Below, piece after piece: positions 1-64,000 of a DNA stretch of 64,000 nt. The stretch lies in contig MEOG01000097.1 in assembly GCA_001769125.1 (NCBI GenBank), forward strand, positions 1-64,000, written 5' to 3'. Position numbers and translations under genes: made by a program. The stretch is from Bacteroidetes bacterium GWF2_35_48 (lineage in GTDB: Bacteria; Bacteroidota; Bacteroidia; Bacteroidales; GWF2-35-48). The notes under the pieces were generated by a model. The model did not search any database and was not told the origin of the DNA. It was given only the letters and a program-made list of their open reading frames with translations. The stretch's first letter is position 1. Each line of letters opens with the position of its first letter.

Positions 1-88
1 AATAAATTACATCGAAATATGCAACCTTTTTTTAAGTATTTATTAACATTATGTTGTTAATAATCAGAATATTACGAAGTCCGAAACG

Positions 89-3000
89 TTAGAAAGAATA
101 ATAGGGAAAATTATTGTTCTGAGGATTAGTTACAAAATAGCCACCTGTGCCTTTTCTATAAGGTTTTGCAACCCTTAATTTAATGTTAATTTCAGTCAAT
201 GGAATATTTCCATCTTTGAAATCATAACCTTCCGTTAAGTAGGGTATAGAACACCACATCGGACAACCCCAAAAACGTCTTTTCACTATTGTGTTTGTTG
301 AAGAAAGAATGGTATATGCCTTCAATCCCTCATCATAATTACCAATCGTATTCATATTCGTTTCCATCACAGTGGTGTTATCTTTAAAAAATTGAACCCT
401 GCCAAGAATGTAGATATAATGCTTCCCGGCAAAAAGAACATTACCGAGACTGGAGATAAGATTAGAAGTAGGATTAAACATCATATCATGCCCCCTTTCT
501 CCAACAAGCCATGAATCTTCGCCAAACATCATATTCAGACGTTCTCCTGTTTCTACATCTATCACATAGCCGGGGAAATAACCCATTCCGGTTGGCTGTG
601 TTCCATTTGCTGTAGCTTCATCCGTACCTGTTTTACCTTCTCTGTCTACAGAAGGGCTTTTTCTAAGTGCAAATTTCCAGGCATCTCCGATAGTTAAGGC
701 AGTGTCCTCTCCCATTTCAATAACCGGACAACGAGTCCATTTTGATTTATCGGGCGTGATAACAATATCAACACTGTTCAGTCCTGCCATAAGAGTGCCC
801 TCGTTCATAAACGGAGTTGAATTCATATTCTGAAGACCATCTTTATATTTGGAAGCTAATTTATAGGGAGCCCATGTTCCTTCGAGAATTTTTTCATAAT
901 TCTGTGATGGATCCCAGAAAACTTTACCATCATTTGGAGCTACACCTACAATATAATGCTCATCATTATTTTTTGGAACCGTTCCGTCAAGCGATGAACC
1001 TGAACGTATCCAGTTAAAGGGGTTCACATTATCTGCATTTGAAATTAAACTGTTTCCATCCTGATCCGGTAAAAAATTCAGCCATTTCACTGAATCATCG
1101 GATGTCGTTAATGAAGATTCTAATACTCCGTTAGATAGAACAGGCCCGAGTATATAAGTGCCATACACAAATTCATAATAATTCCCGGCTATCGTTTTTG
1201 CAAGAGGATATCCTACCTGTTCTATTTGAACTGAAATGCCCCAATTAAAAAATATTTTCTCATCATTAACAGTAATCCACTGGTCAGACCAAATCTTTTC
1301 CCCTTTAGAATTTTGAATATACCATTTTGCCTGTTTAATCAATCCATATAAAGGATTCACGACACCTGAAACTATTGAGTCAGCATAATAATTTTCATTG
1401 GAAATCGAATCCATCTTTATAATATAAGTATCATCAGGTACATTCAAAGGGTCTATTATTTTCACTTTAATAGGTCCCCGATTTGCCTGATATGTGAGAT
1501 TATTGGTTTTCCATGGCGGACCAGCCATAATCGCATTGATGGAAGCCTCCGTAAGTTCAAGATTATTTTGCCCGTTTCCATAGCCTTCATGCTGAGTAAT
1601 TTCAAAGCCGTCTCCATAATTCGCGGGATAGTCAGTACCTCCGTTTTCAGGAGCATTAAGATGCGGAATGACTTCGAATATTTTAATATCCCCTTCGGCT
1701 CCTCGGATTCCGCGCAAATAAGTTTGTTTTTGACCTGTTAAAGCAAGAGGGTCGTTTTGATTATATTTCTGATAATTATTATAGGCATAAGCAATCGCAA
1801 CAAAATAATATTTTCTGTAATTAACTAAATTTTTCTCTCCGGCTCCGAACAAATCTTTTGTTATTCTGAATGAATGTCTTATTCCTGAATCTGCCCCACA
1901 CACTTCAACAATATGCGCATTCGTGCTGATATTTTCATGCCATGTATAATTTACCAGAGTTGAGACCCCGTCTTTAACATCGCACTGAAAGGCAAGGCGG
2001 GCTTTTGTTGTATCGTACAGGTCTGAAATTCCAGAATATTTATCAGCCAACTGAAATACCTGATATCCCTGAAACCTGTAATACGCATCACAATCGGGAA
2101 CAGACAAGGGGCAAATAATACGTTTATCCATTTGTTGAAAATTCTCCATATAATTATTTGAAGCCGGTTTGTTCCAGATATGAAAAAGAACTTGTTTATC
2201 CATCTCAACAATATGTAATTCCGGCGCATTGGTACCTTCAATATTTTTGAAACAAACGTCAAACAGGCGCTGCGCCAAATCATCGGCAAGCTGCAAATAT
2301 TTAACAGATTCCCACTCGTTACCAAAAGGCGCACGCGCCCATACTGCGCCTAATGTTACATCATTCACAGCGCCGGGCTCTAGCGTAAAAAGACCCGTAG
2401 AAATAACAAAACGTTTATCATCGGGAGCGTTGCCTTCACCTTTTTCAGACCAGCCCCATTCCGGATTGGTAGCTGGCGGTACGATTCCCCCTGTACCCCA
2501 ATTGCAGGTATCCGATTTACCGGGAAAAAGAAAATCCGCATCAATACCTGTATTAGCATGACCGGTTCCACCGAATTTCAGCGTAGTGCCATCTTGCCAA
2601 AAACCTCTCATGTAGTTATAATAATGCGGGGCTAAATAGGGATTGCACATGTCATTACATGCTCCACCTTTATAATGTATAAAATTCCTCATTCCCATTC
2701 GTTCATTGTCTGAAATATTATCGCCAAAATTTTGTCCATTGATATTTCCATTTAACATATCTCCGGCACCTGCATATTCGTATTTCCCTGTAATCGTATT
2801 TATTCTGAAACCGCTGTCGCATTTCAGCACACCATTTTCATCACGGTTAGAAATATTATCCATTCCATCGGCATCCATATAAGGGCCTTCAAAAAAATCT
2901 ATACCCACGGCAGGTGGTGGCGGATTGGGTCCACCATAAGCTTCAGGCTGACCATTTCCATCTACCGGGCTACCATTGTAAACATAACCCAAACCCCGCG

Positions 3001-3967
3001 ATACATCAGAGCCTACATAATCATCGTAAGCATAACCCAGGTCTGCATCTGACCAGATTGTAAAATGAGTTTGATATAATGTATTAGCAGAACGATTGAT
3101 TAATTCATAATTGTAAAAGGTCATGTCGTTCAGCGCATCATTGGTAGCATAGGCAAAAGCCTGCGCTCTTATTTCAACACCAATGGGGTTGCTGTTTGTT
3201 TCGGTATGCGTGTTGCCTTTATCATTAAAAACCCACCATAAAGTCTGGTCGCCCCTGAGCAGTGATTTTTTTTCAGAGCGTTCTGTTTTGCAGGGTAAAG
3301 AATTATCAAGGTCATAATAGGGATAATCGCCATCCGTATAATTATAAATACCATCATTATTGTTATCAAAAAAGGGAGCCAGATAGAAATCATAACCGGC
3401 AGGTCCATGTGCGGGCCAGTTTCGAATAATTTCAGGAACCACATACGAAGGGTATTTGGCAGAACGCGTAGCAGCATCGGCATTATACCAGTTACGAAAT
3501 TGTTCAACTTCTTTTTTCTTAATATTGAACATTTTGTCGTAGTTAATACAAATTTCCTGCGCAACAGTAGCCTGCGTTTCACCACCGGTTATAAGAGGGC
3601 CCGGCCAGAAATCAACACCTCCTGCACGAAAGTTTATTGCTGCCAGCCTAAGCTGACCGTTTGCATCCAGCCCCCCTATCCATATACCTCCTGCAAAAAG
3701 AGCTGTTTTACCCGAACCTTTCGGTATTTCATATTTTGCTCTGCCCTGAAGATCCCACCACATATCGCCACCCGTGTGTATCAGAGCCCGCACATTGTTA
3801 ATTTCAAGATAGGCAGAACCGCTTCCGGGTGCGCATCCAGCAGCTTTTGCATTTATGCTTTTTGGATTATTGCCTGCCTCTTTTTTAATTATCTTTTGCG
3901 AAAAAGAGAGAAAGGATGTAGCCAGCAGGCAGAATGACAGAAGGAATATTGTTATTTTATTTTTCAT
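89..3967 (-). CDS. Large secreted protein of unknown function
   Basis: About 1292 residues. I chose the ATG at 3967 because it opens a clean signal peptide (basic MKNK, hydrophobic core, SFSQ cleavage region near residue 24); the open frame upstream of it runs through a palindromic repeat and is not signal-like. Around residues 201-219 there is an Asp/Asn-rich calcium-loop-like stretch (DNNNDGIYNYTDGDYP) of the thrombospondin-3/dockerin kind. The rest is rich in Gly, Asn and aromatic residues, typical of large exported Bacteroidota proteins. I recall relatives annotated only as hypothetical or T9SS-linked proteins, but I see no type A sorting tail at the C-terminus, which ends in PYYSF. Exported location is well supported; function is unknown. 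The string GSGKT near residue 85 lies in exported sequence without other ATPase motifs and is not a P-loop call. Confidence 0.75.
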   Translation of the reverse strand: MKNKITIFLLSFCLLATSFLSFSQKIIKKEAGNNPKSINAKAAGCAPGSGSAYLEINNVRALIHTGGDMWWDLQGRAKYEIPKGSGKTALFAGGIWIGGLDANGQLRLAAINFRAGGVDFWPGPLITGGETQATVAQEICINYDKMFNIKKKEVEQFRNWYNADAATRSAKYPSYVVPEIIRNWPAHGPAGYDFYLAPFFDNNNDGIYNYTDGDYPYYDLDNSLPCKTERSEKKSLLRGDQTLWWVFNDKGNTHTETNSNPIGVEIRAQAFAYATNDALNDMTFYNYELINRSANTLYQTHFTIWSDADLGYAYDDYVGSDVSRGLGYVYNGSPVDGNGQPEAYGGPNPPPPAVGIDFFEGPYMDADGMDNISNRDENGVLKCDSGFRINTITGKYEYAGAGDMLNGNINGQNFGDNISDNERMGMRNFIHYKGGACNDMCNPYLAPHYYNYMRGFWQDGTTLKFGGTGHANTGIDADFLFPGKSDTCNWGTGGIVPPATNPEWGWSEKGEGNAPDDKRFVISTGLFTLEPGAVNDVTLGAVWARAPFGNEWESVKYLQLADDLAQRLFDVCFKNIEGTNAPELHIVEMDKQVLFHIWNKPASNNYMENFQQMDKRIICPLSVPDCDAYYRFQGYQVFQLADKYSGISDLYDTTKARLAFQCDVKDGVSTLVNYTWHENISTNAHIVEVCGADSGIRHSFRITKDLFGAGEKNLVNYRKYYFVAIAYAYNNYQKYNQNDPLALTGQKQTYLRGIRGAEGDIKIFEVIPHLNAPENGGTDYPANYGDGFEITQHEGYGNGQNNLELTEASINAIMAGPPWKTNNLTYQANRGPIKVKIIDPLNVPDDTYIIKMDSISNENYYADSIVSGVVNPLYGLIKQAKWYIQNSKGEKIWSDQWITVNDEKIFFNWGISVQIEQVGYPLAKTIAGNYYEFVYGTYILGPVLSNGVLESSLTTSDDSVKWLNFLPDQDGNSLISNADNVNPFNWIRSGSSLDGTVPKNNDEHYIVGVAPNDGKVFWDPSQNYEKILEGTWAPYKLASKYKDGLQNMNSTPFMNEGTLMAGLNSVDIVITPDKSKWTRCPVIEMGEDTALTIGDAWKFALRKSPSVDREGKTGTDEATANGTQPTGMGYFPGYVIDVETGERLNMMFGEDSWLVGERGHDMMFNPTSNLISSLGNVLFAGKHYIYILGRVQFFKDNTTVMETNMNTIGNYDEGLKAYTILSSTNTIVKRRFWGCPMWCSIPYLTEGYDFKDGNIPLTEINIKLRVAKPYRKGTGGYFVTNPQNNNFPYYSF

Positions 3968-4023
3968 TGTTTGGTGTGTTTGGGTGTTTTTGGTATAGTG
4001 GATTGTGGAATTGTGGCATGTGG

Positions 4024-4067
4024 ATACGTTGCACCTGTGCTGAGCGGAGTCGAAGCATGCAACGTAT
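4024..4067. repeat. Modular palindrome, arms ATACGTTGCA/TGCAACGTAT
   Basis: Perfect 10-bp arms at 4024-4033 and 4058-4067 enclose a GCTGAGCGGAGTCGAAGC core. The same core type recurs at 17556-17594 and elsewhere with different arms. It lies just upstream of the start of the large secreted protein gene. Confidence 0.7.
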
Positions 4068-4280
4068 ATACAATCCAATTCAATCCAATCCAATATAATA
4101 TTAAAAAATAAAAATAAAAAAAATTGGGATATAGGCAAAATAATTTGAGGAATATTATTTGAGGGGTTGAAGAATTTGTGGATAAAATCATGTTAAAAAA
4201 TTCATGAATAAAGAATACAAGCCTTGCATGATGATTATTCAGCCAAGAAAAAATAAAATATCTAACAACGAAAAAATTGA

Positions 4281-4535
4281 TTCTATATGAAATTCTGTGG
4301 GTGAAAATTTATAAAAAGATTTCGGTGCTCTGCACCTTTATAATACAACACAATAAATATTACTAATAATGTTATCGCAGCTATGCTGCTATTTTTGATT
4401 AAGCGGTAGAGCCGCTTAATATTTGTAAAATATAAATAACCATGAGACGTTAAGGTGCAGCGCACCGTAATATATTTACTATACAATCGCAAAATTATAT
4501 GCAATATTAATTTACCCACACAAAATCATATAGAA
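4281..4535. mobile_element. MITE-like element with inverted termini
   Basis: The termini 4281-4302 (starting TTCTATATGA) and 4514-4535 (ending TCATATAGAA) are inverted repeats matching at 19 of 22 positions. Between them lie three short palindromes: GGTGCTCTGCACC near 4324, AAGCGGTAGAGCCGCTT near 4403, and GGTGCAGCGCACC near 4453. The only long open frame inside (minus strand, 78 codons) simply reads through the repeats and does not look like a protein. Size and structure fit a non-autonomous foldback or MITE. No clear target-site duplication is visible, and no matching transposase is in the window. With flanks it occupies most of the 704-bp gene-free gap 3968-4671. Confidence 0.55.
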
Positions 4536-4548
4536 CCAAAAAAATTAT

Positions 4549-4556
4549 TATCTTTG
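4549..4556 (+). promoter_or_regulatory. Putative -7 element TATCTTTG upstream of the DEAD-box gene
   Basis: TATCTTTG matches the Bacteroidota -7 consensus TAnnTTTG and lies 14 bp beyond the right end of the MITE-like element. No convincing -33 TTG is seen at the right spacing. It would give a leader of roughly 110 nt before the start at 4672. Confidence 0.4.
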
Positions 4557-4671
4557 CAAAGTTTATACTGCTATAAATTTATCATAGTGCCTGTACCATG
4601 GCTTTATTCCATCAGACCCTGACATAATTTATTTCACACTTGCAGTTTTTATTTATTTAATTTATTTTTTA

Positions 4672-5925
4672 ATGACATTTGAAAATTTAGAAATTATTGA
4701 GCCTATTCTGAAGGCCTTAAAAGAAGAAGGATACACACATCCCACACCAGTTCAGGAACAATCCATTCCCATTATTTTAAAAAGAAATGATATTATAGGC
4801 TGTGCGCAAACAGGCACAGGCAAAACTGCCGCATTCGCTATACCTATTCTTCAGATTTTAAAAGCAGAATCAAATACTGTAAGAAATGCGCGAAGCATCC
4901 GAAATCTGATATTAACGCCTACCCGCGAACTGGCAATTCAAATCGGAGAAAGCTTTTCAGCGTATGGAAAATATACAGGTTTGAAACACACCGTTATTTT
5001 TGGCGGTGTAACACAGTATTCGCAAACCGAAGCACTGAAAGCAGGCGTAGATATTCTTATTGCAACACCGGGCAGATTACTCGATTTGATCAGTCAGAAA
5101 TTTATTCATCTGCATAACCTGAAAATTTTTGTGCTCGATGAAGCAGACCGCATGCTTGATATGGGTTTTATTCATGATGTTAAAAAAGTAATCGCGCAGA
5201 TACCAAAAAAAAGGCAGACGTTGCTTTTCTCTGCTACCATGCCACCTGAAATTGTTAAGCTTGCAGATACAATCCTGATTGACCCCATAATGATTGCTGT
5301 AACACCCGTATCTTCAACAGTAGATGTAATTGATCAGGCAATTTATTTTGTAGATAAAAAAGATAAAAATGCTTTGCTCTCACATATTTTAAAAGATAAA
5401 TCTGTTTTATCGGCTTTAGTGTTTACCCGCACAAAACATGGAGCAGACAAAGTTGTACGATATCTTGAAAAAGAACACATTTCGGCAGAAGCCATTCATG
5501 GAAATAAATCGCAAAATGCAAGACAGCGTGCACTTACAAATTTCAAAGCAAAAAAAACAAGAGTGCTTGTAGCTACAGATATTGCGGCAAGGGGCATTGA
5601 TATTGACGAATTATCGCATGTTATAAATTATGAAATCCCTAATATCCCCGAAACCTACGTACACCGCATAGGACGTACAGGGAGAGCAGGTTTGAGTGGC
5701 ATTGCACTTTCATTCTGTGATGAAGAAGAAAAAGAATTTTTGCGCGACATTCAGAGGTTGATATCTATGAAAATTCCAATAATGGATGAACATCCCTTCC
5801 CGTTAATAGCAGGGCAGCATGAATTGGTTATTGAAAAAAGATCCTCTGCGCGAAACAGAAACAACAATCAGGGAAGTCTAAGAAGGGATAAGCCTTACAG
5901 GAAAAATTATACTACGTACAAATAG
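4672..5925 (+). CDS. rhlE: DEAD-box ATP-dependent RNA helicase, RhlE type
   Basis: 417 residues, the usual size of the RhlE group. It remodels RNA duplexes in ribosome assembly or mRNA decay. Motifs in order: Q motif PTPVQEQSIP (24-33), Walker A AQTGTGKT (45-52), PTRELA (83-88), TPGR (132-135), DEAD (156-159), SAT (187-189), then the second RecA domain with VATDIAARGID and the arginine-finger motif HRIGRTGRAG. The C-terminal tail is short, basic and rich in Asn and Arg, as is usual for RNA-tethering tails in this group. The gene stands alone between two gaps. The DEAD-box assignment is certain; the RhlE subgroup is by overall pattern. Confidence 0.9.
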   Translation: MTFENLEIIEPILKALKEEGYTHPTPVQEQSIPIILKRNDIIGCAQTGTGKTAAFAIPILQILKAESNTVRNARSIRNLILTPTRELAIQIGESFSAYGKYTGLKHTVIFGGVTQYSQTEALKAGVDILIATPGRLLDLISQKFIHLHNLKIFVLDEADRMLDMGFIHDVKKVIAQIPKKRQTLLFSATMPPEIVKLADTILIDPIMIAVTPVSSTVDVIDQAIYFVDKKDKNALLSHILKDKSVLSALVFTRTKHGADKVVRYLEKEHISAEAIHGNKSQNARQRALTNFKAKKTRVLVATDIAARGIDIDELSHVINYEIPNIPETYVHRIGRTGRAGLSGIALSFCDEEEKEFLRDIQRLISMKIPIMDEHPFPLIAGQHELVIEKRSSARNRNNNQGSLRRDKPYRKNYTTYK

Positions 5926-5960
5926 TTTTCAATTCTACATTTTTAGTGGAGTATGTTTTG

Positions 5961-6006
5961 TTGCAGGTTGCAGGTTGCAGGTTGAAGTCAACCTGTAACT
6001 TGAAAC
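5961..6006. repeat. GTTGCAG tandem/inverted repeat
   Basis: Three tandem GTTGCAG units are followed by a partial inverted complement (TCAACCTGTAACTTGAAAC). Relatives of this GTTGCAG/CTGCAAC unit occur at 38471-38545, 48770-48875, 56044-56133 and 60577-60650, always between genes. Confidence 0.65.
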
Positions 6007-6057
6007 AATATTCAACTTAAGCAATTAACAAATTCCATTATTTTTGGATATAAGAGC

Positions 6058-6093
6058 AAAAAAAAGGGGAGAAACAACGTCCCTCCCCCTTTT
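6058..6093 (-). terminator. Intrinsic terminator of the HU gene
   Basis: AAAAGGGGAG (6062-6071) pairs with CTCCCCCTTTT (6083-6093), with one bulged C. Read on the minus strand the stem is followed by a run of eight T. It begins 17 bp past the HU stop codon. Confidence 0.75.
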
Positions 6094-6109
6094 GTGCATT
6101 GAGCAGATA

Positions 6110-6391
6110 TTACTTGTTAACAGCTTTTGACAAGTCACTACCAGCTTTGAATCTTACTACTTGTTTTGCAGCAATTTTAATAGGAGCTTTTGTTTTAGGA
6201 TTTCTTCCAGTTCTTGCAGCTCTTTTAGCTACGCGGAAAGAACCAAAACCTACTAAAGCTACGCGACCGTCTTTTTTGCTCTTTAGAGCATCATGAGTAG
6301 ATTCAATGAAAGCGTCTAAGGCTTTTTTAGCCTGAGCTTTTGTCAATTCTGCTTTTTTAGCAATAGAATCAATTAATTCTGCTTTGTTCAT
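6110..6391 (-). CDS. hup: HU family DNA-binding protein
   Basis: 93 residues, the normal HU length. Nucleoid-associated dimer that bends DNA. The N-terminal helices (MNKAELIDSIAKKAELTKAQ) are classic HU, followed by the GRVALVGFGSF turn and the DNA-binding arm RTGRNPKTKAPIKI that enters the minor groove. It is monocistronic with its own promoter and terminator. Divergent to the PorE-like gene across a 337-bp gap that holds both promoters. Confidence 0.95.
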   Translation of the reverse strand: MNKAELIDSIAKKAELTKAQAKKALDAFIESTHDALKSKKDGRVALVGFGSFRVAKRAARTGRNPKTKAPIKIAAKQVVRFKAGSDLSKAVNK

Positions 6392-6435
6392 AATTAATGA
6401 ATTTTGAGGTTAATAAAATATTATTTATAATGATA

Positions 6436-6467
6436 CAAATATACCTCATTCCCTTGGTGTATCTCAA
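6436..6467 (-). promoter_or_regulatory. Promoter of the HU gene
   Basis: On the minus strand, TATATTTG (complement of 6436-6443) matches the TAnnTTTG -7 box, with TTG (complement of 6465-6467) 21 bp upstream. The transcription start would be about 40 nt ahead of the HU start codon. Confidence 0.6.
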
Positions 6468-6677
6468 TTGTAGAATAAAAAATATATCAATTGTTAATAA
6501 ATAGGGCTTTTTGTTAATAACAGCAGACTGTTTTGCCCATAAACAGGGGGATACAAGGCTATTGTAATGAGAATAATCGCTAAAGAAAAGCTTTTCAAGA
6601 ATGTAAAACATCAATTGATTGACGATACAATGCTCTATGGCATTAAACACGAACACTTTCGAATAAATACAACTCAT

Positions 6678-6707
6678 TTTGAAGTAATCATTCTTTTATT
6701 ATTTTTG
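6678..6707 (+). promoter_or_regulatory. Promoter of the PorE-like gene
   Basis: TTTG at 6678-6681, an 18-bp spacer and TATTTTTG at 6700-6707 fit the Bacteroidota promoter. It ends 21 bp before the start codon at 6729. I see no other gene or repeat in the remainder of the 6392-6728 gap. Confidence 0.6.
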
Positions 6708-6728
6708 TGAAATATAATCTTAAAATAT

Positions 6729-9086
6729 ATGAAAACAGCAATTGCCCTAATTTCATTACTATTCTGTTGCAACTTTGTATTTTCTCAAAAACTTGATAAA
6801 AAGACACAAAAAGCATTTGATGCAGATTTTGTAACTGCAGACGAATATCTTGACGACAATAACTACAATGCTGCGCTTCCCATTTTTCTGAAACTTTTAA
6901 AACTTGATTCGGATAATGCAAACTTACAGCAACGAATAGGCTTATGCTATATTTACTCTGCGCATGAAAAAGAAAAAGCCATTGAATATCTTGAAAAAGC
7001 TGTAAGAAATACGGATATTAATGCACAGGCTCGCTCTCCTAAAGAAAGACGAGCTTTTGTTGACGCATTTTTTTACCTTGGAAACGCTTTTCACATCAAT
7101 TACAAATTTAAGGATGCTTTAAAGGTTTACGAAGGATATCTTGATAAAATAACAGAGCTTGCCGACAGGGACAGCCTTATTGAAAAAACGGAGAGGCAAA
7201 AAGAGATATGTAATAATGCCATAGAACTGACCAAAAAGTCTATTTCGATGCAAGTTGAAAATCTTGGAAAATCAATCAATTCAGCTTTTCCTGAATACAG
7301 TCCTTTTGTTAATGCAGATGAAACCGTTCTTTTCTTTACATCAAAAAGAGAAGGCAGTACCGGAGATAAGCAAACCGAAGATGGGAATTATTATGAAGAT
7401 ATTTATTTCAGCACAAAAAATTCTGAAGGCAAATGGGACGAAGCAAAGCCTATTAGTCCTAATATTAATACAAACCTGCACGATGCTGTGTGCGGGGCAT
7501 CGCTTGATGGTACTGAAATTTTCATTTACAAAGATGATGGGAATATTTACAGCAGCAGACAACTTGGCATGGGAGCATGGTCTGAACCTCAAACATTAGG
7601 TGAGTTTGTAAATTCTAAATATAATGAGAAAGGTGCGTCTATGTCTCCTGACGGGAATTTTCTATTTTTTTCATCAGACAGGCCTGAAGGATACGGAGGC
7701 TTTGATCTTTTTATTTCAAAAAAACTTCCGAATGGCGAATGGGGCGAAGCATTTAATCTCGGGCCCAATGTAAATACGGAATACGACGATATTGGTCCTT
7801 ATTTTCATCCCGATGGCTCTACTCTGTATTTTGCATCAGAGGGACACAATACAATGGGTGGTTTTGATGTTTTTTATACTACCATTAATATAGAAGATGC
7901 AACGTCAACTGTTCCCGTTAATTTAGGATACCCCATCAACACAACAGGCGACGATGTTTTCCTTTGTATTACACCTGACGGTAAACGCGCTTATTATTCG
8001 TCATATCAAAAAAACGGACTCGGTTATACAGACATTTGCATAATATTACTTCAGGATCCGATTAATAAATCACTTACTGTATTATCGGGTTATACTACAA
8101 AAGCAGACACAAAAGAAGCCTCAGGAATTTCCATAACATTAACCGATAACGAAACACAGGAAACAGCAGGAGCGTACACTCCAAATGCTTCAACCGGAAA
8201 ATATATTTTTATTCTTAAAACCAATAAAAATTACACAGCACAATACGAATGTGATGATTATATTCCTCAGACAAAAAATATATCCGTAAGCAAAGACTCA
8301 ACCTATGAAATGTTAAATACTGCCATAAAAATTCCATCTGTAACGCTTGTTAAGCCAACCCACGCAGGTAAATTAATTTTTGAAAAAAACGAAGTCGACC
8401 TTACTGATGCAATGAAAGAAACGCTTGAAAAAGCAGTATCATTTCTCAGAGCGAATAAAGAAGCTCCTGTCAAATATTTTTTATCGAATGAAAGTGACCA
8501 GAAATTAGCAAAATCAAGACAAGATAACATTACTGAATTTCTCGCTAAAAACGGAATAGACAGAAAGCGCATTTTCAATAGTAAGGATGAATGCAATTCA
8601 AAACAAATTTGCGAAATTCATATCTCTGAAAAAATACAAAAAGTTGAATCAAAAAAAGAGATTAGTAAACATAATATAATTGATCAGGCACAGATACTTC
8701 CACAACTTTCAGCCATGGATACAATAACAAAATTCACGGCAGGAATGACCTTTACCCTTGATAATATTTTGTTCCCTGTTAATAAATCGTACCTGACAGA
8801 GGCATCTTATGTTATTGTAAATAAACTTTTGGATATCATGAATAAATATCCAAATTTATACATTGAAGTTTCAGGACATACGGACAACACAGGATCTACA
8901 GCGCGTAATAAAAAACTGTCAAAAGAAAGAGCCAAGGGGGTTGCAGATTATCTTGTAATGAAAGGAATCAAAAAAGAAAGAATTCAGCATGCAGGATATG
9001 GAAGTGAAAAACCTATGGTTACGAATGAAACAGATGACGGAAAAAAATTGAACAGAAGGGTGGAGATAAAGATTTTGAAGGATTAG
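6729..9086 (+). CDS. TPR/PD40 propeller/OmpA protein, PorE-like
   Basis: 785 residues. A signal peptide (MKTAIALISLLFCCNFVFSQ) is followed by TPR-like helices (about 25-165), repeated PD40 propeller blades with FFTS/FFSSDRPEGYGG-type motifs (about 175-440), and a carboxypeptidase-regulatory-like beta domain (about 445-540). Then come a degenerate OmpA-like segment (about 550-630) and a full OmpA domain at the C-terminus with GHTDNTGS and NRRVEIK, which binds peptidoglycan. This TPR-WD40-CRD-OmpA order is that of PorE, a periplasmic component of the type IX secretion system. Many Bacteroidota carry several paralogues of this shape, so the exact orthology is open. It is transcribed alone from its own promoter. 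Confidence 0.75.
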   Translation: MKTAIALISLLFCCNFVFSQKLDKKTQKAFDADFVTADEYLDDNNYNAALPIFLKLLKLDSDNANLQQRIGLCYIYSAHEKEKAIEYLEKAVRNTDINAQARSPKERRAFVDAFFYLGNAFHINYKFKDALKVYEGYLDKITELADRDSLIEKTERQKEICNNAIELTKKSISMQVENLGKSINSAFPEYSPFVNADETVLFFTSKREGSTGDKQTEDGNYYEDIYFSTKNSEGKWDEAKPISPNINTNLHDAVCGASLDGTEIFIYKDDGNIYSSRQLGMGAWSEPQTLGEFVNSKYNEKGASMSPDGNFLFFSSDRPEGYGGFDLFISKKLPNGEWGEAFNLGPNVNTEYDDIGPYFHPDGSTLYFASEGHNTMGGFDVFYTTINIEDATSTVPVNLGYPINTTGDDVFLCITPDGKRAYYSSYQKNGLGYTDICIILLQDPINKSLTVLSGYTTKADTKEASGISITLTDNETQETAGAYTPNASTGKYIFILKTNKNYTAQYECDDYIPQTKNISVSKDSTYEMLNTAIKIPSVTLVKPTHAGKLIFEKNEVDLTDAMKETLEKAVSFLRANKEAPVKYFLSNESDQKLAKSRQDNITEFLAKNGIDRKRIFNSKDECNSKQICEIHISEKIQKVESKKEISKHNIIDQAQILPQLSAMDTITKFTAGMTFTLDNILFPVNKSYLTEASYVIVNKLLDIMNKYPNLYIEVSGHTDNTGSTARNKKLSKERAKGVADYLVMKGIKKERIQHAGYGSEKPMVTNETDDGKKLNRRVEIKILKD

Positions 9087-9126
9087 GGTTGGAGGAGTGG
9101 TAAGTGGAATGGGTAATGGGAGGAAG

Positions 9127-9147
9127 AGACGTTGCAGTGCAACGTCT
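9127..9147. repeat. AGACGTTGCA/TGCAACGTCT palindrome
   Basis: A near-perfect 21-bp palindrome in the 198-bp gap between convergent genes. It is closely related to the paired copies at 62254-62282 and 62297-62325. Confidence 0.65.
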
Positions 9148-9284
9148 GTACAACGACAAACGTGAGTTTCGGAATATAAATTCGTGCTAGTGAGTAAGTG
9201 TAAAATTGGTAATTGGTACTGTTGAATGTTGGTTATTGAATGTTGATTATTCTATATTTTTTAAATGTTAGACGTTAAGTTTTG

Positions 9285-10148
9285 TTAGGCTTTATTCATC
9301 AAAATATCTACAATAACAGCAATTCCAAACAACACGCTGGCAATTCCATTTGTTGTAAAAAAAGCAATATTCAATCTGCTTATATCTTTTGGTTTTATTA
9401 TTACATGCTGATAAAATAATAAGGCAACAAACAGCGCAGTTCCAATCCAGTAGAACAATCCGAATTCTCCGATATAACCGGAAATAAACAACAGCGCAAC
9501 AACGATCAAATGTAAAAGGGAAGAAAGATATAGCGATAATTTTCGTCCTATTAAAACAGGAATTGATTTTAAATTTTCTTTTCTGTCGAAATCCTCATCC
9601 TGCAAGGCATAGAGGATATCAAAACCACTAACCCAGAAAAGAACAATCAAAGAAAATATTACAGGAATTAAATGAAATTCGGCAGTTACAGAAATGTATG
9701 CGCCAATTGGAGCAAGAGCAAGACCCAAGCCTAATATAAAATGGCAAAGAGCAGTGAATTGTTTTGTATAGCTATAGCCTAAAATAACAATCAACGCCAC
9801 CGGAGATAATATAAAAGTAAGATAATTTATAAAATATGCAGAAAGGCAAAACAATACAGAATTAATAATAATAAAAGTAATGACAGCCCGCTCGCTTATT
9901 AATCCCGCTGGGACTTCACGCATACTTGTTCTTTTATTTTTTTTATCAATACTCCTGTCAAGATAACGATTAAATCCCATAGCAGCATTGCGGGCAAAAA
10001 TCATACACAACACTACAAATAAAAATAATTTCCAGTCTATTGTATAGCCACTGCTCTTTACGCCCATAAAAAAACCAATCATTGCAAAAGGCATTGCAAA
10101 AAGTGTGTGACTAAATTTAATGAAAGAAAAATATTTCAGGATGCTCAT
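9285..10148 (-). CDS. ubiA: UbiA-family polyprenyltransferase
   Basis: 287 residues with about eight hydrophobic helices: an inner-membrane enzyme that joins a polyprenyl diphosphate to an aromatic acid in quinone synthesis. The two Asp-rich metal and diphosphate sites are visible as NRYLDRSIDKKNKRT near residue 60 and ALQDEDFDRKENLKS near residue 180. The pattern is that of the 4-hydroxybenzoate-type subgroup. In Bacteroidota such proteins often serve menaquinone synthesis by the futalosine route (MqnP), so the substrate is uncertain. It starts 11 bp after the stop of the SpoU methylase gene, so the two are probably co-transcribed. Confidence 0.85.
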   Translation of the reverse strand: MSILKYFSFIKFSHTLFAMPFAMIGFFMGVKSSGYTIDWKLFLFVVLCMIFARNAAMGFNRYLDRSIDKKNKRTSMREVPAGLISERAVITFIIINSVLFCLSAYFINYLTFILSPVALIVILGYSYTKQFTALCHFILGLGLALAPIGAYISVTAEFHLIPVIFSLIVLFWVSGFDILYALQDEDFDRKENLKSIPVLIGRKLSLYLSSLLHLIVVALLFISGYIGEFGLFYWIGTALFVALLFYQHVIIKPKDISRLNIAFFTTNGIASVLFGIAVIVDILMNKA

Positions 10149-10159
10149 TTATACAGTAT

Positions 10160-10942
10160 TTATTTATTGCCCTGCCTCAAACATCTACGTTTAAATTCGC
10201 TACAAAATATGGCTGCAGCAACCGATACATTTAACGATTCGGAAGTTCTTTGATTAACTGAAAAAGATGGTATAAAAATTTTATTTGAAATAAATGGAAA
10301 TACAGAATCGGATACTCCCTTACCCTCATTTCCGAGTATTAAAATCCCCTTTTCGCTTAATTCATGCGTATAAACAGATGCTCCATCCAAAAATGTTCCA
10401 TAAACAGGAAAATCATTGGGAATTTCAGATAAAAATTCAGGCAAATTTCTATAGATTACATTCACTCTGAAAACAGCACCCATACTTGCTTGCACAACTT
10501 TAGGATTATAAACATCTACAGAATCAGGAGAACAGATAATATTTTTTATTCCAAACCAATCAGCGGTTCGCAGAATTGTGCCTATATTTCCAGGATTCTG
10601 AATGCAATCCAATGCAATAATTAATTCACTTGAATAATCAATATTTAAACTCTTATTATTTGGAATTTTCACCAAAGCAAAAACATCAGAAACCGACTGA
10701 AGTAAAGATATTCGCTCAATTTCAGCCCGATTAGCTTCAATAAGCTCGTTAATATTTTTGTTTGTGATATTAATATTTCCAGAAATCCAGGCAGGAGTTG
10801 CAACCAGCAAAAGAACATCAAAGCCGGATGAAAGCAATTCAGTACACATCTTATTGCCTTCCACTATAAAAACGCCCTCATTATCCCTAACCTTTTTTTG
10901 ATGAAAAGATTTTATGTGAGAAATTTTATTTTTACTAAGCAT
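10160..10942 (-). CDS. SpoU/TrmH-family RNA 2'-O-ribose methyltransferase
   Basis: 260 residues. SAM-dependent methylation of a ribose 2'-OH in rRNA or tRNA by a trefoil-knot (SPOUT) domain. The N-terminal third has the substrate-binding substructure (HQKKVRDNEGVFIVEG). The three SpoU motifs follow: NPGNIGTILRTADWFG near residue 130, ILGNEGKGVS near 205, and IPSFSVNQRTSESLNVSVA near 225. Family is certain; the target nucleotide cannot be told from sequence. First gene of a likely pair with the UbiA gene. Confidence 0.9.
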   Translation of the reverse strand: MLSKNKISHIKSFHQKKVRDNEGVFIVEGNKMCTELLSSGFDVLLLVATPAWISGNINITNKNINELIEANRAEIERISLLQSVSDVFALVKIPNNKSLNIDYSSELIIALDCIQNPGNIGTILRTADWFGIKNIICSPDSVDVYNPKVVQASMGAVFRVNVIYRNLPEFLSEIPNDFPVYGTFLDGASVYTHELSEKGILILGNEGKGVSDSVFPFISNKIFIPSFSVNQRTSESLNVSVAAAIFCSEFKRRCLRQGNK

Positions 10943-10956
10943 CGTTTGAATATAAA

Positions 10957-10993
10957 AAAAAGCTTCACCAATATAAAATAGTGAAGCTTTTCT
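10957..10993 (-). terminator. Intrinsic terminator after the DUF4476 gene
   Basis: AAAAGCTTCAC (10959-10969) pairs with GTGAAGCTTTT (10982-10992) across a 12-nt loop. Read on the minus strand it ends in a T-run. It lies between the stop of the DUF4476 gene and the start of the SpoU gene and separates the two units. Confidence 0.85.
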
Positions 10994-11008
10994 ATAAGGA
11001 AAAAATTA

Positions 11009-12388
11009 TTATTTACCTGTTCTGATGTATTCGTCGAGTTTTGAAATGGAAGCATCGAATTGGAAAGCTTCATTTACCTGATAATAATTATCAATATCGC
11101 AGGATTTTTTATATGCATATTTTGCAAATTCAAGGCGCGCATCTTCAAAATCAAAACTTTGAATTAACTCTTTAATCTGAGAAACAAGCATACAATTGGC
11201 ATCTGCAATTTGTTTAGCGACCATTAATTTTGCCTGAGAGAAATTTTTGGAATCAATGTTCTTTTTAGCCGTAGCAAATGATTCTGCAGTCATTGGGTTG
11301 TTACAATTTATTTTGCCATTGTAACCCGGGACAACAGACTGGTTCGTAGTTTGATTTTTCACACCAATTTTATTTCCATGAACAAGATTTCCGCCCATTG
11401 GTTTCGCTCCGGCATTGTTATTATTTGCATTTGGATTTGGTTTACCCGTTACATGATTTCCATGATCAACAGAAGATTCTGACTTACCCCCTGAAGAAGC
11501 CTGTCCTGATTGACCTGCATTAACTGAAACTCCTACAGAACTCGACTGGTTGGAACTTCCAGCATTCACAGAAACACTAACAGAGCCCGATTGGTTGCTC
11601 CCTGTGGATGCAGCAGCAGAAGAAGAGCTGGTGTTATCTTTTGCGCCTCCTGCTACAGCAGATGATGTACTGGAATTATCTTTTGCTCCTCCTGCAGCAG
11701 ATGAATGCGCTCCATGCTTGCCTTTATTATCTTTCGGTTTATCTGTTTTCCCATGCCCTTTGTCATGCCCTTTATCATGAGCTTTTCCCTGCCCTGAACC
11801 TTGCCCTGCGCCATAACTATCAGATGCTTTACTATCTTTAGTTCCGGTTCCTGTTGAGCTAACAGAAACATTTCCCGAAGCGTCATTACCTCCAGAAGAA
11901 ATATTAACATTTACATTAACAGTTCCTCCACCATCAGAACCTGAACCAGAAGTTGTAGACGTCGTGTTCATTGAAACATTCGTATTTGTATTTGTGTTTT
12001 GCGTAGTGCCTCTGTAGGGAACAACAGTCTGAGCTTTTGCATTAGCAACTCTGCTCGCTTGAGAAAGAGGAATTTGATTTTTTGGGCTTAAATCATACCG
12101 TCCCGATTTTTTATGAATATAAAAAGTAGACTCCATGCCATTTTCCAACACTAAAGGCTTATTAACTTCATCAATAAAACCATTTTCAAAAACAATACGA
12201 ACATTATGACTTGTACCCTGAATATCCAGAATTTTCACATTTGATTCAGGATACTGATGCTGGGCATTTCCATCAATATAAATTGTAAAACGCTCGCCAA
12301 GTTCTGAATAAAAAACTGCGAATGGATTCTGCGTATAAGCTGATAGGGTTAGAATAAATCCTAAAAAGACAAAGGTTAATTTTTTCAT
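11009..12388 (-). CDS. Secreted DUF4476 protein with a low-complexity linker
   Basis: About 459 residues from the ATG at 12388, which opens a signal peptide (MKKLTFVFLGFILTLSAYTQ). Residues 20-110 form a small beta domain. Residues 120-350 are low complexity, rich in Ser, Gly, Asn, Lys and His (SGSVSVSVNAG-type repeats, a KGHDKGHGK stretch), looking like a flexible extracytoplasmic linker. The final 95 residues (NPMTAESFATAKKNI to KLDEYIRTG) match the DUF4476 helical domain seen in Bacteroidota surface proteins. Role unknown. It has its own promoter inside the end of murQ and its own terminator. Confidence 0.8.
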   Translation of the reverse strand: MKKLTFVFLGFILTLSAYTQNPFAVFYSELGERFTIYIDGNAQHQYPESNVKILDIQGTSHNVRIVFENGFIDEVNKPLVLENGMESTFYIHKKSGRYDLSPKNQIPLSQASRVANAKAQTVVPYRGTTQNTNTNTNVSMNTTSTTSGSGSDGGGTVNVNVNISSGGNDASGNVSVSSTGTGTKDSKASDSYGAGQGSGQGKAHDKGHDKGHGKTDKPKDNKGKHGAHSSAAGGAKDNSSTSSAVAGGAKDNTSSSSAAASTGSNQSGSVSVSVNAGSSNQSSSVGVSVNAGQSGQASSGGKSESSVDHGNHVTGKPNPNANNNNAGAKPMGGNLVHGNKIGVKNQTTNQSVVPGYNGKINCNNPMTAESFATAKKNIDSKNFSQAKLMVAKQIADANCMLVSQIKELIQSFDFEDARLEFAKYAYKKSCDIDNYYQVNEAFQFDASISKLDEYIRTGK

Positions 12389-12412
12389 AGAATTAAATTT
12401 TAAATATTTACA

Positions 12413-12444
12413 CAAAGTTAAAACAAAAAAATCATTTTTTCAAG
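12413..12444 (-). promoter_or_regulatory. Promoter of the DUF4476 gene
   Basis: Minus-strand TAACTTTG (complement of 12413-12420) with TTG (complement of 12442-12444) 21 bp upstream fits the Bacteroidota consensus. The -33 part lies inside the last codons of murQ. Confidence 0.5.
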
Positions 12445-13235
12445 CCAAAATTAATGGCATTACGAACAGAACCATGATTCGCAAGTAAAATTGCAGCTTC
12501 ATCCTTTGAAATCATGAACTTTTCAGCAATCATGCCCATTGCCCTTTCATGCAATTTTTTATTGAGAATTTGCAAATCATACATTTTGTTTCCCTGAATG
12601 CGACCAAGTCCGATCATAACAGAAGTAGAAATCATATTGAGCACTAATTTTGTTGCAGTACCGGCTTTCATTCTTGTACTTCCGGTAACAAATTCCGGAC
12701 CAACAATAACTTCAATTGTAGTACCGGATTCTTTAGCAAGCGGCGTATTCAGATTGCAGGTAAACGAACCCGTTGGAATATTATGCAGATTACAATTCTG
12801 TAGCGCGCCGACAACATAAGGAGTATATCCAGAACTTGATATTCCGAATACAAAGTCTTTTTCACAAACATTGAATTCTTTTAAGGCATTCCAACCCTCG
12901 TGAAAATCATCCTCCGCACCTTCCACTGCTTCTGATAGTGCATTCTTGCCTCCTGCAATTATTCCAATAATTTTATCTGCTAAACCAAAAGTAGGAAAAC
13001 ATTCTGCTGCATCTAAAACGCCTAAACGTCCGCTTGTACCAGCGCCAATATAAAATAACCGTCCGTTTTTCCTTAATATAGGGATAATTATTGAAACCAA
13101 TTTTTCTATCTGGGGAATAACTTTTTCTACAGCAATAGAAACTGTTTTGTCTTCTGCATTGATATTGCACAAAATGTCTTTAACAGAAGCATTTTCAAGG
13201 TTATTATAATATGATTCTGCCTCAGTAATTTTCAC
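12432..13235 (-). CDS. murQ: N-acetylmuramic acid 6-phosphate etherase
   Basis: 267 residues, somewhat shorter than the roughly 300 of the E. coli enzyme. Cytoplasmic; cleaves the lactyl ether of MurNAc-6-phosphate to give GlcNAc-6-phosphate in cell-wall recycling. The SIS sugar-phosphate domain shows YIGAGTSGRLGVLDAAE near residue 61, including the catalytic Glu, then GISSSGYTPYV and GSTRMKAGTATKLVLNM. The gene begins 3 bp after the stop of the BY-kinase gene, so peptidoglycan recycling is tied to the polysaccharide export operon here. Confidence 0.93.
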   Translation of the reverse strand: MKITEAESYYNNLENASVKDILCNINAEDKTVSIAVEKVIPQIEKLVSIIIPILRKNGRLFYIGAGTSGRLGVLDAAECFPTFGLADKIIGIIAGGKNALSEAVEGAEDDFHEGWNALKEFNVCEKDFVFGISSSGYTPYVVGALQNCNLHNIPTGSFTCNLNTPLAKESGTTIEVIVGPEFVTGSTRMKAGTATKLVLNMISTSVMIGLGRIQGNKMYDLQILNKKLHERAMGMIAEKFMISKDEAAILLANHGSVRNAINFGLKK

Positions 13236-13238
13236 AAA

Positions 13239-15692
13239 TTAAATTTCTTCAGCTTTAGTATTTCTTCTTATTTTAGATGTAATAGCAAAAAGAATTTTTC
13301 CGATAATATTCAGCTTTCGCTCTTCCTCTTCATAGTATCCACCGCCGTAGCCGTAGCCATAACCGTAGCCGTAGCCATAGCCATAACCGTAGCCATAACC
13401 ATAACTATATCCATATTTATAACCATAAGATTTTCTCACGTCAACATCATTGATGAGCACGCAAAGATTTTTCATTTTTTTATTATTGCTCAAATCGTTC
13501 ATGAGATCCACAACATTTTTATGCGAATAATTCTGACGTACAACAAAAATATTAGCATCACAATAAGAAGCAACAAGTAAAGCATCTGTTACCAATGCAA
13601 CAGGAGGCGTATCAATGATAATATAATCAAAAAAATCTTTCGCATGATTGATAAAATCAGCCATTCTTTCTGTTTCTATCAATTCAGCAGGATTTGGGGG
13701 AACCGGACCTGATAATACAATAGAGAGGTTGTCAATATCCGTTTTTAAAACAACTTCATCAAAAGAATTTTTATTAATAAGATAAGAACTCAGACCAATC
13801 TCATTTGTTAAACCGAAAACTTTATGCGTCTTAGGCTTTCTTAAATCAAGGCTAATGAGCAAGGTTTTCCGGTTAGACATCGCTATAATCGCTGCCAGAT
13901 TTACAGCGCAAAATGTTTTTCCTTCACCGCTGACAGTAGAAGTAATTGATAAAACAACTTTTTCTTTAGGTGTTAAATAATTCAGGTTGGTTCTGATAGT
14001 TCTGAAAGACTCTGAAATAGACGATTTAGGACTATCAAATACAGGAATATCGCTTTCTTTCAGATTATGACCAATTACACCGATAATAGGAACATTGGTT
14101 TTATTTTCAATATCACTACGGCTTTGAATTCTGTTGTTTAAAAAATCTCTTAGAATAATTACAATAAGTGGAATTAAAAAACCAATTATCAGTGCGATGA
14201 TTGTATTATAAGATTTCTTTGGTTGAATCTGTTCTGCATTGTCTTTGCGCGCACAATCCAAGACTCTGTTATCTGCAATATTTGAAGCCTGGGCAATACC
14301 TGCTTCAGCGCGTTTTTGCAAAAGAAACGTGTAAATATTATCACTCAGCTTGTATTTTCTGTCAATAGTAACAAATTCTCTTTCAGTAACGGGAAGCTTT
14401 TGCATTTCAACATTCACGAGAGCAATTCTTTTATTAATTTCAGTTAAAGTTATTTCATTTCCTTTAACAATATTTTTAATATTTTCTATTAATGCTTCAC
14501 GGGCATTTTTAATTTTCATGTCAATCGCTTTCAAAGAAGGATTCGACTCTTTATAAGTATAAAGAAGTTCTCCTTTTTGGTTATACAAAGCACTTAACTG
14601 CATTATTAACTGATTTAACAATGGGTCGCCAATACCCATGATGGATGGAGAAATTACTTCATTTAAATTGTTTTTATTTTCTATATAATTAAGCAGATAC
14701 GTGTAATATTTATCTTTAACAAGAACAGCAGCTTTTTCGCTTTGAAGATTTTCCATTCTAGAAAATACAGACATTCCCTCTTGAGAAATATTCAAAATAT
14801 TATTTCCAAGTTTAAAATTTTTCAGATTATTTTCTGCTATCTGAAGAGAATCCTTAATATCTCCTAATTGCAAATCAATAAAACTGATGGTATTCGTAGC
14901 AATTTTGTTTTTTTCCAGTAAGCCGGACTGAATAAATACATCCATTAATTTGTTCAGGTAATTAACTTCTTTTTGAATATTATTTCCATCAATTTTTAAT
15001 GATAAAATGCTCCCATCTTTATCTAATCTTTCAATTTGGACTGCGCTTTTATATTTATTGGTTAAAATATTTACATCATTAATAATAAAAAAATACTCTT
15101 TTGTTTTATTTATTTTTTGATAATTAAAAAAAGCGGGGTTCTTTTTAATAACAAAATTAAATTCATAGGTATTAAATCTCTGCCCAAACAAAAGAACTTT
15201 CTCCATTGATGGATCGTCTTCATTGTATATTTTTATTTCATTCTCGGAAAGGATTTTAACAAAAACTTTTTTCCCGTATTTCTGATCAAAAGAAGTATCT
15301 ATTTCAATAATGTAGTGCGCAGTATTATACTGTTCAGTAGTATTTATACGTCCCTGTTCAAAATAAGATACCTGAAAATCTAGTTCCCTTATTGCTCTAT
15401 TCACAATAGAGTAAGAACTTAAAATACCTATTTCGTTTTGCAGATTTTTTCGGGTTTTAAACATATCTCCCCCCGGAATAACATTCTCCATCCCATATTT
15501 TAACTGATCTGCATTTCTTATGAGCATCGTAGATTCAACGCTGTAAACCGGAATAGTATATCTGTTTTTATAATATGCCGCAGCATAAGCAATGGCAAGA
15601 GAAAGAACAAACCAATACCAGTTTGATAAAATCCGGAAAAAATATTTTTTAAAATCTATACTTTCCTCTTTAAATTCCTGATTTGTCTGCAT
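13239..15692 (-). CDS. wzc: Wzc-like polysaccharide co-polymerase and BY-kinase
   Basis: 817 residues. An N-terminal membrane segment (about 20-40), a large periplasmic Wzz-type region with coiled-coil helices (about 60-490), a second membrane segment (about 500-525), then a cytoplasmic tyrosine kinase domain: Walker A TVSGEGKTF near 587, A' LLISLDLRKPK near 613, Walker B DYIIIDTPP near 690. The C-terminal tyrosine cluster (about 754-786) is an almost pure Tyr-Gly alternation. Autophosphorylation of this tail controls chain length and export with Wza. Its start overlaps the stop of the wza gene by one base (TAATG), implying coupled translation. Confidence 0.92.
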   Translation of the reverse strand: MQTNQEFKEESIDFKKYFFRILSNWYWFVLSLAIAYAAAYYKNRYTIPVYSVESTMLIRNADQLKYGMENVIPGGDMFKTRKNLQNEIGILSSYSIVNRAIRELDFQVSYFEQGRINTTEQYNTAHYIIEIDTSFDQKYGKKVFVKILSENEIKIYNEDDPSMEKVLLFGQRFNTYEFNFVIKKNPAFFNYQKINKTKEYFFIINDVNILTNKYKSAVQIERLDKDGSILSLKIDGNNIQKEVNYLNKLMDVFIQSGLLEKNKIATNTISFIDLQLGDIKDSLQIAENNLKNFKLGNNILNISQEGMSVFSRMENLQSEKAAVLVKDKYYTYLLNYIENKNNLNEVISPSIMGIGDPLLNQLIMQLSALYNQKGELLYTYKESNPSLKAIDMKIKNAREALIENIKNIVKGNEITLTEINKRIALVNVEMQKLPVTEREFVTIDRKYKLSDNIYTFLLQKRAEAGIAQASNIADNRVLDCARKDNAEQIQPKKSYNTIIALIIGFLIPLIVIILRDFLNNRIQSRSDIENKTNVPIIGVIGHNLKESDIPVFDSPKSSISESFRTIRTNLNYLTPKEKVVLSITSTVSGEGKTFCAVNLAAIIAMSNRKTLLISLDLRKPKTHKVFGLTNEIGLSSYLINKNSFDEVVLKTDIDNLSIVLSGPVPPNPAELIETERMADFINHAKDFFDYIIIDTPPVALVTDALLVASYCDANIFVVRQNYSHKNVVDLMNDLSNNKKMKNLCVLINDVDVRKSYGYKYGYSYGYGYGYGYGYGYGYGYGYGGGYYEEEERKLNIIGKILFAITSKIRRNTKAEEI
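13335..13430. repeat. 6-bp-period coding microsatellite (Tyr-Gly tract)
   Basis: Alternating TAT/TAC and GGN codons repeat with a 6-bp period (on the plus strand CCATAA/CCGTAG units). Slippage by one unit would remove or add one Tyr-Gly pair without breaking the frame. A matching tract lies in the second BY-kinase gene at 43548-43660. Confidence 0.8.
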
Positions 15693-16480
15693 TAAATTCT
15701 GAATTTAATAAAACTATACACGACAATAAAAGATGATATCAGCGACAAAATAATGGAAATATTCGTCCAACCCTGACGGAAACCCTTTGCCTTGAGGGCT
15801 TCAACGTATACCACATCATTTGGTAATAAATAAAAATTTTCAGATGCAAGTATATTTGGGTCAGTTAAATCAACTCGAAATGTTACATGTCCTTTAACTG
15901 TAGGACGAATAATTAATACATTACGTCTGTCACCAAGATCTCTAACATCTCCGGCAAGAGCCATTGCTTCTAAAATTGAAATACGATTATTAACAACATG
16001 TTTAATTCCTGGTGAATTAACCTCCCCAAGCATTATTAATTTATAACTTGCTAATTTTACGATTACAGTTGCTTCATTAACCAAGGCATCAACTTTTTGC
16101 TGCAACAATATCTGAATACCAAATAATGTTGAGTCTTTTACAAAAATATCTCCAAGTACTGGAATCTTAATAAAACCTTTATCTGTTACGTTATAGCCGT
16201 TAAAAAAAGAATAATTTTCGATAGATATTACTCCTCCCGATGTAGATGATTCATTAAAAGAATTGAAAAGGGCTGTTACATCTTTGTTAAAACCGACAAC
16301 TCTGATAAAAAGTATATCATTAGCCTGTATTTTATAATCGGGCAAAAATTTTCTGTCTACACTATCTAATTGTTGTTTTGCAATATCGCGCAGATACCTT
16401 TGCTTATAGCCACATGAAGACATAAATATTCCGGCAAGCACTAAACCTATAATTAGCAGGCGAATTAAAATAATACGCAT
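15692..16480 (-). CDS. wza: Wza-like polysaccharide export lipoprotein
   Basis: About 262 residues from the ATG at 16480, chosen because it starts a lipoprotein signal (MRIILIRLLIIGLVLAGIF, lipobox MSSC). The longer open frame upstream reads through a foldback repeat. The mature part has the poly-export domain (YKIQANDILFIRVVG) and an SLBB beta-grasp domain (LGEVNSPGIKHVV, then ISILEAMALAGDV), ending in a hydrophobic C-terminal helix. Forms the outer-membrane channel for exported polysaccharide with the adjacent Wzc. First gene of the wza-wzc-murQ operon. Confidence 0.88.
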   Translation of the reverse strand: MRIILIRLLIIGLVLAGIFMSSCGYKQRYLRDIAKQQLDSVDRKFLPDYKIQANDILFIRVVGFNKDVTALFNSFNESSTSGGVISIENYSFFNGYNVTDKGFIKIPVLGDIFVKDSTLFGIQILLQQKVDALVNEATVIVKLASYKLIMLGEVNSPGIKHVVNNRISILEAMALAGDVRDLGDRRNVLIIRPTVKGHVTFRVDLTDPNILASENFYLLPNDVVYVEALKAKGFRQGWTNISIILSLISSFIVVYSFIKFRI

Positions 16481-16583
16481 AATATATCTAAATAAAACAG
16501 GCAAATTTACAAACATTTTACTGAAATTAATTATTTTTTTGCTTTTTTTGCAGAGAATGAATGTGGAGAGATAATAAAAGGCT

Positions 16584-16677
16584 GGTCGGAAGTTGAAAGT
16601 TGGAAGTTCGAAGTTCGAAGTAGGAAGTCGGAGCAAAGCCGCTTCTGACTTCGAGCTTCGAGCTTCGGACTTCCGGA
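16584..16677. repeat. GAAGTTCGAAGT foldback repeat
   Basis: The left arm is made of GGAAGTT/CGAAGTT units and the right arm of GACTTCGAGCTTCG units that pair with it imperfectly around a GGAGCAAAGCCGC centre. It fills the divergent gap between wza and folP. Its arms differ in sequence from the other intergenic palindromes. Confidence 0.6.
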
Positions 16678-16713
16678 TGGAAAAAACATTTTGCATACCA
16701 ATTTAATAATGAG

Positions 16714-17553
16714 ATGAAAAATTGCCCCAAATCTATAAATTGCAAAGGAAAGCTTCTTGAACTGGAGACACCTGTTGTTATAGGCATTATTAATATTACA
16801 CCCGATTCATTTTATAGAGGAAGCAGACTGCAACAAATTGAAGCCATTGAGAAAAAAATAAAGCTGCATATTGAAGAGGGCGCATCAATAATTGATATTG
16901 GCGCATTTTCTTCCCGACCCGGAGCTGAAATACCTGATGAAAAAACCGAATGGGTGCGTCTTCTACCTGCTCTTAATTTAATAACTGAAAAATTTCAAGA
17001 GATTATTTTTTCTTTGGATACTTTTCGTTCTTCCATTGCAGAAAAAGCTGTTTCTGATTTTAATATTTCAATAATAAACGATATTTCAGCAGGCAATCTT
17101 GATCCTAAAATGGTTGAGACTGTAGCGAAGCTGGCAGTTCCATATATCGCGATGCACATGCAGGGAACTCCGGATATAATGCAAGTAAATCCCAGTTACA
17201 AAAATATCTCGAATGAAATTATTCACTTTTTTTCTGATAAAATTTCAATTATGAAAGATGCAGGAATAAAGGATATCATTATAGATCCGGGATTCGGATT
17301 TGGGAAAACAATTGAACACAATTTTGAATTATTGCATAATTTGAATCTTTTGAAAATTCTTAATTGCCCGATTTTAGTCGGAATATCCAGAAAAGCGACT
17401 ATATATAAAACACTTGGAATAACACCAGAGGAAAGCCTTAATGGCACAACTGTTTTAAACACGTTAGCTCTTTCAAAAGGTGCATCAATATTACGAGTTC
17501 ACGATGTAAAACCTGCTGTGGAAGCCATAAAATTATTAACAACGGTATTATGA
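16714..17553 (+). CDS. folP: Dihydropteroate synthase
   Basis: 279 residues, normal length. Condenses p-aminobenzoate with hydroxymethyl-dihydropterin diphosphate in folate synthesis (cytoplasm). The TIM-barrel motifs are all present: GIINITPDSFYRGSR near residue 24, DIGAFSSRPGAE near 66, INDISAG near 111, MHMQGTP near 144, DPGFGFGKT near 192, VGISRKATIY near 225 and the closing RVHDV. The gene is alone in its direction after the wza divergence. Confidence 0.95.
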   Translation: MKNCPKSINCKGKLLELETPVVIGIINITPDSFYRGSRLQQIEAIEKKIKLHIEEGASIIDIGAFSSRPGAEIPDEKTEWVRLLPALNLITEKFQEIIFSLDTFRSSIAEKAVSDFNISIINDISAGNLDPKMVETVAKLAVPYIAMHMQGTPDIMQVNPSYKNISNEIIHFFSDKISIMKDAGIKDIIIDPGFGFGKTIEHNFELLHNLNLLKILNCPILVGISRKATIYKTLGITPEESLNGTTVLNTLALSKGASILRVHDVKPAVEAIKLLTTVL

Positions 17554-17555
17554 AA

Positions 17556-17594
17556 TCGTTCCATGCTTCGACAGGCTCAGCACAGGTGGAACGA
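17556..17594. repeat. Modular palindrome, arms TCGTTCCA/TGGAACGA
   Basis: Perfect 8-bp arms (17556-17563, 17587-17594) enclose GCTTCGACAGGCTCAGCAC. The core is shared, in the opposite orientation, with 4024-4067; the arms are not. It starts 2 bp after the folP stop and could act as its terminator. Confidence 0.7.
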
Positions 17595-17622
17595 CTCTAC
17601 AGTACCGTAAATATATATACAC

Positions 17623-18465
17623 ATGAAAAAAATAAAATCAACAACCTCTTTTGTTCACGACACAGAAACCAATGATGTTCTTTACAAACAATCATATATC
17701 GAATATGATGTAAATGGAAAAATAATAGTAACCGAAGACTGGGCTGATGATACAGATCTGACAACAAAAACCGTTTCAAAATATTCGGATAAAGGGAATA
17801 TAATTGAGGAAATCAATTACAGCTCTGAAGATGAAATCAGCGATAAGTCTGTATACATCAGAGATGAAAATGATGAGATAATAAAAGTTGAAAGAGAATA
17901 CGGCGATGGTTCAAATACAATTCAAATAGTTGAAACAGATAACGAAAATAAAACCCGCATTTATATTACAACTGACGAAGATGGGGCGTTTGAGGGAAAA
18001 GAATTTTATCAATTCAATGATCAGAAAAATATTACAGAAAAAATTATTTACAATTACGAAAATAAAATAGAAGAGCACATTAAATATGAGTATGAAGGAG
18101 AAAATATTATTCTTCAATCGGAATTTGAAGCCGACGGACGGCTTTTGTCAAACAAAAAATATGTATATGATGCAAACAACAACCTTACAGAAGTGCTTGC
18201 AACAAATGCAAAAGGAGCAATTATAAATAAAGCTACATATATTTATGACAGTCAAAACAGAATTATTGAACAAAAAATAAGTAATTCTTACCTGATTAAA
18301 ATTTCTTACAATGATGAAAATCACATCAAAACAGAAGAACGGTATAACAAGGTTGACCTGCTCGTTCAAAAAACAGAATTTCTTTATAACGAAGAGCAAT
18401 TACTGCTTGAGGAGAGAACCCCCCTCAGTCTTATATCATATAAATATGATTTTTTTGAAGAATGA
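17623..18465 (+). CDS. YD-repeat-like beta-solenoid protein of unknown function
   Basis: 280 residues, acidic, with no signal peptide or membrane segment. From about residue 25 to the end it consists of roughly 20-25-residue units with patterns such as YDVNGKIIVTEDW, YSDKGNIIEEI, YDANNNLTEVLA and YDSQNRIIEQKI. This resembles the YD/Rhs-type repeat (YD.xGxxxx) of Rhs proteins and antigen-43-like Bacteroidota proteins, but here it is short, without a toxin domain and apparently cytoplasmic. No function can be assigned. It lies just upstream of the tRNA used by the integrated element. Confidence 0.75.
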   Translation: MKKIKSTTSFVHDTETNDVLYKQSYIEYDVNGKIIVTEDWADDTDLTTKTVSKYSDKGNIIEEINYSSEDEISDKSVYIRDENDEIIKVEREYGDGSNTIQIVETDNENKTRIYITTDEDGAFEGKEFYQFNDQKNITEKIIYNYENKIEEHIKYEYEGENIILQSEFEADGRLLSNKKYVYDANNNLTEVLATNAKGAIINKATYIYDSQNRIIEQKISNSYLIKISYNDENHIKTEERYNKVDLLVQKTEFLYNEEQLLLEERTPLSLISYKYDFFEE

Positions 18466-18606
18466 AACGGAGTCTCTCTGGAAAAGTAAAAAAGGTTGTT
18501 GCATAATCTTCTAATCATCCCAGACCAAGACTACACTACCCTTGGTACTAATACCAACAAAAAATAAAAAAATATCAATAAAAAAAACAACATTGAAAAA
18601 AATATA

Positions 18607-18614
18607 TATATTTG
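18607..18614 (+). promoter_or_regulatory. Putative -7 element for tRNA-Met
   Basis: TATATTTG ends 22 bp before the first base of the tRNA. No -33 TTG is seen at proper spacing. Confidence 0.4.
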
Positions 18615-18636
18615 CACCTCTTTTTAAAAAAAAGAT

Positions 18637-18710
18637 GGCGAGGTAGCTCAGCTGGTTAGAGCGCATGATTCATAATCATGAGGTCGGCGGTTCAAGCCCG
18701 CCTCTCGCTA
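18637..18710 (+). tRNA. tRNA-Met (anticodon CAT)
   Basis: 74 nt, CCA not encoded. Acceptor GGCGAGG pairs with TCTCGCT with G-U pairs at both ends. The D-arm is GCTC/GAGC, the anticodon stem CATGA/TCATG with loop TTCATAA, and the T-arm GGCGG-TTCAAGC-CCGCC. The first pair is not the C1/A72 mismatch of bacterial initiators and there are no three G-C pairs under the anticodon, so it is an elongator Met tRNA (or, less likely, a lysidine-modified Ile tRNA). The 3' part from 18669 on is the element-supplied copy. Confidence 0.95.
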
Positions 18711-18711
18711 C
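18669..18711. repeat. attL: 43-bp direct repeat inside tRNA-Met
   Basis: Identical to 28505-28547 over 43 bp; the match ends exactly where the flanking bases differ (A/T on the left, G/A on the right). It keeps the tRNA intact after insertion. Confidence 0.9.
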
Positions 18712-18722
18712 GTTTGAAAAAT

Positions 18723-18757
18723 AAAGCCCCACAAAGGAAACTCTGAGGGGCTTTGTC
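18723..18757 (+). terminator. Element-borne tRNA terminator
   Basis: AAAGCCCC (18723-18730) pairs with GGGGCTTT (18747-18754). It takes the place of the original chromosomal tRNA terminator, which now sits beyond attR at 28559-28593. Confidence 0.65.
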
Positions 18758-18808
18758 ATTTCTGGACACTGCTCAAAATACCCTGTTTTTAGTAAAAAAC
18801 ACCATCAA

Positions 18809-18829
18809 ACTTGCAAATAACTTGCAAAT
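18809..18829. promoter_or_regulatory. Putative integrase arm sites (left)
   Basis: Two copies of ACTTGCAAAT (18809-18818 and 18820-18829) are spaced 11 bp apart, one helical turn, about 100 bp inside attL. Matching sites are at 28425-28444 near attR. Binding by the integrase is inferred. Confidence 0.5.
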
Positions 18830-18864
18830 TTTCTCACCTGTAAAAGCCATAAATCCAATGTGAT

Positions 18865-20097
18865 ATGGCAATTTTAAAGTTGATTCTTGACACAAGAAGA
18901 ATGAAGAGTGACAGCACTTATCCTATTGTCTTTAGTATTTCAGTAAATGGTGACACGCGCTACATCCCTACAAAACATGCTGTACTGGAAAAAGACTGGA
19001 ATTCCAAAACTGATTGTCTTAAAAAAATACATCCTGCATATGATGTATTAACAGACAGATTAAATGAGTTGAGGGTAAAATATTTGAGCAGGATCATTGA
19101 TTATGAAAAGCACCATTCAGAGCATGTATCTGTAAATGAATTGAAGGATTATTTAGTTGCTGTCCCAAAACTAAAAGTAATTGTCTCTGAGTTCTGGAGC
19201 ACAGAAGTCAAGTACCTGTATAAAGCAGGAAGGACAGGCAGTGCAGTAATTTATGAGAACACTCTTATAGCACTGAAAAAGGTTGGCAACTTAGACATCC
19301 CCTTTAATCAGGTTACACATAAACTGCTTAGAGATATGGAAGCCTCAATGATTAGTAATGGTATTAAAACTAATAGCATTGCAATATATTATAGGACATT
19401 CAGAGCCATCTACAACAAGGCAATTATTGCAAAAGAGGTTAGCTATGACTTGTACCCGTTCCGCACATTTAAGATCAAGAAAGCAGTAACACGCCCAAGG
19501 GTTCTGACAGCAGAAGAGTTGCAGAAGTACTTCATAACCGTAGTAGAAAAATCATCATGGCTGTATGAAAGCTGGCTCATGGGCAAATTAATGTTCATGC
19601 TGATAGGTATTAACTTTAAAGACCTTGTACTGCTGTCTGAGCAACAAATACAGCATGGCAGAGTAATTTTCAACAGGTCAAAGACTGGCAGACAATATTC
19701 AATACAATTGTTGCCAGAGGCTCAGGAGATATTAGAGTACTTCAAAGGTAGAGCTGAGAGAACTTTGTTAGGAAAAATCCGTGACAAAAACCTTGATGAC
19801 AAAAATCAATTGTACCCACTGATAAAGCAAGCAAACAAAGTCTTTAATAAACATATTGGGATTATTGGTAAGGAGCTTGGTATTATGGAAAAGCTGACAG
19901 GGTATTGTTTCCGTTACACATGGGCAAACTTAGCAAAGCAACAAGGTTTCAGCAAAGACCTGATTTCAGAAGCTCTGGGACATAGTTACGGGTTAAGAGT
20001 AACTGGTATCTATCTTGAATCTTTTGACCTTGCTCATATTGATGCAATGAATAAAACCGTGTGTGAGACAGTAATGAATAAGGCACAGGAACAATAA
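18865..20097 (+). CDS. Tyrosine recombinase (integrase) of the tRNA element
   Basis: 410 residues, usual for Bacteroidota tyrosine integrases. An arm-binding-like N-terminus (1-90), a SAM-like core-binding domain (about 105-200), and a catalytic domain (about 215-395). Catalytic residues seen: beta-hairpin Lys 273 (RSKTGR), Arg II 350 (CFRYTWAN), His/Trp-position His 373 (ALGH) and the nucleophile Tyr 383 (TGIYLESFD). The place where Arg I is expected reads FMLIGINFKDL, with Ile 247 instead of Arg. IntDOT of CTnDOT is known to work without the canonical Arg I, so the protein may still be active. It sits 154 bp from attL, reading inward, and has its own terminator. Confidence 0.92.
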   Translation: MAILKLILDTRRMKSDSTYPIVFSISVNGDTRYIPTKHAVLEKDWNSKTDCLKKIHPAYDVLTDRLNELRVKYLSRIIDYEKHHSEHVSVNELKDYLVAVPKLKVIVSEFWSTEVKYLYKAGRTGSAVIYENTLIALKKVGNLDIPFNQVTHKLLRDMEASMISNGIKTNSIAIYYRTFRAIYNKAIIAKEVSYDLYPFRTFKIKKAVTRPRVLTAEELQKYFITVVEKSSWLYESWLMGKLMFMLIGINFKDLVLLSEQQIQHGRVIFNRSKTGRQYSIQLLPEAQEILEYFKGRAERTLLGKIRDKNLDDKNQLYPLIKQANKVFNKHIGIIGKELGIMEKLTGYCFRYTWANLAKQQGFSKDLISEALGHSYGLRVTGIYLESFDLAHIDAMNKTVCETVMNKAQEQ

Positions 20098-20137
20098 TCC
20101 TGTGTCTTATTTTTATAAACATATCAAGTTTACTTGT

Positions 20138-20145
20138 ATCAACCC
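20138..20145. repeat. ATCAACCC dispersed motif
   Basis: One of four copies of ATCAACCC noticed in gene-free parts of the element (20138, 20306, 25078, 28289); the copies at 20306 and 28289 share the longer ATCAACCCTTTATT. Meaning unknown. Confidence 0.3.
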
Positions 20146-20271
20146 CAGATGGTGTTTACGGTTAGTAAATAAAAAGGAAGTTATGCTGTATTTTTTCAGA
20201 CAGTATTTTGAGACGGTTTCTTCCATGACAAAAAACCACTGAAAAAACTGTCAGACTAAAAGCACTGAAAT

Positions 20272-20303
20272 GATGAGGCCTTAACGGGCTTCATCTTTTT
20301 TTT
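20272..20303 (+). terminator. Intrinsic terminator after the integrase gene
   Basis: GATGAGGCC (20272-20280) pairs with GGCTTCATC (20287-20295), 8 of 9 positions, followed by eight T. Confidence 0.75.
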
Positions 20304-20353
20304 AAATCAACCCTTTATTAAACCTGTAATGTTTAACCTTAAATCTTAAAATT

Positions 20354-21226
20354 ATGATGGAATTTAGCAAGGCGGAAAGAAACCGCTGTAAAATTAAGCT
20401 TGCGTTGCAGGGGGCAAGTGGAAGTGGAAAAACATATTCCGCTTTACTTATTGCTTTTGGTCTTACAGGAGATTGGAGTAAAATTGCTGTACTTGATTCT
20501 GAGAATGGTTCAGCTCATTTGTATTCACATCTTGGAGGTTATTATGTGCTGAATATGGCATCTCCATTCTCTCCTGAAAAATATGTTGAGGCAATTAAAA
20601 CAGGAGTGGAAAAAGGCTTCCAGTGTTTGATTATTGATAGTCTGAGTGCTGAATGGAATGGTAGTGGTGGAATTCTTGATGTCCACAGCAATATACCTGG
20701 TAATAGCTTCACTGCTTGGGCTAAGGTAACACCACGCCACAATGCATTTATACAGTCTATACTGCAAAGTGATATTCATGTGATTGCCACAATGAGAAGT
20801 AAAACAGAGTATCTTATGCAGGAAAAGAATGGCAAACAAGTGCCTGAGAAAGTAGGACTGAAAGCAGTACAACGTGAAGACACAGAATATGAATTTACTG
20901 TAGTCATGGAGTTGAACCAACGGCATCAGGCAACTATTAGCAAAGACAGGACAGGTCTGTTTGTGAACCGCCCTGAATTGATTTTGTCAGCAGAAATTGG
21001 CAAAGAGATTGCTTCTTGGTGTAGCTCTGTTTCTGTAACAAGTTCTTGCAGTAGAGAAATACCGCCGCCAAAGGAGCAGACATTTGAGGACTTGATTAAT
21101 GCGTGTGAGACAGTTGATGCACTGGCAGTGCTCTATAATGATTATCCGGAACAACAGGCAATGCACCGTGATGTATTTGTCCGCAGGAAAAACCAGATCA
21201 GTTCCATGATATTAAATCTTGTCTGA
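20354..21226 (+). CDS. Sak4-like RecA-fold ATPase (AAA_24)
   Basis: 290 residues. RecA-like core with Walker A GASGSGKT (20-27), a VLDSENGSA strand near 47, Walker B CLIIDSLS (91-98) and a sensor-like VIATMRSKTEY segment near 138. This is the pattern of phage nucleotide-binding proteins related to Sak4 single-strand annealing or recombination proteins (PF13479). The C-terminal 60 residues look like a separate helical tail. It is the first gene of a run with the DUF3871 gene, whose ATG begins one base past its stop. Likely role: recombination or replication of the element's DNA. The family is clear; the precise activity is inferred. Confidence 0.85.
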   Translation: MMEFSKAERNRCKIKLALQGASGSGKTYSALLIAFGLTGDWSKIAVLDSENGSAHLYSHLGGYYVLNMASPFSPEKYVEAIKTGVEKGFQCLIIDSLSAEWNGSGGILDVHSNIPGNSFTAWAKVTPRHNAFIQSILQSDIHVIATMRSKTEYLMQEKNGKQVPEKVGLKAVQREDTEYEFTVVMELNQRHQATISKDRTGLFVNRPELILSAEIGKEIASWCSSVSVTSSCSREIPPPKEQTFEDLINACETVDALAVLYNDYPEQQAMHRDVFVRRKNQISSMILNLV

Positions 21227-21227
21227 T

Positions 21228-22223
21228 ATGGAGTTTTTACTTAGCAACAAGGCAGTGTTGAAGAAGCTTCCAGCATTGTCACCAAACGGTATTGAAATCT
21301 CATCCAGTGCTAAACCATTTATTGAAGCAAACACGAAGCAGGTATTCATTGATGAACTTCAAAGCCACATCATACCAGTATGGACAGCCACTAATGAGCC
21401 ACTGATAAGCCATTCAGAATTTATTGAAACAATCTGGGAGGTCACACATGAATTATTCCGGGGAGAGAAAATCTTAAAACCTAACATCCGCTGTAGTCAC
21501 CCCGTCAAGGGAAGAATACCAGAAGCAAAGAATAAACCTGCTTGTGAGTTACAACCATGGGAAGAAACACTTTTTTATGAACGCATGATGTTTGTAGTTG
21601 AAATTCCAACCATATCAGAGAAAGTGAATTGTGACACACTAAACCTTATGCTTGGTGGTGTAAAATCTTACAACATTGATAACATCTATGCTAAGCGTAC
21701 ACAATGTGAGCAAAACTTTAAGCTGTTTATTGGGTTTCAGAATAAAATCTGTTGTAACTTGTGTGTCTGGTCAGACGGTTTTAAAGAAGAAATCAGCATC
21801 AAAAGTATATCACAACTTTATTATGCTGCACAGAATTTGTTCAGCAGTTTTAATGCTAAGAATTACCTTGACCCAATAAAAGACATGGGGAATATAGAGG
21901 TTACAGAGACTGATTTTGCGAAAATTATTGGAAGGAGTAGGATGTACAAATACATGCCAGAAAAATACAAAAAAGAAATCCCTCCTTTGCTGTTTGGTGA
22001 CCAACAGATGGGTGCTGTAGTCAACAGTTATTACAATGATGAAAACTTTGGCTTGCCTTATGGTGGCAGTATGGCTCTGTATAAATTATACAACCTCCTC
22101 ACAGGAGCAAATAAATCAAGCTACATAGATGCATTTCTTGAAAGGGGGATTAATGCTTTTGATTTTTCAATGGGAGTACTTGACCACAAGCAAAACCGGA
22201 AACAGTTCTGGTATTTGGGTTAG
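21228..22223 (+). CDS. DUF3871 family protein
   Basis: 331 residues from the ATG at 21228, one base after the stop of the ATPase gene; a TTG at 21219 would also fit but overlaps that gene. I recognise the DUF3871 pattern from memory: HIIPVW...NEPLISHSEFIE near residue 45, IRCSHPVKGRIPEAKNKPA near 90, FYERMMFVVEIPTI near 115, LGGVKSYNIDN and FKLFIGFQNKICCNLCVW. The family is restricted to Bacteroidota and is usual on their mobile elements; its function is not known. Translational coupling to a Sak4-like ATPase suggests a job in the same DNA-processing step. Confidence 0.82.
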   Translation: MEFLLSNKAVLKKLPALSPNGIEISSSAKPFIEANTKQVFIDELQSHIIPVWTATNEPLISHSEFIETIWEVTHELFRGEKILKPNIRCSHPVKGRIPEAKNKPACELQPWEETLFYERMMFVVEIPTISEKVNCDTLNLMLGGVKSYNIDNIYAKRTQCEQNFKLFIGFQNKICCNLCVWSDGFKEEISIKSISQLYYAAQNLFSSFNAKNYLDPIKDMGNIEVTETDFAKIIGRSRMYKYMPEKYKKEIPPLLFGDQQMGAVVNSYYNDENFGLPYGGSMALYKLYNLLTGANKSSYIDAFLERGINAFDFSMGVLDHKQNRKQFWYLG

Positions 22224-22229
22224 ACAGGA

Positions 22230-22258
22230 GAGTCCGGCAACGGGCTCTTTTGTTTTTT
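22230..22258 (+). terminator. Terminator after the DUF3871 gene
   Basis: GAGTCCG (22230-22236), a GCAA tetraloop, CGGGCTC (22241-22247) with one G-T pair, then a T-rich run. Confidence 0.75.
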
Positions 22259-22316
22259 GTCGTGAATTAAACAGGATTTTTTATCTTGGCAGCATCAATT
22301 ACAAAAAAAGTAGAAG

Positions 22317-24365
22317 ATGGAGCCAGTCTTAATAAAAAATAAAAAACTGTATATCGGGGAAAAGGTTATTAAGGGTATAACCACACATATGATTAAGGAT
22401 AACTCAAAGTTGGGAGATGTTTTTAATTATCTGCCATGTGGGATAATTGATAAAACTGAAACAGGGATTGGGGGAACAAGTCTTGAATTGGATTGTAAAA
22501 GAAATTCAATTATTGTTCAGCCCTATGCCAATATAGCCTGGTTAAAAGCAAAAATGAAATCTGTCTCAAATGGATTTACTGTCTTCTTTTATGGGATTAA
22601 AAAAAATGCCCAGAAAAAAAGAAAAGGTCAAATCCGTACAATTGGCATTGAATTATCCCTTGAACAAAGAAACCTGAACCTACAGGAGTATGTTGATAGT
22701 TGTATTATTAATAAGCAATATATTAAAATCACTTGTGTAACTGACCAATTAAAAAACATTAAAGAATACCTTAACTGTAAACAAGAAGGGTACTTTGAAA
22801 CATTTCACCTCTTACTTGATGAAATAGACTCATTACAAGAACAGAGTACTTTTAGGCCTGTAATGGATGAATGTTACAGTATATATAAGGAGCATCCACA
22901 AAACAAAAAAACAGTTATATCAGCAACATTAATCAAGTTCCATGATCCAGACCTTGTACAAGATTCTCGTACAAGGTTTAAATACCAAAACAAGGTTATA
23001 AGGAACATCTCTGTTATTAAGGCTTCAAACACAGAACAGGAATGCTTATTACGTATAAAAAAACAGAAAATATTAGATGTAGATCATAAAATTGTTGTAG
23101 CATACAACAGCATAAATTCCTGTAAAAGAATTACAGAATACCTTGTTCAGAGTAAGACATGCAAAGCTTCTGAGGTAAAAATAATATGTAGCACTGCAAG
23201 TGAGGATAAAGCAGGAAAGTTTTATGATTTTATTGATGAAGATGGAGTGTTGCCGGGCAAGATAAACTTTATTACAGCAGCTTACTTTAATGGGGTTGAC
23301 ATAAATGAGCAATACCATAGTTTTATAATAGCTGATTCCACAATTAAGACACTTGTTTTATCACCGTCTGTTATTTACCAAATAAGTGGCAGGGGTAGAT
23401 TTGGACTGTTGTCAAATGTACTAATTGTTAAAGCAACTTCTGTTCCTCACCAGAATTTTACATTGGAGGATTTTAGCATTTTTGAACAAGAAAAAAGGGG
23501 TTTTGAAACATTTCTTGAAAACTTGTCCTCATCAGCTTCAAAGTATGGTAAGAGTTTAGCAATAGAGTTGCGTAATGTGTTTATTGATGGAACTGAGAAC
23601 TTATCTGGGGTACTTAAGGGGAAGGGGAATAAAATAGAACTCTCCTACATAAAAGTTGACAGCATTCTTGAAAGACAAAAAACACTTGACATGTACAGTA
23701 ATTACAAGACTTTCATGCTTAATTTGGCTGAAAAATTCTCAGTTCAACAGGAGGCTCCGTTTTATCAAAACAAAACTCAAAAGCAAAACCTTAAAGGTGA
23801 TGTGATACTTCGCTGTAAAGAGTTACTGCAAAAGCTAAAAAATGTGATTAACACAAGTGATGTGAAAAAACAGATACAGAAAATTGAAGCCGGTCTTGAA
23901 GCCCCATCTTATCCATCAGATTATGTTCTTTGCAGAATTTATGAACTTGCATTTATGCATGAAAATGTTGACATGAATAAGCTTAGCACAGTTATAGAAG
24001 GCTTGATAAAATCTGAAAAAACAATCAAGTCTTTAAAATTTATTAGAAATCACCTTGCGTTTATGCTGTATGCATATCCAGAACAAGCTGTAAAAGATTT
24101 ATTTGAGACCAGCTTTATTATGGGTCATAAATATACTGTTGATGAGTTTAACAAATCAAGTAAAAGCTTTGCCCGTTCTCTTAAAGCACAAGCCAAGACA
24201 TTGAACCCTGAAGTTAAAAAGATTGCAGATGAAATTTATAAAAAACCCAGTCTGATCAAAGATGCTTTGCTTAATGCACAACCAACCCGGCTCACAGGAA
24301 CAAGATTTTGTACAATAAAAAGTCACCTTAAATTTGATATTTATTGTGCAGACTATTCACTGTAA
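22317..24365 (+). CDS. SF2 helicase-like protein with degenerate P-loop
   Basis: 682 residues. Superfamily-2 helicase signs in order: P-loop position KTETGIGGTS (46-55), motif Ia-like NSIIVQP (63-69), Walker B LLLDEID (165-171), motif III SAT (202-204), second RecA domain with KIVVAYNS and FITAAYFNGVDI, and motif VI QISGRGRFG (355-363). The P-loop reads GIGGTS, so the usual Gly-Lys-Thr lysine is a glycine. I recall other Bacteroidota mobile-element proteins with TGIGGT at this place, so it may be a family trait rather than decay. The C-terminal 310 residues are mostly helical with no motif I know. Probably acts in replication of the element. Confidence 0.7.
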   Translation: MEPVLIKNKKLYIGEKVIKGITTHMIKDNSKLGDVFNYLPCGIIDKTETGIGGTSLELDCKRNSIIVQPYANIAWLKAKMKSVSNGFTVFFYGIKKNAQKKRKGQIRTIGIELSLEQRNLNLQEYVDSCIINKQYIKITCVTDQLKNIKEYLNCKQEGYFETFHLLLDEIDSLQEQSTFRPVMDECYSIYKEHPQNKKTVISATLIKFHDPDLVQDSRTRFKYQNKVIRNISVIKASNTEQECLLRIKKQKILDVDHKIVVAYNSINSCKRITEYLVQSKTCKASEVKIICSTASEDKAGKFYDFIDEDGVLPGKINFITAAYFNGVDINEQYHSFIIADSTIKTLVLSPSVIYQISGRGRFGLLSNVLIVKATSVPHQNFTLEDFSIFEQEKRGFETFLENLSSSASKYGKSLAIELRNVFIDGTENLSGVLKGKGNKIELSYIKVDSILERQKTLDMYSNYKTFMLNLAEKFSVQQEAPFYQNKTQKQNLKGDVILRCKELLQKLKNVINTSDVKKQIQKIEAGLEAPSYPSDYVLCRIYELAFMHENVDMNKLSTVIEGLIKSEKTIKSLKFIRNHLAFMLYAYPEQAVKDLFETSFIMGHKYTVDEFNKSSKSFARSLKAQAKTLNPEVKKIADEIYKKPSLIKDALLNAQPTRLTGTRFCTIKSHLKFDIYCADYSL

Positions 24366-24414
24366 ATCTTCATTGAAATAGTTTGGGACTTGTGTATTAA
24401 TGAGGCATTCATAT

Positions 24415-24464
24415 ATGACAAATTTATTAATTATATTTATAACACATTAACATTAATTTGTCAT
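24415..24464. promoter_or_regulatory. Inverted repeat ATGACAAATT/AATTTGTCAT
   Basis: Perfect 10-bp arms at 24415-24424 and 24455-24464 in an AT-rich gap. Could be an operator pair or part of an origin. Confidence 0.45.
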
Positions 24465-24537
24465 ACAGTATAATGCAGTGATTTATTAACAATTTAGGGG
24501 CAGTTAGCCATATAATGCAAAATATGTTATTAACCTG

Positions 24538-24566
24538 ACATTTTGCTATTGAGACTGACAAAATGT
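24538..24566. promoter_or_regulatory. Inverted repeat ACATTTTG/CAAAATGT
   Basis: Perfect 8-bp arms (24538-24545, 24559-24566) lie just ahead of a TATTTTTG -7-like box at 24572-24579, in front of the small basic protein gene. Position suits an operator. Confidence 0.45.
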
Positions 24567-24619
24567 TTTATTATTTTTGAACTTGTGTAGCTGTCTGGTA
24601 AAAGGATGCAGAGAACTGT

Positions 24620-24961
24620 ATGCTTCAAAAAAATACACCCATAATGAGAACAACAAAAATGTCTGGAAAAAGAATGATCACTGAAAAATGGGTTTCAGCA
24701 AATGAAGCAGGTTTGACAGTGAGTAAGACTATAAAACAATGGATACAGGATTCTCCTGATATTGTTCTTAATTCAATATGGCTTGGGAAGCTTGAAATCA
24801 CAAAGGATGCACATACATTACTGATGAGAGAAATTGAAACACGTTTTGCTGAAATGTACAGCATACACAATAAGAGGAAAGCGTTTCACGGAAAAAACAA
24901 AACAGCACAGAAAAGACTTCATTTATATAAAAGTCCAAGTGTAGCAGTCCTGTTACAATAA
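24620..24961 (+). CDS. Small basic protein of unknown function
   Basis: 113 residues with many Lys and Arg; three possible Met starts within the first 18 residues (24620, 24644, 24659). The middle (WVSANEAGLTVSKTIKQWIQDSP) could form a helix-turn-helix, and the tail (HNKRKAFHGKNKTAQKRLHL) is strongly basic. No family recognised. Being small, basic and placed behind two operator-like inverted repeats, it is a candidate regulator or excisionase of the element, but nothing in the sequence proves that. Confidence 0.5.
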   Translation: MLQKNTPIMRTTKMSGKRMITEKWVSANEAGLTVSKTIKQWIQDSPDIVLNSIWLGKLEITKDAHTLLMREIETRFAEMYSIHNKRKAFHGKNKTAQKRLHLYKSPSVAVLLQ

Positions 24962-25469
24962 CTTCATTTCAGCACCTGCTAAAAGTATTAGTTATACAGA
25001 ACTTGAAAATCGGGGTAGAAAAGCACCACCACAAAAACACGCTGACAAGTTCCTTTCACATGTAACTGTTTATTTAAATCAACCCTGACAGACTTTTTGG
25101 TGAACATCAAATTACAGTATATGGCTAATCGCTTTTCTGAGGAAGGTTTTACACTGCCCGGCTAAAAAGTTAAGTGCCACCTCTTAATTTGATCTGAGGT
25201 GAGGTTTTTACTATTCTGGTTGGCAGGGTTTCTTCTACCACGATTGTTGAGAACTGTATAATTTTCCTGTTAACAGTATTCCGTGTTACCAGGATGAATT
25301 TACATATTGCAATATGCCCTTATGGGTTGCATCAAGGTATTATTAAAAAAGAGCAGGTACTACTGGTATTTCAGTAAAACATGTTGTATATTTGTATTTG
25401 TAAAATTAACTCTATTAACATGACATAGCATATTAACACATAATAATTTAGCGTTTAGCAGAATTCCGG
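24962..25469. other. Gene-free stretch of the element
   Basis: About 510 bp without a plausible gene. It holds the inverted repeat CACCTC/GAGGTG (25178-25183, 25196-25201) followed by a T-run, one ATCAACCC copy (25078), a TTCTTCTACCACG 13-mer near 25228 that recurs near 28231, and a TATATTTG box at 25387-25394 that may start the cargo transcript. Confidence 0.5.
25387..25394 (+). promoter_or_regulatory. Putative -7 element of the cargo operon
   Basis: TATATTTG fits TAnnTTTG; no good -33 element. If used, the mRNA would have a leader of about 235 nt containing the nested hairpin at 25470-25579. Confidence 0.4.
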
Positions 25470-25579
25470 TATTGAAACCGTCCAAATTTCTTTATTGCCA
25501 CAGGATATTAAGCAAAACGCCACGTCAAGGCGTGGTTGTTGCTTTACTTGTGGTAAGGGTTCTTGGACGGACCTCAATA
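25470..25579. promoter_or_regulatory. 110-bp nested hairpin ahead of the cargo operon
   Basis: Five stacked stems share one axis: TATTGA/TCAATA (25470-25475, 25574-25579), CCGTCCAA/TTGGACGG (25478-25485, 25563-25570), CCACA/TGTGG (25498-25502, 25549-25553), TTAAGCAA/TTGCTTTA (25508-25515, 25539-25546, one mismatch) and CCACG/CGTGG (25520-25524, 25531-25535). It ends 57 bp before the cargo start codon. It could be a structured leader RNA or a folded single-strand DNA site. Confidence 0.6.
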
Positions 25580-25636
25580 GCAGTGGGCAATTTACCACGC
25601 TGTTTTTTTATAGTGTTTAATAAAAGTACAACTAAA

Positions 25637-26920
25637 ATGAGAAAAATTATTCTGATGACCACAATTGTGGTTTACATGTCAGTCCTACAAGCACAAAACT
25701 GGACACAATTAGCGTATTTCCTTACAGGGACAATGGAAATACCAACTATAAATTCCATGGTTGAATATAACGGGGATTTATATATTGGTGGTCATTTTGC
25801 CTCTGGTGGAGGAATTGTTGCATCCAATATAGCAAGATGGAATGGGACAAGTTGGTCTGCATTAAATAGTGGATGTGATGGAAAAGTAAATGCATTAGCA
25901 GTTTATAATGGAGAACTTTATGTCGGCGGTGATTTTGGTATTACTGGTGGAATCTCATCTCCTTATATGGCAAAATGGAATGGAAGCACTTGGAGTGAAG
26001 TTTCATTTTATAACCATAAAGTTAAATCACTAATTGTAAACAACAATGACTTGATAGTTGCAACGTCAGATAGCTATACTGCTTATAATATGTATGAATG
26101 GGATGGTTCAAACTGGACTCATTTTGGAGGCACTTATAAAGTTAGGGCAGACCAGTTGTGTGTACATGATAATGAACTTTACGTAGCAGGAGTATTCAAT
26201 GATACGTCACTAACAAATAATGATTTTTATGGTATAGCCAAATGGGATGGCTCAGGATGGATAGATATTACAGGTGTAACTGGAGGTACATCTAATAACT
26301 ATATGACTGCTTCATTGGTTTCTTATAATGGCTGCTTATATCTTTCAGGAAATTACATATATTCCTTGGGAGGAATAACAATAGACAACATTGCAAAATG
26401 GGATGGTGTATCATGGTCAAATGTTCCATTAGGTTCTTCTTCAACATCAATGTCATGCTTATTCTCACATTCTACTGGTTTATATTTTAGTTGTGTAGAA
26501 AATGAGGGTTATAGGAAGGTTGTCAAATGGAATGGGACAAGCTGGACTCCTATTTCTCAGGGTGGAATTAGTCTGGATGTCTGGATTTTTTTGTATTATA
26601 ACTCAAAACTTTTTACAGTAAATGGGAGCTCAAGTGGTCACAGTACAGTTAATTTTATTACGCCAAGTTCTTCTGATGTTGAAAGTAATGAATTATTAAA
26701 CTTTGTAGAGATTTATCCTAACCCCAGCAATGATTTAATAAACATTGGAGCAACATCAAATATTGATGAAATAAAAGTCTATAATGAACTTGGGCAGCTT
26801 TTATATTCATCAACCCCCAAAATTAAAAAAGTGTCAATTAAACTGGAGGGCAAAGGAGTATTCATTATTAAAATAACTTGTGGAAAACAGACCGGGATTA
26901 AGAAAATTGTGCTGGATTAG
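25637..26920 (+). CDS. T9SS-exported kelch/propeller-like surface protein
   Basis: 427 residues from the ATG at 25637, which opens a signal peptide (MRKIILMTTIVVYMSVLQAQ); the longer frame to 25472 reads through the nested hairpin. Residues 25-345 are repeats of about 45 residues with the pattern NGDLYIGGHF...IARWNGTSWSAL, a beta-propeller-type unit. Residues 355-427 are a type A T9SS sorting domain (VEIYPNPSNDLINI ... VYNELGQLLY ... GVFIIKITCGKQTGIKKIVLD split over the last 70 residues), so the protein should be exported by the host's T9SS and fixed to the cell surface. First gene of a pair. Cargo of the element; ligand unknown. Confidence 0.82.
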   Translation: MRKIILMTTIVVYMSVLQAQNWTQLAYFLTGTMEIPTINSMVEYNGDLYIGGHFASGGGIVASNIARWNGTSWSALNSGCDGKVNALAVYNGELYVGGDFGITGGISSPYMAKWNGSTWSEVSFYNHKVKSLIVNNNDLIVATSDSYTAYNMYEWDGSNWTHFGGTYKVRADQLCVHDNELYVAGVFNDTSLTNNDFYGIAKWDGSGWIDITGVTGGTSNNYMTASLVSYNGCLYLSGNYIYSLGGITIDNIAKWDGVSWSNVPLGSSSTSMSCLFSHSTGLYFSCVENEGYRKVVKWNGTSWTPISQGGISLDVWIFLYYNSKLFTVNGSSSGHSTVNFITPSSSDVESNELLNFVEIYPNPSNDLINIGATSNIDEIKVYNELGQLLYSSTPKIKKVSIKLEGKGVFIIKITCGKQTGIKKIVLD

Positions 26921-26953
26921 CATTTCAGACAAGAATAAGCAAATAAACCTTGT

Positions 26954-28072
26954 ATGGTTATGAAAAGTTCAATAGTGTATGCTGCCTTAATTTCAGTACT
27001 GGTTTTAATAAGCTGTAGTTGCAACAACAGCCCGACACCGGGTAATCTAAGCATGAATTCAGCAGATTCATCACAAATAAAACAGCAGAAAATTAAACAA
27101 GGCAATCAATTGCCTGACAAGAATAATAAAGCACTCAAAGCCTCAGCTAATGATCATGTGAATGTAGTTGATAGCACCGCTCCTATACTGGTGCTTTCAT
27201 CAAACCCAGCTACGGTAGTTAATGGAGTTCAAAAATATTACTTGTGGACAACAAGGAATAAATTCACATGTAATGGTTTTTGGAGTGCATCAGAAAAGCT
27301 TGTTGTTGATATAACAGGCCTTTCATCCATTAAATTGAAGTATATTACCTCTATTTCCATTAAATTAATTGACCCATTATCCCTAAATCATTTGCCAGAA
27401 CAGTCTCCTGCTAAAACAGGGCTAAACAAAATTGAGAAACAACTTGTAGGGTCATGGCAATTTAATGGTTATTGTTATAATGGTTGGAATTGGCTTGCAG
27501 AAGTATGTTTTAATAAATGGAATAATCAGCAGTCCCGCACTCATGAAATTGACAATGGCACATTATTTCAAGTCAGCGTAAGTCCAGATACATTAAAATT
27601 TATATTACAAGGCTCTGATGAGTCTCCAAGAATATATAAAAGGATAAAGGAAAACTCAGTGAAGCCTGAAAAAAAGGTGTCACAGGAAGTTACACACTTC
27701 ATGGATTCTTTAATTAAAAATGGTATAGATCCCGGTGTTGAAAGAGCAAGAGCCCTAAGAGATCGTATGGAGAATCCGGAGTCTTTTGCAGTTGACAAAA
27801 ACTATTATGGTAAGGCTTGGTCATATGATGCAACTGTATATGAGGAATTCACAAAAAGTCCATGTTATGGCAAAATTGGGTTCAGCCCGTGGCAGAAATA
27901 TGAGGACTTAAAAAAAGAGTATGCTGAGTGTGAAAAAGCATATTACAAAAACCTTGTCATAAAGATTATTGTTGTTACTGTTTTACTGGTGTTCTTAGGG
28001 CTAATGTTGTACTTCACAATAAGGAAGCACAGGAAGAAGAAAGGCATTGACAGTGGAGGTATTAACAAGTAG
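26954..28072 (+). CDS. Lipoprotein with C-terminal membrane helix, unknown function
   Basis: 372 residues. Lipoprotein signal with lipobox LISC near residue 22 (MVMKSSIVYAALISVLVLIS then CSCNN). The central part has a Trp-rich stretch (GSWQFNGYCYNGWNWLAEV near 168) and a helical region; near the C-terminus a strong hydrophobic segment (IIVVTVLLVFLGLMLYF, about 338-354) is followed by a basic RKHRKKKG end. A lipid anchor plus a C-terminal transmembrane helix in one protein is unusual. It lies 34 bp after the propeller gene, so both are probably made together. No family recognised. Confidence 0.7.
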   Translation: MVMKSSIVYAALISVLVLISCSCNNSPTPGNLSMNSADSSQIKQQKIKQGNQLPDKNNKALKASANDHVNVVDSTAPILVLSSNPATVVNGVQKYYLWTTRNKFTCNGFWSASEKLVVDITGLSSIKLKYITSISIKLIDPLSLNHLPEQSPAKTGLNKIEKQLVGSWQFNGYCYNGWNWLAEVCFNKWNNQQSRTHEIDNGTLFQVSVSPDTLKFILQGSDESPRIYKRIKENSVKPEKKVSQEVTHFMDSLIKNGIDPGVERARALRDRMENPESFAVDKNYYGKAWSYDATVYEEFTKSPCYGKIGFSPWQKYEDLKKEYAECEKAYYKNLVIKIIVVTVLLVFLGLMLYFTIRKHRKKKGIDSGGINK

Positions 28073-28504
28073 ATGCTGTACAGTAATACCAATTATGAAG
28101 TAGTGCATTGCACCCCCTGTCTTCATAAGCCCGGGCTTGATAACAAAACCGGCTTACCCCCCTTGTTTTATTTGGCAGACAAAACCTATTACAGCATAAC
28201 AAGAAAAGTTTTGTGGTACAGCTGCAACATATTCTTCTACCACGGTTTTACAAGCAGGTTGTTGAGGTATTGTACAATGTCATTTATACATCAACCCTTT
28301 ATTCATTTTAAGTATATAATAAGTCCATCTCAGGCATATTGGGGCAAGGCATATAAGTCTGAGATATTTTTACCAGTCCTTGCAGAAAAGTAAAATTAAT
28401 ATTAATCCGGTTTTTACAGGATGCATTGCAAAATACTTGCAAATCTGAGAAGAGTTTTTCTGAGAGATGGCAAGATCAGGAGGTTACAGAGGCAAGTCAC
28501 GTTT
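28073..28504. other. Gene-free right end of the element
   Basis: A 106-codon open frame that starts directly at the previous stop looks non-coding. The stretch contains a 12-bp palindrome AAGCCCGGGCTT (28127-28138), GTGGTA/TACCAC arms (about 28214 and 28238), an ATCAACCC copy (28289) and the right arm sites. Confidence 0.5.
28425..28444. promoter_or_regulatory. Putative integrase arm sites (right)
   Basis: ATTGCAAAAT (28425-28434) and ACTTGCAAAT (28435-28444) lie 10 bp apart, about 60 bp inside attR, and mirror the left pair. Confidence 0.5.
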
Positions 28505-28547
28505 TTCATAATCATGAGGTCGGCGGTTCAAGCCCGCCTCTCGCTAC
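28505..28547. repeat. attR: orphan 3' half of tRNA-Met
   Basis: 43 bp identical to 18669-18711. There is no tRNA 5' half in front of it, so it is the displaced chromosomal tRNA end. Confidence 0.9.
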
Positions 28548-28558
28548 ACTTGTAAAAT

Positions 28559-28593
28559 AAAGCCTTTCAGCGTTTTTTGTTGAAAGGCTTTTT
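28559..28593 (+). terminator. Original chromosomal tRNA terminator
   Basis: AAAGCCTTTCA (28559-28569) pairs perfectly with TGAAAGGCTTT (28581-28591), followed by T. It starts 12 bp after attR, just as the element's own hairpin starts 12 bp after attL. Confidence 0.75.
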
Positions 28594-28679
28594 AATTATT
28601 TGCACCAAGAATTGCATTATAAGATTTTTTGAAACTTTTTTGATTTTTAAAAATAAAAATAAAACGTTTACTTATTAAA

Positions 28680-28735
28680 GCAAGCCGATAAATTATGATA
28701 ATAAAAATATTCAAGGATGGAAATACGCGGCTTGC
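28680..28735. other. GCAAGCCG/CGGCTTGC inverted repeat upstream of rpsO
   Basis: Perfect 8-bp arms (28680-28687, 28728-28735) with a 40-nt AT-rich interior. It lies about 90 bp ahead of the rpsO promoter, so it is not in the S15 leader. The rest of the 28594-28822 gap shows no gene. Confidence 0.35.
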
Positions 28736-28822
28736 AGTATCTTCCTAATGCTGACTATATCTAAGCAGGGAGGGAACATAAAAATATTTACAAGAATAAA
28801 CTATGAAAAAATTCTTCTTTTA

Positions 28823-28852
28823 TTGTATATATCAAAATATTATATAATTTTG
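28823..28852 (+). promoter_or_regulatory. rpsO promoter
   Basis: TTG at 28823-28825, a 19-bp spacer, TAATTTTG at 28845-28852: an almost ideal Bacteroidota promoter. The leader before the rpsO start would be about 25 nt. Confidence 0.7.
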
Positions 28853-28883
28853 CAACTCATTTTTTTGTTAATTAAATTGTTTT

Positions 28884-29159
28884 ATGAAAAATTACCTTGA
28901 TTCAGAAAAGAAAAAAGAAATTTTCACCAAGTACGGGAAGTCTAATACGAACACTGGCTCTTCTGAGGGTCAGGTTGCTCTATTTTCCTACCGTATTGAT
29001 CATCTTACAAGTCATTTGAAGGTGAACAAGAAAGATTTCAGCACGCAGCGTGCATTAGTAAAATTAGTTGGTAAGAGGAGAAGATTGCTCAATTATCTAA
29101 AAGATAACAATATCGAAAGATACAGGGCAATTATTAAAGAACTCAACTTACGTAAGTAA
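28884..29159 (+). CDS. rpsO: 30S ribosomal protein S15
   Basis: 91 residues, normal length. Primary 16S rRNA binder in the small-subunit platform. The signature GSSEGQVALFSYRIDHLTSHL near residue 27 (seen as GSSEGQVALFS then RIDHLTSHL) and VGKRRRLLNYL near 62 are typical. Followed by pnp, the classic rpsO-pnp order, with a hairpin between them. Confidence 0.97.
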   Translation: MKNYLDSEKKKEIFTKYGKSNTNTGSSEGQVALFSYRIDHLTSHLKVNKKDFSTQRALVKLVGKRRRLLNYLKDNNIERYRAIIKELNLRK

Positions 29160-29163
29160 CATG

Positions 29164-29192
29164 GAAAAAGGCAATAGCAATTGCCTTTTTTC
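29164..29192 (+). terminator. Hairpin between rpsO and pnp
   Basis: AAAAAGGCAAT pairs with ATTGCCTTTTTT across an AGCA loop. It may end part of the rpsO transcripts or serve as an RNA-processing stem. Confidence 0.75.
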
Positions 29193-29240
29193 TTTATTAT
29201 TAAAGAGATACAAGATAAAAATAGATTTAAAAAAAAAATT

Positions 29241-31415
29241 ATGATGTTTAATGTAGTAGAAAAGAAAATTGAATTAAAAGATGGTCGGGTCATAACAATT
29301 GAAACCGGCAAATTAGCAAAACAAGCTGACGGAGCTGTTGTTGTAAAAATGGGTAAAACCATGTTATTGGCGACTGTTGTAAGCGCAAAAAATGCAAAAG
29401 AAGATGTAGATTTTATGCCACTTTCTGTGGAATATAAAGAGAAATTTGCCTCTGCAGGTCGTTTTCCCGGAGGTTTCATGAAACGCGAATCACGCCCATC
29501 TGAATATGAAATTCTTATTTCCCGCCTTGTTGACAGGGCACTTCGTCCGCTTTTTCCGGATGATTTCCATGCAGAAACTTTTGTTACTATAAATCTCATT
29601 TCGGCAGATAAAGACATTATGCCCGATGCGCTTGCAGGTCTTGCTGCGTCTGCAGCGCTTGCTGTTTCTGACATTCCTTTTAATGGTCCGATTTCAGAAG
29701 TAAGGGTTGCCCGAATCAATGGTGAACTGAAAATCAACCCTACTTTTACAGAAATGGAAAATGCTGATATTGACATCATGGTGGGCGCAACTTATGAAAA
29801 TATTCTGATGGTTGAAGGTGAAATGAGCGAAGTTTCCGAAGCTGAAATGCTTGAAGCTATCAAATTTGCTCATGAAGAAATTAAAAAGCATTGCAAAGTC
29901 CAGATGGAGCTTTCAGAGCAGTTAGGAAAAACAAAGAAAAGAGAATATTGCCACGAAACAAATGATGAAGAGTTAAAAAAAGAAGTTCATGCTTTTGCCT
30001 ATGACAAGGCATATAAAACAGCAATGCTTGGAAATCCAAACAAACATCAGAGGGCAGAAGCTTTTGAAGCTATTGAAGAAGAATTTCTTTCTAAATATAC
30101 CGAAGAAGAACGTGAAGAAAAAGAAAAACTCGTTAAAAAATATTATCACGATGTTGAAAAAGAAGCTGTAAGAAATGCTATTCTTAACGAAGGAATTCGT
30201 CTTGACGGAAGAAAAACAACAGACATCAGACCAATTGCAAGTGAAATTGATATTTTACCCGCAACGCATGGCTCTGCTCTCTTTACAAGAGGAGAAACAC
30301 AATCATTAACAACCATAACTCTTGGTACCAAACTCGATGAAAAAATTATTGACGAAGCTTTAATTCGGGGCAAAGATAAATTCACGCTGCATTACAATTT
30401 CCCACCATTTTCAACAGGTGAAGCAAGACCGGCACGCTCTCTCAGCCGCAGGGAAGTTGGTCATGGTAATCTTGCTCATAGGGCTTTGAAAAGAATGGTT
30501 CCCAAAAATTCTGATAATCCATATGCAATTCGTATCGTTTCTGATATTCTCGAATCAAACGGGTCTTCTTCTATGGCTACTGTTTGTGCCGGCACGCTCG
30601 CATTGATGGATGCAGGGATTAAAATCATACGTCCGGTTTCAGGAATTGCAATGGGACTTATAACTGATAGCACAGGCAGGTTTGCAGTATTATCAGACAT
30701 TCTGGGAGACGAAGACCACCTAGGAGATATGGATTTTAAAGTTACAGGAACCGTTAATGGTATTACTGCTACGCAGATGGATATTAAGGTTGATGGTCTT
30801 TCCTATGAAGTTTTGGCAAAAGCACTCGATCAGGCAAAAGCAGGCAGAGCTCATATTCTTGGAAAGATGATGGAAACAATCAGCGAACCCCGCGAAGATT
30901 ACAAACCACATGCTCCACGTATTGAAAAACTTATTATTGCAAAAGAATTTATTGGCGCAGTAATTGGTCCGGGTGGAAAAATCATTCAGGATATTCAGGC
31001 TAAAACAGGCACAACAATTACAATTGAAGAAGTTGGAAATACAGGTGTTGTTGAAGTTTTCGCAGAAGATTTAGAATCCATTCGCGCTGCTGTAAGCAGA
31101 ATCAAAGGAATTGTTTCTGTTCCTGAAGTCGGCGAGGAATATGTAGGTATCGTAAAATCAATACAACCTTATGGCGCATTTGTTGAATTCCTTCCAAATA
31201 AAGACGGATTGCTCCATATCTCAGAAGTTGACTGGAAAAGACTTCAAACAGTGGAAGAAGTTTTAAAAGAAGGCGATGAAGTAAAAGTACGGTTGATAGA
31301 TGTAGATAAAAAAACGGGTAAATATAAACTATCAAGAAAAGTTTTGCTTCCAAAACCCGCTAATTTCAATGAAGGGAAAAAAGAAGACAATAAAGAAGGT
31401 AATAAGGAAAATTAA
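29241..31415 (+). CDS. pnp: Polyribonucleotide nucleotidyltransferase
   Basis: 724 residues from the ATG at 29241 (an ATG at 29244 is equally possible; the open frame to 29181 runs back into the terminator hairpin). Phosphorolytic 3'-5' exoribonuclease of mRNA decay. Two RNase PH domains (about 5-140 and 325-540) with [11 protein letters not shown] and FTRGETQSL motifs, a KH domain (about 565-620, [13 protein letters not shown]) and an S1 domain (about 635-705, [16 protein letters not shown]), then an acidic-basic tail of Lys, Glu, Asn. Confidence 0.97.
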
Positions 31416-31431
31416 AAATAAACTAAGCACA

Positions 31432-31466
31432 AAAAAAGGCTGTCAATAAAAAGACAGCCTTTTTTG
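31432..31466. terminator. Bidirectional terminator, pnp/cysK
   Basis: AAAAAAAGGCTGTC pairs with GACAGCCTTTTTT across an eight-base loop, between the convergent pnp and cysK stops. A- and T-runs on both flanks suit both directions. Confidence 0.85.
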
Positions 31467-31467
31467 T

Positions 31468-32394
31468 TTATTCAAATCTAAATAAATCCGTACTCAGATA
31501 TCTTTCCCCTGTATCCGGTAAAATTACAACAATCAGCTTTCCCTTGTTTTCTTCCTTTAAAGAAACCTGCAAAGCCGCATACACAGCAGCTCCTGAAGAA
31601 ATGCCGCACAAAATGCCTTCTTCTTTTGCAAGACGCTTTGCTGTAGCTATTGCATCCTCATTAGAAACCGTAATAATTTCATCAATTATATTACGATTCA
31701 GAATGTCGGGAATAAATCCTGCGCCAATTCCCTGTATCTTATGCGGAGCAGCCTGCCCTCCTGATAGTACAGGAGAAGAAGCAGGCTCAACGGCAACAAT
31801 TTGTATTTCCGGTTTTCGTTGTTTGAAAACTTCAGAAACACCCGTAATAGTGCCGCCTGTTCCTACACCTGCAACAAAAATATCAACCTGCCCCTCTGTA
31901 TCGTCCCAAATTTCCTGTGCGGTTGTTTTTTTATGTATTTCAGGATTAGAGGGATTCTTAAATTGTTGAGGCATGTAAGATTTCGTATGCTTTTTTGTCA
32001 ATTCTTCTGCCCGGGCAATCGCACCTTTCATTCCCTCTGCAGCAGGAGTTAAATCTATTTCTGCGCCGAATCCCATGATAATATTTTTGCGCTCAATGCT
32101 CATGCTTTCAGGCATTGTAAGAATAAGCCTGTATCCTTTTACGGCGCAGGTCATCGCAAGTCCAATCCCTGTATTTCCACTCGTTGGTTCAATTATTACC
32201 GTATCAGAATTTATCAATCCGGCATCTTCAGCATCGCTAATCATTGCCCAGGCTATTCGGTCTTTTATGGAATTAGCAGGATTAAAAAATTCAAGCTTTG
32301 CAATTATTTTTGCTGCACTATTTTTCGCAATTTTGTTAAGATAAACCAAAGGTGTTTTTCCAATAAGACTGCCAATGTTTTCAGATATTTTCAT
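31468..32394 (-). CDS. cysK: Cysteine synthase A
   Basis: 308 residues, normal length. PLP enzyme making cysteine from O-acetylserine and sulfide. Visible: the PLP lysine in [12 protein letters not shown] near residue 43, the Asn loop [11 protein letters not shown] near 69, the phosphate-cup [11 protein letters not shown] near 176, and CGISSGAAV near 260. Transcribed alone. The cysK rather than cysM choice rests on the SIKDR and TSGNTG pattern. Confidence 0.93.
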
Positions 32395-32445
32395 GGTAAA
32401 TTGCGCTTTAAATTAAACTGTTTAATTCGTAATTCTATTATCACT

Positions 32446-32883
32446 TCAATCCCTTTCTTCTCCATACAATACAAACTCAACAGACTTTTTAATTTTTTTC
32501 CTGAAAAAAAACAAAATCAGATAATAGAAAGCTGTTGCAGCAAGAGAAAATAAACCTGCGATAGCTTCATTACTAGTCAGGGACGTTGCAGCAAGAAGTG
32601 CAACCATAAGGACAACAAAAGGAATAAGATATCCAAAAAGAAGCGCCCTGTAACCAACCGACTGTTTCAGAGCAACAGTAACATTTTGTCCAACTTTAAT
32701 ATTAGGATATTTTCCTGATATTTCAATAATTTTAACTTCTTTGCTTCCTGCGCTACAAATACTTTTTGCGTTACAAGAACCGCATGCAGATTGAGGTTCA
32801 ATTACGACCTTCAGTCCGGTGTTATTTATCTCCGATACTACTCCTGCATGCTTAATTAATTCTGATTTTGAATTTTCCGCCAT
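32446..32883 (-). CDS. RseC/MucC-like membrane protein
   Basis: 145 residues. An N-terminal cysteine-rich part (CGSCNAKSICSAGSKEV near residue 35) and two central membrane helices (about 80-125). This is the SoxR-reducing/RseC family, linked in other bacteria to sigma-E control or to Rnf electron transport. No rnf or sigma genes are beside it here, so its partner is unknown. It is divergent to the RluA gene across 66 bp. Confidence 0.8.
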   Translation of the reverse strand: MAENSKSELIKHAGVVSEINNTGLKVVIEPQSACGSCNAKSICSAGSKEVKIIEISGKYPNIKVGQNVTVALKQSVGYRALLFGYLIPFVVLMVALLAATSLTSNEAIAGLFSLAATAFYYLILFFFRKKIKKSVEFVLYGEERD

Positions 32884-32949
32884 GTTGCAAAGGTATAAAA
32901 AGAAGCTGTTTCACAATAAATCAAAAATCATTTTTACCTTTGTTGCATT

Positions 32950-33825
32950 ATGAGTAAAAACGCATCAGATACCTTAACCGTAGACAAGCCCTGTGGTTTA
33001 ATGGAATTTCTTATTGAAAAAAATCCCGGAAAAAGCAGGACTAAAATCAAAGCTATTTTAGCAAAAAGAATTGTAGCCGTTGATGGGAAGGTTACAACAA
33101 AATTTGATTATCCTCTCGAAGCGGGACAAAAAGTGAGCATCGGAACTTTTAAAAATATTCAGGTTGAAGCCGGTGTAAAAATACTTTATGAAGATACCTG
33201 GCTGCTTGTTGTTAATAAACCTGCCGGTCTGCTTTCTGTTAGCAATCCCACAGAAAAAGATGAAACAGTGATGGCCTTTTTGTTAGATTATGTTAGAAAA
33301 AATAATCTGAAAGCAGGCATTTATGCTGTACACAGACTCGACCAGTTCACTTCCGGTATTATGATGTTTGCAAAAACAGAAGAAGTGCAGGGAATACTGA
33401 GAGACGCATGGAAAGAATATGTGGATGAACGCTGCTATTATGCAATTGTAGAAGGGTATCCAATGCCTGAAGAAGGAACATTTGTTTCGTGGCTTACTGA
33501 AAATTCTCAATACAAAGTTTATTCAACAAGACAATCAGAAGAAGCAAAAAAAGCAATTACTCATTATAAAGTTATTCAGAAAAACAAAAATTTTGCGCTT
33601 GTAGAAGTGAAATTAGACACAGGAAGAAAAAATCAAATTCGCGTACAATTCAGCGATGCCGGACATCCTCTTACAGGAGACAGAAAATATGGAGCAAGAA
33701 CCGACCCTTTCAAAAGACTCATGTTGCATGCTTTTTCACTTTCTTTTACTCATCCCATAACAAAAAAACGACTGTCGTTTGATACCGGAATTCCAAGAAA
33801 ATTCAGAGAGTTATTTGAAAACTAA
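32950..33825 (+). CDS. RluA-family RNA pseudouridine synthase
   Basis: 291 residues. N-terminal S4 RNA-binding segment (about 18-75, SRTKIKAILAKRIVAVDG) and a pseudouridine synthase domain. The catalytic motif near residue 127 reads HRLDQFTSGIM, so the catalytic Asp is kept while the common Arg after it is Gln. GRKNQIRVQFSDAGHPLTGD near 235 is typical. The target base in rRNA or tRNA cannot be told. Confidence 0.92.
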   Translation: MSKNASDTLTVDKPCGLMEFLIEKNPGKSRTKIKAILAKRIVAVDGKVTTKFDYPLEAGQKVSIGTFKNIQVEAGVKILYEDTWLLVVNKPAGLLSVSNPTEKDETVMAFLLDYVRKNNLKAGIYAVHRLDQFTSGIMMFAKTEEVQGILRDAWKEYVDERCYYAIVEGYPMPEEGTFVSWLTENSQYKVYSTRQSEEAKKAITHYKVIQKNKNFALVEVKLDTGRKNQIRVQFSDAGHPLTGDRKYGARTDPFKRLMLHAFSLSFTHPITKKRLSFDTGIPRKFRELFEN

Positions 33826-33861
33826 CAAGCTTTTTTTTAGCCGCATTGTTGTAAACTCCTA

Positions 33862-35178
33862 TCAAAAACGAAATTGCACTCTGCATGAAAATATATCATC
33901 TTGCAAATCTTTTGAAAAGCCACTCATTCCAGATTTTTCATTCATAGGATGATCGTAATACAAAACAACTTTCAGATGATTATTATAATAGAAAATATAA
34001 CCACAACCAAAAGTATCATAGCGGATATCTCCATTTCCAAAACCATTTGAAGCAAGCAAACTGCTGCCGGCAATTTTCACATTTGGATCATACCAGTCGT
34101 ATTTAAAAACGATCTGATGTTTTTTCTTAAAAGTATGTAGCAAATAAAAGTAAGCACCATCAAAATTTCTGGAATAAATTGAATCAGGATGGGAATTGCT
34201 CATCAAAGGTGGAGTACCGGGAGTAACAGATGAATGCAGCGTTGCAGACTGTGTGCCGAAAATATATTCTGCACGGATTTCAGTTTTTCCTAAACCGCTT
34301 TCATAAGCTAGCTGAATATCTGCTCCATAATAAACTCTTGGCGCCTTTTTTTCAATATTAGAAACCGAAGTATCTGCAAACATTATAAAATATCCCGAAT
34401 CATTTTTCATGGTTGTATGATTATAACGTGAGCCATTGCGAAATCCACCATTTAAATAAGATACGCCACCCGTTAAAAATAAATTATTATAAATTTCTGT
34501 TTTTCTTAAAGAAATTCGTGAAACAAAATCTTTATATTTATCAAAGTCTGCTTTACCAGTTAATCCTTGTCCATTAAAAAACCCTGCATCTACTTTCAGC
34601 TTATACCATTTACTGTTTTTATCCTGAGGTTCAAAAGAAATCATTGAACCTAAATCTCTTTCGCCATTCATAATTATTTGCGACATTCTGCCTCGTTCAG
34701 GAGTTTCTCTTGATGCCGATGAATAGTTTACCTCAAATCCAAAAGGCCGGTTAAACATTCCAACTGTTGCTACAAAATAATTTAATTTGTTTTCATAAAT
34801 ACGACCAAACATATCACGTATATTCACACCTTTTTCAGTACCGTCAAACTGTAATGCAAAATAAAATTTCTTAAAACCGCTTTCATTTAAGTTTTCATAA
34901 TCTGCACGAAGCCTTGCTCTTCTTAACATAAAACGATTATTTGTGTATTTTGAAAAATCACCGCCATTATAACTTGGTATTCCTGTAGAATCTGCATACT
35001 GAAATTGCGCCTGCAAATATCCGGTGAAAGATAAATTGCTATATTTATTTCTAATATGACATAAATCCCTGAACATACCCGTAGTGTCATCTAATCTGTA
35101 TGATTCAAGCTGCGCTAATGCCGGAGAAAAAGACAAGGTTATGAGCAAACCCAGAAAAAATAAGAATTTAATTTTCAT
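33862..35178 (-). CDS. Phosphate-selective porin O/P-like outer-membrane protein
   Basis: 438 residues. Signal peptide (MKIKFLFFLGLLITLSFSPALAQ), then alternating amphipathic beta strands with many aromatic girdle residues and a C-terminal strand ending in Phe (SCRVQFRF), as expected for a beta-barrel. Motifs such as RRARLRADYENLNESGFKKF and FNRPFGFEVNYSSASRETPE fit the OprO/OprP family. Specificity for phosphate is not certain; no phosphate regulon gene is near. Confidence 0.82.
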   Translation of the reverse strand: MKIKFLFFLGLLITLSFSPALAQLESYRLDDTTGMFRDLCHIRNKYSNLSFTGYLQAQFQYADSTGIPSYNGGDFSKYTNNRFMLRRARLRADYENLNESGFKKFYFALQFDGTEKGVNIRDMFGRIYENKLNYFVATVGMFNRPFGFEVNYSSASRETPERGRMSQIIMNGERDLGSMISFEPQDKNSKWYKLKVDAGFFNGQGLTGKADFDKYKDFVSRISLRKTEIYNNLFLTGGVSYLNGGFRNGSRYNHTTMKNDSGYFIMFADTSVSNIEKKAPRVYYGADIQLAYESGLGKTEIRAEYIFGTQSATLHSSVTPGTPPLMSNSHPDSIYSRNFDGAYFYLLHTFKKKHQIVFKYDWYDPNVKIAGSSLLASNGFGNGDIRYDTFGCGYIFYYNNHLKVVLYYDHPMNEKSGMSGFSKDLQDDIFSCRVQFRF

Positions 35179-35325
35179 ATAGTTTTTTTGATTGCAATAA
35201 TATTACCCAAAAATAAACTAAACATTATGTCAATGTTAATTTAATGTTAAGAAAATTTAATATGGAAATAATAAGCTTTTTGTTTTTATTGATAGGGAAT
35301 TACTTTTAGTTTATATAAATAATAG

Positions 35326-35352
35326 CCCTTTATTTGATATTTCAAATAAGGG
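35326..35352. other. CCCTTTATTTGA/TCAAATAAGGG hairpin
   Basis: An 11-bp-class stem around a TATT loop and followed by T-rich sequence, in the leader of the FemAB-like gene, 25 bp before its start codon. It resembles a terminator, but no gene ends before it on this strand; it may be an attenuator. Confidence 0.45.
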
Positions 35353-35377
35353 GTTTATTTTTACATTTTCGTAATCT

Positions 35378-36346
35378 ATGATAAGCATTAAAAGATATAG
35401 CTTAGAAGATAAAGCCACTTGGGATTCCTTTGTGAAAGAAGCAAAAAATGCTTCTTTTATTCACAACAGGGATTTCATGGAATACCATGCAGAACGGTTT
35501 ACAGGTCATTCATTGATAATTTTCAATAAAAGTAAAATCTGTGCTGTTTTTCCGGCCAATCAAGATGCTGACAATGTTGTTTCGCATAGGGGCTTAGGTT
35601 ACGGAGGGCTTATTTTACAAAAATCTGTTAAGCTGCAAACTGTATTGAAAATATTTTATCATTTGTTAAAATATTACCATGATAATAATGTCAGAGAGAT
35701 TACCTACAGGGCAATTCCTTCATTTTTTACCACTCATGCATCTTGTGAAGAAGAATATGCTTTTTTTCTATTAAAAGCAGAAATTTGCAGAAGAGATACC
35801 AGCTTTACCATTGATTTGGAAAATAAACTTCCGTATCAGACAAGAAGAATACGTTCTATCCGAAAAGCAAATAGCCATGGGGTTTTTATCAAACTGGAAG
35901 ATTCTGTTTCATCCTTCTGGGAAAAAATATTAATACCCAATTTGCAAGAACGTTATAGAATTTTGCCGGTTCACAGCGCAGCAGAAATGTCGCTTTTGAA
36001 ATCACGGTTTCCAGACAATATCAAACAATATAATGCGTATTACAATGATGAAATAGTAGCTGGTACTACCGTTTATATAATAAATAAAACTGCCCATTGC
36101 CAATATATTTCTACCTGCGATAAAGGAAGACAGGTAGGAGCAATAGATTTTTTGTTTGATTATTTGATTAACAAAGAATTTTCTGGATTCAGGTATTTTA
36201 GTTTTGGTATATCAAATGAAAAAGATGGCAAGGAATTGAATAGGGGTCTTACAGACTGGAAAGAAGGCTTTGGTGCCAGAGCCTGGTCAGTTAATTTTTA
36301 TAATGTACAAACAAGAAATTATAAGTATCTTGAAGAATTTCAATAA
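35378..36346 (+). CDS. FemAB/GNAT-like acyltransferase
   Basis: 322 residues, soluble. The layout (an N-terminal half starting YSLEDKATWDSFVKEAKNAS, and a second half with YNAYYNDEIVAGTTVYIINK, then QVGAIDFLFDYLI and FSFGISNEKDGKELN) fits the double-GNAT FemAB-like proteins (BioF2-like acetyltransferases). Such proteins are common in polysaccharide and exosortase clusters of Bacteroidota. It is followed 48 bp later by an exosortase gene. Acceptor substrate unknown. Confidence 0.75.
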   Translation: MISIKRYSLEDKATWDSFVKEAKNASFIHNRDFMEYHAERFTGHSLIIFNKSKICAVFPANQDADNVVSHRGLGYGGLILQKSVKLQTVLKIFYHLLKYYHDNNVREITYRAIPSFFTTHASCEEEYAFFLLKAEICRRDTSFTIDLENKLPYQTRRIRSIRKANSHGVFIKLEDSVSSFWEKILIPNLQERYRILPVHSAAEMSLLKSRFPDNIKQYNAYYNDEIVAGTTVYIINKTAHCQYISTCDKGRQVGAIDFLFDYLINKEFSGFRYFSFGISNEKDGKELNRGLTDWKEGFGARAWSVNFYNVQTRNYKYLEEFQ

Positions 36347-36394
36347 ACGATTTTAGTGTTGTTCCTTCAAGTTATACACATAAAGCCATGGAAT

Positions 36395-36967
36395 ATGAAA
36401 AACAAAATAATATCTCAGATAAAACAATTTAAAATATCCCTGTTTAAAGATGAATTAATATTTTTAGGACTATTATTAGCCCTTCATATTGCATGGAAAA
36501 CATGGGATGTATATTTTCATTATAAAATATTCGGAGTTTATGTACTTGGACCTTTAGTCGCTTTTTTACAAAAGAGCATTACCGAAATCACGGTGTTTTT
36601 TCTACAGCTTTTTGATGTATCCAATGCATCTGTAATTTTTTATAAAAATGCATACACCGTTTATTATCCTGAAATTAAAGGAGCCTTAATTTTAACGCTT
36701 ATGTGTTCCGGTGTTAAGCAATTACTTGTTTTTACGTTGCTAATGATTTGTTATCCGGGTTCTCTGAAAAATAAATTGTGGTTCATCCCAACAGGAATCG
36801 TATTTTTATATATTATTCGAACTTTAATATTTATTATTCTTGCCTTTGCATTTTATTATAATATTGATTTGTTCAGAGTACTTCATGGAGGGAGCAAATA
36901 TGTTTACTGGGGAACCGTTTTTTTTGTTTGGGTTGTGTGGGTAAGGTATTTCAAGAATAAGAAATAG
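36395..36967 (+). CDS. Small exosortase/archaeosortase family protein
   Basis: 190 residues from the ATG at 36395 (MKNK); the frame to 36356 is longer but overlaps less likely sequence. Five to six hydrophobic helices. The exosortase triad is visible: Cys 104 in TLMCSGVKQL, Arg 142 in FLYIIRTLIF and His 164 in RVLHGGSKYVYWG. These enzymes cleave C-terminal membrane-anchored sorting tails and are tied to exopolysaccharide genes. Its partner membrane gene follows by 30 bp. No substrate with a recognisable tail is seen in the window. Confidence 0.8.
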   Translation: MKNKIISQIKQFKISLFKDELIFLGLLLALHIAWKTWDVYFHYKIFGVYVLGPLVAFLQKSITEITVFFLQLFDVSNASVIFYKNAYTVYYPEIKGALILTLMCSGVKQLLVFTLLMICYPGSLKNKLWFIPTGIVFLYIIRTLIFIILAFAFYYNIDLFRVLHGGSKYVYWGTVFFVWVVWVRYFKNKK

Positions 36968-36997
36968 AAAAGATAGTGAGTAAATTTCAGTATTAAA

Positions 36998-37861
36998 ATG
37001 GAACGAGAAATAAGTAAAAAGAAAAAATTGAACGCTGCTTCCCATGAGCCGATGCGCTTCTTTATTACTTTTATTGAGTCTTTTTCTATTTTTATTTTAA
37101 CCTACTTGTTGTTGTTTTATTGTACAAATTATTTGACTCTGGTAATTGCAAAATTTTATGGAGCAGAGGGTGAACTGCATTACTATGGTATAAAATGGAT
37201 TACATCAGGTAATTCTTTGGCATGGAATAAGGGTTCTGTTATTACAATATTTTCTTCTGCTCCGTTTGTTTGCCTGATATTGGCTGGTTTAATGTATCAG
37301 ATTTTTCTTCGTCTTAACAGGGTACATTATTTGTTTCGTTTGAGCGTGGTCTGGATGTTTTTACACGGATTTGTTTATTTTTTTGGAGCCTATATTGCAG
37401 GTGTAATATCGCGTACAGGCTTTTGGTATGCGTCTGCATTTATAAATATAAGTTTTGTTTTTGAAATTATTATGGCTATTGCTTGTGCTGCTGGCTCCAT
37501 CATGTTAAGTAAACCTGTTATCAGATTGTTTCTGGCGTCTGCTTATTTATCCCAATCACGAAAATCAGAAATGCAAAAGAAATTTGTTTTAATCCAAATT
37601 GTTTTCCCCTGGTTTTTGGGTTCTTTATTTGTTATTTTGATTAAATTATCAAGAATAGAATTACATGAAATAATTTTGCTATCCTCCTATTCCTTATTCC
37701 TTATATTTTTCTTTTTTTTCGATAAAAAACCAATTTTAATACCTGATTGGATGCTTGTAAAAAAATATATAAAGAAAAAAACACATCGTATTTACCTGAT
37801 AAGATATATTTTGTTTTTTATAGCAGTAATTGTCCTTGTCTTTTTCAGGTTGCGATTCTGA
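36998..37861 (+). CDS. Exosortase-associated integral membrane protein
   Basis: 287 residues, about seven hydrophobic helices (starting near 25-50) with a basic N-terminus (REISKKKKLN) and a basic loop near 250 (KKYIKKKTHR). I do not recognise a family; position right after the exosortase gene suggests it works with it. Last gene of the three-gene set. Confidence 0.7.
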   Translation: MEREISKKKKLNAASHEPMRFFITFIESFSIFILTYLLLFYCTNYLTLVIAKFYGAEGELHYYGIKWITSGNSLAWNKGSVITIFSSAPFVCLILAGLMYQIFLRLNRVHYLFRLSVVWMFLHGFVYFFGAYIAGVISRTGFWYASAFINISFVFEIIMAIACAAGSIMLSKPVIRLFLASAYLSQSRKSEMQKKFVLIQIVFPWFLGSLFVILIKLSRIELHEIILLSSYSLFLIFFFFFDKKPILIPDWMLVKKYIKKKTHRIYLIRYILFFIAVIVLVFFRLRF

Positions 37862-37881
37862 TCTTTTATTTATACCATGCC

Positions 37882-37976
37882 CGGTCATTAATTGCGCATT
37901 TGAAAAAACCTTGAGGTCTCCCTTGGATAGGCGCAATGAGACCTCAAGAGTTTATACGATTGAGAAATTATGACCG
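37882..37976. repeat. Nested inverted repeat between convergent genes
   Basis: Outer arms CGGTCATTAATT (37882-37893) and AAATTATGACCG (37965-37976); inner arms CTTGAGGTCTC (37910-37920) and GAGACCTCAAG (37938-37948), the latter perfect over 11 bp. It may serve as a terminator for both sides, or be a small foldback element. Confidence 0.55.
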
Positions 37977-37998
37977 ATAAGAGTATAATTGCCAGAAT

Positions 37999-38457
37999 TT
38001 ATAAAAAAATATCTTCTTTTGTTTTTTGAATTAATTTGATTTTCTCAATCACCATTGCTTTATCCACCGCTTTGCACATATCATAAACAGTAAGAAGCGC
38101 AATACTTACTGCTGTCAATGCTTCCATTTCTATTCCAGTTTTTCCAATACATCGTACTTCACTGGTAACAAATACTCCGGTTTTAGTGAGTACTGCTTTT
38201 ACAACAATTTTTGTTATTTGAAGCGGATGACAAAGAGGAATTAAATCTGCTGTTTTTTTTGCTCCTTGTATGCCAGCAAATTCTGATATTGACAAAACAT
38301 CGCCTTTTTTGTTGTTGTTTTCAGTAATCAGTTTAATCGCTTCTTTGTTAAGACGAATACTCCCTTGTGCTTTTGCTATGCGAAGCTGGTCTGGTTTGTT
38401 ACCAACGTCAACCATGTTTGCTTTGCCTTTTTTATCTGTGTGCGAGAGGGTTTTCAT
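37999..38457 (-). CDS. moaC: Cyclic pyranopterin monophosphate synthase
   Basis: 152 residues, normal length. Converts the MoaA product to cPMP in molybdenum cofactor synthesis. Typical: MVDVGNKPDQLRIAKAQG near residue 15, KGDVLSISEFAGIQGAKKT near 52, DLIPLCHPL near 71, GIEMEALTAVSIALLTVYDMC near 109 in two pieces, and the final KAVDKAMVIEKIKL. No other moa gene is beside it. Confidence 0.95.
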   Translation of the reverse strand: MKTLSHTDKKGKANMVDVGNKPDQLRIAKAQGSIRLNKEAIKLITENNNKKGDVLSISEFAGIQGAKKTADLIPLCHPLQITKIVVKAVLTKTGVFVTSEVRCIGKTGIEMEALTAVSIALLTVYDMCKAVDKAMVIEKIKLIQKTKEDIFL

Positions 38458-38470
38458 GATGTTGATTTAA

Positions 38471-38545
38471 GGTTGCAGGTTTCAAGTTGCAGGTTGGACA
38501 TTGAGCCTGTCGAAATGTCCAACATGAAACTTGTAACTTGCAACT
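38471..38545. repeat. Modular foldback repeat with GAGCCTGTCGA core
   Basis: Left arm of GGTTGCAGG/TTCAAG units and right arm of CTTGTAACTTGCAAC units pair imperfectly over about 32 bp, perfectly next to the core (TTGGACATT/AATGTCCAA). The core at 38503-38513 is shared with other sites. Confidence 0.7.
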
Positions 38546-38553
38546 TAATTACA

Positions 38554-40257
38554 TTAATCTACAAATTGTTTTGCATAATATTTCGCAGTGAGTTTTTCTC
38601 CTGTTGCTTTTTCTATCATTGTATTCCATTGAAATAATGAACCGGGAGCAAACACTTTATCAATAAAATATTTTCCGATTTCTTTATTGCTTGTGTAACT
38701 GAGCTTGTTTACATCCGATGATTTCAGAATTTTTTCAGCAATCTGAAAATAAAACTGTGATGCAAGTAATTCTCCCATCAGGTAATTGTGATAATAGCAA
38801 GGGAAACTTGCAATATGTATTTTTGAAGCCCAGTCTGGTTCATTTCTGTCTGCCGGCCGTTTCAGCATTTGATATTTTTCAACAAGATCCCACCATAGTT
38901 TGTTTAAATCCTGATCGGGATTTGTGTACATGCTTTTTTCAAAGCGATACATTACCTGCACCCAACGGCTGAATGTAAGTTGTTCGAGTTTTAATGTTTT
39001 TTGTCCTATTTCTGCAAGTTTGCTTACATCATCATCAGAAATACCTGCCATTTCTTTCATCCAATATGGATTTTTTCCAAGGCGACCAAAAAACATAGCA
39101 ATGGCTTCAGTTGTGAATGTATGGGCGGGATTTCGTAAAGCATAAGGTAGGGAAGCGGGCATATATTTATCATAAATAGCATGACCATATTCATGCAGCA
39201 TCGTATTCATCCAACGTTCATTGGATTTTACATTGCATAATACACGGACATCACCTTCCTGATCAATGTCTATGCAGTATGCGTGCTGATTTTTACCCGG
39301 TTTTTCCAGCAGGTCGCTGTTTTTAATAATTTCATCAATAGGAGCGCCAATTCCTTCATAGTATTTTTGAGTGATTGTAATAATATCTTTGTCTTTGTAA
39401 TATGTATCTAAATCAACAGGAAAAATTGCAGGTGCTTCTTGGAAAAATCGGTTTTGATAATGCCAGGGCATAAGTTCTTCTTTTTTTACATTGTATTTTT
39501 TCATGAAGAATTCATCCATTTCGTCTTTGATTTTTGCAAAAGCATCACGCGTCAGGTTGTCTAGTTCGTCAAATAATTTTTCGATTTCCTGTGGATCCTG
39601 TTCGCTGAGTTTTAATTTCATTTCATGATAATTGCTGAAACCAAGTGATTTTGCAAGTTCGTTTCTCATTTTAACTAATTTCAGCACATCTTCAGCAACA
39701 ACGGGACCTATTTTTTTATGTGATAGCCACGCTTCTTTCACTTCTTCAGTTTTTGATGAAGTTTTTAAAATCATTTCAATATCATTATCTGATAATTTTT
39801 TACCTTTAACTTCTGCACGGAAATTCGAATATTTTTTTTCTACTTCTGTTGCTAATTTTGTTATTGCGTTTAGCTTTTCAGTATCGGCATGATTTTCAAT
39901 AAAAGCATTATAATACACTTCAAGTTGTCTTCTTAAAGTGTCGTTTTTGATTGTATTTGCTTCTTTTATTTTTTTCAGCTTTGAATAATAACCAGTGTCT
40001 GAAAATATTTTATTCAATTCTATCTGAAGATTTTCTGATTTTTGATAATCATCTGGATTTCCTGAAATTGACGCATTAAAATAAGCAATGTTCGATTCTT
40101 TACTTAATGGCTTGATTTTACCTTCGATTTCTGCAATAAGTGCTGTTAGTTCTTGATCCATATTTTTATCTCCTTCGTTAGAACATGAAAAAATTAAAGT
40201 TGTAAAGACTGTGGCAAACAATACGCCGACAGCCATAATTTTTGTTTTCTTTTTCAT
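38554..40257 (-). CDS. Lipoprotein zinc metallopeptidase (M2/M3-like)
   Basis: 567 residues. Lipoprotein signal with lipobox IFSC near residue 25. The zinc site HEYGH lies near residue 362 (TMLHEYGHAIYDKYMP) with the third-ligand Glu region TTEAIAMFFGRLGK about 27 residues later. The mostly helical body suits the peptidyl-dipeptidase/oligopeptidase fold (M2 ACE-like or M3). Probably digests peptides in the periplasm or at the cell surface. Which of the two families is uncertain. Confidence 0.83.
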   Translation of the reverse strand: MKKKTKIMAVGVLFATVFTTLIFSCSNEGDKNMDQELTALIAEIEGKIKPLSKESNIAYFNASISGNPDDYQKSENLQIELNKIFSDTGYYSKLKKIKEANTIKNDTLRRQLEVYYNAFIENHADTEKLNAITKLATEVEKKYSNFRAEVKGKKLSDNDIEMILKTSSKTEEVKEAWLSHKKIGPVVAEDVLKLVKMRNELAKSLGFSNYHEMKLKLSEQDPQEIEKLFDELDNLTRDAFAKIKDEMDEFFMKKYNVKKEELMPWHYQNRFFQEAPAIFPVDLDTYYKDKDIITITQKYYEGIGAPIDEIIKNSDLLEKPGKNQHAYCIDIDQEGDVRVLCNVKSNERWMNTMLHEYGHAIYDKYMPASLPYALRNPAHTFTTEAIAMFFGRLGKNPYWMKEMAGISDDDVSKLAEIGQKTLKLEQLTFSRWVQVMYRFEKSMYTNPDQDLNKLWWDLVEKYQMLKRPADRNEPDWASKIHIASFPCYYHNYLMGELLASQFYFQIAEKILKSSDVNKLSYTSNKEIGKYFIDKVFAPGSLFQWNTMIEKATGEKLTAKYYAKQFVD

Positions 40258-40354
40258 AGTGATTATACATTTAAAATGATATTAAATTTTTGTCAAAGAT
40301 AATTTTTTTGTGAAAGAGTTCTTATATATGGTGTTTTTTTTGGTATTTGGTATT

Positions 40355-40403
40355 TGGTGGCTGAGCGCCTGCCTGTCCGGTAGGCAGGGAGCCGAAGCCA
40401 CCA
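40355..40403. repeat. Modular palindrome, arms TGGTGGCT/AGCCACCA
   Basis: Perfect 8-bp arms (40355-40362, 40396-40403) hold a core with the hairpin CCTGCCTG..CAGGCAGG-like segment (GCCTGCC/GGCAGG around TGTCCGGTA) and a GAGC...CGA frame. The same core lies at 60577-60650 with other arms. Confidence 0.75.
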
Positions 40404-40451
40404 TTTTTCACAATTATTTTTTTTTAAAATACAGTATATCTAAAAAATATC

Positions 40452-40459
40452 TATCTTTG
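40452..40459 (+). promoter_or_regulatory. Putative -7 element of the second envelope operon
   Basis: TATCTTTG ends 14 bp before the wza start, so the leader would be very short. No -33 match. Confidence 0.45.
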
Positions 40460-40473
40460 AAGATTGTTTTGGA

Positions 40474-41241
40474 ATGAAAAAGATTAATTTATATATTATA
40501 ATTTCAGTGATTTTACTTACCGGACTTAATTCCTGTAAGCTGCTTCGTTCTACAGAGATGTTTAATGTTGAGAAAGATTATAAATATTCAGAATTTAAAA
40601 CTCCTGAAAAAGAATATCGCATAGCCGCTTACGACAAGTTGTCTGTAAATGTATCTACAAATGATGGCTTCCAGTTGATTGGAATGGGCGCAGGCTCTCA
40701 AAACACCCAGATGATGCAGAACCAGATGTCTTATCAGGTTGAGTTTGACGGGCAGGTAAAATTGCCAATGCTGGGTAGGGTTGCCGTTTCAGGAATGACT
40801 ATCAGGGAGGCTGAAAAAATGCTGGAAGAACAGTTTACGAAATTCTATAAAAATCCATTTGTTATTATAAATATATCAAACCGCAAGGTTTATGTGTTTA
40901 AAAATGGAGGAACAGTCGCCTCTATTGTTGAAATATCCAGCGATAATTTTACCTTGATTGACGCTATTGCAAAAACCGGTGGACTTTCTGAAAACAGCAA
41001 ATCATACAGGATTCGTTTGATACGTGGAGACATCAATAATAATCCGCAGGTTTTTTTATATGATATTTATAAATTGAAGGATTTGAATAATGTGAATCTG
41101 ATGCTCGAAGCAAACGACATTATTTATGTAGAAAGCAGACCCCGTTACGTGAAGAAAATTCTTGATGAAATGGCTCCCTATCTGAGTCTTATCAGCACTG
41201 TTTTATTGGTTGGCGGGTATTTAACGTTTTTTAATAAATAA
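40474..41241 (+). CDS. wza: Wza-like polysaccharide export lipoprotein (second copy)
   Basis: 255 residues. Lipobox LNSC near residue 21 after a hydrophobic signal. Poly-export domain (EYRIAAYDKLSVNVST near 47; VEFDGQVKLPMLGRV near 90) and an SLBB-type domain (NFTLIDAIAKTGGLSE near 160), ending in a hydrophobic helix. Its stop is followed directly by the wzc start, with no gap. First gene of a plus-strand run through uvrA. Confidence 0.88.
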   Translation: MKKINLYIIISVILLTGLNSCKLLRSTEMFNVEKDYKYSEFKTPEKEYRIAAYDKLSVNVSTNDGFQLIGMGAGSQNTQMMQNQMSYQVEFDGQVKLPMLGRVAVSGMTIREAEKMLEEQFTKFYKNPFVIINISNRKVYVFKNGGTVASIVEISSDNFTLIDAIAKTGGLSENSKSYRIRLIRGDINNNPQVFLYDIYKLKDLNNVNLMLEANDIIYVESRPRYVKKILDEMAPYLSLISTVLLVGGYLTFFNK

Positions 41242-43743
41242 ATGAAACAGCAACAAAGGTTAATACCGGTAATAAACGATAAATTCGATCTTCCGATATT
41301 TCTGATGATTATCAGGAAAAGTATCTGGTGGATTGTAATTATTTTTATTCTGGCTCTTTTCAGTGCTTTTGCTTTTCTCAGATATACGCCTCCGATTTAT
41401 CAGTCAAATTCAATATTGCAGATTAATGAACAAAATCAGACTGCCGAAATTCTTGGGTTTAAAAATAATTTCATCAAACCCAGCGAGCTGCCTGCTGTTA
41501 TGGAGCTTATACGTTCTAATGAATTTTTAAAACGCGTATTTGTAAAATTACCTTTTGAAATCAGCTATTTTTCTCAGGGTACTTTTCTATCTACAGAAAC
41601 GTATCGTACATCTTCTTATATAATTGAAGTACGCAATGTGGAGCCTGAAATGTACAACAATCAAATTTACATTTCATTTCTTAATAAAAACAGTTTCACT
41701 TTAGAATATTATATTAATGGAGTAAAGTCCCATTATTCTTTAAAGCCCGACAGATGGAACAAAATAAATAAGACTGAAATTAAAATTAACATTAATAATA
41801 TTGATGATTTACTTGCCGATAAACAAAACCTGAAGCAAAACTCTTTTTATTTTATAATTAATAATCCTACTTATTTATTACAGGCATATAAGGCCAATTT
41901 ATTAGTTGAAGTTCTTAGTGATGAAGCAAAGACTATCAGCATTAAATATTCGGATTACAATGCGCAGAAAACAACGGATATAGTAAATGTAATTGCAGAA
42001 GAACTTTTAAAGTATGATGTTGAGAAGAAAAAAGAAAGTGCCATGAAAATTCTCGATTTTATAGATGAACAGCTCCAATCCGTTTATCTGCAACTTGACG
42101 AGAATGAGAAAAAAATCCACGATTTCAAAAAATCAAATATTGATTCAGCTTTACAGAATAAGTTATCTCCACTTCCTTTATTTACAGCTAAAATCAATGA
42201 ATTACAGAGTGAAATATTAAAAACAGATTTTGAACTTGCTACTTTAAAACGTATTGAAAAACAACTTTCCGCAGGTGAAAATTTAAAATATTACGATTTA
42301 TATTCTTTGCTCTCAGGAACTAAATCTGAAAATGTAGTGAGCCGTTTGCTCGAAGAAATTAATAAGCTCGAAAATGACAGGGAGCAGATGCTTTCAGATG
42401 TTACTGCGAATAACTATAAAATTAAAGTAATAGATAAGCAGATAGTAACTAAAAAAGGAATTTTGGTTGAATTTGTAAAGACTACAATCATAAGACTGAA
42501 TGATTCTAAAAATGATTATCTGTTAAAAATAAAAGAGTTTGAAGCGCGCCTGATGAGTAAATCTCCAAGCAATGGTAAAGATCTGGAATATGCAAAATTA
42601 TCCCGTTTGTATTCCATTCAGGAAGGGTTTTACAACAAATTAATTGAAAGAAAGGCTGAATATTTAATTTCATCTGCCGGATATGTTTCCAACAACACAA
42701 TCCTCCAACGTTCAGATACTCCTAAAGTACCGGTATATCCAAGGGCAAATATTATTCTGCTTGTTTTTACTTTGGCTGCTTTTATCATTTCTTTAATTAT
42801 CACACTCGGCAGATATTTATTTTTTAATGAAATAACTGCAGTAGGAGATATTACAGCGTATACGGATGCAAATGTTATTGGTGTAATTCCCAAGTATAAA
42901 AAACATGTTCCGGTTTCACAGTTATTAGTTGATAAAAGCCCTAAAAGCCGCTTGTCTGAAGCATTCAGAAATATTCGATCTAATCTTCAGTTTATTTCTA
43001 ACGAAGAAGGTCCGAAAGTTATTACCATTTCTTCAACTGTATCCGGAGAGGGAAAAACATTCGTGGCCATTAATCTTGGAGGTATTATTGCTATATCAGG
43101 AAAAAGGGTTATTCTAATGGATCTTGACCTTCGAAAACCTAAGGTTCACATGGGTTTTAATACAGATAACAGCAGGGGGGTCAGTACCATTCTTATTAAT
43201 AAACATACCATAGAAGAGTGTCTTAAATTTGCGCCGATTGAAAATTTCCATTACATCACTGCAGGTCCTATTCCTCCCAATCCTTCAGAGCTTATTTTAA
43301 GTCAGAATATGGATAATCTTGTTGAAACATTAAAACGGACGTATGATGTAGTAATTATTGATACGCCCCCTATAGGAATCGTTACAGATGCAATCGTGAA
43401 TTTTATGCGCGCAGATTACCCAATTTATGTAATGAAATCTAATTTTTCCAAACGCACCTTCATCAACAACATAAATCATCTTATCACAGAAAAAAACATT
43501 ACTAAATTGTCCGTAGTGCTTAATAGCCTTGATACATCTACTTTTAAATACGGTTATGGCTATGGCTACGGTTATGGCTACGGTTATGGCTACGGTTATG
43601 GTTCGGGCTATGGTTCGGGTTATGGTTACGGGTATGGGAAGTACGGCTCCGGTTATTACGATGATGAGCCTAAAAAAGAGAAAAAATCAATTTTAAAACG
43701 ATTTTTGAATTTATTTCAAAGAGAAAAAATAGATAATGGATAG
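41242..43743 (+). CDS. wzc: Wzc-like co-polymerase and BY-kinase (second copy)
   Basis: 833 residues. N-terminal membrane helix (about 28-50), periplasmic Wzz-type coiled-coil region (to about 510), second helix (about 512-535) and kinase domain with Walker A SGEGKTF near 598, A' VILMDLDLRKPK near 620 and Walker B VVIIDTPP near 712. The tail (about 769-804) is Tyr-Gly-rich with some Ser and Lys. Same design as the minus-strand copy at 13239-15692 but clearly diverged, so two export systems or an old duplication. Overlaps the next gene by 8 bp. Confidence 0.92.
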   Translation: MKQQQRLIPVINDKFDLPIFLMIIRKSIWWIVIIFILALFSAFAFLRYTPPIYQSNSILQINEQNQTAEILGFKNNFIKPSELPAVMELIRSNEFLKRVFVKLPFEISYFSQGTFLSTETYRTSSYIIEVRNVEPEMYNNQIYISFLNKNSFTLEYYINGVKSHYSLKPDRWNKINKTEIKININNIDDLLADKQNLKQNSFYFIINNPTYLLQAYKANLLVEVLSDEAKTISIKYSDYNAQKTTDIVNVIAEELLKYDVEKKKESAMKILDFIDEQLQSVYLQLDENEKKIHDFKKSNIDSALQNKLSPLPLFTAKINELQSEILKTDFELATLKRIEKQLSAGENLKYYDLYSLLSGTKSENVVSRLLEEINKLENDREQMLSDVTANNYKIKVIDKQIVTKKGILVEFVKTTIIRLNDSKNDYLLKIKEFEARLMSKSPSNGKDLEYAKLSRLYSIQEGFYNKLIERKAEYLISSAGYVSNNTILQRSDTPKVPVYPRANIILLVFTLAAFIISLIITLGRYLFFNEITAVGDITAYTDANVIGVIPKYKKHVPVSQLLVDKSPKSRLSEAFRNIRSNLQFISNEEGPKVITISSTVSGEGKTFVAINLGGIIAISGKRVILMDLDLRKPKVHMGFNTDNSRGVSTILINKHTIEECLKFAPIENFHYITAGPIPPNPSELILSQNMDNLVETLKRTYDVVIIDTPPIGIVTDAIVNFMRADYPIYVMKSNFSKRTFINNINHLITEKNITKLSVVLNSLDTSTFKYGYGYGYGYGYGYGYGYGSGYGSGYGYGYGKYGSGYYDDEPKKEKKSILKRFLNLFQREKIDNG
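43548..43660. repeat. 6-bp-period coding microsatellite (second Tyr-Gly tract)
   Basis: TATGGC/TACGGT units repeated, interrupted by TCG codons; encodes the tyrosine cluster of the second BY-kinase. Confidence 0.8.
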
Positions 43744-44809
43744 TGTTTTTTATGTAATATTTATCATCTGCTCCTTTTTCCTTTCTTATGTTGTATACAG
43801 GTTTTTACTTAAAAGGTCGAACAAGTATATTTTAAAAAAAGCAAATGTTGGAGGAATTCGCTGGGGATTACAGACTAAGCCTATAGTGGGTGGTTTGGGC
43901 TTCTTTTTTATTTTCCTTTTTGCCATTTTCACATTCATGTTTTTCTATGGCTTTAATTTTGCCGCAGATTACAAACTTTTCGGTGTCATAATGGTTGTAA
44001 TCATTTCTTTCATGATGGGACTTGCCGATGACATAATTAATACGCCGCCGTTTTTTAAATTTATCGTGCAGCTTTTAAGCGCTGCAATTCTTATTTATTT
44101 CGGGTTCATCATTGATATTTCTCCTATAAAAATTATTAATTACACGATTACTGTTTTCTGGGTGGTTGGGATTATGAATTCAATGAATATGCTCGATAAT
44201 ATGGATTCAATTGCGGGTCCCGTTTCTCTTGTTATTTTAGCAGGATCTGTTTTTATCATGTTTTTTTCGGGACAACCTGTTCCTGATTTTTTCTTACTGA
44301 TTGCTGTAGCAATGGCAATTGTGCTTTTGGTGTTTTTAATTTATAACTGGCCACCTGCGCGAATGTATATGGGAGATAATGGAAGTCAGATTTTGGGTGC
44401 CTTGCTTGCCGTTTTCGGTATTGTATTTTTCTGGAATACCAACAGCGATGCCTGTTATTGTTATAATTCAAAACAATTTATTGCGGTTCTTCTTGCCTTT
44501 ATTATTCCAATTACTGATACCACAACCGTTACAATTAATCGCTTGCGCAGAGGCAAATCTCCTTTTGTCGGGGGTAAGGATCATACAACGCATCATTTGA
44601 ATTATTTGGGTTTTTCACCGCGTAAAGTTTCTTCTATTTTAATTGGAATAAGTATTTTTTCAACGTCTCTTTCTGTTTATGTAACTTGCTTTCTTAAACA
44701 ATGGGAGCTGATTCATTTTATAGTTTTTGGAATTTTTTGTTTATTAGTATTTGTATCCCTTTTTTCTTTAACGTACATTTCAAAACCACCGCAGCGTGCT
44801 GAAAATTGA
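43736..44809 (+). CDS. WecA/MraY-like polyprenyl-phosphate sugar-1-phosphate transferase
   Basis: 357 residues with about ten membrane helices. Starts glycan assembly by moving a sugar phosphate onto undecaprenyl phosphate. Motifs: LADDIINTPPFFKF near residue 97 (catalytic Asp pair), NSMNMLDNMDSIAG near 147, MGDNGSQILGA near 212 and the HTTHHLNYLG loop near 283. Within the export operon it likely primes the exported polysaccharide; the exact sugar is unknown. Confidence 0.88.
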   Translation: MDSVFYVIFIICSFFLSYVVYRFLLKRSNKYILKKANVGGIRWGLQTKPIVGGLGFFFIFLFAIFTFMFFYGFNFAADYKLFGVIMVVIISFMMGLADDIINTPPFFKFIVQLLSAAILIYFGFIIDISPIKIINYTITVFWVVGIMNSMNMLDNMDSIAGPVSLVILAGSVFIMFFSGQPVPDFFLLIAVAMAIVLLVFLIYNWPPARMYMGDNGSQILGALLAVFGIVFFWNTNSDACYCYNSKQFIAVLLAFIIPITDTTTVTINRLRRGKSPFVGGKDHTTHHLNYLGFSPRKVSSILIGISIFSTSLSVYVTCFLKQWELIHFIVFGIFCLLVFVSLFSLTYISKPPQRAEN

Positions 44810-45833
44810 TTTACATACCATTAAAAACCATATCAGTACACCCGTGAAAATCGGTTCTGTATTTATATTAATTTGTCTGCTTATTTCGGTAGTTGCATTG
44901 TTTACAAATTCCACGGTGAAAGATGAGAAAGATAAAGCCTTTCAACAGGAAATAAATCAGAAATACGCTGTTTTTGCATTACCACTGCCCGATAAATATG
45001 ATTTTGCAGGCGAAGATGTGCCAATGGGTAATTTTGATGTTCGTGAAGCCTTTGACAGGGAACTTTTGGTAAATGTCTATTGGCAATCACAAACGCTTCT
45101 TTTCTTTAAAAGGGCAAACAGATATTTTTCTGTGATAGAGCCAATACTTAAACAAAATGATGTTCCGGACGATATGAAATATCTTGCAGTTGTTGAAAGC
45201 GGACTAATGAATGTTACATCACCAGCTGGAGCTAAAGGTGTATGGCAATTTATTGAAGTGGCAGCAAAACAGTATAAACTGGAAGTCAGCAATGAAGTTG
45301 ACGAAAGATATCATCTTGAAAAATCAACACAGGCTGCATGCCGGTATTTTCAGGATTCATATAAAATTTTTAAAAGCTGGACATTGGTTGCAGCTTCATA
45401 TAATATAGGAATGGGCGCTTTGCAAAAGCAAACTTCTGCTCAAAATGTTTCTTCTTTTTATGATTTGCATACAAATGAAGAAACTTCACGGTATATTTAC
45501 AGAATACTTGCAGTGAAATACATCATGGAAAACCCTCGCAGAGCAGGTTTTCATTTCAGGAAAAAAGATTTGTATCCTCATATTCCTTTAAATGAAGTTA
45601 AAGTTGACACCAGTATTTCCGACCTTATTGCTTTTGCAGAAAAGCAGGGTGTCAATTATAAAATGCTCAAATATTTTAATCCCTGGCTCAGAAAAACTTC
45701 GTTGAACGTAAAAAGCGGTAATTCCTATTTTATTAAGATACCGGCTTCGGATTTCAGAACCATTCGTATTGAAGATGGAGAATTTCCTGCCGATTCAGCC
45801 ATTTCAGCTCCCTCTCAAAAGCCTGTTGAATAA
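44796..45833 (+). CDS. Membrane-anchored lytic transglycosylase
   Basis: 345 residues. One N-terminal membrane helix (about 16-36), then an SLT domain (about 95-235): catalytic Glu in AVVESGLMNVTSPAGAKGVWQ near residue 132 and VAASYNIGMGAL near 200. The C-terminus (about 270-325) has a weak LysM-like unit. It cuts glycan strands of peptidoglycan, perhaps to make room for the export channel. Overlaps the preceding gene by 14 bp. Confidence 0.87.
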   Translation: MLKIDLHTIKNHISTPVKIGSVFILICLLISVVALFTNSTVKDEKDKAFQQEINQKYAVFALPLPDKYDFAGEDVPMGNFDVREAFDRELLVNVYWQSQTLLFFKRANRYFSVIEPILKQNDVPDDMKYLAVVESGLMNVTSPAGAKGVWQFIEVAAKQYKLEVSNEVDERYHLEKSTQAACRYFQDSYKIFKSWTLVAASYNIGMGALQKQTSAQNVSSFYDLHTNEETSRYIYRILAVKYIMENPRRAGFHFRKKDLYPHIPLNEVKVDTSISDLIAFAEKQGVNYKMLKYFNPWLRKTSLNVKSGNSYFIKIPASDFRTIRIEDGEFPADSAISAPSQKPVE

Positions 45834-45835
45834 TT

Positions 45836-48694
45836 ATGTGTCCCTTTTCAGATAATCATACAGAAAATCACAATTGCATCGAAGTTTATGGCGCGCGCGT
45901 TCATAATCTTAAAAACATTGATGTAATAATTCCACGCGACAAACTTGTTGTAATTACCGGACTCAGTGGCAGTGGTAAATCTTCGCTTGCATTTGATACA
46001 ATTTATGCAGAAGGTCAAAGACGATATATTGAAACTTTTTCTGCCTATGCGCGTCAGTTTCTTGGAAAACTTGAACGACCTGATGTGGATAAAATTACCG
46101 GACTTAGTCCTGTTATATCCATTGAGCAAAAATCTTCAATTAAAAATCCCCGTTCAACTGTTGGAACGATCACTGAAATATATGATTTTCTGAGGCTTCT
46201 TTTTGCACGATCCTCTGATGCGTATTCGTATATTACTAATGAGAAAATGGTTAAATATACCGATGAGCAAATCATTGATTTAATATATAAAAATTTTGAC
46301 GGAAAGAAAACATCAATTCTTGCTCCTGTTGTACGTGGGCGAAAAGGGCATTATAAGGAATTGTTTGAACAGATTTTAAAAAAAGGTTTTTTATATGCGC
46401 GTATTGATGGTAAGATTACTGAATTGCGCTATGGATTGAAGGTTGACAGGTATAAGGTACATTCAATTGAGATTGTAATTGATAAATTAATTGTCAATCC
46501 AGAAAGCCTTACCCGTTTGAAAGAATCTGTGAAAACAGCCATGAAATATGGTAAGGGAATAACAATGATTTTGAACACTGAAACCGAAGATACACGTTTT
46601 TTCAGCAGGCAGTTGATGTGTCCGACATCCGGGATTTCTTACGATGAACCGGAACCTTATACTTTTTCTTTCAATTCTCCGAAAGGGGCATGCGCAAAAT
46701 GTAATGGACTTGGTACTATTAATGAAATAGATCTTGAAAAAATTATTCCAAAACCAAAATTAAGTATTGGAAAAGGAGGCATTGCGCCCATAGGCCCTTA
46801 TAAAAATTCATTGATTTTCTGGCAACTTGAGGCAATATCAAAAAAATATAATTTTAACATAAATACGACTCCTGTAGAAAAAATACCCGAGGCTGCAATG
46901 AATGTGATATTGTATGGATCGAACGAGCCTTTGATTTTGCATAACACACCTCTCGGATATTCTTCAAATTATATGGTAAACTATGAAGGTATTGCCAATT
47001 ATATTTCGAATACGCAAACAGATAACCCTTCAAAAACAGCGCAGAACTGGGCAAGTAGCTTTATTAAGGAAATCAATTGTCCCGAATGTAATGGTTATCG
47101 CCTGAAAAAAGAAGCCTTGTATTTCAGATTCGGAGAAAAAAATATTTCTGAGTTGGCAGCCATGGATGTGCTTGATTTATCAAGCTGGTTTGGAACTATA
47201 GAAGAGCAATTATCTGCTAAACAAAAATCTATTGCTAAAGAAATAATTAAAGAAATACGTACACGTTTAAAATTTCTGTTAAATGTAGGATTGGGCTATC
47301 TGTCATTGAATAGAAGCTCTCGCAGCCTTTCAGGAGGAGAAAGCCAAAGAATAAGGCTGGCAACGCAAATCGGATCACAATTGGTAAACGTATTGTATAT
47401 ACTTGATGAACCAAGCATCGGACTGCACCAGCGCGACAATCTGAAATTGATTCATTCTCTGAAAAGTTTGCGCGATTCTGGAAATTCGGTAATTGTTGTC
47501 GAGCACGATAAAGAAACAATTCTTGCTGCCGATTATGTTGTAGATGTTGGACCTCATGCAGGCTTAAACGGCGGTCATGTTGTTTTTTCAGGTATACCAG
47601 ATGATTTGCTTAATTCGGAAACGATTACTGCAAAGTATTTGAAGAATGAAATGCAGATTGAAGTTCCATCTGAAAGAAGAAAAGGAAATGGAACTTTTTT
47701 GTATATAAATGGAGCAGCCGGGAATAATCTGAAAAATGTTTCTGTCAAGCTTCCTCTTGGCACAATGATATGTGTTACCGGAGTTTCCGGAAGCGGTAAA
47801 TCATCTTTAATCAATTCTACTTTGTATCCAGTTCTTTGTAATTATTTTTACCGAACAAACAGAAACAGTCTGGAATACAAATCTATTGAAGGCATTGAAA
47901 ATATTGATAAAGTAATTGAGGTTAATCAGGCACCTATCGGAAAAACGCCGCGTTCAAATCCTGCAACTTATACAGATGTTTTCAGCGATGTTCGGAAATT
48001 GTTTGAGTCTTTGCCTGAATCAAAAGTAAGGGGATATAAGCTGGGCCGTTTTTCATTTAATGTAAAAGGAGGCAGATGTGAAACCTGCAAGGGAGCAGGA
48101 GTGAAGACCCTTGAGATGAATTTCCTTCCCGACGTTTATGTGATGTGTGATGAATGTTATGGAAAAAGATACAATCGTGAAACGCTAGAAGTCCGGTATC
48201 GGGGAAAATCAATTTCAGATGTGCTCGATATGACTATTTGTAATGCACGTGAATTGTTTGAAAATATTCCGGCAATAGCTCACAAATTACAAACATTATG
48301 CGATGTGGGTCTGGGCTATATAAAGCTTGGACAGCCATCTACCACACTTTCGGGAGGAGAATCGCAACGCGTAAAACTTGCGACAGAACTTGCAAAAAAA
48401 GATACAGGGAAAACGCTTTATATTCTTGATGAACCAACTACCGGTCTTCATTTTGAAGATATCCGAATATTACTTATCGTTTTGAACAGACTGGTTGAAA
48501 AAGGTAACACAATAATCGTAATTGAGCACAACCTTGACGTGATAAAAGTTGCAGATTATATAATAGACCTCGGTCCGGAAGGAGGAAAAGAAGGAGGACA
48601 AGTTATTGCTTCCGGGACACCTGAGGAGGTTTGTAAAAAGAATCAGGGCTACACAGCAAAATATCTCTCAAAAGAAATTTATCAGAAAGTTTAA
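45836..48694 (+). CDS. uvrA: Excinuclease ABC subunit A
   Basis: 952 residues, normal length. Damage-recognition ATPase of nucleotide excision repair. Two ABC units: Walker [10 protein letters not shown] near 43 and GVSGSGKSS near 651, signature LSGGESQR twice, and DEP Walker B ends ([18 protein letters not shown]). The second zinc finger is complete (CETCKGAG...CDECYG). The first reads CPTSG...CAKCNG, with Ser for one Cys; I recall this as usual in Bacteroidota UvrA. Start is 2 bp after the transglycosylase stop. Confidence 0.97.
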
Positions 48695-48769
48695 TGAAGT
48701 TGATGCGCTGACTTTGGAAAAAATAGTTGGGTTGATTTATTCTTAATATTAAGCCTAGGGTACGATTTT

Positions 48770-48875
48770 GTTGCAGGTTAAAAGGGTTGCAAGTTAACCG
48801 CAGGGTGGTTGAGCCTGTCGAAATCAGCCTGTCGAAACCTGAGTTCCGAGTTGCCTGCAACCTGCAACCTGCAAC
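48770..48875. repeat. Modular repeat with GTTGCAGG/CCTGCAAC arms
   Basis: Left GTTGCAGG (48770-48777), three CCTGCAAC copies on the right (48854-48875), and two AGCCTGTCGAA cores in the middle. It fills part of the 388-bp gap 48695-49082. The rest of that gap is AT-rich, with a TATTTTTG box at 49042-49049 before the cyanophycinase gene. Confidence 0.65.
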
Positions 48876-49082
48876 CCCAAATCTCTCCCAGTAAAATTAC
48901 ATGTTCACCAATCTTACATAAACGTTTCATTTTTTATGACGAATGTATTGTTTACGTAAATAAACTTTTCATTTTATGTTATTAACATTTAGAGTTTCAT
49001 AACTTTTAGTGAATATTATATTTTCCAATATCAATTTTATTTATTTTTGAACATTTTGTTATCAAAATTACATTAGAAGTAT

Positions 49083-49952
49083 ATGGAACATAAAAGAAGT
49101 TTTTTAATCCTCATTGGTGGCGCAGAAGATAAAACCGGGAATAAAGAGGTATTAAAGAAGGTAATGGAGATTTCCGGTGCAAAAACAATAACTATTGTAC
49201 CATCTGCTTCTTCATACCCCGATGAAGTTTTCAGGGGTTATGAACACGCTTTTCGTGATTTAGGTGCAAGCAATATTTTCAACCTTGATATTCGTTATGC
49301 TGATGAGGCAGGAAGAGAGGAATTTGCTGCCATGATTGACAAATCAGAATTGATTTTTTTTGGAGGGGGTGATCAGGTGAAACTAGTGGAAATATTCTCT
49401 GGGACACCTTTGCTTGAAAAAATTAAAGAGCGTTTTTACAATGGGACTTTATGTTTAGCGGGTACCAGTGCGGGAGCTGCGGCTGCAAGCAATCCCATGT
49501 TGTACGACGGAGATTATAAAGGATTTCACAAAGGCTCTGTAAATTCCAGTAATGGCTTTGGTTTTCTTGAAGACATTACGGTTGATACTCATTTCCTTAA
49601 CAGGGAACGCATTTCCCGTTTAGTGCAGTATTTATCTGCAGGCAACAGCTCCAAAGGAATTGGCTTGGATGAAGATACGGCAATTGTAATTTCTCCCGAC
49701 CTTCAATTTGAAGTAATCGGAAGTGGAATGGTTACGTTGATAAATACCGATCGTGTTACTTTCAGTAATTATAAAGAAGTTGAACAAACCCAGATGTACA
49801 GCGTGAACAATCTGCGAATGAGCTTTTTTGCAGCAGGAACGGTATTCAGCCTTAAACGCTGGGTTGTGTTAAAAAATGCAGAAATCAAAAAAAAAGATTC
49901 TGGAGAAAGCTCCGTTAATTATTTTCCTTCTTCTTTTGTTTATAATAATTGA
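49083..49952 (+). CDS. cphB: Cyanophycinase-like S51 peptidase
   Basis: 289 residues. Cleaves Asp-Arg dipeptides from cyanophycin. GGAEDKTG near residue 12 and the nucleophile motif LAGTSAGAAAAS near 128 (Ser) are the family marks, followed by GFGFLEDITVDTHF near 156. No cyanophycin synthetase gene is in the window, so a role on imported or internal polymer, or on another peptide, is open. Confidence 0.88.
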   Translation: MEHKRSFLILIGGAEDKTGNKEVLKKVMEISGAKTITIVPSASSYPDEVFRGYEHAFRDLGASNIFNLDIRYADEAGREEFAAMIDKSELIFFGGGDQVKLVEIFSGTPLLEKIKERFYNGTLCLAGTSAGAAAASNPMLYDGDYKGFHKGSVNSSNGFGFLEDITVDTHFLNRERISRLVQYLSAGNSSKGIGLDEDTAIVISPDLQFEVIGSGMVTLINTDRVTFSNYKEVEQTQMYSVNNLRMSFFAAGTVFSLKRWVVLKNAEIKKKDSGESSVNYFPSSFVYNN

Positions 49953-50061
49953 GATATAAATTTTACAGGGGGATTTCGACTTCGCTCAATCACCCTGTAA
50001 ACCTTCAACTATCCCAATGAACCCAATTTGAAAATTCACAACAACTCCAAACCTTTACAAT

Positions 50062-51477
50062 TTGACACGAAAAAAAAATAAATATCCCATTCTTCAGCAT
50101 CTTGAAATTATTGATGTTGCCGCAGAAGGAAATGCTATTGCTAAAACGGAAGACAACATTATAGTTTTTGTTCCTGGTGTTATTCCCGGCGATATTGTTG
50201 ATGTTCAGATAACACGAAAGAGAAAAAGTTTCAGAGAGGGCTACCCTGTTTTTTTTCACAAATATTCTGAAAAGAGAATTGAGCCTTTTTGTCCCCATTT
50301 TGGTACGTGTGGAGGGTGTAAGTGGCAAAATCTTCCTTATTCGGAGCAACTTTTTTATAAGCAAAAGCAGGTCACAGACACATTAAAGCATATCGGACAT
50401 ATTGAAGTATCTGAAATAAATCCCATTTTAGGTTCTGAAAAACAAACAGAATACAGAAACAAACTTGAATTTACTTTTTCAAATAAACGGTGGCTAAATA
50501 AAGAAGATATACCTGAAAATGGCGATTTTTCTTCAATTCCGATGAATGGTCTTGGGTTTCATATTCCGAAAATGTTTGATAAAGTTCTTGATATTTCCCA
50601 TTGCGCTTTGCAGAAAGAACCTTCAAATAAAATTCGACTTGCGATAAAAAAATATGCTCTTGAAAATAATCTTTCTTTCTTTGATTTAAGAAAACAGGAG
50701 GGCTTTTTAAGAAATCTGATAATTCGCAGCACTGATGGAGCCGATTTAATGGTTATCCTCGTTTTATTTTATGACCATCCGGATAAGGAAAAATTGCTTG
50801 ATTTTATTGCAACTGCTTTTCCTGAAATTACTTCATTTTTTTATGTTATTAACAGCAAAGCAAACGATTCAATTGCTGATTTAACACCCGTTCTTTACAA
50901 GGGCATGCCTCATATCACAGAAAAAATGGAGAGCTTGCAATTTAAAATTGGTCCAAAATCATTTTTTCAAACTAATTCGCAACAGGCTTATCGGCTTTAT
51001 TCTGTTACGCGCGATTTTGCAGGTTTAACAGGAAATGAAACGGTTTATGATTTATATACAGGGACAGGAACAATTGCCAATTTTATTGCAAGAAATGCAA
51101 AAAAAGTAATTGGAATAGAATACATTCCTGAAGCGATTGAGGATGCCAAAGAAAATTCAACCCTGAATAATATTCTTAATACTACATTTTTTGCAGGCGA
51201 TATGAAAGATTTGCTTTCAGATGCTTTTATAAGAGAAAATGGTAGTCCTGACATTATTATTTTAGACCCACCCAGAGCAGGAATACATGAAAATGTAATA
51301 AAAGTGGTATTAAATGCTGCTCCTGATAAAATAGTTTACGTAAGCTGTAACCCCGCGACCCAAGCCCGGGATATTTTTCTTCTTGCCGATAAATATTACA
51401 TAGAAAAAGTGCAACCGGTTGATATGTTTCCGCATACACATCATGTTGAAAATGTAGTGTTACTTATGAAAAAATGA
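50062..51477 (+). CDS. rlmD: 23S rRNA m5U1939-type methyltransferase
   Basis: 471 residues. TRAM domain (about 15-70), iron-sulfur cysteines in CPHFGTCGGCKWQ near 75 with a later Cys, and a SAM domain: YDLYTGTGTIANFI near 330, ILDPPRAGIHE near 396 and the catalytic YVSCNPATQARD near 426. The RumA/RlmD family is certain; which uridine is modified is by analogy. No ATG fits the start; the first usable codon is TTG at 50062, in-frame stops lying just upstream. Confidence 0.9.
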   Translation: MTRKKNKYPILQHLEIIDVAAEGNAIAKTEDNIIVFVPGVIPGDIVDVQITRKRKSFREGYPVFFHKYSEKRIEPFCPHFGTCGGCKWQNLPYSEQLFYKQKQVTDTLKHIGHIEVSEINPILGSEKQTEYRNKLEFTFSNKRWLNKEDIPENGDFSSIPMNGLGFHIPKMFDKVLDISHCALQKEPSNKIRLAIKKYALENNLSFFDLRKQEGFLRNLIIRSTDGADLMVILVLFYDHPDKEKLLDFIATAFPEITSFFYVINSKANDSIADLTPVLYKGMPHITEKMESLQFKIGPKSFFQTNSQQAYRLYSVTRDFAGLTGNETVYDLYTGTGTIANFIARNAKKVIGIEYIPEAIEDAKENSTLNNILNTTFFAGDMKDLLSDAFIRENGSPDIIILDPPRAGIHENVIKVVLNAAPDKIVYVSCNPATQARDIFLLADKYYIEKVQPVDMFPHTHHVENVVLLMKK

Positions 51478-51498
51478 ATTTGAGCAATGATTCAAATC

Positions 51499-51528
51499 TT
51501 GCTGATTGTAATAATAATATTATATTTG
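51499..51528 (+). promoter_or_regulatory. Promoter of the PD40/SPOR gene
   Basis: TTG at 51499-51501, a 19-bp spacer, TATATTTG at 51521-51528: full Bacteroidota consensus, about 40 bp before the start codon. Confidence 0.7.
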
Positions 51529-51571
51529 CATTTTTCTAGGATATTTAATAATTATTTATCTTTTACTAAAC

Positions 51572-54439
51572 ATGAGAAAATTTCTTTTTTTCTTAATACT
51601 TTTACTTATTTCTACTGGTATTTCTTTTACCCAAAATATTTCTACTATTAAAAATTTATTTAAAGATGCCGATTATGATATTTCTCAGGAAGATTATGAA
51701 ATTGCACTTAACAAATTATTACGAATTTATAAATATGATTCTTTAAATGCGAATGTTAATTATTTGATTGGATTATGTTTTGTTAATACAATCAATAAGA
51801 AAACCGAAGCGCTTAAGTATCTTAGCCATTCAGTAACACAATTAACCCCGGCTTACAAACAAGGCATGTTTGAAGAAAAAAAAGCACCTTATGATGCCTT
51901 GTTATTATACGGTGATGCCTTATCCAGAAATCTTGAATTTGAGAAGGCAATGGATCAGTATTTTGTGTTCAAAGCAAAAGTTAATCAGCGGGATATTGAA
52001 AAATTAAATGAGGCAGATAGAAAAATCCGTAACTGTGAATTTGCAAAAGTGCTTATAAAATATCCTGTGGGGTTTAACAAACAAATTATACCGGGACTAA
52101 GCTCCGGTGTTTCAGATTATAATCCTGTTGTAACTCCTGATGAGTCTTCAATTTTTTTTACTTCAGAACAATTGACCGGTAAAAGAACCGACGAGAGACG
52201 AATTTATTATTCATATAAAAAAGGAGATAAATGGCTTCCTTCTCAAAATATTACCGAAGTTATAGGTTCTGATTATACCTTAGCCACTGTATTTTTATCT
52301 TCTAATGGTAAAACACTTTTGTTCTGTGATGATGATGAAAGTAAACAGTCAATCTATGAATCGAAATTAGAGATGAAAAGATGGCGTACTCCGAAAAGAA
52401 TGATGAAAAAAATAAATTCTGGAGGAAGCCAGTCTTTTGCCTCAATGACCAAAAATGAAAAAATTATTTATTTTTCGAGTAACAGAAAAGGCGGTTATGG
52501 CGGTTATGATATTTATAAAATTGAGAAAAAAGGAGGGGACTGGACAGAACCTATTAATATGGGCCCTAAGGTAAATACGCCCTACAATGATATTAATCCG
52601 ATCATTAATACGGAAGGCTCCCGGTTAGTTTTTGCCTCCGAAGGTTTATCGAGCATGGGAGGATATGATTTATTTTACGTAGAGCTTCAAAAGGATGGTA
52701 TTTGTTCTGAACCTATGAATTTTGGCTATCCTGTTAATACTCCCGGAGATAATACTTACATCTGGCCAAATGAAGATGGATGTTCCGGTTATATGTTTTT
52801 TACTGACCCAAATACAACAACCGAATACGATCTTTACAGGGTTACAATTGTCCCTAATAAAGAAATATCTTTTGCTTTTTCTGATCTGGATAAAATGGCA
52901 TCCCAATATCTTGATACAGGAAAAATTGCTGAATTAAAACAGAAAATTACTCCTGACGATACAACTCACACTGATATTTTACCAGCAGAAAGCGATACCT
53001 CTACTTTAATGACTATTTTAATTAAAGTTACAAAAAATCCTTTGGAATCTTCATATCTGAGAGAAATAGAGGGGGTAAAGGCTTACCGTTGCGCTGACGG
53101 AACAATCAGGTATTATTATGGTCAGTATTACAGGTTTGAAGATGCAGCACGTGATTTCGATAAAATATTGAAAGTAGGTTTTTATTCAGCGCAGCTTAAA
53201 AATGTTAGTGAAGACACGCTCTATTTTCATGCAAGTTCTGATCTTTATTTTACAGAGGATCATCTTTCCGATAGTAATAATTTAATTACGGAAGATAACT
53301 CGAAAAATGAAATAAAAAATCAATCTGATGATAGTAAAAAGGGAAAAGATATTCAATCTGAAAATGAAATAGAGAAACAAAAACAGGTTGAACAGGACCA
53401 AAAAAATAAAGAGATTGAAAAGCAAAAAATTGCAGAGGAAAATAAGTTGAAAAAAGAGCAAGAGCTTATAAAGAAAAATGAAGATGTTGAAAAGAAAAAG
53501 GATAAAGTTAAAATATACAATGAAACGGATGGCAAGTTTTTGAATGATATTACTGAGCAATTGTTGAATGCAGAAGATGATATTTTTACAATTCAGATAG
53601 CCACAGTGGCTAAAACCGGGAACGCAAAATATTTACAAAATGTTTCCTATGCAACGGAGCACGAATGTAAAGACGGAATGGTTCGTTACACAACAGGAGT
53701 GTTTAAAAGCGAGCAGGAAGCTGCTGCAGAATTGCGAAAATTAAGACAAGCCGGGTATAAAGATGCTTACGTTATCAATTTTAAAAAATTAAAATCTAAA
53801 TTTTATAACGAGGAAGATATTTCAGATCATATTCGTACTTACAATTTGAAACCTATTGTTTTGGAAGCTATTACTGAAGAAACACGCTTGTATTCAATAC
53901 AGATTGCTTCTTCAATTAAACAGGCTCCCGATGGCTATTTCTCTGAATTACCAAATGTAAAGGAAAAGCAAACGCCTAACGGATATTTTAAATATTATTA
54001 CGGAAAATTTAAGGGATATCCAGAAGCAAAAGCAGAAGTTGAAAAAGCAAGAAATTTGGGATATAAAGACGCTTTTATTATTAAATATTCTGAAGCAGAC
54101 AGAGATGTTTCAAGCGAAACAAAGGATGTTAAAACAGATGTTACTGTAGAAAAATCCAGCGAAACGGATGACAAAAATAAAGACGATTCTAAAGTAAATG
54201 CTGCTTCAGAAATTACAGGTACTTATACAATACAAGTAGCTTCTTCTAAAAAACGCGCTGCAACTTCTTACTTCAAAGGATTAGAAATAGTGGAAATTGA
54301 AGGAAATAATGGCTGGTTTATTTACATTTCAGGAAGCTATGATTCGCTGAAAGATGCGCGTGCAGCACTTAAAAAAGTGGTAAAGATCGGCTTCGATGAT
54401 GCGTTTATAAATCGCTCTTCAAAGTATAATAAAGAATAA
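51572..54439 (+). CDS. TPR/PD40 propeller protein with four SPOR-like repeats
   Basis: 955 residues. Signal peptide (MRKFLFFLILLLISTGISFTQ), TPR-like helices (about 25-160), PD40 propeller blades (about 180-430, IYFSSNRKGGYGGYDIY type). Then SPOR-like units near 485-545, 670-735, 765-835 and 890-950 (patterns IQIATVAKTGN, IQIASSIKQAP, IQVASSKKRAA, each with YYYGKF-like and GYKDAFI). A Lys/Glu-rich coiled coil spans about 590-650. The front half is built like the PorE-like protein at 6729-9086, but SPOR units replace the OmpA anchor. Both domains bind peptidoglycan. Confidence 0.8.
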   Translation: MRKFLFFLILLLISTGISFTQNISTIKNLFKDADYDISQEDYEIALNKLLRIYKYDSLNANVNYLIGLCFVNTINKKTEALKYLSHSVTQLTPAYKQGMFEEKKAPYDALLLYGDALSRNLEFEKAMDQYFVFKAKVNQRDIEKLNEADRKIRNCEFAKVLIKYPVGFNKQIIPGLSSGVSDYNPVVTPDESSIFFTSEQLTGKRTDERRIYYSYKKGDKWLPSQNITEVIGSDYTLATVFLSSNGKTLLFCDDDESKQSIYESKLEMKRWRTPKRMMKKINSGGSQSFASMTKNEKIIYFSSNRKGGYGGYDIYKIEKKGGDWTEPINMGPKVNTPYNDINPIINTEGSRLVFASEGLSSMGGYDLFYVELQKDGICSEPMNFGYPVNTPGDNTYIWPNEDGCSGYMFFTDPNTTTEYDLYRVTIVPNKEISFAFSDLDKMASQYLDTGKIAELKQKITPDDTTHTDILPAESDTSTLMTILIKVTKNPLESSYLREIEGVKAYRCADGTIRYYYGQYYRFEDAARDFDKILKVGFYSAQLKNVSEDTLYFHASSDLYFTEDHLSDSNNLITEDNSKNEIKNQSDDSKKGKDIQSENEIEKQKQVEQDQKNKEIEKQKIAEENKLKKEQELIKKNEDVEKKKDKVKIYNETDGKFLNDITEQLLNAEDDIFTIQIATVAKTGNAKYLQNVSYATEHECKDGMVRYTTGVFKSEQEAAAELRKLRQAGYKDAYVINFKKLKSKFYNEEDISDHIRTYNLKPIVLEAITEETRLYSIQIASSIKQAPDGYFSELPNVKEKQTPNGYFKYYYGKFKGYPEAKAEVEKARNLGYKDAFIIKYSEADRDVSSETKDVKTDVTVEKSSETDDKNKDDSKVNAASEITGTYTIQVASSKKRAATSYFKGLEIVEIEGNNGWFIYISGSYDSLKDARAALKKVVKIGFDDAFINRSSKYNKE

Positions 54440-54455
54440 TTTTTCATGAAAATCT

Positions 54456-54505
54456 AAACCTGTGTTTATTTCTATTTCTCTAAATAGAGAAAAACACAGG
54501 TTTTT
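54456..54505 (+). terminator. Long intrinsic terminator
   Basis: AAACCTGTGTTT pairs with AAACACAGGTTT, with an inner CTATTT/AAATAG stem, then a T-run. It lies between the PD40/SPOR gene and the exonuclease fusion gene. Confidence 0.85.
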
Positions 54506-54516
54506 ATTTATACATT

Positions 54517-55899
54517 ATGTTTGCAATCATTGATATTGAAACTTCTGGAGGCAGGGGACTTGATAAAATTACAGAAATCGCTGTTATCATTCATGATGGA
54601 ACAAAAATAATTGACGAGTTTTCTACACTTCTCAATCCCGAAAGGAACATACCTTATTTTATTACGAATCTTACCGGTATTACTAATGAAATGGTGGAAA
54701 ATGCTCCTAAATTTTTTCAAATCGCAAAAAAAATTGTAGAGCTGACGCACGATAAAATTATTGTTGCGCATAATGCAGGTTTTGATTATACCTTTATTAA
54801 AAATGAATTTAAAAGTCTGGGTTATGATTTTAAAAGAGAGAAAATTTGTACTGTCAAGTTGGCCAGAAAGCTTATTCCCGGTTTAAAATCTTATAGTCTT
54901 GGTGAAATTTGCCGCGATCTTGATATTAATATTACAAACAGACACCGTGCACTGGGTGATGCTCTTGCTACTGCTAAACTTTTCGAGTACCTGCTTTCTG
55001 TAAATGATAATAAACTGAATCTTTTTACCGACGAAAAATTACAATCGCTGCAAGATATTAATCCTGTCTTAGATCGTGATAAAATTAAAGTCTTGCCGGA
55101 AGAAACCGGTATTTACTATTTTTATAATGATGTAAAGGAATTAATTTATGTAGGGAAAAGTAAAAATATTTACAGTCGGGTTATCTCTCATTTTAATAAT
55201 ACAAGAGTTAAAAAAGGGCTGCTTATGCGCGCTTTGATTGCAGATATTGATTTTGAATTAACCGGCAGCGAATTGGTTGCTTTTTTAAAAGAATCTGATA
55301 TTATTAAATCTGAAAAACCGCTCTACAACCGCACGCAACGATGTACTATTTTTCAATTCGGAATTTTTTCTTTTTTTGATAAGAACGGCTACCATTGCCT
55401 GCAGATTGAAAAATTAACGAATCAGAAAAATCCGGTTCTTGTTTTCGACACGCTTGCTTCTGCGCGAAAGAGCCTGTCTGATTTAGTAAATAAGCATACT
55501 TTGTGTATGAAACTTTGTGGCTTGTATGAAACAAAAGGAGCTTGTTTTAATTATTCGGTTCGTCTTTGTAATGGCGCTTGTATAGGGTTTGAATCTCCCG
55601 GAATTTATAATAAAAGAGTTGATGAAATGCTTTCAGGCTTTCGTTTTCATGAACAGAATTTTTTTATTATAGATACGGGTCGAAGTAAAAATGAACGTTC
55701 TGTAATTAAAATAGAAAACAACGCATACAAGGGCTTTGGCTATATTGATATCTCTGAAAATATTTCGTTAGAAAGCCTGCATGAAAGCATCAATTCATTT
55801 CCCGATAACCACGATATACAGCAAATCATAAGGGCTTATCTGAAAAAAAATAAGGTTGAAAAAATCATTCCTTTTGAGAACAATATTATGGGAATATAA
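54517..55899 (+). CDS. DnaQ-like exonuclease fused to GIY-YIG nuclease
   Basis: 460 residues. Residues 1-165 are a DEDDh 3'-5' exonuclease (IDIETSGG near 5, HNAGFDYTFI near 85, HRALGDALAT near 144 with the His and last Asp). Residues 195-275 are a GIY-YIG domain (GIYYFYNDVKELIYVGKSKNI, catalytic Arg in YSRV, and a conserved Glu). Such UvrC/Cho-like fusions to polymerase III epsilon-like domains occur in several phyla and are thought to act in DNA repair. The C-terminal 180 residues have Cys residues at 330-360 and no domain I recognise. Near uvrA on the map but not in one operon. Confidence 0.85.
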   Translation: MFAIIDIETSGGRGLDKITEIAVIIHDGTKIIDEFSTLLNPERNIPYFITNLTGITNEMVENAPKFFQIAKKIVELTHDKIIVAHNAGFDYTFIKNEFKSLGYDFKREKICTVKLARKLIPGLKSYSLGEICRDLDINITNRHRALGDALATAKLFEYLLSVNDNKLNLFTDEKLQSLQDINPVLDRDKIKVLPEETGIYYFYNDVKELIYVGKSKNIYSRVISHFNNTRVKKGLLMRALIADIDFELTGSELVAFLKESDIIKSEKPLYNRTQRCTIFQFGIFSFFDKNGYHCLQIEKLTNQKNPVLVFDTLASARKSLSDLVNKHTLCMKLCGLYETKGACFNYSVRLCNGACIGFESPGIYNKRVDEMLSGFRFHEQNFFIIDTGRSKNERSVIKIENNAYKGFGYIDISENISLESLHESINSFPDNHDIQQIIRAYLKKNKVEKIIPFENNIMGI

Positions 55900-56043
55900 A
55901 CCATAAAAAATCACATCCCATGTTCGCTTCGTGAACTACAATGGCTGCAAAAATAAATTTGATGTTAAAAAATACATTAGTTCAATTAAGAATTAAGGTT
56001 ATTAGCCCAAAATAGTGGAATTTGTTAAATGGATAGATTGAAA

Positions 56044-56133
56044 ATTGTTTCAAGTTTCAAGTTTAAGGTTTCAAGTTAAAGGTTTAAGGTTGACCTGCAA
56101 CCTGCAACCTGCAACCTGCAACCTGCAACCTGT
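56044..56133. repeat. CAAGTTT/AAGGTT and CCTGCAA tandem repeat
   Basis: A left block of TTTCAAGTTTAAGG-like units faces five tandem CCTGCAA units. It belongs to the GTTGCAG family. It occupies the 55900-56206 gap, in which I see no gene. Confidence 0.6.
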
Positions 56134-56206
56134 ATCAAAATATAGCATCCACTAAAAAGTCGAATAATCAGAATTAAACTCCTCACGTTAAAGTTTTGTT
56201 AAAATG

Positions 56207-56237
56207 TTGCCCTCTACAAATCCATAATGTATCTTTG
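56207..56237 (+). promoter_or_regulatory. Promoter of the HYC_CC_PP gene
   Basis: TTG at 56207-56209, a 20-bp spacer, TATCTTTG at 56230-56237. It overlaps the first ATG (56227) of the following open frame, so that ATG cannot be the start if the promoter is real. Confidence 0.65.
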
Positions 56238-56241
56238 TTTT

Positions 56242-56676
56242 GTGAAAATTAAGACAAGAAATATTATTACTTTTTTTTTCGCTTTTATTTTTACGTTAAG
56301 CAGCGTAGGTTTTAATTTTTACATCCATCAATGTAGTTACCCCGGACATATTTCCTCTTTTTTATCCAAATCAGATATTGACTGTGAAAGTCAATGTACA
56401 AGCCATTCCTGTTGTCATCACAATCATGACGAAAAAGCCGAGGGATCTGTTTCTTTTCATTGTTGTTCCGATTATCATAAATACATTTCTCTTGCAGATT
56501 TTTTTATTCCTTCAAAAGCAGTTTTTTTATCTTGTATCTCTACTAATATTTTTTTCTTTTATTCTTTTGATTCTTTTGTTAAACCTGAATTTGTAAAAAA
56601 AGCATTTGAATATTATTCTCCACCTCCTAAAATAAACATTTCTTTAAATATATTCTTTTCTCAATTTCGAAATTGA
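56242..56676 (+). CDS. Cys/His-rich HYC_CC_PP family protein
   Basis: 144 residues from a GTG at 56242, chosen because the ATG at 56227 lies inside the promoter and the frame has no other Met. The product starts with a basic stretch and a hydrophobic helix (IITFFFAFIFTLSSVGF). It has an IHQC motif, a Cys/His-dense segment (CTSHSCCHHNHDEK), HCCSDYHKY and a late YYSPPPK, the order that gives the HYC_CC_PP family its name. Such proteins precede TonB receptors of metal type in Bacteroidota. Spacing to the receptor gene is 49 bp. Likely binds a metal ion in the envelope. Confidence 0.72.
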   Translation: MKIKTRNIITFFFAFIFTLSSVGFNFYIHQCSYPGHISSFLSKSDIDCESQCTSHSCCHHNHDEKAEGSVSFHCCSDYHKYISLADFFIPSKAVFLSCISTNIFFFYSFDSFVKPEFVKKAFEYYSPPPKINISLNIFFSQFRN

Positions 56677-56725
56677 TTTTTACTGTAATTCCAGATTTTT
56701 TTTTTACAGTTTAAATCATTTTATC

Positions 56726-59029
56726 ATGAAACCTATTTTTATAATTATTTCGGTATTTTTTATATCGTTAAACAGTACTGCTCAGCAAGTGTTAAAAGGA
56801 ATAATCGCAGGTAAAGAAAAGCACGATGAGCATGTCCATACAGAGCCATTAATGGGCGTGAATGTTTATTGGCTTGGGACACAACAGGGCACGACAACGG
56901 ATAAAAACGGTCGTTTTAAAATTAAAAAACCGGAAAAAATAATAACCCATAAATTAGTAATAAGTTATATTGGGTTTAAAAACGATACTGTTGAAATTGC
57001 CCATGATCAGAAAGAAGTGAGCGTTTTTCTTGAAGAAAGTAAAGAACTGAAAGAGGTAACCGTATCGGAAAGTTTAGAGGGAAATTACATTTCAAAACTT
57101 AAACCTCACAAAACAGAAGTTATATCCTCCGAAGGTTTAACCCGTATGGCTTGTTGCAATTTGTCAGAAAGTTTTGAAAGCACAGCAACTGTTGATGTCG
57201 GATATACAGATGCTGTATCAGGCGCAAAACAAATTCAGATGCTCGGACTTGCCGGTGTATACTCACAATTGCTTACTGAGAATCTTCCGCAGATTCGTGG
57301 TTTATCTTCGCCTTTTGGACTCAGCTATATCCCCGGCTCATGGATGGAATCCATTCAGATTTCTAAAGGGACTTCTGCTGTGATCAACGGCTATGAGTCG
57401 GTTACAGGGCAAATCAATGTTGAATTTAAAAAACCACAGAAAGCCGATCCTTTGTTCGTGAATTTATTCGCGAATCATGAGGGTAGAGCAGAGGCGAATA
57501 TTATTTCTGCAAAAGAGATAAATGAAAAATGGGCAACAATGTTATTGACGCACGCATCAATAAATACGATGCACACCGATCATAACAGCGACGGCTTTAT
57601 TGATATTCCAAAAACAAAACAATTAAATGTATCTAATCGCTGGTCTTATGATAGACATGGCGAAGCAGAAAGTAAGATTGGATTCAGCTATCTTCACGAG
57701 GAACGAAACGGGGGGCAGCTTTCCTTTGATAAAGACAAAGATTATCTGACTCAAAATTCTTATGGAATAGGAATTATTTCTGATAATTTTCAGGTGTATT
57801 CAAAGAATGGGTTTTTATTGAAACGTCCTGAAACCAGCATTGGCATTCAAAGCGCAATAAATTATCACGAGCAGAAATCTTTTTTTGGTTTGAGAAGATA
57901 TAATGGCTCACAGGCTGGAGCGTACATGAATGTTATTTATGAAACGATTCTGAACAATACGAATCATAAATTAAGCTCGGGAGTCAGTACTGTTTACGAT
58001 GATTATAAAGAACGATTCATGCCCGGTACTGGCAATGATACTTTGTTGAAACATGAAGAAATTGTTCCGGGAGCATTTTCTCAATACACATATTCAATAC
58101 CTGAAAAATTGAAATTAACTTTTGGTTTCAGGGCTGATTATAATTCGTATCATGGTATATTTTTAACACCCAGAATTCATGCAAAGTGGGATGCAGGAAG
58201 AGAATTTGTGATAAGAGGATCAGCAGGAAGGGGTTACAGGAGTCCTCTTGTTTTTGCTGAAAATACGGCAGCTCTTGCTTCTTCAAAAGAAATTATTTTT
58301 GTAGAAAAACTGAAAGCGGAAGAAGCATGGAACTATGGCATAAACTTCACGAAAGAATATGATCTGGATGAAAAAAGAAAAATAACTGCAGGACTTGATT
58401 TTTACAGAACCGATTTTGTAAATCAAACCATCGTGGATATAGAGCAGCAGCCGGGTAAGCTTATGTTTTATAATTTGAACGGAAAATCGTATTCAAACAG
58501 TTTGCAGGCAGATTTTACCATTAACCCTGTTCAGCATATGGATGTAAGCCTTGCATTTCGTATGAATGATGTGAAGACAACGATAAATAATAAACTCATT
58601 GATAAGCCTTATGTAAGCCGTTACAAAGGTGTTATTGCCGTTTCTTATGCAACAAGATTGGATAAATGGAAATTTGATTTGACAGCGCAGTTTAACGGAA
58701 GCACCCGCTTGCCCGATGTGCAGATGGATTCAACGATTTTTATGAGTAATGAAAGATCTCCGCAATATGTAATTATTCATGCGCAGGTTACAAAGAAATT
58801 CAAATATTTTGAAGTATATTCAGGGGTGGAAAATCTTTTGGATTTCAGACAACATCATGCAATTATTGCTGCAAACGATCCTTTTGGCGACTATTTTGAT
58901 ACATCGCGGATTTGGGGACCTTTAGATGGCAGAATGTTTTATGTTGGATTACGTTTTTCTTTAGAAAAGAAAGAAAAGAAAGAAAAAAAACAGGAAGAAA
59001 AGCATGAACATGATTATGATGAACATTAA
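56726..59029 (+). CDS. TonB-dependent receptor, probable metal uptake
   Basis: 767 residues. Signal peptide (MKPIFIIISVFFISLNSTAQ), CarboxypepD_reg-like domain (about 21-110), plug (about 115-225, IQISKGTSAVINGYESVTGQINV split) and a beta-barrel ending in RMFYVGLRFSLEK. The C-terminal 25 residues are an unusual Lys/Glu/His-rich tail (EKHEHDYDEH). His-rich ends near residues 32-37 (KHDEHVHTE) and at the tail, plus the preceding Cys/His protein, suggest copper, zinc or nickel as substrate. Confidence 0.88.
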   Translation: MKPIFIIISVFFISLNSTAQQVLKGIIAGKEKHDEHVHTEPLMGVNVYWLGTQQGTTTDKNGRFKIKKPEKIITHKLVISYIGFKNDTVEIAHDQKEVSVFLEESKELKEVTVSESLEGNYISKLKPHKTEVISSEGLTRMACCNLSESFESTATVDVGYTDAVSGAKQIQMLGLAGVYSQLLTENLPQIRGLSSPFGLSYIPGSWMESIQISKGTSAVINGYESVTGQINVEFKKPQKADPLFVNLFANHEGRAEANIISAKEINEKWATMLLTHASINTMHTDHNSDGFIDIPKTKQLNVSNRWSYDRHGEAESKIGFSYLHEERNGGQLSFDKDKDYLTQNSYGIGIISDNFQVYSKNGFLLKRPETSIGIQSAINYHEQKSFFGLRRYNGSQAGAYMNVIYETILNNTNHKLSSGVSTVYDDYKERFMPGTGNDTLLKHEEIVPGAFSQYTYSIPEKLKLTFGFRADYNSYHGIFLTPRIHAKWDAGREFVIRGSAGRGYRSPLVFAENTAALASSKEIIFVEKLKAEEAWNYGINFTKEYDLDEKRKITAGLDFYRTDFVNQTIVDIEQQPGKLMFYNLNGKSYSNSLQADFTINPVQHMDVSLAFRMNDVKTTINNKLIDKPYVSRYKGVIAVSYATRLDKWKFDLTAQFNGSTRLPDVQMDSTIFMSNERSPQYVIIHAQVTKKFKYFEVYSGVENLLDFRQHHAIIAANDPFGDYFDTSRIWGPLDGRMFYVGLRFSLEKKEKKEKKQEEKHEHDYDEH

Positions 59030-59192
59030 AGAATGAAGACTCGTTGCTTACTTTATACTACCGTTATGGTTAAGAGCCAAAGACTCGACTCTACAAGGAT
59101 TCCATGCTAAAATTTAATCAATAATAAATTAAAAAAATATGGTATTTATATCTAAATATCTAACAAAAAAGAAAAATTAACTTAACACTTAT

Positions 59193-59225
59193 AAAAAAAC
59201 CGCTCTTTTCGGAGCGGTTTTTTTT
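59193..59225. terminator. Bidirectional terminator, TonB receptor/thiolase
   Basis: AAAAAAACCGCTC pairs with GAGCGGTTTTTTT around a short TTTTCG loop, between the convergent genes. Confidence 0.88.
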
Positions 59226-59242
59226 ACAAATATCAATTTGTT

Positions 59243-60487
59243 TTATTCTGCTTTTTTGTAAACTATAGAAACTAATGTTTTATCATCTCCTCCCATGTTT
59301 ATTGAAAGCCCATAAGGACGTTCGGGTTTAAACGTTATCTGATTGGCTGCTGCTTTACCTGTAAGTTGTTCCCATAATGTTACAGCCTGATGTACGCCTG
59401 TGGCTCCTGTAGGATGCCCCCAGCCGATTAATCCACCTGTGGTATTAAAGGGAACCATTCCTTCGCGGGTAGTGTTTCCGGCAAGAACGAATTCAGTTCC
59501 TTTTCCATGTTCTGCAAAACCAATAGCTTCTATTGCCATAATACCTGCAATAGTAAAACAATCGTGGCATTCAACCGTTCCAATCTTATCCTTTGTTATA
59601 CATGCAGAAGCAAATGCATTTGTAACAGCTGCTTTTGTAGTTCCGAGTACAGTAATATCTTCAGGTGTTCTTGTAATATCATCTTCAGCCTGACCAAGAC
59701 CCATTACTTCTACAGCATCGGCTTTCGAAATTCCGCAACGTTTTAATCCTTCTTCAGAAACAATAGCAATAGCACTAGCGCCGTCAGATACTTTTGAGCA
59801 ATCAAAAACATTTAATGAATCAACAAAACCTTTTGGATTTGGTTTAACCATACCACAAGCAACGAGGTCTTTTGTTGTGTTATGATATTCTTGAGCTGTA
59901 GGACAAAGGCGGGCATTTTCTATGGCATTGGTAAACCATTTTGCCATAGCTTCACGGGTTTTTTCTGCTCCAAATTTTGCAGCATAAGCTTTCGACCGAT
60001 CACTGAATTTTCCAGGAAAAAAATAGGCATGTCCATCTTTGCGTTCTTTAGCCCAACCTGCTGCTGCAAGAATATCTGCGCCATAGATTGCTTTAACCGT
60101 ATTTTGTACTTCAACGCCCACCACTAATACAACTTCGGCAGTTTCAGCCAAAACAGATTTAATACCAGCCACAAGAGCAAGAGCTCCCGTAGCACATGCG
60201 CCTTCAACACGTGTTGCCGGTTTGTATTTTAAACCTTCATCAATAAAAGGAGCAAACCCGGCAATGTTTGCCTGACGGTTAAAACGCGATGCAATGAAAT
60301 TTCCGAATACGGTTTCATCTACATTTTTTGCTCCACCAATGGCTTTCAATACACCCTGACCCGCTTCTTTAATGTATTCTTCTAATCCGGGACGTTCTTT
60401 TTTCGGATGAAATTCTTTTCTGCCAGAACCCATAGAAATGGTATTATATCCGGCCACCATATATATTTTTCTTCTTAATTTTGTCAT
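59243..60487 (-). CDS. Thiolase (acetyl-CoA acyltransferase)
   Basis: 414 residues. Thiolysis or condensation of acyl-CoA. Catalytic Cys in RVEGACATGALAL near residue 97, the CHDCFTIAG segment near 305 and GWGHPTGATGVHQ near 360. The GHP and ECHDC patterns are those of the SCP-x/type thiolases rather than AtoB. It closes a minus-strand set with a crotonase and a hydroxyacyl-CoA dehydrogenase. Chain-length preference unknown. Confidence 0.88.
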   Translation of the reverse strand: MTKLRRKIYMVAGYNTISMGSGRKEFHPKKERPGLEEYIKEAGQGVLKAIGGAKNVDETVFGNFIASRFNRQANIAGFAPFIDEGLKYKPATRVEGACATGALALVAGIKSVLAETAEVVLVVGVEVQNTVKAIYGADILAAAGWAKERKDGHAYFFPGKFSDRSKAYAAKFGAEKTREAMAKWFTNAIENARLCPTAQEYHNTTKDLVACGMVKPNPKGFVDSLNVFDCSKVSDGASAIAIVSEEGLKRCGISKADAVEVMGLGQAEDDITRTPEDITVLGTTKAAVTNAFASACITKDKIGTVECHDCFTIAGIMAIEAIGFAEHGKGTEFVLAGNTTREGMVPFNTTGGLIGWGHPTGATGVHQAVTLWEQLTGKAAANQITFKPERPYGLSINMGGDDKTLVSIVYKKAE

Positions 60488-60576
60488 ATTTTTTTGATTT
60501 TTAAATTTCTATTTTATTTTTTGCCACGAAAGCACGAACCAAAATAATTCATGAATTTTTTTTTAATGATTTGATC

Positions 60577-60650
60577 GTTGCAGGGTAACCGGGGGTTGAG
60601 CGCCTGCCTGTCCGGTAGGCAGGGAGTCGAAACCCAGGTTGCAAGTTGTA
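60577..60650. repeat. Modular repeat with CCTGCCTG-type core
   Basis: Same GAGCGCCTGCC..GGCAGG core as 40355-40403, here flanked by GTTGCAGGGTAACC and AACCCAGGTTGCAA. Lies in the 327-bp gap 60488-60814, which also has a CTGTCG/CGACAG hairpin at 60763-60777. An 80-codon frame across it is not convincing. Confidence 0.7.
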
Positions 60651-60814
60651 AAAAAAATTAAGTCTTCTGATTCCTGTTTTGCATCAACAATTTTCTTTGC
60701 TATATCTTCCAATTCAAGAGATAAATGCTCTAATTTATTTTTGTGAGCTTTCGTATTCCTGTCTGTCGAAGCGACAGCACAGGCAGGTTCGTGATTTAGT
60801 GGCATATCTTTACC

Positions 60815-62152
60815 TTAATTGAAATATTCGTTTATCGGACCATACGCATGGAAAAAGCCTGTCAGCAATACGGTATTCACATCTGCATCGTTAAAAGCCA
60901 CGTTGTCTTTAACAAGATTTAATCCGATTTCTTTCGACCTTATAGCATATTTATTTGCCAGTTCTGCTCCAAATGTACTCATACCTTTTAATTCGCTGAA
61001 ATACGTTTTGAAAACCTCTTCTTTAGCTGGATTTCCAACAACAGCTTTCCAGGGCTGAACAGATGCAGGCAATTTACCAAGCGCATCATCACATTTTGGC
61101 TGAAGCTCAGAAACTACAACATAAGCCTTCTTTGTCAGGTCATAAAATCCAACAACTTTTCCTTTTTCATATTTAAGGAAGCCATCTTTCTGTGAGCCGT
61201 CCGAATTCTGCCCTCCGCGTACACCAATTTCAAGCATTTTATCGAGAAGGTCGCTGTGCAGGTCTTCGTTTGGAAGATACGGGTTCATAACGCTCATGAT
61301 ATACTGGCAAACATCAATTCCCACATAATCTATCAATTGAAAAATCCCCATGGGTCTGATAAGAAAATCCTGACTTACTTTATTTATAATATAAACAGAT
61401 TCAGGAAAAGAGAACTTAGTTTGCAAGGTTTCTGCTTCTTTTATTCCATGCAATGCATCGCGCATAAAATGACCGTTACCGATAAATCCGGCAAAATCGT
61501 TTGAAGGAACTACAATTTTTCTAAGATTTTTTGAATACGTGTTTGCGAATTCAACCAATTCAGGTAATGTATGTTCACCTTTAATAATTTCTACTAATTT
61601 CTGAATTGCAGGAGGGTTATAAAAATGGACTCCAAGCACACGACCGCCAAGGTTTGCTTCTTTATCTATTTTAGAAATAGGTATTGAAGATGTATTGGTG
61701 TAAAACCACGGTGCCTTGCTGTTGTTCTGATTAATCTGACTAAAAATTTTCACTTTTAAAGCAGGATCTTCTTTTATTGCTTCAAAAACAAGCGTAGACT
61801 TATAAGCAGATTCTAACAGGGTTGTGGGTAGTACAATACCAACCACATCATTTACATACTCACGAATAATTTCTTCGTTGTCTATTAAATCTTTGCGGTC
61901 TGCATAAACAGTGCGAAGCTGAACAACTTTTTTTTCCGCAGCTTTCAACACCTGTGCGCGTAAATATTTCATCAAACCGGCAAGGGCAGCATCTGAAACA
62001 TCCATTGCATTAAGCACAAATGTTTTTCCCTTATTTTCGGGTTTTAAACTCAGGTCAGCCATTTCAATAGCTGTGAGCAACAGGATACCGCTTCCCATTT
62101 TTCCGGCAGCACCCAGTACAGTTACATTTTGTAATCTTTCGGTGTAATCCAT
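60815..62152 (-). CDS. 3-hydroxyacyl-CoA dehydrogenase
   Basis: 445 residues. Oxidises 3-hydroxyacyl-CoA with NAD. Rossmann motif VLGAAGKMGSGILLL near residue 11, then NTSSIPISKI near 153 and GVHFYNPPAIQKLVEI near 175 (catalytic His). VVPSNDFAGFIGNGHFMRDAL near 215 marks the junction to the C-terminal domain. Longer than the 280-residue monofunctional enzymes, with an extended C-terminal part. In one transcription direction with crotonase and thiolase. Confidence 0.88.
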   Translation of the reverse strand: MDYTERLQNVTVLGAAGKMGSGILLLTAIEMADLSLKPENKGKTFVLNAMDVSDAALAGLMKYLRAQVLKAAEKKVVQLRTVYADRKDLIDNEEIIREYVNDVVGIVLPTTLLESAYKSTLVFEAIKEDPALKVKIFSQINQNNSKAPWFYTNTSSIPISKIDKEANLGGRVLGVHFYNPPAIQKLVEIIKGEHTLPELVEFANTYSKNLRKIVVPSNDFAGFIGNGHFMRDALHGIKEAETLQTKFSFPESVYIINKVSQDFLIRPMGIFQLIDYVGIDVCQYIMSVMNPYLPNEDLHSDLLDKMLEIGVRGGQNSDGSQKDGFLKYEKGKVVGFYDLTKKAYVVVSELQPKCDDALGKLPASVQPWKAVVGNPAKEEVFKTYFSELKGMSTFGAELANKYAIRSKEIGLNLVKDNVAFNDADVNTVLLTGFFHAYGPINEYFN

Positions 62153-62199
62153 ATTATTTAGTTTAAGTATATAATTATAGGGTTATTTTCGATACTTAT

Positions 62200-62235
62200 A
62201 CGTTGCGTGCTTCAGGCTCAGCACAAGTGCAACGT
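62200..62235. repeat. ACGTTGC.../...GCAACGT palindrome with AGGCTCAGCAC core
   Basis: Arms ACGTTGCGTGC and GTGCAACGT with a TTCAGGCTCAGCACAA centre related to the 17556-17594 core. Confidence 0.6.
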
Positions 62236-62253
62236 TTACGTGCCTTTGGTCTA

Positions 62254-62325
62254 AGACGTTGCGTGCAACGTCTTTACAAGACTGTTTTAGTAAGTGAGAC
62301 GTTGCGTGCAACGTCTTTACAAGAC
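62254..62325. repeat. Two identical 29-bp palindromic repeats
   Basis: 62254-62282 and 62297-62325 are identical over 29 bp. Each starts with a self-complementary AGACGTTGCGTGCAACGTCT and ends TTACAAGAC. They fill the gap between the crotonase stop and the dehydrogenase start. Confidence 0.8.
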
Positions 62326-62331
62326 GGCGCA

Positions 62332-63099
62332 CTACCAGTTAGGTTTTCTTTTTTCGAGGAAAGCTTTCATGCCTTCAGCGCCTTCATTGCCGAAGAGAGA
62401 GCCAAATTCTTTCGATTCAAGTTCGCTGCCCGTTTTAAAATCAACATAGGCACTCTGACGTGTTACATACTTTATTTTCTTAACAGCTTTCGGTCCTTTA
62501 GACGCTATTCTGTTTGCCATCGCCATAACTTCTTCCATCAGCTTTTCAGGTTCAACAATTTTTTGAACCAGCCCCATGCGCAAAGCCTCATCTGCAGTTA
62601 TCATATCGGCTGTACATAATAGGTACAACGCATTCGATATACCAACAATTCTGGGGAGTCTTTGTGTTGCAGCATAACCGGGAATAAGACCCAAATTCAC
62701 TTCGGGTTGTCCGAATTTTGCAAAAGTACTGGCAACACGAAAATCGCATGCCATAGCAAGCTCACAGCCTCCACCCAGCGCAAATCCGTTAATAGCAGCG
62801 ATGATAGGATAAGGAGCCTGTTCAAAGCGATTAAAAGTATCTTGTCCGAGTTTAGAAAATTTTTCGCCCTGTTCCGAATTCATATCGCACATCTCAGCTA
62901 TATCAGCACCTGCCACAAAAGCTTTTCCTTCCCCCGTAAATATCATTACTTTCAAATCAGGCATAGCCGAATATTCATCCAAAACAGCATTGATTTCATG
63001 AAAAACTTTAGAATTCAGAGCATTTAATGCCTGAGAGCGTGTAAAAGTAACAACTGCAATGCCGTTATTACATTCATGTTTGAGGTTTTCGTAATTCAT
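62332..63099 (-). CDS. Enoyl-CoA hydratase/isomerase (crotonase)
   Basis: 255 residues, normal length. Hydrates 2-enoyl-CoA. AFVAGADIAEM near residue 60 forms part of the oxyanion hole, and INGFALGGGCELAMACDFRVAS near 104 (in two parts) holds the catalytic Glu, with a second Glu in GQPEVNLGLIPG near 130. First gene of the minus-strand beta-oxidation-type set (crotonase, dehydrogenase, thiolase). Confidence 0.92.
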   Translation of the reverse strand: MNYENLKHECNNGIAVVTFTRSQALNALNSKVFHEINAVLDEYSAMPDLKVMIFTGEGKAFVAGADIAEMCDMNSEQGEKFSKLGQDTFNRFEQAPYPIIAAINGFALGGGCELAMACDFRVASTFAKFGQPEVNLGLIPGYAATQRLPRIVGISNALYLLCTADMITADEALRMGLVQKIVEPEKLMEEVMAMANRIASKGPKAVKKIKYVTRQSAYVDFKTGSELESKEFGSLFGNEGAEGMKAFLEKRKPNW

Positions 63100-63175
63100 A
63101 CAGTTTATTTTAAATATTAGTTTTTCAAATGTATAGAATAATTCTAATTTTCCAAATTGAGATAATGAAAACCTA

Positions 63176-64000
63176 TTACTTTGCTTCTAAAAAATCACCA
63201 AAAACAACTAATCTTTTACCGGTTTCTGCATCAAAAATCTGCACATAATCGCCGGAGGCCTCGTCGCCTTCCATGATGATTTTATCTTTATACACACTTA
63301 TAATAACTTTGTTTGAATATTTAGAATGTGAAGCCATAATCTGCTTTACATCTGCTGTCCATTTCATTTTACCAGTATTAAGATCAAAACAATGCAGGCT
63401 TGAACCCGTTGCTATCGGATGATAATTGGCGATATAAAGTAATTTATTTTTTAAAATAAAATCACAAGCAGGATTTCCATTCTTAATTTCAAATTCATAT
63501 TTAGTATTATCAATCATTTGAACAGTGAAACGATCATTAATCTGAGTAGCAAATCCTGCAAGATTTTTTTCGTTTTCATCAAGTATCAATCCATTGGCTG
63601 TTTTGTTGTATTCAGTAACATCAAAATTATCCATTGACAATACGATGGTTTTAAACTTATCTGCAAATGCAACATGTGATGTAAAAATCATTTGCGAAGC
63701 AGTTAAGCCTTTAAAATAAAGATATCGGTTATAATGATTTGTTTTAGGTTCCGGGTGGGTAATATAAGTATGTTCGATTTCTTTGCGCATGATTTCCCGA
63801 CCATCAGCATTATATTTGCAAATCATGAAGTGCGTGGTGTACCTATCTTCCATAAACATTATAATGTCATTTTTATAAGGAAGCAGATGAATAAAATATT
63901 CATGAACTTCGGGCAGTGGTTTTACAACGGGCAGTTTTATGGTATTAATATGCTTTTTACCTTCAAAAACAGCAATATCATAAATTTCTTTTTCTTTATT
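63176..64000 (-). CDS. PQQ-propeller-like protein, 5' end cut by the window
   Basis: The frame stays open from the Met at 63859 to the window edge (47 more codons, reading ...KEKEIYDIAVFEGKKHINT...), so the gene starts outside and 274 residues are visible. Repeating units of the kind LHCFDLNTGKMKWTADV and VQIFDAETGKRLVVFGDF resemble PQQ-type beta-propeller blades. The start and any signal peptide are missing. Function unknown. Confidence 0.6.
   Translation of the reverse strand, partial: NKEKEIYDIAVFEGKKHINTIKLPVVKPLPEVHEYFIHLLPYKNDIIMFMEDRYTTHFMICKYNADGREIMRKEIEHTYITHPEPKTNHYNRYLYFKGLTASQMIFTSHVAFADKFKTIVLSMDNFDVTEYNKTANGLILDENEKNLAGFATQINDRFTVQMIDNTKYEFEIKNGNPACDFILKNKLLYIANYHPIATGSSLHCFDLNTGKMKWTADVKQIMASHSKYSNKVIISVYKDKIIMEGDEASGDYVQIFDAETGKRLVVFGDFLEAK

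Follow-up and report, generated by a model that had tools for sequence, protein, structure and literature searches.

A tRNA-Met island in a Bacteroidales genome and its AAA_24–DUF3871 relatives across Bacteroidota

In the 64-kb stretch of DNA analysed here (the window), which comes from an uncultured Bacteroidota bacterium, a 9.8-kb element lies behind an intact tRNA-Met (CAT) gene (18637–18711, called by ARAGORN and Rfam; this and all features below are on the + strand). The final 43 bp of the gene (18669–18711) form the left attachment core, and an exact duplicate of this tRNA 3′ half, the right attachment core, is found downstream at 28505–28547, which bears out the boundaries that the first-pass annotation had drawn. 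The two cores are spaced 9,836 bp apart, and the repeat is prolonged to 60 bp at 95%, reaching into terminator sequence. Across the whole 5.98-Mb assembly the 43-bp core matches only at these two sites; judged by its sequence, an exact match of this length to a tRNA 3′ end excludes chance. Just past the tRNA the element supplies a hairpin (AAAGCCCCACAAAG / CTCTGAGGGGCTTT, 18723–18754) that is probably a replacement terminator, and the displaced host terminator (AAAGCCTTTCA...TTGAAAGGCTTTTT) lies at 28559–28595.

A query in which the sequences on either side of the element were fused located an empty site in a genome of the same genus (G396), where the tRNA gene joins directly onto the sequence that flanks attR on the right and is directly followed by the host terminator. 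The joined flanks aligned with a score of 246, above the 199 of the left-end and the 155 of the right-end sequence, and no integrase is present at the G396 tRNA site, which is why we take it as an empty attB. Anchoring this search on rpsO was given up, since the tRNA does not adjoin it in relatives. The element is thus inserted into the 3′ half of tRNA-Met, with the tRNA restored and 43-bp repeats as its bounds, and another genome of the genus has the site unoccupied.

Just inside the left end, where one had been predicted, sits a tyrosine integrase of 410 aa (18865–20097) with matches to the Arm-DNA-bind_5, Phage_int_SAM_5 and Phage_integrase domains. It retains the R(II)-K-H-Y residues, and K273, R350, H373 and Y383 show no variation among 20 relatives. 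Two copies of ACTTGCAAAT in tandem at the left end (18809–18829) and a third, 60 bp inside the right core (28435–28444), are the only exact copies in the 64 kb and represent candidate arm-binding sites for the integrase. It is followed by an AAA_24 ATPase of 290 aa (20354–21226), a DUF3871 protein of 331 aa counted from the ATG at 21228, probably its correct start (21228–22223), and a divergent SF2 helicase of 682 aa with GxGxT, DExD, SAT and QxxGRxR motifs (22317–24365), in agreement with the earlier proposal that the element has recombination and helicase-like genes of its own. AT-rich non-coding sequence at 24366–24619 contains an inverted repeat (TATGACAAATTTAT/ATTAATTTGTCATA) and is a candidate origin or operator. 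Next come a 113-aa ORF of no confident family (24620–24961) and two cargo genes, one for a secreted T9SS-tailed repeat protein (Por_Secre_tail; 25637–26920, with the start probably to be corrected to the ATG at 25637 and the signal peptide MRKIILMTTIVVYMSVLQAQ), the other for a lipoprotein-like protein whose sequence has a lipobox-like signal (LISC) and a C-terminal transmembrane helix (26954–28072). All seven genes initially annotated are therefore present, and a further ORF without any relative (28073–28393) is probably not a gene.

By homology, the AAA_24 protein is a phage RecA-like recombination protein of the Sak4 type: homologues occur in 409 phage records, and in phi105 the AAA gene adjoins Gam, SSB and primase. 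The modelled structure of the DUF3871 protein, which belongs to a function-unassigned family, shares its fold with the phage/plasmid DUF932 family. Foldseek against BFVD returned matches at a probability of 1.0 (E 9e-9 to 4e-4), several of them named DUF932, and HHalign of the DUF3871 and DUF932 profiles gave a probability of 94% (E 1.1e-7). VCxN and LWxxYNxxT motifs are also common to both, but the two are separate Pfam families (PF12987 for DUF3871; PF06067, phage/plasmid-like protein, for DUF932), and in the Pfam scan the protein matched PF12987 alone, with no sequence match to PF06067. Searches of the PDB with DUF3871, by fold and by sequence, gave no match. A fragment of DUF3871 is present in one real phage contig. 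The model of the 682-aa helicase is weak (pLDDT 63) and matches both BLM/RecQ and herpesvirus UL9; a named subfamily was dropped for this reason and the protein kept as SF2.

Among 396 genomes spread over the phylum Bacteroidota, 17 carry DUF3871. The carriers encountered include marine Flavobacteriia isolates of Arenibacter and Salinimicrobium. Fourteen of the 15 testable loci have a tRNA or tmRNA gene on one side and, on the other, a repeat of that gene's 3′ end, and the bounded islands span 9.8–28.5 kb. The AAA and DUF3871 genes adjoin or overlap at 15 of 16 loci and constitute, after the integrase, the most constant gene pair, while the cargo varies and is mostly anti-phage or restriction in character (BREX, MmeI, Shedu, HamA, type I RM, TIR, ABC-3C). 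Primase/helicase modules are present in some relatives, as are RadC/HTH genes; the helicase gene is optional and usually upstream. The gene order integrase–ATPase–DUF3871–helicase, suggested earlier as a search signature, is accordingly not conserved beyond the ATPase–DUF3871 pair, and tRNA-Met is not the constant target that had been expected, with Ala, Asn, Arg and Ser tRNAs and tmRNA also used. On these sequence comparisons, the AAA_24–DUF3871 pair is the hallmark of a class of tRNA/tmRNA islands in Bacteroidota, and the 9.8-kb element is one member of it. The class is apparently undescribed, as no name for it was found in the literature searched. The original description as a satellite or mobilizable island of an unnamed class is therefore fair in that the class recurs and lacks a name, although its "satellite" part, which implies that a helper phage packages the element, is not proven.

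That no packaging or conjugation genes are visible, also claimed at the outset, was confirmed by domain searches of the eight ORFs of the element, in which no capsid, relaxase, terminase, portal or T4SS domain was detected. Inside its boundaries there are thus neither the T4SS genes of an integrative conjugative element nor the capsid, portal or terminase genes of a prophage, nor could we recognise a packaging signal or a gene for a small terminase or for capsid modification. At the nucleotide level, the complete element matched no phage record. In the relatives, a Pfam scan of ~140 proteins found no capsid, portal, terminase, relaxase or T4SS family, a PHROGs scan of 65 of these proteins found no structural family, and none of the 15 bounded relatives checked has a capsid or relaxase gene within its boundaries. 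An immobile prophage remnant, stripped of structural genes but still with its integrase and the genes for early recombination, would fit the AAA_24 and DUF932-like genes, which are typical early genes of phages, and the DUF3871 fragment on a phage contig. It is nevertheless unlikely: the same reduced content, matching ends and diverse cargo recur at 14 bounded loci phylum-wide, which disfavours independent prophage decay, and here the ORFs are intact and the same genus has an empty site.

Islands are known to travel by generalised transduction or natural transformation, and the wealth of cargo in the relatives would suit an ordinary chromosomal island moved only in these ways, with the AAA–DUF3871 pair itself as defence or anti-restriction cargo. 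We regard such an island as quite improbable, because the pair remains constant while the cargo changes, as a core would, and because an integrase with att sites implies a dedicated means of movement.

NBU-type elements of Bacteroides (PMC5704250) are similar to the element in their size (~10 kb), their occurrence in Bacteroidota, their tyrosine integrase and their tRNA 3′-end target, but they encode a MobP relaxase, which the element and its bounded relatives lack. Integrated elements without a relaxase are an accepted category (PMC11389934), and one alternative is a relaxase-less "iOriT" IME, which would be excised by Int and then mobilised by a resident Bacteroidota conjugative element acting on an oriT of the island. 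Contig 56 of the host does carry a Bacteroidota-type conjugation cluster (TraM above cut-off, a TraG/VirB4-sized ATPase and neighbours), and the known Bacteroidota IMEs NBU1 and NBU2 target tRNA 3′ ends (PMC5704250). This alternative is doubtful, however, in that a genome search of the host found no PF03432 relaxase, the core genes are of a phage-type recombination rather than a mobilisation kind, and the non-coding block 24366–25640 is single-copy in the genome and therefore does not mimic an oriT of a resident element.

The I23, I44 and I55 tmRNA islands of Pseudomonas and the "phage defense elements" of Vibrio (PMC12595487) resemble the element in having a tyrosine integrase beside the 3′ end of a tRNA or tmRNA gene, direct repeats at both boundaries and no autonomous-transfer genes. 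I55, which travels as a satellite with a jumbo phage (PMC12595487), provides a phage-transduced precedent of the same layout. Defence cargo is found in the I55/phage-defense-element type and in the DUF3871 relatives, whereas the element in the window carries surface proteins instead; PADLOC found no defence model on it except one marginal match at DUF3871. The I55-type islands differ further in belonging to another phylum, in the repeat (14 bp in I55, mostly longer in DUF3871 islands) and in the core, which here is AAA_24–DUF3871 (plus RadC/HTH in relatives), with AlpA not recognised. Phage satellites (PICI, P4-like, PICMI) match the element in size, integrase, replication/recombination genes and absence of structural genes, but PICI, cfPICI, P4 and PICMI are recognised by genes that serve packaging or redirect capsids (terS, a sid-like gene or a capsid of their own), of which the element has no homologue. 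Known satellite families were not reported for Bacteroidota in the literature searched.

We give roughly an even chance to an integrative, helper-dependent mobile island that is excised by Int, amplified by phage-type recombination and transferred by means of another element, likeliest a tailed phage. Int would cut out the island as a circle via the 43-bp core and the ACTTGCAAAT-type arm sites, and the SF2 helicase and Sak4/DUF932-like proteins would then copy it into concatemers in a recombination-dependent manner, the role played by proteins of these kinds in phages. The transfer machinery would be borrowed from the other element, with a tailed phage packaging the copies as the likeliest case, and as the vehicle of movement a phage appears more probable than conjugation. 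Cargo may pay for carriage, in the form of surface proteins here and of restriction/anti-phage systems in relatives. The host genome yielded no helper phage, and its sole match to a phrog_2 terminase is actually a RecD-like helicase. A bolder and only tentative proposal is that DUF3871 islands are Bacteroidota phage satellites, not described in the literature searched, which form concatemers through the Sak4/DUF932-like pair, are packaged by a helper without a packaging gene of their own and have spread much of the restriction/anti-phage repertoire of the phylum between tRNA/tmRNA sites. If true, it would explain the movement of many such systems in Bacteroidota, a phylum dominant in the communities of gut, sea and soil; cultured Flavobacteriia and Bacteroides would allow a test of it. 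The AAA_24–DUF3871 pair can serve as a marker for finding small mobile islands throughout the phylum, and DUF3871 is now linked to the phage DUF932 family and a Sak4-type recombinase.

Three faecal virome-type "Bacteriophage sp." records (MT839478, MT839350, MT840031) contain helicase, AAA, DUF3871 and integrase genes, but were rejected as packaging evidence because the same deposit includes bacterial PNPase scaffolds, e.g. MT835665. Likewise, a DUF3871-bearing "plasmid" of B. finegoldii, circular and 15.5 kb long, was not used as an excised form, since another "plasmid" of that assembly is chromosome (hflX, rsmI, fumarate hydratase). The search for arm sites in relatives gave a weak signal or none in most of them and a strong one in two elements, which have 25-bp tandem motifs at both ends (0/200 shuffles).

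Integration at tRNA-Met is evident from both ends of the element. The direct repeat of the tRNA 3′ half described in the first-pass annotation proved exact: positions 28505–28547 copy the last 43 bp of an intact tRNA-Met (CAT) gene (18637–18711), with a start-to-start spacing of 9,836 bp and similarity extending to 60 bp at 95%, and a search of the whole 5.98-Mb host assembly returned matches at these two sites only. A query joining the two flanks matched contig 37 of a genome of the same genus (G396) across the junction, over the tRNA and ~50–100 bp downstream, the wider flanks being different. At this site, from which the integrase is absent, the terminator located to the right of the second repeat in the window comes directly after the tRNA. 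The element restores the tRNA and brings a hairpin of its own directly after it (18723–18754); the tRNA gene thus retains both its sequence and a terminator.

Between the repeats, the integrase and the six further genes previously proposed were all convincing and all lie on the + strand. The integrase is of the tyrosine type (Arm-DNA-bind_5, Phage_int_SAM_5). An AAA_24 ATPase has a match to phrog_1366 and a weak one to a Sak4-like family, and another product was assigned to DUF3871 at E = 4.5e-106. The remaining four are a 682-aa protein whose DEAD match is no more than marginal, a 113-aa ORF, a protein bearing a type IX secretion tail, and one that combines a lipobox-like N-terminus with a C-terminal membrane helix. 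The annotated starts of the DUF3871 and type IX secretion genes should be shifted downstream to 21228 and 25637, respectively, and the last ORF (28073–28393) is probably not a gene.

The integrase retains the K, second R, H and Y residues in 20/20 relatives compared, among which the first arginine is not conserved, a feature known from IntDOT-type enzymes. The Walker A motif of the AAA_24 protein is complete (G23, G25, K26 and T27 conserved), and homologues of it are present in 409 phage records, where they bear the annotation of RecA-like recombination proteins; that of phi105 lies between the Gam and SSB-primase genes. An AlphaFold2 model of DUF3871 built with 24 relatives as input (pLDDT 83, pTM 0.80) had no match in the PDB and matched viral DUF932-type models with probability 1.0. 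Comparison of its profile with 21 Bacteroidota DUF932 proteins (94% probability, E = 1.1e-7) lined up the VCxN and LWxxYNxxT motifs. We read DUF3871 as a divergent DUF932-like protein and the putative partner of the Sak4-like ATPase. The 682-aa protein retains the SF2 motifs GxGxT, DExD, SAT and QxxGRxR, and its structure model, a weak one, is similar to the RecQ/BLM and herpesvirus UL9 helicases. A homologue of this helicase is encoded by Acinetobacter phage Phab24 (L048:4911–6776; 26% identity, E = 1e-8), which hints at a wider phage family of the divergent SF2 protein.

The element belongs to an island class that recurs across the phylum. Of 396 genomes drawn evenly across Bacteroidota, 17 carry DUF3871 (PF12987), versus 0 of 14 control genomes. 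When tRNA/tmRNA genes and copies of their 3′ ends were sought in the regions around these matches, 14 of the 17 loci were bounded by such a gene and an exact repeat of 15–87 bp, giving islands of 9.8–28.5 kb in tRNA-Met, -Asn, -Arg and -Ser genes and tmRNA, with tRNA-Ala in a further locus (L004); of the other three, two stop at a contig end and the third (G072) lacks a nearby tRNA. Even the shortest repeats, 17 bp (G143) and 15 bp (G061), coincide with the RNA 3′ end, and by a rough hand estimate from local base composition a chance 15-bp match in 40 kb has a probability of ~0.01. Of 28 loci compared, partial contigs included, 22 have the integrase cluster; in 15 of 16, AAA_24 and DUF3871 are co-directional neighbours that overlap or almost do. 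Other companions that often recur are RadC-type JAB proteins and a small HTH-like protein. The helicase co-occurs with DUF3871 in a minority (L005, L009, L042, L028, L064, L066, L070), where it lies upstream of the pair; in the window it lies downstream. In this class, then, the integrase and the recombination pair are constant, and the replication and cargo genes are exchangeable. A 10.0-kb tRNA-Lys island of Bacteroides finegoldii (L047:11911–21979; 55-bp repeat), with the integrase, the divergent SF2 helicase, RadC and a resolvase and no DUF3871, is a sister type. Two DUF3871 islands of similar layout lie ~18 kb apart on one contig (L065 and L068; IMGVR_UViG_2847593706_000001), suggesting tandem islands.

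All recognizable transfer genes are lacking. A Pfam scan covered ~140 non-redundant proteins from 15 bounded relatives, leaving out five proteins that cross the stretch borders. The families listed include MmeI, Mrr, type I and type III restriction, BREX BrxC, Shedu and HamA, together with Schlafen, TIR, ABC-3C, dynamin, Vsr and several DNA methylases. Among these listed families (in two of five lists the best 25, with 2 and 4 weaker ones beyond) there was no capsid, portal, terminase or tail, and no relaxase, coupling protein or T4SS. In the two largest groups of relatives, PHROGs matches were to primases, helicases, a Gam protein, methylases and nucleases, with nothing structural among them. 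Capsid or relaxase genes in relatives were the refuting outcome set by the first-pass annotation, and its idea was not refuted by this comparison.

We infer that Int would excise the island, that the helicase and the Sak4/DUF932-like module would amplify it, and that a helper element would supply transfer. The main rival to a phage helper is a conjugative one: the host carries a Bacteroidota-type conjugation cluster (contig 56, 54963–60900; L142), which comprises TraM, a TraG/VirB4-like ATPase and adjacent genes and has large secreted proteins on its flanks, and integrated elements without a relaxase are a recognized category (PMC11389934). However, the PF03432 relaxase was not found in the host assembly, and the island's non-coding block has no second copy in the host genome. 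We favour a phage as the helper on two grounds. The core consists of phage-type recombination genes, and in phages such a module makes concatemers suited to packaging. The Pseudomonas islands I23, I44 and I55, which share the layout of the DUF3871 islands, were captured from cell-free filtrate, I55 being transduced by a jumbo phage (PMC12595487).

Faecal “Bacteriophage sp.” records with related genes were considered as packaging evidence and rejected, as the deposit holds chromosomal PNPase scaffolds: MT835665.1, from human faeces, encodes a bacterial PNPase, and its record set therefore holds chromosomal DNA and is unfit as proof. These records resemble, and may derive from, the virus-like-particle data of PMC8361208, for which DNase and chloroform treatment is stated. 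IMG/VR contigs with DUF3871 are mostly organized in the same way as the islands and may be islands that were classified as viruses. On L075, a true tailed-phage contig with tape measure, holin and endolysin genes, DUF3871 is present only as a fragment (9995–10273), after which comes a GIY-YIG homing endonuclease.

As a general kind of element, tRNA/tmRNA islands that carry an integrase and defence cargo and depend on a helper to move are already known. Targeted searches of the open-licence literature for satellites or islands in Bacteroidota gave no account of the AAA_24–DUF3871 core or its class, which does not prove absence, and DUF3871 was mentioned in one unrelated paper. The significance of the class would rise if packaging were demonstrated.

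The 64-kb window has three exact copies of ACTTGCAAAT, all in one orientation: a tandem pair inside the left end (18809, 18820) and a single copy inside the right end (28435), a number reached in 0/100 shuffles. The integrase could plausibly use these as arm-type sites. In two relatives, 25-bp tandem motifs are common to both ends (0/200 shuffles each), but the signal is weak in most others, for which reason arm sites stay a suggestion. A second repeat, ATCAACCC, has five + strand copies in the element, mostly intergenic (20138, 20306, 25078, 26809, 28290), with 7 across the window versus 1.6 expected (0/100 shuffles reach 7). Outside the element, at 16527–16790, overlapping ORFs give translated repeats such as SSKLEVRS...TSYFELRTSNFQLPT, and this segment looks like an intergenic repeat rather than a protein.
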